Assembly: GCA_012103395.1 (NCBI GenBank)
Contig: WLWV01000010.1
Location: 1-33,003, forward strand
Direction: 5' to 3'
DNA length: 33,003 nt
From: Gammaproteobacteria bacterium
Lineage (GTDB): Bacteria; Pseudomonadota; Gammaproteobacteria; Arenicellales; Poriferihabitantaceae
The position numbers and the translations under genes were made by a program. The number at the start of each line of letters is the position of its first letter. The first letter of the stretch is position 1. The notes beneath the pieces are model-generated. The model was given only the letters and a program-made list of their open reading frames with translations, was not told where the DNA came from and ran no database searches. Positions 1 to 33,003 of the stretch are shown piece by piece.

Positions 1-58
1 AGAGTTACCTCGTTGTGTTTTGATATTGTTTGGTAACTACATCAAAACGGGTAACTCT
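1..58. repeat. Imperfect stem-loop at the window edge (AGAGTTACC...GGTAACTCT with nested GTTTTGAT...ATCAAAAC)
   Basis: Inverted repeats 1-9/50-58 and 17-24/41-48 read directly; may be truncated by the window start. Confidence 0.55.
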
Positions 59-59
59 C

Positions 60-96
60 ATTAAATCAACCCTCGCTTCGCTCGGATTGATTTAAT
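60..96. repeat. Stem-loop ATTAAATCAA...TTGATTTAAT (10-bp perfect stem) with CTCGCTTCGCTCGG loop; possible terminator of an upstream gene
   Basis: 60-69 is the reverse complement of 87-96; no following T-run, so terminator function is uncertain. Confidence 0.5.
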
Positions 97-136
97 ACGG
101 TGTCAGATTTGGTCTAAACTTCTACAAATTAGGGTA

Positions 137-2656
137 GTGAAAACCAGAATGAATCTACGGCTAAAAAGTGTCTTTTTGAGGCTAATGGTATTGGGGGGGC
201 TGTCAATTGGTATGCTTGCGTTCCTTTATGCCCAGCAAATCAGATTGCCAGCGAACATTAGCATCGTGTTAACGGAATCCACAACGGACTCCATCAAAAT
301 ATACTACAACATTGGTCGAGGTTGGAATGAGGAAGATTCGACCAGTACCAAACTGTCTGGACAAAAGGAAGTTGTCAAACTGGGTTTACCACTCAAACAA
401 ATTGATCACTATCGAATTGATACGGCGGCAGGAGATGCTCGTATAGTGATGAATCAGCTTTGTTTCGAATCAATGCTGCGATCGATCTGTTGGAACGCCC
501 GGGAGTTGGCAGACAAGATGGTGCCCTTCAACGGGGTGGTTAGCTATGGCCTTGTTGAAAATGGACTTGAGATAGTCACCTTAGGTAATGATCCTTATTT
601 TGCGTTTGAGGGCAATGATACTTTGTATCACAGCCAGGTAGCCAAGCCTGGAAGACTGGCCCTAGTGGTATGGTCCATCATTCTAGCAGGGCTGCTATAT
701 ATCAGCTGGCTGTTGTGTCAATGGCGTGGCTTTTCAATCATAAAAAGCGCATACCGCACGGCAAGGGAACGAGGGTTCGCAATGGGAATTGGCCAAGCGA
801 GCATGGTCTTTTCTCTTCTGTGTATCGTTATTGCTCTGTCCTGGGTCGGAGTTTATGAGCTAGGGCCTTGGGTTTATCTACCGCTTATTGTTCTGGTTAC
901 GATCATTGTACTAGTTGGAGCAGGGTCCGAATTCAGTCCGATGGGTTATTTGAAATCGATATTAGCGCAGCTAGGAAGTCAGAATGTCAGTCGATACGAA
1001 GTTCTATTGGTTTCACTACTGATTATTCTGCCTTCGGTGTTCTTTTTGCTGATGACTTGGAATCAGGAATTTCCCAATATTGGTGATCATGAATATCATC
1101 GAGGCGCGAATAAACGTGCTTATTACGAGCTTAGACATCACTACATGCTTTTGTCCTTCTTAGTGATTGGCTTAGTCATATCGGTAATGGTTGGAAAAAT
1201 CTGGCTGTACTGCATCCTTGCAATCGCTTCGCTCGTCTGGGTAGGCAGCTCAATTGAATTGCACTCTATCCTTTATCGTTATCCCGGTGGGGGACGATTC
1301 ATTAGCGCGCCCCTAATTCGATTGGCGTTAGGTGAGTGGCTGAGTATATTTAACGCAAGCAGATTGACCAATTTTGCCAGTATTGTGATGTGGCTATTGG
1401 TGTTGAGACCATTACTGATTGGCAAATGGCCCAGTATTTCCATTCTACCTTTTGCCTTGATGCTGTTTTATCAGGCCGAGATGGTCTACTTTTTTACCTC
1501 CGTTTATCTGGAGCCTTGGGCCTTGATATTGATTGCTCTGACATTAGAGTTGTTATTGGTTAACCCAGGTAAAAACGCGTATCTGAAAGCCTGTCTATTG
1601 TTGGGAATGGCGGCAATTATCAAAGAACCGGCAATCTTTTTTGTACCTTGGTTTTGGTTGGCGGGAAGGCCTTGGGCGAAAGGTCTTACGCATTTCAAAA
1701 ATGCGGTGCTAGTGGGAATCGCATCTATACTTCCGTTTATTATTTACTATCTCGTTAGGCAGGAGCATGGTGTTAGTCGATACAAAAGTATTGGATTCGA
1801 GTATCTATTTTCCGAATCATGGTGGACAGAAATGGGCTATCGGATGTCCTTCCATTTGGGTACTAGCGGATTGATTCTGATGCTTGGGGTCGCGTTACTA
1901 TGGTTGTATTTCTTGGTGAAAAAGCGTCATGGAATTGATCGGCTATCTTTAGTTTGTATCATCGGCGCATCAATGACCGTGTTTTTTATGTTCAATTTGG
2001 ATTTCAGTGGGCATACTTATACCGGCTATTTTCGATTCTACCTTCCGATGTATGTGCTGATGATTGCACCGGTATTACTATTGAGTTTTTCTACGAAAAG
2101 GAGAAAATCGAGCAATTCTTTCGTTGGTTTGGTTTCACTGTGTGTCGTCATTGGACATGGCCCCAAGTTGTTTGATTACCTATCATTAACTTTCTCTCAT
2201 GATGCGGCAAGAAACTTTACAGAGCACTATGATTCCCCGGTATTCCTGCCCATCCGGGCGCTGGTCGACAAAGCCGAAAAAGCAGGAGCACTAAAACCGG
2301 GTGTCGCTGAGTTTATTCACGTCAATCATGTTACTGGTTGGAACCAGCCAGAGTCTGGATACAAGGACCTTGATCGACGATATGATCTTCGTATGGAAGG
2401 GCAATATCTCTGCGAGTGTTCTGATGAGAATGCCGTAGTGCTTGCTCCTTTTGTTTACTATACCGGTTTGAATAAGCGATTATTAGACCCCGAAGCAGAA
2501 ACAGTCGATCAGCTACCCAGAGAGTTCATTAAGCGATGGGACCAAATGCGATCAATTAGAAGTCAATGCCTTGCTTCTCTGAAAAAAACATGCGATTTTT
2601 ACGCACAGGAAGATGTAAAGGGTGAGGCGGTTGGCGGTATCGGGATACGCTATTAA
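137..2656 (+). CDS. Large multi-pass membrane protein, possible GT-C/PMT-like glycosyltransferase with an N-terminal non-membrane domain
   Basis: 839-aa ORF; one N-terminal TM segment, about 150 aa of soluble sequence, then many hydrophobic segments; context of a polysaccharide locus. Start could be 149. Confidence 0.75.
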   Translation: MKTRMNLRLKSVFLRLMVLGGLSIGMLAFLYAQQIRLPANISIVLTESTTDSIKIYYNIGRGWNEEDSTSTKLSGQKEVVKLGLPLKQIDHYRIDTAAGDARIVMNQLCFESMLRSICWNARELADKMVPFNGVVSYGLVENGLEIVTLGNDPYFAFEGNDTLYHSQVAKPGRLALVVWSIILAGLLYISWLLCQWRGFSIIKSAYRTARERGFAMGIGQASMVFSLLCIVIALSWVGVYELGPWVYLPLIVLVTIIVLVGAGSEFSPMGYLKSILAQLGSQNVSRYEVLLVSLLIILPSVFFLLMTWNQEFPNIGDHEYHRGANKRAYYELRHHYMLLSFLVIGLVISVMVGKIWLYCILAIASLVWVGSSIELHSILYRYPGGGRFISAPLIRLALGEWLSIFNASRLTNFASIVMWLLVLRPLLIGKWPSISILPFALMLFYQAEMVYFFTSVYLEPWALILIALTLELLLVNPGKNAYLKACLLLGMAAIIKEPAIFFVPWFWLAGRPWAKGLTHFKNAVLVGIASILPFIIYYLVRQEHGVSRYKSIGFEYLFSESWWTEMGYRMSFHLGTSGLILMLGVALLWLYFLVKKRHGIDRLSLVCIIGASMTVFFMFNLDFSGHTYTGYFRFYLPMYVLMIAPVLLLSFSTKRRKSSNSFVGLVSLCVVIGHGPKLFDYLSLTFSHDAARNFTEHYDSPVFLPIRALVDKAEKAGALKPGVAEFIHVNHVTGWNQPESGYKDLDRRYDLRMEGQYLCECSDENAVVLAPFVYYTGLNKRLLDPEAETVDQLPREFIKRWDQMRSIRSQCLASLKKTCDFYAQEDVKGEAVGGIGIRY

Positions 2657-2744
2657 TTGTCAGAGTACAGACCAAATACTTTGCTTACTGGAGGGGCTGT
2701 CGATTTAATCGGTGGCTCGGATAAACAAACATTGCTAAAAGAAC

Positions 2745-4082
2745 ATGGCACACAGCAAATTTAATAAATTCATCACCACTACCATTGCCGCCGAGATCAA
2801 TAGGTTCAGCAAGTACTATGATCTCGTAATGCAGATAGCACCACTTGAAGATGACAAACAACGTTTATTGGAGGAAATCCAGTGTAAGGAGAAAACCACG
2901 GTTGATGGAATTGATAGTATTCACAGTGGAGAGGCTAAGGCAAGAAGGGTGCTATTGCTAAATGGAAACCTGAATTATGAAAATGATATTGAGCCACAGC
3001 TCAACGCGTTGTTCGAGAAAATGTCGAGATCTGATCGCGTTGTATGTGTTTTGTTTAATCCATACTTTCGCTGGCTGTATCGTCTGGCAGACTTAGTCGG
3101 ACTCAGAAAAGTGAGCCGGTCAGTGACATTTGTCACTCGTTCGAACATACAAAACCTGTGCAAATTATGTGGCTTTGAGGTAGTGAAGTTACGAACTACC
3201 GCGTACAGCCCGTTCAGGTTATGGGGTGCCGGTGATTTCATTAACCGTATTCTCCCAACGATTCCGCTTATCAAGTGGTTATCGATTGCCACGGTGGTGG
3301 TGCTAAGACCCATTAAAGTGTCCGAGGACCGACCCTCTTTATCCATTGTCATTCCGGCAAGGAATGAAGCTGGCAATATCGAGAATGCACTAATTAGAAT
3401 GCCCGAACTGGAGGGGGTCGACGTTGAGGTGATTTTTGTTGAAGGAAACTCGACGGATAATACCTGGAGTGAAATTCAGCGAGTTGTTGCCATGGAAAAA
3501 TACAGGAAATACTCCCTTGTGGCACTTCAGCAAACCGGGAAAGGAAAAAAAGATGCGGTGATGCTTGGCTTTAATCAGGCTCGTGGAGAATTGTTGACCA
3601 TTCTCGATGCTGATCTTACGATGCCCCCGGAGAGCTTGCCGAGGTTTTATGAAGCGTATCGAAGTGGCACAGCGGATATGGTTAATGGAAATCGATTGAT
3701 GTATCCCATGGAGGATGAGGCGATGCGATTTTTAAATCGACTCGGAAATCTGTTTTTTGCCAAAACCCTTAGTCGAGTACTGGATATCTCAATTGGTGAT
3801 TCGCTATGTGGTACTAAGATGATCAGTAGAGAAGACCATTATCGTTTCCTTGCTTGGCTTGAGGACTTTGGTGAGTTCGATCCATTTGGCGATTTTCAGC
3901 TGCTATTTCCATCGTCTGATTTGTGTTTAGGTACCGTGGATATTCCCATAACCTATGGTGCAAGAACCTATGGAAGTACCAATATCGATCGTTTCAGACA
4001 CGGATGGATGTTGTTGAAAATGACCGCCCAGGGTTTTATCAAAATTAAGGCAGGTGCGGTGGCGAAACGATCATCGGGCTAA
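2745..4082 (+). CDS. GT2 family glycosyltransferase (polyprenol-phosphate sugar synthase-like) with an N-terminal partial SAM-methyltransferase-like region
   Basis: LSIVIPARNEAGNIENAL, EVIFVEGNSTDNTW, GKGKKDAVMLGFNQARGELLTILDADLTMPP motifs; N-terminal part resembles the C-terminal half of class I methyltransferases. Confidence 0.85.
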   Translation: MAHSKFNKFITTTIAAEINRFSKYYDLVMQIAPLEDDKQRLLEEIQCKEKTTVDGIDSIHSGEAKARRVLLLNGNLNYENDIEPQLNALFEKMSRSDRVVCVLFNPYFRWLYRLADLVGLRKVSRSVTFVTRSNIQNLCKLCGFEVVKLRTTAYSPFRLWGAGDFINRILPTIPLIKWLSIATVVVLRPIKVSEDRPSLSIVIPARNEAGNIENALIRMPELEGVDVEVIFVEGNSTDNTWSEIQRVVAMEKYRKYSLVALQQTGKGKKDAVMLGFNQARGELLTILDADLTMPPESLPRFYEAYRSGTADMVNGNRLMYPMEDEAMRFLNRLGNLFFAKTLSRVLDISIGDSLCGTKMISREDHYRFLAWLEDFGEFDPFGDFQLLFPSSDLCLGTVDIPITYGARTYGSTNIDRFRHGWMLLKMTAQGFIKIKAGAVAKRSSG

Positions 4083-4347
4083 TGACGCAAAGATAATGAT
4101 GCTAGGGTAGGTAACGAAAATCAGGGAGTTTCACCATCTCGACCTTATTGAAATTGAATATTGAGCAAAGGGTACAAATGATTTATTTTTAGAGATGTAC
4201 CCACGGAGTCATCGAAAAACAAGAGCTGGCGTTTAGTGCAACAAATAGCCGGCCTCTTACATCAGCGCCTATGTCTTACTTCCTTACGGTGTACGGGTCT
4301 CATTTTTATCATGGAACAAGAGGCCTTCCTTATTGGGTGATATGGGT

Positions 4348-5781
4348 TTAGTCCGAAGCTCGTGATTTTCCAAAATAATGGTCAAAGAAAAAAACGGCTC
4401 CGGCAATGACGAGAACTAGGTGTAACGGCCAGGCAGCGATGGCGTATCGCATCAGTCCCGCTTGTAACGACGCTGTTAGGAGAAAATAACTTTGGACCAT
4501 CACGGCGACGAGGAAAAGACTCAAGCCAGCGCTGGGTAAGGGGCGAAACCGAGTTAGGTACTGTTTAAGGCCAAGAAAAATAATAAGGACATTTGCGATT
4601 GCAGCGATGGCCAAAAAGAGTTTGATGCCGATAAAGGTCTTGGGGTTTTGAGGTTCGGGCCGGTATGGAATGATTTCGTCCGGGAGATCGGGTTTCACTA
4701 GTTCAAGCTTCCGATTGTATTCCCTGATCATATTTTCTGACTGTAGCTCGGCCAACGCCCATAACCCATAAAAGTTAATCATCACGTCTTCCAGATACCC
4801 CGTGGGATCCTGTTTGATAATGGAATAAGCTAGCACGTTCAGCGCCTGTCCCTGACCGGATTCTGGGATATTGGATTTCTGCAATACCTCGGGCATTTTT
4901 CTGAATCGTAAATAGTCGTAGATGTTTAGAGAAAAGACAAATTTCTCGTTGATGCTGTGCATGTGTTGAGTTCTCGCCTTTCTTGATTGTTCCGTTAAGG
5001 CTAACCAGTGTTTTCCGGCGGTTGGGTAGGGGGTTTTCTGTGCATCAAACTCGGAAAATACAAGTTTTCCAGTAAGTTGATTCCCCATGAATGAACTCGG
5101 AATCCAACTTTGATGAACGCTGAAACGATACAGTGTACCCGCGGATAAGACGAGAGTAATTCCCAAGAAGATCAGCGATGTGCGCTTGAAAAAGGCATTT
5201 TTTGACAAAAGAAATTGCACCATCAGAATCACGGGTATGCAAACCAATGCCCAGGACACTGGCTTAATCAGAATGAGCCAAGCGACGAGGCAACCGATGA
5301 GGAAAGGACGGGCTTTATTGCTGGTTTCATCGGGTTTTAGTATCAGCCCGGTAAGTAGCATTAATGAGCTGAAAAAAAGAGATTCGGTGATGAGCGAAAA
5401 GCAATACTGGACAACGGCGGGGTTTGCACCTGTTCCTACTAACAGGGCTACCCCTGATACAAAGGAGGAGGTGAATCGCTTCAGACTGATTGACAAATAG
5501 AGTAAAGTCGAAAAAAACAATGCGAGTTGCAACAAAACAACCAGTGACCAATCCAGTTGGAAAACTTGAGTAAGTTGAAGGAAAAAAGGATATCCCGCTC
5601 CCCGGTACGGGTCGAACCGTAGGTAGCTTGTGGTGTCGGGAACCCGAAGAGGGTAATCAGAGGGGAAAAACACCCATAAGATGAGTAGCGCAATTGCTAC
5701 AAGGCCAAGTACATAGTTGCTAATTGTATTATTAGAAAATGCTTGGTCAACATTTCGTGGATGATGAATAAAGGGAGTCAT
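4348..5781 (-). CDS. Multi-pass membrane protein, GT-C/ArnT-PMT-like glycosyltransferase
   Basis: 477-aa ORF with about 10 hydrophobic segments; early VPDTTSYLRFDPYRGAGYPFFL is typical of GT-C first-loop acidic motifs. Confidence 0.7.
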   Translation of the reverse strand: MTPFIHHPRNVDQAFSNNTISNYVLGLVAIALLILWVFFPSDYPLRVPDTTSYLRFDPYRGAGYPFFLQLTQVFQLDWSLVVLLQLALFFSTLLYLSISLKRFTSSFVSGVALLVGTGANPAVVQYCFSLITESLFFSSLMLLTGLILKPDETSNKARPFLIGCLVAWLILIKPVSWALVCIPVILMVQFLLSKNAFFKRTSLIFLGITLVLSAGTLYRFSVHQSWIPSSFMGNQLTGKLVFSEFDAQKTPYPTAGKHWLALTEQSRKARTQHMHSINEKFVFSLNIYDYLRFRKMPEVLQKSNIPESGQGQALNVLAYSIIKQDPTGYLEDVMINFYGLWALAELQSENMIREYNRKLELVKPDLPDEIIPYRPEPQNPKTFIGIKLFLAIAAIANVLIIFLGLKQYLTRFRPLPSAGLSLFLVAVMVQSYFLLTASLQAGLMRYAIAAWPLHLVLVIAGAVFFFDHYFGKSRASD

Positions 5782-5913
5782 GAAATCACTCCCAGAAGAG
5801 GAAAGAAAAGAAACTGGGGAAGCATTATCAGGCTGAAATTTATTTGTGGCATATGATGGGGTATTTTATACTCGTGTTTCCCTTGCCTGTACATTGGTCT
5901 GCGTAAATATATC

Positions 5914-6500
5914 ATGAAGCTTTCAGCCATTATTCCTTGCTATAATAAAGCCGCGACTATAGATATGTTGTCAAATAGGGTTCACGCCTCACCTTACCAT
6001 GAAAGGAGGTTGATGGTGTTGTTGATGGCTCCACGGACGACATTCGTAAAAAACGCTCTAACGATATCGCTGAATTGGCAGATCACTTGGTTTTTTCCAT
6101 AAGTATAATCAAGATAAGCAGAACCAAGGTAAAGGAGCGACCTTACAAATCGGTATCGTACATAATATTGGAGATGCCGTTTCCCCCTCTGATGCAGATC
6201 TGGAGTACGATCTGAATGAAAATCCTGTTTAAATGAAATCGATCCTGAATAGTAAGGCAGATGTGACCCACGGTTCGCGATTTATTGGCTCTGGACCCCA
6301 TTGCGTGTTTGACTTTTGGGGTTGCTATTGAACATGGTCGGCGATTCGCATCTGACGAACATGGAAACATGTTATAAGGTTACGCGAAAAGAGATCACGG
6401 CAAAATTCGCAAAATTAAGGCCGAGTGTATGAGGCTGAGATTAGCTATGATGGAAGGATGGAGTGAGTGTGATTTGGATTGCAATTTGGGGAAGCGAGTT
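5914..6500 (+). pseudogene. Decayed GT2 (dolichyl-phosphate mannose synthase-like) gene with frameshifts and in-frame stops
   Basis: Frame fragments MKLSAIIPCYNKAATIDML..., NQGKGATLQIGI...DADLEYDLNENPV*MKSILNSKADVTHGSRFIGSG, AEISYDGRME, collinear with the intact GT2 at 10091-10828 (DADLEYDPEDYIPMLEPLLSNKADVIYGSRYM). 3' boundary approximate. Confidence 0.85.
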
Positions 6501-6597
6501 TCTATCTGAAACGGCTTTTTATGTCTACTTTGTGGACTTCAAAGCCATTGGCTAATAATGATCGTCTGTTACCAAACTTGGAAGGGGATGTTGTTTC

Positions 6598-8562
6598 GTG
6601 AATAATCAAACGGTTAATGTGGTTCTGTTCTCTGGAGGGAGAGGGTCATCGGTACTCACCAAGCAACTACTACACCATAGCAGTGTAAATCTAAGTCTAA
6701 TTATCAATGGCTATGATGACGGCCTGTCTACTGGCGAGGTACGGCGGTTTTTAGGAGATTGTCTTGGACCTTCTGATTTTCGTAAAAATGCCAGCCGTGT
6801 CGCGATCGAAAAACGCAGCTGTGAACAGGGGCTGATCGAGCTGCTGGATTTACGTTTGCCTGTGACGGTGAATGATGAACTGGTTGCTGCGATATTAGGA
6901 TTGTTAACTGCAAAGCCCGTTGAAAACGCCACTGTTTTTTTTGATTCCTTTTCACGACTACACGATTCATTGCGAAATGAATCAAAAAACCTCTTGGTAG
7001 AACGCATGCAGGCATTTTGTGATGAACTGGAAAACCAGCAAGAGGGTTTCGATTTTTCCGACTGTAGTATCGGCAACCTAGTTTTTGCCGGTAGCTTTTT
7101 GGTGAGCCAGCGAAATTTTAATCAGGGTGTCGATGATTATGATCGTTTACTTGGGTTAGAAGCGGGTTTGATTCTGAATGTCACGAAAGGGGAAAATGCG
7201 TTTTTAGTCGCGACCAATGAAAACGGTGAGTATCTGGAAAGTGAGGCGGACATTGTTGACGCGGGGAAACGGAATCATATCAAAGATATTTTTTTACTGG
7301 ATGCACCGATCCAGAAAGAAAGTCTGGAAGCGTTACCGGTCAATCAGCTTAACAAATTGCTTAAACAGCGCGAAGCAGATATTCATCTTAACGAACAGGC
7401 TCAGGATGCGATATCGAGAGCGGATCTGATTATCTATGCGCCAGGGACGCAACACTCTAGCCTCTTTCCATCTTATTTGACGCCAGGGCTTGGGCATGAC
7501 ATTGCGAAAAACACTCAAGCATTGAAGTTATTGGTAACGAACATCGAGGAGGACGCAGAGATTCCTGATTTCAATGCTGTTGAAATTATTAATAAGGCGG
7601 TTTACTACCTGCGCGAAAAGAACGCCAGAAGCTATCCGGTTTCATCATTACTTACTCACTACCTGGTTAACTTGCCGGATACCAAAACCAGAGATGATGA
7701 GAAAAACTATATCCCTTTGGGGAATATGGAGCAGATTGAGGACCCCCGTCTGATAAGAATAGGTAACTATGAAGATCAAGAAACCGGGAATCATGATCCT
7801 GAGAAAGTATTGTCCCCATTCGTCAATGAAATTCTAGCAAAGAAAGCTGCGTTGTCGGTCGCTGTTTTATTAACTGAAAATAGCTCTGTTAACAAAACAG
7901 TGCAGACGGTTTTGGAGATGGCTCGCTCCAAGCTGCAATTCCCCTACGACGTGACGATATATTACCAAGGTGTGGAAATCGATTATTTCCAAGAAGTTGA
8001 CTTGCCATTCAAGACTTCCCATGTGGAGAATAAAGGCAATGAATTGATGTTAAGGGCAGTGCTTGAGAATAGCCACGATTACGTGTGCTTGATGGAGTGT
8101 TCGGGGATGTATCATGGGTACGATGTGATTTCTCTGATTTCTAACCTGAATCAACCTAATGTTGATGCTGTTTGGGGAAGTCGTCGCTTATCAGCGTCAG
8201 ATATGAAAGCGTCCTATAAATTTCGCTACCGCCATCGCGTGTCACTCGGTGCTGTAAGCTATATTGGAAGCTACATGCTTAGTTTGAGCTATTTGTCGCT
8301 CTATGGACGGTATGTCTCAGACACCCTGTCTGGACTACGTGTTGTTAAAAGTCACTTTCTTCGAAAAAACCAATCCAATTTTGAACGGGATAATTTCAAC
8401 CAGTATCTGCTAAGTGATCTACTTGATAGCAAAGGCAGGGTTTTCGAGGTGCCAGTTGACTTCCTCCCTATGTCTCCGAACAAGGTTAGGCGTACCAGTA
8501 TTTTACAGGGCCTGAATGCTTTTTGGGTGATTATGACCCAACGCATGAAAAGCCTACTTTGA
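6598..8562 (+). CDS. Fusion protein: N-terminal YvcK/CofD-like domain (about aa 1-395) plus C-terminal GT2-like domain (about aa 405-654)
   Basis: VVLFSGGRGSSVLTKQLL, DDGLSTGEVRRFLGDCLGPSDFRKN, GNLVFAGSFL, ADLIIYAPGTQHSSLFPSYLTPGLGHDIAKN match the YvcK/CofD layout; C-term DAVWGSRRL...SDTLSGLRVVKSHFLRK...GRVFEVPVDFLPM matches DPM1-type GT2. GTG start. Confidence 0.8.
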   Translation: MNNQTVNVVLFSGGRGSSVLTKQLLHHSSVNLSLIINGYDDGLSTGEVRRFLGDCLGPSDFRKNASRVAIEKRSCEQGLIELLDLRLPVTVNDELVAAILGLLTAKPVENATVFFDSFSRLHDSLRNESKNLLVERMQAFCDELENQQEGFDFSDCSIGNLVFAGSFLVSQRNFNQGVDDYDRLLGLEAGLILNVTKGENAFLVATNENGEYLESEADIVDAGKRNHIKDIFLLDAPIQKESLEALPVNQLNKLLKQREADIHLNEQAQDAISRADLIIYAPGTQHSSLFPSYLTPGLGHDIAKNTQALKLLVTNIEEDAEIPDFNAVEIINKAVYYLREKNARSYPVSSLLTHYLVNLPDTKTRDDEKNYIPLGNMEQIEDPRLIRIGNYEDQETGNHDPEKVLSPFVNEILAKKAALSVAVLLTENSSVNKTVQTVLEMARSKLQFPYDVTIYYQGVEIDYFQEVDLPFKTSHVENKGNELMLRAVLENSHDYVCLMECSGMYHGYDVISLISNLNQPNVDAVWGSRRLSASDMKASYKFRYRHRVSLGAVSYIGSYMLSLSYLSLYGRYVSDTLSGLRVVKSHFLRKNQSNFERDNFNQYLLSDLLDSKGRVFEVPVDFLPMSPNKVRRTSILQGLNAFWVIMTQRMKSLL

Positions 8563-8594
8563 CTGCCGCCAAAATTTAAGCGTAAACAGGACTA

Positions 8595-9251
8595 ATGGCC
8601 GATCATCTGGGGGGTATCAGCGGAGTGGTGTTCGACATGGATGGAGTGCTTGTCGATACATCTCCTTGCCATGAGCAGGCCTATAATCGGCTTATGACGA
8701 AACTGAAACTTCCCGCTGTGGAGTATGAACAGTTGGCTGGGCGCAGCACTAAAGACGTTGTTGATCAGCTTTGTGGCCACTTGTCTTCGCAAGCACGCCA
8801 ACAGTGTGTGAGTTATAAACAAACCGAAGCTCTGAAGCTGTTACGAACTGCGGATATTGTATTCGCCGATACCGTGTGTTCCATCGAAAAATTGCATAGA
8901 GCTGGATTCAAGCTGGCATTGGCAACTAGCGCCTCAAAAGCCAGCGCCGGTCTGGTTCTTGATCGGCTTGGCGTGAGCCATTTGTTTGAGGCCGTGATAA
9001 CCGCAGATCACGTCAAGAAAGCGAAGCCGGATCCAGAGATCTTTTGCCGAGCGATAAAAGCCTTGGGTCTAGCGCCATCGGCATCCCTAATTATTGAGGA
9101 CAGTGTCGCAGGTGTTAGAAGTGGTCTGGCCGCTGGTGCAAGGGTGGTCAATGTGCGCAATCGAATCAGTCACATTGAACATCCTAGTTTTTCTGGATTT
9201 TATGGTGATCTCACGGAAGTAACAGGATTACTAATGGGTCGAACTTCATGA
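8595..9251 (+). CDS. HAD superfamily subfamily IA hydrolase / beta-phosphoglucomutase-like protein
   Basis: FDMDGVLVDT (motif I), LATSAS (II), KKAKPDPEIF (III), IIEDSVAGVRSG (IV). Confidence 0.9.
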   Translation: MADHLGGISGVVFDMDGVLVDTSPCHEQAYNRLMTKLKLPAVEYEQLAGRSTKDVVDQLCGHLSSQARQQCVSYKQTEALKLLRTADIVFADTVCSIEKLHRAGFKLALATSASKASAGLVLDRLGVSHLFEAVITADHVKKAKPDPEIFCRAIKALGLAPSASLIIEDSVAGVRSGLAAGARVVNVRNRISHIEHPSFSGFYGDLTEVTGLLMGRTS

Positions 9252-10063
9252 ATGTAATGATTATACCCGCCGCGGGCAGAGGCACGCGATTGGACTATTC
9301 GGGTCCTAAACTAATGTTTCCACTGGGTGGTAAGCCACTGATTAGTTATTTATTGGTACGATATCAACCGTATGTTGATCACTTTGTGATTGTGATCAAT
9401 CCCAAAGACGAACAGGTGGTAGAGAATTACCTAATATCGACTGGATACAGTTATGAGTTTGCCTATCAAGCAGAAGCGACTGGAATGCTGGATGCGATTC
9501 TCGCTCCCCTTCCACAACTAAAAAATAGGCTCGGTGATGCAAAGCCGGACCAGTTGTGGATAAGTTGGTGCGATCAAATTGGTATTACGCATCAAACTGC
9601 TTTGGCTATGCACCAGTTGTTTGATGACACTGACGAGCCTTGTCTGATTTTCCCCACCATCGAAAAACCACAACCTTATATCCACATGCAACGGGATAAG
9701 TGGGGTGAGATTATTCATGTGATGCAACGAAGAGAAGGTGACGACATGCCCGAGATCGGAGAGAACGACTGTGGGCTATTCGGATTGAGTGCTACCACCT
9801 ATTTTGACCTGCTGCCTCAATTTTCTGATTGGCTCGATACAGTATCGTCAGTGGACAATTCAAATACCGAATCGGGGGTTGGAGCGACTACTCACGAGCG
9901 CAATTTTTTGCCTTTTATTTCATGGATGCGGGGTAAAGGAACGGTATCAACTTATCGCGCTGTGGATAGTACGGAGTCCATTGGTGTCAATACCGTTGAA
10001 GATGCTGAGCAGTTGATCTCGGCTAGTGGTGGCGTATCACAAACAGCGACAAGTAATCGATGA
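9248..10063 (+). CDS. Nucleotidyltransferase (GlmU/MobA-like NTP_transferase fold)
   Basis: N-terminal MIIPAAGRGTRLDYSGPKLMFPLGGKPLI, internal YQAEATGMLDAI and NTVEDAE; ATGA overlap with the preceding gene. Confidence 0.88.
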   Translation: MNVMIIPAAGRGTRLDYSGPKLMFPLGGKPLISYLLVRYQPYVDHFVIVINPKDEQVVENYLISTGYSYEFAYQAEATGMLDAILAPLPQLKNRLGDAKPDQLWISWCDQIGITHQTALAMHQLFDDTDEPCLIFPTIEKPQPYIHMQRDKWGEIIHVMQRREGDDMPEIGENDCGLFGLSATTYFDLLPQFSDWLDTVSSVDNSNTESGVGATTHERNFLPFISWMRGKGTVSTYRAVDSTESIGVNTVEDAEQLISASGGVSQTATSNR

Positions 10064-10090
10064 AACAGGACACACGGGGCGAAGCCTAGA

Positions 10091-10828
10091 ATGCATAATA
10101 AAACACAAACACTGTCCATTGTAATCCCAGCTTACAATGAAGCGAATTTCATTGGCGTCTTGTTGGAAAAAATAGCGGAAGTCAATCTGGCTTCTTTGGG
10201 ATTGGAAAAAGAAATTATTGTAATCAACGATTGCTCTGCGGACCAAACAGCAGAGATTGTAAGGAGGTTTGATAATGTAATTCTGCTGGAGCATACCGTA
10301 AACAGCGGCAAAGGCATGGCAGTAAGAACTGGGTTGGACAAAGCAACAGGAGATTTTCTAATTATTCAGGATGCTGATTTGGAGTATGACCCTGAAGACT
10401 ATATCCCCATGCTGGAACCGCTCCTGAGCAACAAAGCGGACGTAATTTACGGCAGCAGATACATGAAACATCCAGAGGCTGGAGTGATAAAAAACCTACT
10501 AACGGGAAAGCACCCTGAGCAGTCTTGGGTTGCGTATCTTGGGGGTCAGAGTTTGAGTTTTGTGTCATTACTTTTCACTGGTCGGTTTTTGTCGGACACA
10601 GTAACGGCTTACAAACTCTTTAAATCGCCCATCATTAAAAACCTAGCACTTGAAACCACGGGCTTTGAACTTGATCACGAAATATCCGCAAAAGTTCTTA
10701 GCAGTGGTCACCGTATAATGGAAGTTCCCATTTCCTATTTGCCTCGTACCGTTGCGGAAGGGAAGAAAATTGGCCTGAAAGACTGGTTTTGTGCAATTAG
10801 GACATTCTTCAGATATCGAAATGGTTAG
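10091..10828 (+). CDS. GT2 family glycosyltransferase, dolichyl/polyprenyl-phosphate sugar synthase-like
   Basis: LSIVIPAYNEANFIGVLL, IIVINDCSADQT, NSGKGMAVRTGLDKATGDFLIIQDADLEYDPED, YGSRYM. Confidence 0.92.
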   Translation: MHNKTQTLSIVIPAYNEANFIGVLLEKIAEVNLASLGLEKEIIVINDCSADQTAEIVRRFDNVILLEHTVNSGKGMAVRTGLDKATGDFLIIQDADLEYDPEDYIPMLEPLLSNKADVIYGSRYMKHPEAGVIKNLLTGKHPEQSWVAYLGGQSLSFVSLLFTGRFLSDTVTAYKLFKSPIIKNLALETTGFELDHEISAKVLSSGHRIMEVPISYLPRTVAEGKKIGLKDWFCAIRTFFRYRNG

Positions 10829-10840
10829 TCAAACACTAGT

Positions 10841-12286
10841 ATGGCCGTCGGTACAATGCTAAAAAATATGAAGTGGTTGTTTGTAACTTTGGCTGTGATG
10901 CTGGTTACGCGGTTAGGGATTTGGTTGGCCTATGGTTTTAATGAAGCCCTATTTCTTCAACCAGACAGTCATGATTATGTGTACTTAGGCAAACAGCTTT
11001 TCGAGGAAGGGCTGTTTCCAAGTTTCTCGCGAACTCCGGTGTATCCCTTTTTTCTGGGCGTTTTGGATAGCGTTTTGGGATTTGATGTCAAAGCAATCAT
11101 ACTGGTCCAAATCGCTATTTCTTTGTTGACGGCCTGTTTTGCCTGGCGAATACTCAACCAGTTTAGCCCCGATTCAGTGAAAGGTGCAGCGAATGATTAT
11201 CATCAGCATGGGTATATCGCCTTTGCGTTGATTTTCGGGCTGGATTTCGTCAGCGCTCAGGGCGCCAACTATCTGCTATCAGAAACGATTTTTACTTTCC
11301 TGATCGTGGTCGCTGCAAACTTGGCCATGGATATTAAATACCAGCGGACTGCGGGGTGGTCAAAAGGCATTTTATGCGGGGTGGTGCTTGGTTTAGCCAC
11401 ACTGTGTAGACCGATAGCTATTTTCTTTCCTTTGGTGGTCATGGCCTGGGGGATCTTGGGTGGGTTGCCTGCTAATAATGGCAAACCCCGGAGGTGGGTC
11501 GCTTTCGACAGGATAGGCGTGTTCGGTTTGGTGTTTGTTTTATCAATGTCATTTGCTGCGGTTTGGATGATGAGGAATCAGGACAAGACAGGGGAGGCTT
11601 TCTTGACCACAATTTCATCCATTAACCTATACGAGTATCGGGCAGCGTGGAATATTGCCTATCGAGATGGTCGATCGTTTGATGATGTGCAAAAGGAATT
11701 CAGAGAGAGGAAACGTGCGATTCAACGCGCCGAGAACCTAAATGTTGGTGAAATGGCAAAACGGATGGGTAGTGAGGGCTTGCTATTGATCAAAGAAACA
11801 CCGGTGGAAACGATGGTTCAGGGAGGTTTGGGTTTTATTCGATTGTACTTTGGTGTTTTTGGTTCAGCGATTAATGATCTCTTTCTAGTGTTGGGTTTCT
11901 CGAATGAAAGTAAGGGTGGGTGGCTTGTAAAGATATTCGTGTTGTTCCACGTTACGTTGGTGTATGTTGGTATTATGGGCTTATTCATTAGCAGGCTCCG
12001 CAACAGTGCCAAAAGAACCGGGCAGATGGCTAGGGAAAACGCCATCCTGATTTTTTGTGGATTGATTGTGGGTTACTTCACGCTGTTATCCGTTGGGATC
12101 GAGGCGTATTCACGATTCCGAATTCCCATTATGCCGCTGCTTGGTATTCTGTCAGCGCTAGGCTGGTCCTATTTGTTGATGTCGGCGTGTCGATTCCGAG
12201 CGGATAGTTTTTGTCAATTGGGTATTGAGAGGTCAGGTTCAGATCAGTCAAGTTCAGAGCAACTAGGCTCAAGGACGAATGACTGA
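10841..12286 (+). CDS. Multi-pass membrane protein, GT-C/PMT-like glycosyltransferase
   Basis: PDSHDYVYLGKQLFEEGLFPSFSRTPVYPFFLG is typical of ArnT/PMT-like proteins; many TM segments. Confidence 0.78.
   Translation: MAVGTMLKNMKWLFVTLAVMLVTRLGIWLAYGFNEALFLQPDSHDYVYLGKQLFEEGLFPSFSRTPVYPFFLGVLDSVLGFDVKAIILVQIAISLLTACFAWRILNQFSPDSVKGAANDYHQHGYIAFALIFGLDFVSAQGANYLLSETIFTFLIVVAANLAMDIKYQRTAGWSKGILCGVVLGLATLCRPIAIFFPLVVMAWGILGGLPANNGKPRRWVAFDRIGVFGLVFVLSMSFAAVWMMRNQDKTGEAFLTTISSINLYEYRAAWNIAYRDGRSFDDVQKEFRERKRAIQRAENLNVGEMAKRMGSEGLLLIKETPVETMVQGGLGFIRLYFGVFGSAINDLFLVLGFSNESKGGWLVKIFVLFHVTLVYVGIMGLFISRLRNSAKRTGQMARENAILIFCGLIVGYFTLLSVGIEAYSRFRIPIMPLLGILSALGWSYLLMSACRFRADSFCQLGIERSGSDQSSSEQLGSRTND
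12231..12275 (+). repeat. Imperfect 15-bp tandem repeat, about 3 units, at the 3' end of the GT-C gene
   Basis: GGTCAGGTTCAGATC / AGTCAAGTTCAGAGC / AACTAGGCTCAAGGA, encoding the low-complexity tail RSGSDQSSSEQLGSR. Confidence 0.5.
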
Positions 12287-13283
12287 CAATAATCGTCTTG
12301 ACGGTACTGGCTCATCGCCCCCCCCCAAAGTTAGTGTACTGTTGTGCGTATACAATGGTGGCGCGTACTTAAGTAAATCCGTTTTTAGCATTCTTAATCA
12401 ATCTCTTAAGGACGTTGAACTAGTTCTGGTCGATGACGGATCAACGGATGGCGCCGTGGTAAGTGTAGAGGCTGTGAATGATCCTCGCGTTCGTGTTATC
12501 AGGAAAGCAAACAGCGGTTTGACTCATAGTTTGAATGTGGGTATTAGGCACTGCCGTGGAAAATACATAGCGAGGCAAGATGCGGACGATGTGTCACACC
12601 CCGAACGACTGAAAGCGCAGTTTGCGTTCATGGAGAGTAATCCGGCGATTGGTGTATTAGGCAGCTCGGTCGAGTTGATAGATGATGACGACGATGTTAT
12701 TGGCGAATTGAGGTTCGATCAATCCTCTGATGAAATAGCGACTAGCCTAATCAAAACGAATCAGTTTGTGCATGGTGCGCTTATGTTTCGTAAAGACATT
12801 CTAGATCAGGTGGGAGGATATCGTGATTCGTTTACCTATGCGCAAGACTATGATTTGACGTTGCGTTGTCAGGAAAAAACTCAGCTTGCGAATTTGCCGG
12901 GTAAGTATTATTCATTGAGGTTTGGTAATCATCGAATATCAATTGATCATGCCGAAGATCAAAGAGCGTTTGCTAATATGGCTCGAGTGTACGCCAGACA
13001 ACGTCGTAATGAGGGGGTTGATGACTTGCAGGTGGGGCGTTATAAAGGCGATTTTTTAGTGTTTCTGGAACAGGGCGATGAGCCAGCGAATCAATCGAAG
13101 ATAATGTTGTATCTGTATTTGCGTTCTGGGCTAAAAAAGAAAATCAGAGTGTGTCTCAAGTCATTGCTCGCACAGTCTCAGCCACCTAGATCTCGTTTGA
13201 AATACCAGTTGAGTTACCTAGTTTCGTACCTGCCATCCCGGCTAATTCGCCAGATCTATGCTGGCATGGACCGACTGCGTTAA
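12279..13283 (+). CDS. GT2 family glycosyltransferase
   Basis: VSVLLCVYNGGAYLSKSVFSILNQSLKDVELVLVDDGSTD, YIARQDADDVSHPERL. Confidence 0.93.
   Translation: MTDNNRLDGTGSSPPPKVSVLLCVYNGGAYLSKSVFSILNQSLKDVELVLVDDGSTDGAVVSVEAVNDPRVRVIRKANSGLTHSLNVGIRHCRGKYIARQDADDVSHPERLKAQFAFMESNPAIGVLGSSVELIDDDDDVIGELRFDQSSDEIATSLIKTNQFVHGALMFRKDILDQVGGYRDSFTYAQDYDLTLRCQEKTQLANLPGKYYSLRFGNHRISIDHAEDQRAFANMARVYARQRRNEGVDDLQVGRYKGDFLVFLEQGDEPANQSKIMLYLYLRSGLKKKIRVCLKSLLAQSQPPRSRLKYQLSYLVSYLPSRLIRQIYAGMDRLR
12318..12326 (+). repeat. C9 homopolymer near the 5' end of the GT2 coding sequence
   Basis: ATCGCCCCCCCCCAAAG read directly. Confidence 0.9.
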
Positions 13284-13295
13284 TTAAATCAGGCA

Positions 13296-14444
13296 ATGTC
13301 ATCCCGCCACCTCGTCATGGTTATCAGTAGTCTGCGTTCCGGTGGAGCTGAACGAGTGGCGAGCACTGTTGCGAATGCCTTTGCGCAAAAAATGCGCGTT
13401 ACCATTGTCTGTCTCTCAAACAAGGAAGATGCCTTTTATTCACTGTCTGGTGATGTGTCGGTGATGTACCTAGACCTACTATCGCCGCAATCTTCAGTGA
13501 TGGGCGCGGTGAAGGCCAACGTCTACCGAATCAGAACGATGAGAAAAACAATCAAAGACCTTGAGCCTGATCTGATTGTGTCGTTCATGCTGGAAACCAA
13601 TGTGCTTATGTTTTTGAGTCAACTTGCCGTGAAAACGCCGTTAGTTGTTTGTGAACACACGGATCCAGAATTGGTTCAACACAAGTTACCATGGAGAGTA
13701 TTGCGCAACTTAACCTACCGTTTATGTGATCGGGTGGTGGTTCTTAACGAATACATGAAAAGCTGGTTTGAAAAATCCGGTAGTCGCCGGGTCTGTGTGA
13801 TTCCGAACCCGATTCAAGTGGGAGTCAATGACAACGTTGATTTACAGACTCCAAAGCCCTACATCCTTGGTATGGGGCGTTTGATCGCTAGCAAATCGTT
13901 TGATCGGTTAATAGAAGCTTATGCGATGACAAGGCAGACGTTTCCCGACTGGCATTTGGTGATTGCTGGCGATGGTGGTTTGAAAGAAGTACTACAACAG
14001 CAAATTGTCGCACGGGACTTAGAAGGGTATGTCCATTTGATCGGTAACACATCTCAACCTCAGCGTTGGATGAAACAAGCTGAAATTTTTGCTTCTACAT
14101 CAAAAATTGAAGCATTCCCAATGGCAATATGTGAGGCGATGATGAGTGGATTACCCGTTGTGGCCGTGGCATATAATCCCGGGGTTGAAACACTTATCCC
14201 AGCTACCGCTGGGTTCGTCGTGCCTCAAGATGAGAAGCCTAATCTCGGCTGTGAGCAACTGTTCGTTACGGCGTTGGAAGAATTGATGGGTGATGTAGAG
14301 AAAAGAAAGCGCATGGGGAAGCAGGCAGCGCAAAGCGTTGAGAAGTACGCAGTGGCGAATGTGATTAAACAATGGGAAGTGCTGTTCGATGAGCTCGAAA
14401 CGAATACGTCACTTCTGCATTCTACGAGTAGCAGGAAATCATGA
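13296..14444 (+). CDS. GT4 family glycosyltransferase
   Basis: VISSLRSGGAERVASTVANAF, GRLIASKSFDRLIEAYA, STSKIEAFPMAICEAMMSGLPVVA. Confidence 0.93.
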   Translation: MSSRHLVMVISSLRSGGAERVASTVANAFAQKMRVTIVCLSNKEDAFYSLSGDVSVMYLDLLSPQSSVMGAVKANVYRIRTMRKTIKDLEPDLIVSFMLETNVLMFLSQLAVKTPLVVCEHTDPELVQHKLPWRVLRNLTYRLCDRVVVLNEYMKSWFEKSGSRRVCVIPNPIQVGVNDNVDLQTPKPYILGMGRLIASKSFDRLIEAYAMTRQTFPDWHLVIAGDGGLKEVLQQQIVARDLEGYVHLIGNTSQPQRWMKQAEIFASTSKIEAFPMAICEAMMSGLPVVAVAYNPGVETLIPATAGFVVPQDEKPNLGCEQLFVTALEELMGDVEKRKRMGKQAAQSVEKYAVANVIKQWEVLFDELETNTSLLHSTSSRKS

Positions 14445-15631
14445 AACTAGCTCTGTTTATCCCAAGCCTCGAGGTCGGTGGTGCAGAGCGCCAAATGATC
14501 CTACTGGCGAAGTCCCTGATGGAAAATGGGCACGACGTCTCTCTTTGGTGTCTGCGGGAGACAGGGGCTTTTGTTGCTGAAACCAAGGATTATGGTATCC
14601 CCGTTTTCAATGTGGGCAAAGGTGGCCGATATGATTTGCTTGGTGCGGCAATTCGCTTGAGAAGAATTTACCAGCAAGCGGCGCCGGATGTGATTGTTTC
14701 CTGCTTGCCTTCAGCCAATCTGTATGCATTATTCGTTCGACTGTTGAGGCCCAAAATTATCGGTAAACAGCCTCGATTGATATGGGGGCTGGCGTCTGCG
14801 AAGTTGCCTGTCGGAGAATACGGTTGGTGGGCAAAAATTAGCTATTGGGTGCAAGCCAAAAGCGCACGATGGGTGGACAAGGTGGTGGTGAATTCGGTGG
14901 CAGGCTGGGAGTCAGCGCGGCAGGAAGGGTATCCGGTGAACAAATTGCAGGTTATTCACAACGGCGTCGATATGCAACGGTTTATGGCAAACTCACAGGA
15001 CGGAGAAAAGTGGCGAAAAGAGATGAATATCCCAACTGAGGCCGCTCTGGTTGGTATGGCTGGTCGCTTGGACCCGGCAAAAAACTACGAAGTGTTTTTA
15101 CAAGCATGTGAAATCGTTGCCGTCAATGATGACAGGGTCTGGTTTGTTATCGTCGGTGGTGGCGACAATGAATATGCAACGGAACTAAAAGCCAAAATCG
15201 ACAATCACCCTTTGTATGGACATCGCCTTCGTTACAAATCCAATGAAACGAATATGCCGGCAATGTACAGTGCATTGAATTTAATGACTCTGACCTCAAA
15301 ATCCGAAGGGCTGCCAAATACTGTGGTCGAGGCTATGGCATGCGAAACTCCCTGTGTGGTGACCGACGTTGGTGATTGCCGGTTGGCGGTAGATCGTTTC
15401 GGTGTTGTTTGTGAGGTGGGCGATGCACAGGGGATCGCAGAATCATGGTTATCAATAATTTCTTCCAAAAAATCAAATGAAGCGGCCAACAGCGGTGCCA
15501 GAAAAAACAAAATCTGGGATTTTTCTGGTTTAAGAAAATACATGGATCAGACATTCAGTTTGGAAAAAATGACCAAGCAGTTTGAGGACGCCTGCACTGA
15601 AGTACAGCAACAAGGAAAACGCGGTGGATAG
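14441..15631 (+). CDS. GT4 family glycosyltransferase
   Basis: FIPSLEVGGAERQMILLAKSL, GRLDPAKNYEVFLQA, TSKSEGLPNTVVEAMACETPCV; ATGA overlap with the upstream gene. Confidence 0.93.
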   Translation: MKLALFIPSLEVGGAERQMILLAKSLMENGHDVSLWCLRETGAFVAETKDYGIPVFNVGKGGRYDLLGAAIRLRRIYQQAAPDVIVSCLPSANLYALFVRLLRPKIIGKQPRLIWGLASAKLPVGEYGWWAKISYWVQAKSARWVDKVVVNSVAGWESARQEGYPVNKLQVIHNGVDMQRFMANSQDGEKWRKEMNIPTEAALVGMAGRLDPAKNYEVFLQACEIVAVNDDRVWFVIVGGGDNEYATELKAKIDNHPLYGHRLRYKSNETNMPAMYSALNLMTLTSKSEGLPNTVVEAMACETPCVVTDVGDCRLAVDRFGVVCEVGDAQGIAESWLSIISSKKSNEAANSGARKNKIWDFSGLRKYMDQTFSLEKMTKQFEDACTEVQQQGKRGG

Positions 15632-16934
15632 CTTAGCGGGTTGGCTACTTGCTATGGCAAGCTTTGTCGTTTTTTGGGTAGTACTGCCTAAGTCGAATCG
15701 AACACCAATCATTGTGCTAAGTGGCATTTTCGTTCTTCTCGCCCACCATCTTCTTTCGTTTGTAAACATTGCCTATGGGCCCCTGATTTTCGCTAAATCT
15801 GATGCCTGGGGGTTTCACTTGTTTGCCGCCAAGTTTGCGGGTGATGCTGAACAACTGGAATGGGCCATTGGTACGCCCATGTATAAGTCCCTACTGCTAA
15901 TTTTGTATGATTGGTTTGGAAAATCGCTGTGGCTTGGGCAAAGCTTTTCAATTCTGTGTTTCAGCATTTCCGCAGGGCTTTTGATTCGTGTACTTCGCCT
16001 TTTGGAAGTTAACAATATGGTAATCCTCGCTGGGGCAATATTGATGTATGGTTTAACTCCGAGTGGACTGATCTATGGTTCGATTACTCTTCGGGAGCCT
16101 TGGATGACACTGTTCTTTATGTTGGGTAGTTTTCTGGCTATTCGAGGCATACAAAATCAGGCAATGATGGATATATTGATTGCCTGTTGTTCTTGGATGA
16201 TCATGGGGTTGTTCCACCAGGTGATGATGATCTATGGGTTGGTTGGCGCAGCTGGACTGATACTTTTGCATGGTGTTATGACATGGCGCCAACAAACTGT
16301 TTCTGGGGCCAATGGTTGTTCCGATGTTTTTTTAAGTCGTATCTCATTTCTACTGTTGGTTATTTTTCTATTTACATTCGGATTAGCAATTTTTTTCCTA
16401 TTACCTTCAACGGGTGGAGACGACTATTTCGCCATGATTTTTGACTCTATTCCACAATCAGTGGCTTTGTATCGAGAGGCAGGGGAGTCGAGCAATCCCA
16501 CTACAGGCTATAGGGCATCGTTCTCTTTTGTTGATTGGATAAGCATGTTGTTATCGTTAACGCGTTCTTATTTCTATTACATGGGTTGGCCGGTAACCGG
16601 CAATTACCAACTAATGAGTACATCGGTGCTCATGGTAGGAGGGATATTACGTATGTTGGGCATCGTGTCCGTAATTGTAATATGGTGCAGCAGGAAGGGG
16701 AGCGAAGAGGAACATTACCGATATCTGCTTCTATTGCTAGTGATCTATGTCAGCCTGACTTTTCTCTGGAACGTTGGTACTACTAATCATGGTCAAGCGT
16801 TGCGCCATCATATGATGACTGACTGGATATTGTTATGTCCTATCGCCATGTTTTGTCAACGAACATGGTCCCAGAGAAAAACACGATCCATTGCAAGTGT
16901 AAAGGGGCCAAACTCATCCCAGACCATCGAATAA
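15624..16934 (+). CDS. Multi-pass membrane protein, candidate O-antigen/EPS polymerase (Wzy-like)
   Basis: Hydrophobic throughout; YGLTPSGLIYGSITLREPWMTLFFMLGSFLAIRG resembles polysaccharide polymerase-type proteins. ORF opens at 15582, but the GTG at 15624 fits the junction with the upstream gene better. Confidence 0.6.
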   Translation: MDSLAGWLLAMASFVVFWVVLPKSNRTPIIVLSGIFVLLAHHLLSFVNIAYGPLIFAKSDAWGFHLFAAKFAGDAEQLEWAIGTPMYKSLLLILYDWFGKSLWLGQSFSILCFSISAGLLIRVLRLLEVNNMVILAGAILMYGLTPSGLIYGSITLREPWMTLFFMLGSFLAIRGIQNQAMMDILIACCSWMIMGLFHQVMMIYGLVGAAGLILLHGVMTWRQQTVSGANGCSDVFLSRISFLLLVIFLFTFGLAIFFLLPSTGGDDYFAMIFDSIPQSVALYREAGESSNPTTGYRASFSFVDWISMLLSLTRSYFYYMGWPVTGNYQLMSTSVLMVGGILRMLGIVSVIVIWCSRKGSEEEHYRYLLLLLVIYVSLTFLWNVGTTNHGQALRHHMMTDWILLCPIAMFCQRTWSQRKTRSIASVKGPNSSQTIE

Positions 16935-18085
16935 TGACGACTGGAATTATCATGCATGTCATCACCGGGCTTAACGTGGGTGGTGCAGAAAAGATGATGG
17001 TGAGATTGTTGAAAAATACAGCCCATCAATGTGTAGTGGTGTCCCTACGTGATGAAGGTGTGCTGGGCGCCGTGATTAACCAGGCCGGTATTCCAGTTCA
17101 TTGTCTTCACCTTGCTCGCAACGCATCTATTTGGCGTGGACTGTCAAAACTAAATAACCTGATCGAGCGTTATCAACCAGCCGTAATTCAAAGCTGGCTG
17201 TATGCAGCAGATCTACTTGCAGGTTATGTGGCGGTGAAACAGAATATCCCAGTGATCTGGAATATTCGGCAGAGCGAAACAGGTTGGGTGTCGAGCCAAA
17301 AGCACATCGCACTCAATCAACGAATTAACGCCAAGGTGTCGAGTAAGTGGCCATCCTCAATTATCTATTGCGGTCATGAAGCCAAAAGACGCCACGAACA
17401 AATCGGTTATCAATGTGAGTCAAGCTATGTGATCGCAAACGGGATTGATACAAACCGGTTTACCCCCAATGACGAGGCACGCGGTCGCTTGCGACAGGCA
17501 TGGTTTGGAAACTGGCAGTTGCGTGATCAGACGATGTTGATTGGTATCGTTGGGCGATATGATCCATTAAAGAATCACCGTCGATTCCTACAGGTAATGG
17601 CGTCTTTGAAATCCCGCCTGGAAAAGCCTTTTCGAGGTGTAATGATTGGCCGTGGAATGGATAGCGAAAACCAAGAATTGCGGTTGATGATTGAACAGCT
17701 GGGTTTGATTGACAGCTGCTATCTTTTGGGAGAACGGGATGACATTGAAGACGTTATGAATGCACTGGATCTGGTGGTGCTAACGTCTGATAGTGAAGGC
17801 TGGCCGAATGTTATCGGAGAAGCAATGGCTTGCCAGAAGATTTGTGTCTCAACCAACGTTGGTGATGTGCCCGAAGTATTGGGAAGTACGGGATTTGTGG
17901 TGAGTGTGAAGGATCAGAAGGGGCTTGTGGATGCTTGCGAACAAGCACTGGGCTTATCCTTTAACGACAAAGAGAGTATGGAACATCAGGCTAGAGACAG
18001 GATGGTGACCCAGTTTTCCCTTGGTAAAACGGTAGAACGATACGATCAGCTGTATTGGTCTTATCTCTCTTCGCGGGTGGCTTAA
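16934..18085 (+). CDS. GT4 family glycosyltransferase
   Basis: MHVITGLNVGGAEKMMVRLL, GRYDPLKNHRRFLQ, TSDSEGWPNVIGEAMAC; start at 16934 overlaps the upstream TAA (TAATGA). Confidence 0.92.
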   Translation: MTTGIIMHVITGLNVGGAEKMMVRLLKNTAHQCVVVSLRDEGVLGAVINQAGIPVHCLHLARNASIWRGLSKLNNLIERYQPAVIQSWLYAADLLAGYVAVKQNIPVIWNIRQSETGWVSSQKHIALNQRINAKVSSKWPSSIIYCGHEAKRRHEQIGYQCESSYVIANGIDTNRFTPNDEARGRLRQAWFGNWQLRDQTMLIGIVGRYDPLKNHRRFLQVMASLKSRLEKPFRGVMIGRGMDSENQELRLMIEQLGLIDSCYLLGERDDIEDVMNALDLVVLTSDSEGWPNVIGEAMACQKICVSTNVGDVPEVLGSTGFVVSVKDQKGLVDACEQALGLSFNDKESMEHQARDRMVTQFSLGKTVERYDQLYWSYLSSRVA

Positions 18086-20014
18086 ATGTGTGGAATAACC
18101 GGCATCATCGATCTGAGTCATCAAACGGATGAGCGTGGGCTAAATGAAACAATTAAGCGGATGAACGATGCGCTATCGCGACGTGGCCCCGATGACGAAG
18201 GCGCTTGGGTTTGCGGTGAGGAGAAGCTCGCTTTGGGGCAAAGACGGTTGGCTGTTTTGGAACTATCCGAATTGGGGCATCAGCCTATCCTGTCGTCATC
18301 CAAACGTTATGCGATGACCTTTAACGGTGAAATATACAACTTCGTCGAGCTCGCTAATGAGTTGCAAAAGTATCGTAATGATTTTGCACCAAGCAGTGAC
18401 ACCCAGGTTTTGACCGCCGCTTTTGAACAGTGGGGTTTTCATGGCGCCGTAAGCCGACTTGAAGGAATGTTTGCCATTCTTTGTTTTGATCAAAAGCAAA
18501 AAGTACTTCACCTTGCACGGGATCGGCTGGGTGAAAAACCGCTGTACTTTGGCTGCCACGAAAACAGAATGTTGTTTGCATCAGAATTGAAAGCGATGCA
18601 TGGGGTGTTTGATGTTAAACCCGATGTGAATCTTCAGTCGTTGACGCTTTTTCTGCGTCATGGTTATGTTCCTGGACCACAGAGTATTTATCAGAATATC
18701 TTCAAATTGCCGCCTGGAACCATGCTAGATATCGATGTGAAAGGTGTTCGTCGGTATATAGAAAATCCAGCGCTGTTGTTGTCCGCAATGACCGCTTACT
18801 GGAAATTACCGGTGCACAAAGCGAGTGACTCTGGTAGGAAAATGAATCAGGTTGATTTTGAAGTCCAACTGCAGGGTGTGGTCGAACGTCAAATGCGGTC
18901 AGATGTTGATTTGGGTGCTTTCCTGTCCGGTGGCGTGGACTCTTCCACCATTGTTGCATTGATGCAGCGGTCAAGTAGCGAACAGGTGCGGACGTTTAGT
19001 ATTGGCTTCGAAGATGAAAACTTTAATGAAGCCCCTTATGCTAAAGCAGTTGCTGAGCACCTCAATACGGATCACCATGAACAGATAGTGAGCGCCAAGG
19101 AGGTCATGGACATCATTCCCGATTTGGCACAAATCTATGACGAACCTTTCGGTGACTCGTCCCAACTGCCAACGATATTGGTCAGTCGCATGGCGAGAGA
19201 ACATGTTACTGTCTGCTTGTCTGGAGATGGGGGAGACGAGCTCTTTGGCGGTTATGAGCGTTACTATTGGGCGGAAAAGGTCTGGAGATGCTGTGGTTGG
19301 ATGTCTCAGACGTCACGAGGAATTGTGGCTAGTCTGCTAAAGTTGATTGCAGCCGCTGACAGCCAGGTTTTGCCGAATGGCATTCGCCAGCATCTCGGCA
19401 AAATTCAACGTCTAGCGGCGTTACTTCCTGAGAGTGACCGCCAGCAGTTCTACCGTGGGCTTATCTCATCGCATTGTAATCCATCGAGGTTTGTATTGGG
19501 TGGGAGTGAACCTGAGTATGCGTTAACTCGCCCAGCACTGTCTGGGGAGCCATATCTCCATCAAATGATGTTTCTTGATCTGCATAACTACCTTCCGGAT
19601 GACATCCTCACCAAAGTCGATCGCGCTAGTATGTATTCTTCCCTTGAGCTGCGTGCTCCGTTGCTGGATCACCACATAGTGGAAACCGCCTGGCAGTTGC
19701 GATCTGATAATGGGGATTACCAGACTCACAGCAAAGTGGCGCTACGTACAATACTTTATCAGTTGGTGCCGAAATCATTGATAGAGAGACCCAAAAAGGG
19801 ATTCGCTATTCCGCTTAGAAATTGGCTTCGCGGCCCTCTCCGCCAATGGGCGGAAGGTCATATTAATCCTAGCCGAATCAAGCATGATGGTTTTCTTGAT
19901 AGCGATCGGGTAATGAGCGTTTGGAATGATTTTCAAAATGGTAAACCGGGGGCAGAGCACTTTCTCTGGAATGTGTTGATGTTTCAGTTATGGTATGAAA
20001 ACTGGCGAGAATGA
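18086..20014 (+). CDS. asnB: Asparagine synthase (glutamine-hydrolysing) family amidotransferase
   Basis: MCGITGI with Cys2 nucleophile, RRGPDDEGAW, FLSGGVDSSTIVALM PP-loop, LSGDGGDELFGGYERY. Confidence 0.95.
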   Translation: MCGITGIIDLSHQTDERGLNETIKRMNDALSRRGPDDEGAWVCGEEKLALGQRRLAVLELSELGHQPILSSSKRYAMTFNGEIYNFVELANELQKYRNDFAPSSDTQVLTAAFEQWGFHGAVSRLEGMFAILCFDQKQKVLHLARDRLGEKPLYFGCHENRMLFASELKAMHGVFDVKPDVNLQSLTLFLRHGYVPGPQSIYQNIFKLPPGTMLDIDVKGVRRYIENPALLLSAMTAYWKLPVHKASDSGRKMNQVDFEVQLQGVVERQMRSDVDLGAFLSGGVDSSTIVALMQRSSSEQVRTFSIGFEDENFNEAPYAKAVAEHLNTDHHEQIVSAKEVMDIIPDLAQIYDEPFGDSSQLPTILVSRMAREHVTVCLSGDGGDELFGGYERYYWAEKVWRCCGWMSQTSRGIVASLLKLIAAADSQVLPNGIRQHLGKIQRLAALLPESDRQQFYRGLISSHCNPSRFVLGGSEPEYALTRPALSGEPYLHQMMFLDLHNYLPDDILTKVDRASMYSSLELRAPLLDHHIVETAWQLRSDNGDYQTHSKVALRTILYQLVPKSLIERPKKGFAIPLRNWLRGPLRQWAEGHINPSRIKHDGFLDSDRVMSVWNDFQNGKPGAEHFLWNVLMFQLWYENWRE

Positions 20015-20151
20015 AACCTGCGTCTTCAGATTTAATGGGCAAGAAACAGAGTGCTGCGCAATTTTGGGGCAGCGCTGTGGGTCGAATCATACCCAGAGTA
20101 TTTCATTCATTAATCATCATGGAGCCGAGAAGGGCAAGACTGTGGAGTTAA
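20011..20151 (+). CDS. Possible 46-aa small ORF starting at an ATGA overlap with the asnB-like stop
   Basis: MKPASSDLMGKKQSAAQFWGSAVGRIIPRVFHSLIIMEPRRARLWS; read manually, absent from the supplied ORF list. Could be a gene remnant. Confidence 0.3.
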   Translation: MKPASSDLMGKKQSAAQFWGSAVGRIIPRVFHSLIIMEPRRARLWS

Positions 20152-20185
20152 GCATTGGGATCAGGGAATGGTTGATAGGCAGGGC

Positions 20186-21346
20186 ATGTTAGACAGATCC
20201 ACCACTCAGAGGCAGACCATTGTGGTGTGCCACAATACTTCGCGCTATTTGTGGCTACATTATGAACAAGTTTTGCGAGATCTCTCGAAGCAGTATCAGC
20301 GAGTTGTCTGTGTTACCCCTCGTGATGGAGATGAGGGAGCATTCGAAGAGGCGGGGTTGGTGTATGAGCCTATTTCCATTCATCAGCATGGTCTGAACCC
20401 CTTGCAGGAAACAAAATTTATCTGGGATCTGTATCGAATATATGAAAAATACAAACCCCATGTGGTACTAAACTTTAGTATTAAACCTTGTCTTTACGGC
20501 AGCCTTGCTGCAAGACTTGCTGGGGTCAGGCTAATTGGAAATATGGTGACTGGGTTAGGGTACGTTTTTTTGACGAAAACCCCATTGGCGAAAGCGATCC
20601 GATCAATGGTGACGATGTGGTACCGTTTGGTGTTGCGAAAGCAGGATTTGTTCTTCTTTCAGAACCCGGATGATTCTGCACTTTTCAAACAAGCGGGCAT
20701 TTCCCGTTTATGCCGATCCGTTACTTTGCCTGGAACGGGTATTGATACCGACCACTTCTATGGGAGGCCGGAGGTGCCTGAGAAAGGGAAAACCCGGTTT
20801 TTATATATCGGTAGGATGCTTAAAGATAAGGGCCTAAAGGAATACTACTTGGCCGCGTTGTCTCTGAAGAAAAGCTATCCAGAAATAAAGGTGGGTTTGT
20901 TGGGTCCTTTGGATCGTAACCCAAGTGCAATTCATAAGGACGAAATTGATCAATGGCATGACGAAGGAACCATCGAATACCTTGGCGAAACACGGGACGT
21001 GCGACCCTATTTGCTGCAGTCGAATGTGTTTGTGTTGCCCTCATATCGAGAAGGGTTGCCGAGGTCTGGTTTAGAAGCAATGTCAATGGGTCGCCCCGTG
21101 ATCACGACGGATGTGCCAGGCTGTCGAGAATTGGTTGTGGATCAAGAAAATGGATATTTGATTGAAGCTCGCAACGTGGAACAATTGGCAAAAGCGATGG
21201 AAGCCTTCATTCTAAAACCGGCGCTTTGTAATACCATGGGTGCGGCATCTAGAAAACGATGTTGCGCATTTTTTGATGTTGCGTTCGTTTCCGAGCGAAT
21301 ACTTGAGCGACTAACAGAGCCAGATCAGAAAATATCAGATTCATGA
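20186..21346 (+). CDS. GT4 family glycosyltransferase (PglA/WbpX-like group)
   Basis: CHNTSRYLWLHYEQVL, VLNFSIKPCLYGSLAARLAGV, GRMLKDKGLKEYYLAA, LPSYREGLPRSGLEAMSMGRPVITTDVPGCRE. ORF opens at 20168. Confidence 0.92.
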   Translation: MLDRSTTQRQTIVVCHNTSRYLWLHYEQVLRDLSKQYQRVVCVTPRDGDEGAFEEAGLVYEPISIHQHGLNPLQETKFIWDLYRIYEKYKPHVVLNFSIKPCLYGSLAARLAGVRLIGNMVTGLGYVFLTKTPLAKAIRSMVTMWYRLVLRKQDLFFFQNPDDSALFKQAGISRLCRSVTLPGTGIDTDHFYGRPEVPEKGKTRFLYIGRMLKDKGLKEYYLAALSLKKSYPEIKVGLLGPLDRNPSAIHKDEIDQWHDEGTIEYLGETRDVRPYLLQSNVFVLPSYREGLPRSGLEAMSMGRPVITTDVPGCRELVVDQENGYLIEARNVEQLAKAMEAFILKPALCNTMGAASRKRCCAFFDVAFVSERILERLTEPDQKISDS

Positions 21347-22656
21347 GCAATTCCAACACTCGGTTATTCTGGATAAGTGTGTTAACGCTTACTGACGCAA
21401 TGCTCCTTGTCGCCTCGTTCTACTTGAACAGCTATTGGGTTTATGGGAGCTACAAAATGGGTAGCGCCTTCGGCCTAGGTGTCATCATTTTGATCTCTTT
21501 GTTATCAGTTTATCTGTTCAGTGGGTATGTTATTCGAAGGCAATTGTCCTTCATTCACATCCCGGGAAACATGAGTATTGCCATACTGTTCTCCGGCGTT
21601 GTGATTACCGCAATTGGATACGTTACTCAGTTGATTCAAACTGACATCTACTTTTGGCGAACACAGTTTATCTTTTCTATGCTGACGTTTGGTTGTTGGT
21701 TGGTGATATCAAGGGTTTTTCTGAGGATATTGATCCAAAAAGTTACCACTGAGCCTATTTGGGGGGTGATCGGTGACAAAGAAAACGGAGAGATTATCGC
21801 GAAGGACTTCAAAGTGATCTATGGTGAAGGGCAGTTTAGGCGTTTCGATGATCTCAACCATGTGGACAGCGCCGCTTTACGAGGTGTGATTATTTTGCCC
21901 GATATGATTGATGACGCAATCGCCCACGAACTTATCGCTATTAGGCTGGGTGGTACGCGGGTTTTTAATGTGGCGGAGTTTTATGAGCGGTTTCTTTATA
22001 AGGTACCGTTACAATTTTTGCGTAAAGTGTGGTTTGCCACCAGTGCAGAGTTTGGTTTGATTCACCACGATATTGTACTTCGTGCGAAACGGGTTGTGGA
22101 CATCATATTGTCAGTTATGCTTCTGAGTACACTATTCCCTATGATGATTTTGGTTGGTTTGGTCGTTTTTGCCTATGACCGAGGCCCTGCATTTTATAGC
22201 CAGATTCGAGTGGGAGTGAACGGTGAGCTATTTCGGGTATACAAATTTCGTACCATGGTCACGGACGCTGAAAAGGAAGGAGGGCACCAATGGGCGGCGA
22301 AAGAAGATAATCGGATTACAAGTATTGGTCGGGTGCTACGAGCAACCCGGTTGGACGAGTTACCTCAATTATGGAATGTGTTGCGTGGAGACATGAGTTT
22401 TATTGGTCCGAGACCAGAACGTCCCGAATTTGTGACTGAGCTGGAAAAAGCGATTCCCTTTTATCAGTATCGCCACGTGGTAAAACCGGGCTTAACTGGG
22501 TGGGCGCAGGTGATGTACCCCTATGGCGCTAGTCAGGAAGACTCAGAAAGAAAACTTGAGTATGACCTTTATTATATTCGCCATTTTTCGTTGATGCTTG
22601 ATGTTTTTATCGTACTAAAAACAATCAGAGTCGTGTTGTTTGGTCGGGGCCGATAA
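21343..22656 (+). CDS. Exopolysaccharide biosynthesis polyprenyl glycosylphosphotransferase (initiating enzyme)
   Basis: Several N-terminal TMs; KFRTMVTDAEKEG, RATRLDELPQLWNVLRGDMSFIGPRPERPEFV, KPGLTGWAQVMYPYGAS bacterial sugar transferase signature. Confidence 0.95.
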   Translation: MSNSNTRLFWISVLTLTDAMLLVASFYLNSYWVYGSYKMGSAFGLGVIILISLLSVYLFSGYVIRRQLSFIHIPGNMSIAILFSGVVITAIGYVTQLIQTDIYFWRTQFIFSMLTFGCWLVISRVFLRILIQKVTTEPIWGVIGDKENGEIIAKDFKVIYGEGQFRRFDDLNHVDSAALRGVIILPDMIDDAIAHELIAIRLGGTRVFNVAEFYERFLYKVPLQFLRKVWFATSAEFGLIHHDIVLRAKRVVDIILSVMLLSTLFPMMILVGLVVFAYDRGPAFYSQIRVGVNGELFRVYKFRTMVTDAEKEGGHQWAAKEDNRITSIGRVLRATRLDELPQLWNVLRGDMSFIGPRPERPEFVTELEKAIPFYQYRHVVKPGLTGWAQVMYPYGASQEDSERKLEYDLYYIRHFSLMLDVFIVLKTIRVVLFGRGR

Positions 22657-24609
22657 ATGTTATTCGCACTGTTATATGCCTTTTGTCTAATTATTCCCGG
22701 TTGGACAATACTGTCACTGTTTCGAATCACGGGCATCGCTAACGGGTATTTATACCCAATTGCTTCATTAGGCTTTTTTATTGGTTTGAGTGTTCTTTTC
22801 TCTTTGGCTGATTTGCCTGTTTCCTGGTTTTCCACGAGCTATTTTCTATTTGTGTTCTGTCTGCTAGCGGTCGTGTTAGGCCGTTTGTTTCCAGTACTTG
22901 GCCGAGAGGTGGATTGGTCGCAGATAACGACGGGCATAGAGTGGAAATTCATCCTACCCTCAGTAGTATTGGCCGTATCGTTGTTTTATGCGATTACTGT
23001 TGGCCCCTATATGGAAATCCCCGGTGATCCGTTATGGCATATGCTGAAAATTGGGAATGCAGTAGAGCATTGGAGTACAAGTGAGATTTGGGCGTTCAAA
23101 ATAAAAAAAGAGGTGCTAACTACCCCGAACTATCACTGGTACCATTTCTGTGGATGGCTAATTAGTTTAACTAAAACCAATTTTCAGCAGGCTATGAACA
23201 GTATTTGGGTTGTGAACTTTGCCACGTTTACTACTGCGTTTTACTGGTTTGCCATGCGGTTGTTCCGGGACACTAAACTCAGTGACTTGCAACGGACTTG
23301 GGCGGCGATATTAGCCGTGGTATTTTTGGTTTTGCATTTTGGTATTGGGCCTTTCAGTTATGTTCGTTATTATGTTTTTGCACCATCCTTTATGGCACTA
23401 ATTGGGTATTGGTCGGTACTCATTGTGATCTGGGATTTTCTTTCAGGGCGAACCGGTATTTTGAAAACGGTTTTGCTTGGTGGCTTTCTGTCGTTTGCAA
23501 CGATGTTGCTGCACCATCAAGAAGTACTATTCATTGGGGTAATGGCCGTTCTCCTGACGGGCGCAATGTTTTGGCGTTGGTTGTTTTCCGGAACTGGTTA
23601 TCCTTGGCAAGACTTGGGGCCAAGACTGAGAAATAGTCGGTCGGCACAAATCATCTGTGCTTCGTTTCTTCTCGTGATCGTGGGATATCTGATACTTCAT
23701 GGGTATTTGTATATTTCACGAGTTCGCAACTACGCTTTGGAAGGTGGCTGGCTGATGCCGGTTAGCCAAACAGCTCCAATTCTAAAACACCTTTTTATCC
23801 TTAAGCCAAGTGGGCAGTTCTACCAAGTGTTGACAGTTTGGGGTGTATGGGGATATCTGGCTTACTTTTTGCATGCGCGAAAGGTCGCATTTCCTTTGGT
23901 GGTTGCTGCGGGAATATGGTCACCGTTATGGACCGTGTTTAATCCAGTGTTCATTGATTTTTTTCTGCGGATGACTTACCCCGAAGTGGTGTGGCGATTA
24001 GTTTACATCGTGCCCATGGAACTGGCGTTAGCATTGCTTGTGGTTACTTGGTGGGCTGATTTTTCAATGAAAAAAATCCAATCCTCCAAGCTTGGAGTGA
24101 TTATCTCGGGATTGTTTATCATTCTCTCCTTTACCTTGTTGTGGCCATTCAATACCAGTTTCGTCAATAACCAATACGACAAATTTGGAATGTTGAAATC
24201 AGTGAATGAAGATATGGATCAGCGATTGTTGAATGATCTAATTACTCACCTAGAACGGATTTCCAAAACTCAAGTATTAACTGATCAGATAACCGGCTAT
24301 GTCGTCAATGCATTTACCAAGCATCAATACAATGGACACAAGTTCTATGGACACGGTGCGTTAAACACCAATCGTACGAATTACAAACTTGAAGATTTTG
24401 AATCTTATGCTGACGGATTATTGGTGGTGAATCAGCGACGAGGATCGGTGAGTAAAACAGGTCGTGTTTCCGGCCATTGGCCCACTAACGTTCGGTTGTA
24501 TTCAGATTGGTATAGCCAAGATTTTCTGGTGTTTATAAAAAATAACTCAGACTACTTTGAGCTAGTTGAAACCTTGTCGGACATATCGATTTATCGTATC
24601 CACCTTTGA
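22657..24609 (+). CDS. Large multi-pass membrane protein of unknown function, possibly GT-C-like
   Basis: 650-aa ORF with more than 10 hydrophobic segments, abutting the upstream gene. Confidence 0.65.
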   Translation: MLFALLYAFCLIIPGWTILSLFRITGIANGYLYPIASLGFFIGLSVLFSLADLPVSWFSTSYFLFVFCLLAVVLGRLFPVLGREVDWSQITTGIEWKFILPSVVLAVSLFYAITVGPYMEIPGDPLWHMLKIGNAVEHWSTSEIWAFKIKKEVLTTPNYHWYHFCGWLISLTKTNFQQAMNSIWVVNFATFTTAFYWFAMRLFRDTKLSDLQRTWAAILAVVFLVLHFGIGPFSYVRYYVFAPSFMALIGYWSVLIVIWDFLSGRTGILKTVLLGGFLSFATMLLHHQEVLFIGVMAVLLTGAMFWRWLFSGTGYPWQDLGPRLRNSRSAQIICASFLLVIVGYLILHGYLYISRVRNYALEGGWLMPVSQTAPILKHLFILKPSGQFYQVLTVWGVWGYLAYFLHARKVAFPLVVAAGIWSPLWTVFNPVFIDFFLRMTYPEVVWRLVYIVPMELALALLVVTWWADFSMKKIQSSKLGVIISGLFIILSFTLLWPFNTSFVNNQYDKFGMLKSVNEDMDQRLLNDLITHLERISKTQVLTDQITGYVVNAFTKHQYNGHKFYGHGALNTNRTNYKLEDFESYADGLLVVNQRRGSVSKTGRVSGHWPTNVRLYSDWYSQDFLVFIKNNSDYFELVETLSDISIYRIHL

Positions 24610-24843
24610 AGTTGATTCACGGAATAAATTGTCGATGACCAACTCAAACCCACGTTATCTCAAGTGCTATCGGAGTCTGACAAACGGCAAACGTTAGGTT
24701 TGTTTCGTTTGAGCTTACAAAGGGCGTTCTATCGAAGGTAGCGCTAGGTTAGTGAAAATGGCCAACCGTGATTCTGCATCCCATGGTTATCATTAATGGC
24801 ATTCTTTCATACGCCGAGGGTGTCTGCTCCAGGGGAGGTACAC

Positions 24844-24939
24844 ATGAATGGATTCAGGTCGATGATAGGCTGGCAGATAACCGATGGGATTGATCGAAAT
24901 GCTAAGCTTGGTGGCGAGATTTGTGAATCAACTCATTGA
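24844..24939 (+). other. Possible 31-codon leader ORF with a strong Shine-Dalgarno sequence in the 537-bp intergenic region
   Basis: AGGGGAGGTACACATG...; MNGFRSMIGWQITDGIDRNAKLGGEICESTH read manually. Confidence 0.25.
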
Positions 24940-25146
24940 AAAATAACAATATTTACATTTTCCAGTTCAGGGTTTCGCTGCTTTACGGACTAGACAGTAT
25001 TCCTCTGTCAGATTACAATTCGTGCCTCTTCACTGCTCGCGTGGGTGGTAGAGCGTCCATAGAATCAAACCGATCGATTGGGGGCGCCAAAACCATAAGT
25101 ATTTACAAATATTATCGGAATCCGCAATAGTCCTTGGCAAGTCATC

Positions 25147-26430
25147 ATGAGTATTAAAATTGGAATAATTGGACTTGGATACGTGGGCCTCCAGCTAGCG
25201 GTAGCGCTGGGCCGTCGATATAATACGATCGGGTATGATCTGAGTCAGGCGAAAATTACCGACTATCGAAAGGGTATCGATGTTACCGGAGAAGTTTCTC
25301 CTGATCAGTTTATCGAAGCATCCCAGTTAGTTTTTGCGGATGGCCCTGAGGAACTGGCCCAGCTGGATGTTTATATTGTCGCTGTCCCAACACCGGTTGA
25401 CGCCTCGAATCGCCCAGATCTGACACCATTGGTTTCCGCTAGCAAGACCGTTGGTGGGCAAATAAAGAAGGGCTCCATCGTTGTTTACGAATCCACTGTT
25501 TTTCCAGGTGCAACGGAGGACGTGTGTGTGCCTGAGCTTGAAAGAGCTTCTGGGTTGACGTGGTTAGATGATTTCAATGTGGGCTATTCGCCGGAGAGAA
25601 TTAATCCGGGTGACAAGGAACACACCTTGACGAGAATTGTGAAGGTAGTGGCCGGTGACACCCCATTGGTATTGGATCAATTAGCTGAAATCTATGGTTC
25701 AGTGGTCGATGCAGGTGTTCATCGTGCGTCCAGCATTCGGGTCGCAGAGGCCGCCAAGGTCATTGAAAATACACAACGGGACTTGAATATTGCTTTCGTC
25801 AATGAATTGGCGGTTTTGTTTGATCGTCTAGATATTGATACTAATGAAGTTCTGGATGCGGCGGAAACAAAATGGAACTTCCTGAAGTTCAGACCGGGAC
25901 TTGTGGGAGGGCATTGTATCGGTGTCGATCCATATTACCTTACTGACAAGGCGCAATCTGTTGGTTATCTTCCTGAAGTTATTCTCGCCGGCCGCAGAAT
26001 CAATGGCTCAATGGGTAAGTTCATTGCTGAGAAGACGATCAAAGGGATATTGTCATCGTCGGGAAATTCGGTTTCTCGCGAGGTTGTTATTTGCGGTTTA
26101 ACGTTTAAAGAGAATTGCCCAGATTTGCGCAATAGCCAGGTGATAACAATTATCTGTGAATTACAGGCCTTCGGTTTCAATGTTTCCGTTCATGATCCTG
26201 TGGCGAATACCTCGGAAGCTCGTCGTGAGTATGGTGTTGACCTCAAGTCCTGGGACGAATTACCCAAGGCAGCGGCAATCATTCTTGCGGTTCCTCATGC
26301 GGAACTGGCAGCGCATAGCGTTAAAACTTACGTAGAAAGAATGTTGCCCCAAGGGATTTTTATTGATGTAAAAGGCATTAAGTCGAAAGAAGAATTTAGC
26401 CAGGCTGAACGAAAATACTGGTCACTATAG
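25147..26430 (+). CDS. tviB: TviB/WbpA-like nucleotide-sugar (UDP-HexNAc) 6-dehydrogenase
   Basis: GIIGLGYVGLQLAVALGRRY, VAVPTPVDASNRPDL, YESTVFPGATEDVCVPELE, GYSPERINPGDKEHTL, FRPGLVGGHCIGVDPYYLT catalytic Cys region. Confidence 0.93.
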   Translation: MSIKIGIIGLGYVGLQLAVALGRRYNTIGYDLSQAKITDYRKGIDVTGEVSPDQFIEASQLVFADGPEELAQLDVYIVAVPTPVDASNRPDLTPLVSASKTVGGQIKKGSIVVYESTVFPGATEDVCVPELERASGLTWLDDFNVGYSPERINPGDKEHTLTRIVKVVAGDTPLVLDQLAEIYGSVVDAGVHRASSIRVAEAAKVIENTQRDLNIAFVNELAVLFDRLDIDTNEVLDAAETKWNFLKFRPGLVGGHCIGVDPYYLTDKAQSVGYLPEVILAGRRINGSMGKFIAEKTIKGILSSSGNSVSREVVICGLTFKENCPDLRNSQVITIICELQAFGFNVSVHDPVANTSEARREYGVDLKSWDELPKAAAIILAVPHAELAAHSVKTYVERMLPQGIFIDVKGIKSKEEFSQAERKYWSL

Positions 26431-26450
26431 ACTCGGAGTAAAAAGAGAAA

Positions 26451-27458
26451 ATGCGCGTACTAATCACTGGAGCAGCAGGTTTTATCGGTTCTACCTTGGG
26501 CCATCGATTGCTAGATCGTGGGGACACGGTAATTGGTATTGATGATCTGAATGACTACTATGACGTTAACTTGAAAAAAGCGCGCCTTGCCCGTTTGCAA
26601 GATCGTGACAACTTTTCTTGTTCACATTTCGATATTGCGGATCGGGAAAAAGTGGCGGAGTTGTTTTCCAATAATGAAATTGACACCGTGGTAAATTTGG
26701 CGGCACAAGCTGGTGTGCGTTACTCTATTGAAAACCCACATGCTTATGTGGATTCAAATATTGTTGGCTTTTGTAATATTCTCGAAGGTTGCCGACACAA
26801 TGGCATTGAGCATTTGGTTTATGCTTCTTCTAGTTCGGTTTATGGCGCTAATACTAAGTTGCCCTTTGCTGAGACGGACAATGTGGACCACCCTATTTCA
26901 TTGTACGCTGCAAGTAAAAAGGCTAATGAGCTAATGGCCCATTGCTATTCCAATTTATACAATTTGCCTACTACCGGTTTGCGATTCTTTACCGTTTATG
27001 GCCCTTGGGGTAGACCGGATATGGCGTTGTTTCTATTCACAAAGGGAATTCTGGCTGGAGAGCCAATTCCAGTTTTTAATAATGGAAACATGATTCGAGA
27101 TTTTACTTTCGTGGAAGATATTGTTGAGGGTGTTATGCGGGTAATCGATCGGGTTCCCGAAAGTGATAATGAATGGACGGGCGAATCACCAAATCCAGCG
27201 ACGAGTAAATCGCCTTATCGAATTTACAACATCGGAAACAGCGCACCGCAAAATTTGATGCGCTACATCGAAGTGTTAGAAGAAAACTTGGGCGTGAAAG
27301 CGAATTACAATTTTATGCCCATGCAGCCAGGAGACGTTCCAGCTACTCAAGCCGATACCAATCGCTTGCAAAATGACACTGGTTACAAACCGGACACTAC
27401 CATTGAGACGGGAGTGGCCAAATTTGTTGAGTGGTACAAAGGATACTACCAAATTTGA
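26451..27458 (+). CDS. NAD-dependent epimerase, UDP-glucuronate 4-epimerase (CapI/LspL)-like
   Basis: [95 protein letters not shown]. Confidence 0.93.
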
Positions 27459-27486
27459 TTTCTAGAAAAACTAACCGAGTATTCCT

Positions 27487-28617
27487 ATGCGGTTGATGTT
27501 ACTTTTTTCGTTTGGAACGACCTTGGATACTTGGGTTAAACAAGGACTTGTCGCCCGGGAAAACCGTTACTATTCTCTTTTTAATGAATATGATGTCGAT
27601 GTTGAGTTTTTGACCTATGGTGAAAATGATCAACAGCATCAGCCATACCTGGGGAAAGTAGGGATACTGCCAAAAAAAAAGATCAATCATCTGCTGATCT
27701 ATGCCGTGCTGGCACCATTTTTACATTGGAAGTCTTTTAGAAAAACGACGATTTTTAAATCTAACCAATCCCAGGGATCATTGGTTGGCCTGCTTGGACG
27801 AATTTTGGTTAGAGGATCAAGATTTGTGGTTCGATGTGGTTGGGTACGAACCAAGGAAATGATGATTAAGGAGCAGGGGCTTCAAGGATGGCGTATGAAA
27901 AAAGCGCTGTTTATGGAGTGGCTTGGGTTTCGTTTTTCTGATGCGATTATCGCTGTGACTCCTTCTGACGCTCGATACGTTTCAGAGAATTACGGAATTA
28001 GTCCGAGAAAAATCACAGTCATCCCCAATGCGGTAGATGAGAAACTGTATTCCTACGAAGATCATCCGGTATCAGTCAAGGAGAAACTTAAAATTGTATT
28101 GATTGGTCGATTGGTACAAATGAAAAATTTCCAGGGAGTACTGCACGGATTGGCAAAGCTTAATCGACCCTGTGAAGTAACGGTTATTGGCGATGGGCCA
28201 TATAAGGTTGAGCTTGAGAAAATCGTGTTGATGCACGGTCTGGATGTCAACTTCCTTGCCAATGTTGGAAATGATCAGATTCCAAAAATATTAGCGAAAC
28301 ATAATCTATTTATGATTATTCAAACTCACGCGTCAGGAATGCCTAAAGTTATTTTGGAGGCAATGTCTGCTGGCCTATTGACGATATCGTCGAATATTCG
28401 AACTCATCGAGAGTTGATCGAACATGGCGAGAATGGGTTCCTTTGTGAACAGAGTGGGGATGATATCGCTCAATGTATGCAGGAAGTCCTCGGATTGCCT
28501 GATGAGACACTTAACGCGATTCGTAAAAAGGCTAGGACTGATGTTGAGGAGCGCTATAGCATGACTGAATGTGTGAAAAAGGAAATGGCCTTATACAAAT
28601 GCTTGTTGAAAAAGTAA
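27487..28617 (+). CDS. GT4 family glycosyltransferase
   Basis: VIPNAVDEKLYS, IGRLVQMKNFQGVLHGL, HASGMPKVILEAMSAGLLTI. Confidence 0.9.
   Translation: MRLMLLFSFGTTLDTWVKQGLVARENRYYSLFNEYDVDVEFLTYGENDQQHQPYLGKVGILPKKKINHLLIYAVLAPFLHWKSFRKTTIFKSNQSQGSLVGLLGRILVRGSRFVVRCGWVRTKEMMIKEQGLQGWRMKKALFMEWLGFRFSDAIIAVTPSDARYVSENYGISPRKITVIPNAVDEKLYSYEDHPVSVKEKLKIVLIGRLVQMKNFQGVLHGLAKLNRPCEVTVIGDGPYKVELEKIVLMHGLDVNFLANVGNDQIPKILAKHNLFMIIQTHASGMPKVILEAMSAGLLTISSNIRTHRELIEHGENGFLCEQSGDDIAQCMQEVLGLPDETLNAIRKKARTDVEERYSMTECVKKEMALYKCLLKK
27672..27680 (+). repeat. A9 homopolymer inside a GT4 coding sequence
   Basis: CTGCCAAAAAAAAAGATC read directly (encodes PKKK). Confidence 0.85.
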
Positions 28618-28638
28618 CTTTAAAACTAAACACAACCG

Positions 28639-30504
28639 ATGTTTAGAAGCCTGACTAATCGTGTTCTTCGGCTATTCGCTCGAAATATGTCGATATCCAC
28701 AGAGCGAATACTTTGGCTCACGCTAGAGCCCATTAGTCGATTCAAATTCGGAGTTTGCAGCGTTTTCAGTTTGGGTGTTCTGAGTGGACTTCTCGAAGGA
28801 CTGTCTGTTGGACTCATTGCATTAAGCGTGGTTGTTATCACAGGGGAAAACGAACAATGCTCTGCGCAAATTTCTGGTGTGGTCGATTTTTTAGGATTAG
28901 ATTTGTGCGTTGATTTTGACAAGGAGAGCATGTTTATTTTGCTTTTGCTGTTAGGAGCTAGTGGACAGGTTATAAAAGCGTGCGTGCAGTATTTGACACA
29001 AGTTGTTAATGCCTATTTACAAAGCAAGGTCGTTTTCTATCTCCAAACTCGAGTGATGGAGCATATCATGAGTCTTCATTATCAGAGTATCAGTCAGTTC
29101 TCTGCTGGAGATAAACAATCTCTCCTTGGCCATGCGGCGGCTCCTTCAGTGGTTTTGACAGCCATTAATTCCATCATCGTAACGAGTTGTACATTTTTGG
29201 GTTATTTCGTTTTACTCGTGGGTATGAGTTGGCAGTTATCGGTATTCTCCTCAGTCATATTGATTGTGATGTCTATTGCTATCCTGCCACTATTAAGACG
29301 GTTGGGACGAGTTGGCAAAGAAGTGACGAAGAATGGAGTAAAGTTGGCAAAAACCTCTATCGACTATCTGCTTGCTATCAAGCTGATTAAGCTTTACGGG
29401 AATGATCGAATGGTATTGTCCACGATTAAAGACATCCTTTGGAGAGGAAATAAATTAAAGCGTGATGGGGCTATTATTGTCGGTTTGTTAGCACCGTTGC
29501 AGGAAACGGTAATACTTTTCATTGGTGTTGGTGTCTTACTGGTTGGGCACTACCAAATACTTGCATCCATTTCCCAGCCGTTACCTACTCTATTGGGATA
29601 CGTTATGGTTTTATATCGCTGTGGCGGACGGTTTGCTGAGTTGAATATTATTCGAGCACAATTAGCTAAGGTGGCACCGATGCTCGGGTATGTGGCAGAA
29701 TTTCTACGTGTAGATGATAAACGTTTTCAAAGAACAACAGGAATAGAAATTCCTAACGACTGGAAGGCAATTACTTTGGATAAAGTTTGTTTTCGGTACA
29801 GCGAAAAATCAGAAGGGGTTATCAATGATGTGTCGTTGACTATCTCGCGTGGAGAGAAATTAGCCATAGTCGGTCGATCTGGATCAGGGAAATCGACCCT
29901 TATTGATCTTATAGCAGGTCTAAACGACCCTAGTGAAGGAGAAGTCAGTATCCATGAGGTCCCTTCTGGGAAAGCGTTGCCTGCATCTTGGTTTTCCTGC
30001 TTTAGTGTTGTTTCTCAAAGTGATCTAATTTTTAACGCAAGCGTTAGAGAAAATTTGTTATTTGCTAATCCGAACGCGTCTGAGGAGCAGATTATCGCAG
30101 CGTGCAAAATCGCCTATGCTCACGAGTTCATTAGTGAGATGGCGGATGGATACGACTCACCGTTAGGAGAAAGAGGGCTGAAAATATCGGGCGGACAAAT
30201 ACAGAGAATTGCGTTAGCAAGGGCTATTTTGAAAAACTCATCGGTGCTTATTCTAGATGAGGCCACTAGTGCATTAGACGTGTTATCTGAAAAAAATATT
30301 ATAAAGGCAGTGTATGGATTGGACCGTGTCAGGACGGTTTTGATGATTGCCCACCGCCTTTCTACCGTTGTAAATGCTGATCGTATCATTGTTCTGGATC
30401 GAGGTCAGATTGTGGACCAGGGGGTTCATGCTGATTTAAAAGACAGGCCGGGATTGTACAAAGAGATGTGGGATACGCAATCGAGCAATGAATGGAGTGG
30501 ATAA
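28639..30504 (+). CDS. ABC transporter, fused permease/ATPase (MsbA/PglK-like)
   Basis: N-terminal TM domain; IVGRSGSGKSTLIDLIAGL Walker A, LKISGGQIQRIALARAIL signature, SSVLILDEATSALD Walker B. Confidence 0.95.
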   Translation: MFRSLTNRVLRLFARNMSISTERILWLTLEPISRFKFGVCSVFSLGVLSGLLEGLSVGLIALSVVVITGENEQCSAQISGVVDFLGLDLCVDFDKESMFILLLLLGASGQVIKACVQYLTQVVNAYLQSKVVFYLQTRVMEHIMSLHYQSISQFSAGDKQSLLGHAAAPSVVLTAINSIIVTSCTFLGYFVLLVGMSWQLSVFSSVILIVMSIAILPLLRRLGRVGKEVTKNGVKLAKTSIDYLLAIKLIKLYGNDRMVLSTIKDILWRGNKLKRDGAIIVGLLAPLQETVILFIGVGVLLVGHYQILASISQPLPTLLGYVMVLYRCGGRFAELNIIRAQLAKVAPMLGYVAEFLRVDDKRFQRTTGIEIPNDWKAITLDKVCFRYSEKSEGVINDVSLTISRGEKLAIVGRSGSGKSTLIDLIAGLNDPSEGEVSIHEVPSGKALPASWFSCFSVVSQSDLIFNASVRENLLFANPNASEEQIIAACKIAYAHEFISEMADGYDSPLGERGLKISGGQIQRIALARAILKNSSVLILDEATSALDVLSEKNIIKAVYGLDRVRTVLMIAHRLSTVVNADRIIVLDRGQIVDQGVHADLKDRPGLYKEMWDTQSSNEWSG

Positions 30505-30582
30505 CGGAGCAAATAGCCTGCTCATCGTTGTTAACCCAGATCAATAGATTAGGAGTGATTTAGAAGCTTTGAAATATGTCAT

Positions 30583-30720
30583 GAGACCTCAGCATAACTG
30601 CTGCACTTGAAAATGCGTTGTTAAAACAAGCTAAAAATGCTCATTTATAAGTATAAGCTGCGCTTTTTCGCCTGTTTTGCCTAGCCTTTTCTTCGCTCGC
30701 GACGTTATGCTGAGGTCTCG
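30583..30720. repeat. 138-bp fold-back element with perfect 16-bp terminal inverted repeats and an imperfect inner stem; possible MITE-like element
   Basis: GAGACCTCAGCATAAC (30583-30598) is the exact reverse complement of GTTATGCTGAGGTCTC (30705-30720); inner AAAACAAGCTAAAAATGC pairs imperfectly with GCGCTTTTTCGCCTGTTTT. Confidence 0.75.
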
Positions 30721-30818
30721 TCGTATTGGGAGTTTGCAATACTACAAACAGTGTTTCACACTCAGGCGGATCGCGCACTCTCAGGAAAGTCTTAAAATGA
30801 ACTCACCAAACGAATGTC

Positions 30819-31472
30819 ATGAAGGTTTCGGTAATTATTACTAACTATAACTATGCCAGATATCTCGGCAGAGCTATCAGAAGTCTATTAGATCAGAACT
30901 ACGAGAAATCAGACTACGAGGTCATTATCGTTGATGATAATAGTAGTGACCACTCTTTAGAGGTGTTAAAAAGTTTTGGTGACTTAATCCGAACAATCGA
31001 ACTAGAGACGAATGTTGGATTGTCCGAAGCCCGTAATATTGGAGTGCGCAACGCTCGGGGGCAGTATGTTGTTTTTGTCGACGCAGATGACTATGTCCAT
31101 AGCGATTTGCTATGGGTGCAACAACAGTTCCTCAGTTATAACCATCAGTTTGGAGCGGTCTCTGTTGATTATGTGTTGGTGGACGAATCGGAAAATCATG
31201 TTGAAAGAATCAACGCTGAACAAGTGCCGATTGCTTGTGGTATTATGTTTCGTCTCGACTCCCTTGTTAATATAGGCTTATACGACAAGAAGTTTCGAGC
31301 CCATGAAGAACGGGACCTAAGGATACGGTTTCAGGAAAGGTTCGAAGTCTACAATATCATTCTTCCCCTTTATCGATATCGCCGGCATGAGTCGAATTTG
31401 ACAAATGATCAAGAAAAAATGTCTGTATATTCACAGCTGTTATCTGATAAACACGGTCTTGAAAAACCATAG
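30819..31472 (+). CDS. GT2 family glycosyltransferase (short)
   Basis: VSVIITNYNYARYLGRAIRSLLDQNYEKSDYEVIIVDDNSSD, YVVFVDADDYVHSDLL. Confidence 0.92.
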   Translation: MKVSVIITNYNYARYLGRAIRSLLDQNYEKSDYEVIIVDDNSSDHSLEVLKSFGDLIRTIELETNVGLSEARNIGVRNARGQYVVFVDADDYVHSDLLWVQQQFLSYNHQFGAVSVDYVLVDESENHVERINAEQVPIACGIMFRLDSLVNIGLYDKKFRAHEERDLRIRFQERFEVYNIILPLYRYRRHESNLTNDQEKMSVYSQLLSDKHGLEKP

Positions 31473-31491
31473 CTAATTGCTTCCTCTCAAA

Positions 31492-32550
31492 ATGATTGAA
31501 TTTGAACAGCTGTTGAATGCCCAAAAAATAGGGCAGATACCCGACCCCTATTTGATTGCGGAAGCTGGAGTGAATCATGAAGGTTCAATGGATTTGGCAA
31601 AACAACTTATCGATGAAGCACAAGAAGGTGGCGCTAATGCCATTAAGTTTCAATCCTACAAAGCACATCTAATTGCTTCCAAAAATAGCCCCGCCTATTG
31701 GGATACTTCTAAAGAAAAGGCGAAAAATCAATATGAACTCTTTAAGAGATATGATGCTTTTTGGAAACCAGAATATGAGGAACTGAAACGACATTGTGAG
31801 CAAGTAGGTATTGAATTTATGTCTACCCCTTTTGATCTTGAGTCAGCCAACTTTTTGGATGAATTGGTTTCAGTTCACAAAATATCTTCTTCCGATATCA
31901 CGAACCAACCCTTATTAGAAAGTATCGGAAGTAAAAAAAAGCCAATTCTGCTTTCTACAGGAGCAGCAACAATATCCGAAATATCGCGTGCAGCAAGCTT
32001 CCTTGAGAAGTACGGTGCACCGGTATGTTTGATGCATTGTATCTTGAACTATCCAACACCAGACAAAAATGCAAATCTCGGTATGATCGTTGATCTTAAA
32101 AACAGGTTCCCTAATACGCTAATTGGTTACTCTGATCACACACTTCCTGGGGATATGGAAAATTTGCTATTAGCCAGTATGCTTGGCGCAAGCGTCCTTG
32201 AAAAACATTTTAGCCATGATAAAACCCTGCCAGGGAATGACCATTACCATGCAATGGACATGACGGATCTTAAACACTTCAAAGCTAGAGTAAGGCGAGC
32301 TCAAGAAATCATTGGATCTTATGAGAAAACACCGCTTAGCGAAGAAGGAGAATCTAGGAAACAGGCTCGACGAAGCCTAGTTTCAGCTCATCCCATCGCC
32401 ATAGGGGAGACTATTACTAAGGAATCACTAATATCAAAACGACCCGCTCATGGTATTTCACCATTCGAAATAGACAAGATAGCTGGGACTAAGGCGAAGA
32501 TTGCGATAGAGGAAGACACGATAATTAGTTGGGATATGCTGTCAGTCTAG
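31492..32550 (+). CDS. neuB: N-acetylneuraminate synthase (NeuB) family nonulosonic acid synthase with C-terminal SAF domain
   Basis: LIAEAGVNHEGSMDLAKQLIDEAQEGGANAIKFQSYK, EFMSTPFDLESANFL, KISSSDITNQPLLE, LSTGAATISEI, C-term SLVSAHPIAIGETITKESLISKRPAHGISP. ORF opens at 31477. Confidence 0.93.
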   Translation: MIEFEQLLNAQKIGQIPDPYLIAEAGVNHEGSMDLAKQLIDEAQEGGANAIKFQSYKAHLIASKNSPAYWDTSKEKAKNQYELFKRYDAFWKPEYEELKRHCEQVGIEFMSTPFDLESANFLDELVSVHKISSSDITNQPLLESIGSKKKPILLSTGAATISEISRAASFLEKYGAPVCLMHCILNYPTPDKNANLGMIVDLKNRFPNTLIGYSDHTLPGDMENLLLASMLGASVLEKHFSHDKTLPGNDHYHAMDMTDLKHFKARVRRAQEIIGSYEKTPLSEEGESRKQARRSLVSAHPIAIGETITKESLISKRPAHGISPFEIDKIAGTKAKIAIEEDTIISWDMLSV

Positions 32551-32732
32551 TGACAAAAAAAGCGCACAGGGTTGGATCCTTGACCCTAAGGTATCATCAG
32601 GAATTCGTTGGGGTCTTCTCTGTGATATTGATGCGATACTGTTCGGCTTTTAGGGGCTTGATCTTTTCAGTAGTGGTGAGAGAAGCAATGGGGTTGAAAC
32701 GGTTGCTTTCTAGGGCCTGCAGTTTTCGCTAG
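32550..32732 (+). pseudogene. Probable decayed gene remnant, N-terminus faintly resembling polysaccharide pyruvyl transferases
   Basis: GTG start overlapping the neuB stop; VTKKAHRVGSLTLRYHQEFVGVFSVILMRYCSAFRG resembles the xIGILTLxxHxNYGGxLQAYAL opening of that family, then loses similarity. Confidence 0.35.
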
Positions 32733-32909
32733 ATACCTGACACGAGTCTGTGTTGGGAACGCGCAGATTCGTCAGTGAAATGGGAATTCCAATCTAGAAA
32801 AGAAAATAGTATCGAAAAATACATAAGCAAAAGTCCATTCGGCAAAACCCTATTTATCGCGTAACCCAAAAATGCTTAGATTGTGCAACCCTACGTCTGT
32901 AACTTCGGT

Positions 32910-33003
32910 TTAGTTTGAGTCATTATTGTCGTTCCACACGATATATCGCTTGTCGGCATTGCTCCATTCATCGTCAATCTCAACGAGAATGGCACTGACA
33001 AGC
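32910..33003 (-). mobile_element. C-terminal end of an IS256-family-like transposase, truncated by the window edge
   Basis: Minus-strand translation LVSAILVEIDDEWSNADKRYIVWNDNNDSN* resembles the conserved C-terminus of IS256-type transposases (LV.A.L.E.DE.W......Y). Confidence 0.65.

Follow-up and report, generated by a model that had tools for sequence, protein, structure and literature searches.

A YvcK/CofD-fold domain fused to a GT2-like domain and its conserved cassette of nucleotidyltransferase and glycosyltransferase genes

What might a protein do that joins a CofD/YvcK-type domain to a domain of the glycosyltransferase family 2 (GT2) type? The question is raised by a single long reading frame in a 33,003 bp stretch of a gammaproteobacterial contig (the whole of this stretch is called the window here). 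In the CofD/YvcK superfamily the F420 branch is well characterized, and the role of the YvcK/GlmR branch is still disputed. The literature searched, which excluded most subscription papers and all preprints, yielded no paper on the fusion family, its architecture or the gene cassette described below, and a plasmid search gave no match. The protein and its two parts are as follows.

6598–8562 (+), CofD/YvcK-like plus GT2-like fusion protein, 654 aa, GTG start
6619–7671 (+), CofD/YvcK-fold domain, aa 8–358 (from Pfam PF01933, Foldseek matches to YvcK/CofD and a residue census)
7852–8547 (+), GT2 half of the DPM1/ArnC/GtrB type, aa about 419–650, with a degenerate donor-binding N-terminus

A preliminary description of this DNA had read the 654-aa frame as a YvcK/CofD-type N-terminal half followed by a DPM1-type GT2 C-terminal half, and had proposed structure prediction of each half as a check. 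Both folds are recovered, and the two-domain fusion is confirmed. In the AlphaFold2 model (mean pLDDT 90.7, pTM 0.78) the N-terminal half matches YvcK (2hzb, TM 0.80 by target length) and F420 CofD (3c3d, TM 0.58) in Foldseek searches, and the Pfam CofD family PF01933 covers aa 8–358 with an E-value of 3.7e-20, exceeding the curated cut-off. The C-terminal half finds ArnC, dolichol-phosphate mannose synthase (DPMS) and GtrB at E-values of 1e-8 to 1e-5. It has no match in a Pfam scan and a weak NCBIfam match to the AglJ GT2 profile (E = 7e-5), and it is 22% identical (E = 3.7e-10) to an intact GT2 encoded three genes downstream, at 10091–10828. A profile built on it reaches DPMS 5mlz with an E-value of 4.5e-10; two intact fusion relatives and the intact GT2 of the window are among the sequences in this profile, and the match therefore does not stand for the decayed clade alone. 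Relatives that span the full length of the fusion, about 25–82% identical to it, are present across many phyla, so it is neither a chance reading frame nor an assembly join.

The CofD half carries the motifs GGRG, NGYDDGxSTG, GPSDFRKN, DCSxGN and PGTQHSSLFPSY. YvcK outscores F420 CofD by far as a match to it, and with the YvcK/GlmR proteins (UPF0052; PDB 2hzb, 2o2z, 2ppv) it shares the fold, Asp40, an equivalent of N217 and the motifs DDG..STG, P.D.R, SxGN and PG[ST]..SxxP. Nevertheless, the NCBIfam YvcK model TIGR01826 scores only 63.7 bits on the fusion, under its curated cut-off of 196. The nearest named NCBIfam model by score is TIGR04357, for the GAK-system CofD-like proteins, but its 91.9 bits also lie under the cut-off (340), and GAK proteins form a separate clade and are unfused in the five members examined. 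In a maximum-likelihood tree of CofD domains, 41 family members form one group (support 98/99), and F420 CofD (its own group, 100/100), GAK and YbhK-type relatives fall outside it; in this tree the YvcK branch is sampled by YbhK-type relatives, the YvcK proteins of known structure having been left out. The genome of the window (93% complete) has no second PF01933 match. The genetic setting differs as well: YvcK is the second gene of the three-gene operon yvcJ-yvcK-yvcL, whereas the neighbors here are HAD, nucleotidyltransferase and glycosyltransferase genes.

The survey of the fusion architecture across genomes that had been suggested earlier shows it to be conserved in many phyla. In the order to which the window belongs, 9 of 109 genomes have full-length or split relatives, and a scan of genome contigs with peptide seeds found 79 loci. 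Phyla with the fusion include, by record title, Acidobacteriota, Pseudomonadota, Myxococcota, Verrucomicrobiota, Cyanobacteriota/Melainabacteria, Armatimonadota, Binatota, Bdellovibrionota and Nitrospinota. Actinomycetota (Streptosporangiaceae, Actinomadura) encode the CofD part by itself, as a protein of about 345 aa with no GT2 half; a DPM1-like gene adjoins it there too. Many of the records behind these labels are metagenome bins, so that single labels may be wrong. One further locus (L092, G131:C41:18151-18975) has a 591-aa open frame with a HAD hydrolase-like start and then a YvcK-like domain, which is a HAD-YvcK fusion of another kind or possibly just an extended frame.

Two short segments of the GT2 half bear on whether it could still be a catalyst.

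8095–8112 (+), ECSGMY (aa 500–505), where the aligned intact companion GT2 has the DxD motif DADLEY (also from the motif census)
8176–8184 (+), GSR (aa 527–529), invariant, with Arg529 equivalent to Arg117 of Pyrococcus furiosus DPMS (aligned with 5mlz)

The absence of a DDGS motif had already been remarked upon and an altered domain suspected; both points are borne out, and the DxD motif is missing as well. In the motif census DxD is missing from all 58 fused GT2 halves, against 64 of 67 companion GT2 genes encoded separately that have it. The fused halves fall into three types at this position, E-x-S-G-x-Y (n = 32), P[SAG]DxEY (n = 11) and [TS]GDGxY (n = 15), and the window clade has E-x-S-G-M-Y. 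In the P. furiosus enzyme, whose motif is DADLQH, Asp91 and Gln93 bind the metal, Asp89 touches the sugar, and the acceptor phosphate is held by Arg117, Arg131 and Ser135 (PMC5526996). The two metal ligands correspond to Ser and Met in the window clade, and its nucleotide-binding N-terminus is unrecognizable. The GSR arginine is retained in all fusions aligned; no equivalents of Arg131 and Ser135 could be assigned in the alignment of the C-terminal half with 5mlz. Thus the C-terminal half has the fold, the GSR arginine and the SDTLSG and EVPV regions in common with DPMS (5mlz), ArnC (8vxh) and GtrB (5ekp), but in the window clade it lacks DxD and the donor-binding motifs, and it carries an additional N-terminal CofD domain.

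Some relatives (L044, L063, L068 and L107–L116) have an intact-looking GT2 half, which argues that the version in the window clade is a decayed GT2 domain, as its motif losses indicate. Halves of the P[SAG]DxEY type retain VPxxNE and VDGGS, and the two that were scanned have Pfam GT2 matches (E = 8e-27 and 7e-23). These same relatives lend something to the idea that the fusion is a bifunctional active enzyme, in which the GT2 half transfers sugar through a remodeled site and a second, separate step falls to the CofD half, as does the residual activity kept by the D89A and D91A forms of the P. furiosus enzyme (PMC5526996). Given the Ser and Met at the metal-ligand positions, the unrecognizable N-terminus and the fact that the cassette already encodes an intact DPM1-like GT2, such a bifunctional enzyme is quite unlikely. 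Relatives with an intact-looking GT2 half (L044, L063, L068, L132 and L134) often adjoin a radical SAM gene, and the best NCBIfam model for the two such genes scanned is the Sden_1168 P-methyltransferase, under its cut-off; several of these loci also carry a class I methyltransferase. This link was seen only next to relatives of the intact-looking type and not in the window, and it plays no part in the mechanism proposed below.

The conservation of some of these motifs is partly built in, since the contig scan was seeded with the peptides GPSDFRKN and [LM][FM]E[SC]SGMY. However, members recruited by HMM (TIGR04357 or PF01933; L098, L099 and L107–L116) retain GPSD[FVL]RKN and PGTQ[HN]SSL[FYL]PSY, and L098 and L099 retain ESSGMY, so motif conservation is not only an effect of the seeds.

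Immediately downstream of the fusion lie four genes on the same strand.

8595–9251 (+), HAD sugar-phosphatase or beta-phosphoglucomutase-like enzyme (sugar phosphatases and beta-phosphoglucomutase are its nearest profile matches)
9248–10063 (+), GlmU-like sugar nucleotidyltransferase (Asp109 and Asn248 invariant; phylogenetic profile)
10091–10828 (+), intact DPM1/AglJ-like GT2 with DADLEY (profiles, alignment and phylogenetic profile)
10841–12286 (+), polytopic membrane protein, tentatively a possible GT-C glycosyltransferase using a lipid-linked sugar

The last of these has about nine predicted transmembrane helices and matches PMT_2 weakly (E = 0.014). Along its whole length the profile of the nucleotidyltransferase matches GlmU (E = 1e-24), covering the full N-terminal uridylyltransferase domain, and the metal-site Asp and Asn are invariant, but the protein lacks the acetyltransferase domain of GlmU. 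By analogy with the CofC/CofD pair a CofC-like enzyme had been expected here; that assignment was rejected because the profile points to GlmU.

These genes travel with the fusion, and the real unit is a conserved cassette and not the fusion alone. Scanning with HMMs of the cassette genes places a nucleotidyltransferase gene near CofD in 76 of the 79 loci, the three misses reaching contig ends; the HAD gene is missing from one group of acidobacterial loci. Near seed-independent loci the nucleotidyltransferase and the DPM1-like gene were found in 7 of 7 cases and HAD in 6 of 7, at distances of up to about 5 kb. Of the order's 109 genomes, exactly the nine with the fusion have the nucleotidyltransferase (E ≤ 1e-15) and the remaining 100 all lack a match; the DPM1-like gene (E ≤ 1e-50) is present in eight of the nine. 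By genome, Fisher's exact test gives p = 2e-13 for the nucleotidyltransferase and 2e-11 for the DPM1-like gene, values that overstate independence since the genomes are related and the genes sit on shared contigs; by genus, p for the nucleotidyltransferase against the fusion is 6e-6, to which the same reservation about kinship and shared contigs applies. A single polypeptide combines the nucleotidyltransferase, CofD and GT2 domains in Bacteriovorax (L044) and in Nitrospina (L063). An apparent DPM1-CofD-GT2 fusion in L049 was rejected, as its DPM1-like match sits in a different, overlapping reading frame. The window's nearest relative (L012, G071:C213) has an in-frame TAG in its nucleotidyltransferase match and a DPM1-like gene split over two frames, which could be assembly error or decay.

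Within the order, every match shares its contig with the fusion, which would fit transfer as a unit, and the four genes might merely co-travel in polysaccharide islands without acting together. The association, however, persists across many phyla while gene order varies, and in two phyla it has become an in-frame three-domain fusion, so mere hitchhiking is very improbable. Chemistry of the F420 kind, in which the protein would transfer 2-phospholactate or a phosphoglycerate-type group for an F420-like cofactor, is disfavored still more strongly and is barely credible. The family does share the superfamily fold with F420 CofD/FbiA (PDB 3c3d, 6uvx) and has similar aspartate motifs, and in that pathway too a nucleotidyltransferase acts upstream; but the clade is distant from F420 CofD, the nucleotidyltransferase neighbor is GlmU-like and not CofC, the setting is a polysaccharide locus, and no sign of an F420 context was seen within the window.

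That the window is a surface-polysaccharide locus is plain from its many GT4 and GT2 genes, a nucleotide-sugar dehydrogenase, an epimerase, a Bac_transf phosphoglycosyltransferase (21343) and an ABC exporter (28639). A NeuB family gene at its edge (31477–32550) suggests that the surface polysaccharide contains an acid of the sialic or legionaminic type. Three other membrane proteins have no Pfam match: one at 4348–5781 (−), which adjoins the fusion in five gammaproteobacterial loci and is modeled by AlphaFold at low confidence (pLDDT 50), and two polytopic ones at 137–2656 and 15582–16934 with about 13 and 8 predicted transmembrane helices, the latter of which could be the polymerase or flippase of the locus.

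Two aspartates of the CofD half are candidates for an active-site role.

6715–6717 (+), Asp40, putative metal ligand and, by motif, putative equivalent of FbiA Asp45, invariant in 58 relatives
6775–6777 (+), Asp60 of GPSDFRKN, putative metal ligand and, by motif, putative equivalent of FbiA Asp57, invariant in 58 relatives

In FbiA the metal is bound by D45 and D57 (PMC7253369); the tentative correspondence with D40 and D60 was drawn from the motifs, without superposition. The 58-row alignment of relatives shows no variation at six residues, D40, D60, R62, N160, P291 and N315, and D41 is mostly retained outside the actinobacteria. In YvcK, T13, N217, Y264 and R300 (Bacillus halodurans numbering) have been examined for UDP-GlcNAc binding, which their alteration is reported to abolish (PMC5482804). 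Only N217 is retained in the CofD half (as N315): T13 is replaced by Arg15, the R300 site is variable, and no equivalent of Y264 is seen in the alignment. Listeria GlmR makes UDP-GlcNAc, an activity that requires D40, D41 and N198 (PMC10128056), and by our reading of the alignment the N198 position is Ser292 in the fusion.

These residues bear on whether the CofD half plays a GlmR/YvcK-like part, as a UDP-sugar sensor or an accessory uridylyltransferase, tuning the neighboring GlmU-like enzyme or adding to its output, with the GT2 half tethering it to a membrane enzyme. YvcK is the best fold match, far ahead of F420 CofD; of the residues used by Listeria GlmR, D40 is invariant and D41 mostly present outside actinobacteria (PMC10128056); and the universal partner is itself GlmU-like. 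Yet three of the four YvcK residues and the Listeria asparagine are not retained, and a dedicated nucleotidyltransferase is already there, in the same chain in two phyla. A GlmR-like role is therefore somewhat unlikely, and it is ranked under phosphoryl transfer because most of the YvcK UDP-sugar-binding residues are gone.

The reading tentatively favored, at somewhat less than an even chance, is that the fusion is one enzyme of a cassette that activates a sugar and, in the making of an envelope polysaccharide, moves it toward a carrier of the polyprenyl-phosphate type, the CofD half performing an NMP-releasing phosphoryl-sugar transfer and the GT2 half holding the acceptor. The HAD protein would supply a sugar phosphate, and the GlmU-like enzyme, to judge by its family and intact motifs, would convert sugar-1-phosphate to an NDP-sugar. 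The CofD half would bind this NDP-sugar with a divalent metal at Asp40 and Asp60 and pass the phosphoryl-sugar to an acceptor with release of NMP, as in CofD. The GT2 half of the window clade, having lost its motifs, has probably ceased to bind a donor or turn one over; it may bind polyprenyl phosphate, and could have been kept for docking of polyprenyl phosphate or a polyprenyl-phosphate-sugar, or for pairing with the intact DPM1-like partner. The arguments for this CofD-type transfer are the two folds, the invariant putative metal aspartates, the loss of DxD with retention of the GSR arginine, and a nucleotidyltransferase that co-occurs with the fusion, adjoins it and is fused to it in two phyla. 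Against it, the stand-alone CofD of actinobacteria indicates that the GT2 half is dispensable in principle, and YvcK has been reported to be a UDP-sugar-binding protein and accessory uridyltransferase, not a phosphotransferase (PMC5482804, PMC10128056), which weighs against phosphoryl transfer since YvcK is a nearer relative than F420 CofD. The unassigned counterparts of DPMS Arg131 and Ser135 and the motif-based placing of the FbiA metal site count on the same side. The preliminary description had supposed that a nucleotide-activated group is coupled to a polyprenyl-phosphate acceptor; the GlmU-like and DPM1-like neighbors fit that idea, and the coupling itself stays an inference. What that description did not contain is the conserved cassette, the loss of most YvcK binding residues, the GlmU-like rather than CofC-like partner, and the relatives with an intact GT2 half.

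A more specific form of the CofD-type transfer, which is unlikely, would make the protein a phosphoglycosyltransferase of a new class. Its CofD half would take sugar-1-phosphate from an NDP-sugar and attach it either to polyprenyl phosphate bound by the decayed GT2 half or to the sugar of a polyprenyl-phosphate-sugar, the second route giving a phosphodiester-decorated lipid-linked sugar. If true, this class would lie outside the two known membrane phosphoglycosyltransferase folds.

The family is a further deep clade of the CofD/YvcK superfamily, apparently tied to a nucleotidyltransferase and to enzymes that handle polyprenyl-phosphate sugars, and its genetic context lets the ancestral chemistry of the fold, phosphoryl transfer from an NDP compound, be tested. 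Resolving it would assign a function to many proteins whose only name now comes from an F420 or YvcK model. It would also provide a case of a glycosyltransferase domain that has given up catalysis and may serve instead to bind an acceptor. The cassette points to an undescribed step in cell-surface sugar synthesis.

Follow-up and report, generated by a model that had tools for sequence, protein, structure and literature searches.

The window, a stretch of 33,003 nucleotides from a gammaproteobacterial metagenome-assembled genome, carries a co-inherited set of genes for a YvcK/CofD-like protein, a HAD hydrolase, a nucleotidyltransferase (NTP) and a glycosyltransferase of the GT2 type. Their folds are recognisable, and the catalytic motifs of the NTP, the HAD and the separate GT2 are intact. 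We tentatively propose, giving it a little less than an even chance, that this cassette charges a sugar-phosphate destined for a carrier-lipid-linked glycan of the envelope or exopolysaccharide type, by the mechanism set out below.

The window contains a long run of glycosyltransferase genes, together with an asparagine-synthase-like gene, a Bac_transf sugar-phosphate transferase, an NDP-sugar dehydrogenase, an epimerase, an ABC transporter and NeuB. The cassette lies on the forward strand. ORF1 (6598..8562, 654 aa, GTG start) encodes a YvcK/CofD-like domain fused to a degenerate DPM/ArnC-like GT2 domain. It is followed by the gene of a HAD-IA hydrolase of the beta-PGM/YqaB-like type (8595..9251, 218 aa, catalytic residues intact), that of the GlmU-N-like NTP (9248..10063, 271 aa, catalytic motifs intact) and a fourth gene for a polyprenyl-phosphate-type GT2 (AglJ/DPM-like, 10091..10828). 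The gaps between ORF1 and the HAD gene and between the NTP gene and the fourth gene are short, and the HAD and NTP genes share an ATGA overlap at 9248-9251; coordinates and sequence thus agree with the earlier note, which had described the first three genes as consecutive with this overlap. For these three proteins Pfam returned CofD PF01933 (72.7 bits), HAD (109 bits) and the MobA-like NTP_transf_3 (57.9 bits). Upstream of ORF1 lie a multi-spanning GT-C-like membrane protein gene (4348..5781, reverse strand), linked to the cassette in part of the window's order only, and a decayed, frameshifted DPM-like GT2 gene (5893..6549, forward strand). An uninterrupted relative of this decayed gene is found in the sister genome G001.

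Among about 141-145 relatives, 9 genomes encode the CofD-GT2 protein. Strong matches to an NTP-only profile (348-395 bits, with >340 bits as the threshold of the tight family) occur in exactly those 9, where the NTP gene adjoins the CofD gene every time; the next matches are GlmU-length proteins at about 71 bits or less. The tight HAD family (>300 bits with the HAD profile) is present in 7 of the 109 genomes of the order, every one a CofD-GT2 genome, and next to CofD in all 7. With the same profile it is absent from two CofD-GT2 genomes, G042 and G078.

The scan was extended with a CofD-GT2 profile to one genome per species, which gave 79 loci, 80 with the window. They were picked by CofD/GT2 motifs only, the neighbours playing no part. 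The carriers belong to Gammaproteobacteria, Acidobacteria, Deltaproteobacteria, Bacteriovorax, Verrucomicrobia, one Bacteroidetes bin, Legionella-like bins, Melainabacteria, Nitrospina, Armatimonadetes, Bradyrhizobium, one Pelagibacteraceae bin and many Streptosporangiales-type actinobacteria; several being metagenome bins, single taxon labels may be wrong. An NTP gene lies within 4 kb of CofD in 77 of the 80 loci. In the three others (L037, L078, L101) no more than about 0.55 kb separates the CofD gene from the contig end, so that the count is 77 of 77 evaluable loci. A HAD gene is present in 58/80, being missing in many Acidobacteria loci, and a DPM-like GT2 is the fourth gene in most of the 80. 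Since the linkage of this DPM/ArnC-type GT2 is as tight as that of the HAD, the unit comprises at least four genes. The earlier note had staked its three-gene module on a conserved linkage of the three families: this linkage is borne out (9/9 genomes for the NTP in the window's order, and all evaluable loci beyond it) and the module is a conserved unit, but a larger one than described, the DPM/ArnC-type GT2 included.

The arrangement of the unit also recurs. In actinobacteria the order GT2-CofD-HAD-NTP is found in nearly all 26 loci, and in Bacteriovorax and Nitrospina (L062, L081) NTP, CofD and GT2 form one protein of ~930 aa. Pairwise distances are correlated between CofD and NTP (r=0.93) and between CofD and HAD (r=0.97), with 0/2000 permutations as high, values that are uncorrected for shared ancestry; together with the patchy distribution they fit inheritance as a unit. 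At three loci (L025, L028, L029) the cassette is present and the remainder of the polysaccharide cluster is absent. NAD-dependent epimerases recur beside the cassette in a mixed group of loci. Multi-spanning membrane proteins that look GT-C-like by topology and motifs, with no family match, are recurrent neighbours as well. A search for plasmid copies returned distant CofD-family proteins only, none of which spans the GT2 part.

The CofD-like domain covers residues ~5-381 of the ORF1 protein. YvcK structures were its sole matches with phmmer and hmmsearch, and YvcK/UPF0052 ranked top in Foldseek (TM to target 0.81 for 2hzb/2o2z, at most 0.82), CofD and FbiA standing at about 0.5-0.58. The hhalign E values were 7e-11 against YvcK and 1e-4 against FbiA. 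Judged from these sequence and model comparisons, the domain is a YvcK-type subfamily, nearer to YvcK/GlmR than to FbiA/CofD. The earlier reading of ORF1 as a YvcK/CofD-GT2 protein holds for the fold and the fusion; the first domain is of the YvcK rather than the CofD type, and the GT2 is degenerate in the window's lineage.

Residues G13-G14-x-G16, N37, Y39-D40, G42, S44-T45, R49, L56-GPSDFRKN-64, G283-T284, S287-S288, P291, N315 and D319 are 100% conserved in the 80 loci. These include Asp40, the first residue of the YDD pair (codon 6715..6717, forward strand), and all eight residues (57-64) of the GPSDFRKN signature (6766..6789, forward strand). The pocket motifs GGRG, NGYDDGxSTG, GPSDFRKN and PGTxHSSLxPSY are invariant or nearly so while overall identity is just ~25-30%, a pattern more suggestive of catalysis than of passive binding. 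In FbiA the metal ligands are D45 and D57 (PMC7253369). In the profile comparison the YDD pair falls on the Asp pair at the nucleotide/metal site of YvcK and FbiA, and the invariant Asp60 on a conserved Asp of YvcK, not on FbiA D57. Three cassette-bearing actinobacterial genomes encode 3 CofD-family proteins each; the extra ones inspected comprise a YvcK-like and an FbiA-like protein, which makes the cassette protein a third paralogue beside them.

ArnC and dolichyl-phosphate mannose synthase (DPMS) are enzymes acting on polyprenyl phosphate, and it is these that the C-terminal half of the AlphaFold model of the ORF1 protein matches (mean pLDDT 87.8). This fused GT2 domain (residues ~418-654) falls under the Pfam reporting level, with a weak AglJ match of 22 bits. 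The DXD motif is not kept in the window's group: ECS stands at its position here (residues 500-502; 8095..8103, forward strand), ESS or DSS in relatives. The mixed group keeps the last Asp alone ([TS]GD). In a third grade, seen in Bacteriovorax, Nitrospina and Pelagibacteraceae, the N-terminal half can still be recognised as GT2 and P-S-D is present. Three C-terminal motifs, GSR, SDTLSG and EVP, are retained and resemble those of the neighbouring GT2. With donor-side motifs lost and C-terminal motifs kept, the simplest reading is a progressive loss of donor-side catalysis in a domain that probably still holds an acceptor or binds a partner. The actinobacterial cassette proteins are devoid of the fused domain. 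In the separate GT2 the DXD metal motif, D94-A95-D96, is invariant.

The NTP model (pLDDT 93) has GlmU for all of its best 35 PDB matches, and the sequence matches NTP_transf_3, IspD and GlmU models. Residues K21, Q74, D109 and N248 are conserved at 99-100%, and P20 and E163 are also kept. Alignments reveal altered sugar-side residues relative to GlmU, e.g. NDCG versus NTG or SSG, which suggests that the substrate may be a sugar other than GlcNAc. A full-length cellular GlmU is encoded elsewhere in the host genome; the cassette NTP is thus an extra enzyme, which rules it out as a replacement for the housekeeping GlmU.

The HAD belongs near the beta-PGM/YqaB branch and possesses the catalytic motifs DxD, S/T, K and ED (D14, D16, the S114 region, K144, E168 and D169). 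Arg49 of beta-PGM is the distal-phosphate Arg (PMC9171722), a residue to be expected in a mutase; the corresponding position by hand alignment, 52, is Thr in 98% of the HADs. His26 and Lys75 are invariant. One actinobacterial HAD scores best with phosphoglycolate phosphatase. On these residues the enzyme may be either a mutase or a phosphatase.

The earlier note had asked whether the hosts lack F420 genes. Neither CofC (PF01983) nor CofE (PF01996) has a match in the host genome, whose completeness is 93%, and the genome encodes one CofD-family protein only; the absence of CofC and CofE rules out F420 synthesis as the role of the cassette. Nor is the NTP a CofC, since it is GlmU-like and has no CofC match by either sequence or fold. 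What had been called a CofC/CofD-like logic survives as a functional analogy at best, and not as a homology of the NTP; the pair formed by the NTP and the CofD-like protein is better described as "GlmU/GlmR-like". Madurose was also considered as a product. The papers searched gave no support for it, and the actinobacterial carriers, all from madurose-bearing groups, simply share ancestry.

In the mechanism that we favour, the HAD would set the phosphate of the precursor and the GlmU-like NTP would convert X-1-phosphate and an NTP into NDP-X. The YvcK/CofD-fold protein would bind NDP-X at its Asp/metal site and act on it, most likely in the manner of CofD: an acceptor would attack the phosphate adjoining X, so that NMP is released and phospho-X stays on the acceptor. 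The fused GT2 domain would probably assist as described above. The DPM-type GT2, with the GT-C membrane protein where present, may then pass the group to polyprenyl phosphate and on to the glycan. The activated group may be an unusual one, as the earlier note supposed, and a phosphodiester may be formed. What speaks for a catalytic role of the CofD-fold protein is a pocket that hardly varies even between distant members; since the cassette already has an intact nucleotidyltransferase, consumption of NDP-X is favoured over a further nucleotidyl transfer. Against this mechanism, the nearest characterised relatives, YvcK/GlmR, are not reported as phosphotransferases (PMC7525490, PMC10128056); the misalignment of Asp60 with FbiA D57, the patchy HAD and the GT2-less actinobacterial proteins also count against it.

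The same kinship with YvcK/GlmR, in both fold and sequence, leads to the principal competing explanation. GlmR of B. subtilis binds UDP-GlcNAc and controls partner proteins (PMC7525490). The YvcK-like domain could likewise be a sensor of the NDP-sugar that the NTP makes, binding it and tuning the cassette enzymes, the chemistry being left to the NTP, the separate GT2 and the GT-C protein, and a fused degenerate GT2 would suit such a non-catalytic partner. But the pocket motifs stay invariant between very distant proteins, beyond what is expected of a regulator; the fusion with the NTP seen in one lineage fits a metabolic relay; and the fused GT2 appears mostly intact in Bacteriovorax, Nitrospina and Pelagibacteraceae. 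We regard a sensor as less likely than the favoured mechanism, though a close rival to it. GlmR of Listeria was later reported as a uridyltransferase with D40, D41 and N198 as the proposed active site (PMC10128056), and the YDD pair with its invariant D40 would allow the YvcK-like domain to be a nucleotidyltransferase of this sort, working alongside the GlmU-like enzyme, whether on the same sugar phosphate or on another. With an intact GlmU-like enzyme present in every case, such an activity would be redundant, and we consider it improbable.

Two families of phosphoglycosyl transferases, the polytopic (WecA/MraY) and the monotopic (PglC/WbaP), are so far known to transfer a phospho-sugar from an NDP-sugar to polyprenyl phosphate with release of NMP. 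The CofD-fold domain and its fused, carrier-lipid-binding GT2-like domain might constitute a third kind, CofD chemistry being formally the same reaction on another acceptor; we would call this proposal a long shot. Finally, glycan clusters are rich in GT2, HAD and NTP genes and the window has many other glycosyltransferases, so that unrelated genes might have come together by chance in a polysaccharide cluster. This is refuted by the co-occurrence of the NTP and HAD families and by the 80-locus neighbourhoods: the exact 9-to-9 correspondence, the linkage at every evaluable locus across many phyla, the gene fusion and the three loci without the rest of a polysaccharide cluster leave it next to no probability.

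In the searchable literature, subscription papers and preprints being outside its scope, we found no description of a CofD/YvcK-glycosyltransferase-nucleotidyltransferase set, nor, within the same scope, of the GPSDFRKN subfamily and its fusion to a decaying GT2. The folds are thus all known and the cassette, as a set, is apparently undescribed in the literature searched. With it the small CofD/YvcK superfamily gains a third branch, one linked to glycans; the members known so far serve F420 synthesis or the control of cell-wall precursor supply, and the basic chemistry of the superfamily is under debate. The set is compact, spread over many phyla and present in cultured carriers including Microbispora, Nonomuraea, Actinomadura and Bradyrhizobium, and makes directly testable whether a YvcK-fold protein uses the product of its own nucleotidyltransferase.

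With YvcK/GlmR (UPF0052, TIGR01826) the CofD-like domain has in common the fold and the DDGxSxG, PxD and PGxxxxSxxP motifs. At 63.7 bits it is nevertheless under the TIGR01826 cut-off of 196, and it differs by its own GPSDFRKN signature, its usual fusion to a GT2 and its glycan-cassette setting. CofD/FbiA, the 2-phospho-L-lactate transferase of F420 synthesis, shares the superfamily fold, the Asp pair of the GDD/YDD motif and a partner nucleotidyltransferase; it is much more remote than YvcK, and the partner in the cassette is GlmU-like, not CofC. The NCBIfam model on which the CofD-like domain scores best is TIGR04357, "GAK system CofD-like protein", with 91.9 bits, far under its cut-off of 340, and that model is itself without a fused GT2. 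The NTP has the fold and catalytic motifs of the GlmU N-terminal pyrophosphorylase but ends after this N-domain, without the C-terminal acetyltransferase domain. Compared with ArnC/GtrB/DPMS, the fused domain has the fold but carries, in the window's lineage, ECS or ESS where DXD stands, whereas the separate GT2 keeps the motif as DAD.

The DPM-like GT2 gene that separates the GT-C-like gene from the CofD-GT2 gene in the window (5893-6549) is a remnant, broken by a frameshift; an unbroken relative of 281 aa is found in the sister genome G001 (locus L023, 11734-12579). At this same locus the cassette itself is interrupted (7470-8910): the gene of the GlmU-like nucleotidyltransferase (NTP) contains an in-frame stop, and the GT2 downstream of it is split into two ORFs. 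The cassette of G001 may thus be in decay, or else these interruptions may be assembly errors at L023.

The glycosyltransferase run of the window is flanked by two large multi-spanning proteins of 839 aa (137-2656) and 650 aa (22657-24609), for which there is no Pfam match, or barely any. At the window end a gene of the NeuB family is present (31477-32550), with none of the remaining nonulosonic-acid pathway genes visible within the window.

In 24 of the 26 actinobacterial loci the gene immediately upstream of the cassette (e.g. L082, 6184-6966) encodes a conserved protein about 255 aa long. This protein matches no Pfam family, and about three membrane segments are predicted in it.

In a Pelagibacteraceae bin (L086, 5111-9953) the NTP and GT2 genes lie upstream of the CofD-GT2 gene, separated from it by a radical SAM protein, and no HAD was found near this cassette. 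In Bacteriovorax and Nitrospina a triple fusion NTP-CofD-GT2 is encoded (L062, 7197-9995 and L081, 7218-9995), with the HAD as a gene of its own upstream and a further GT2 downstream.
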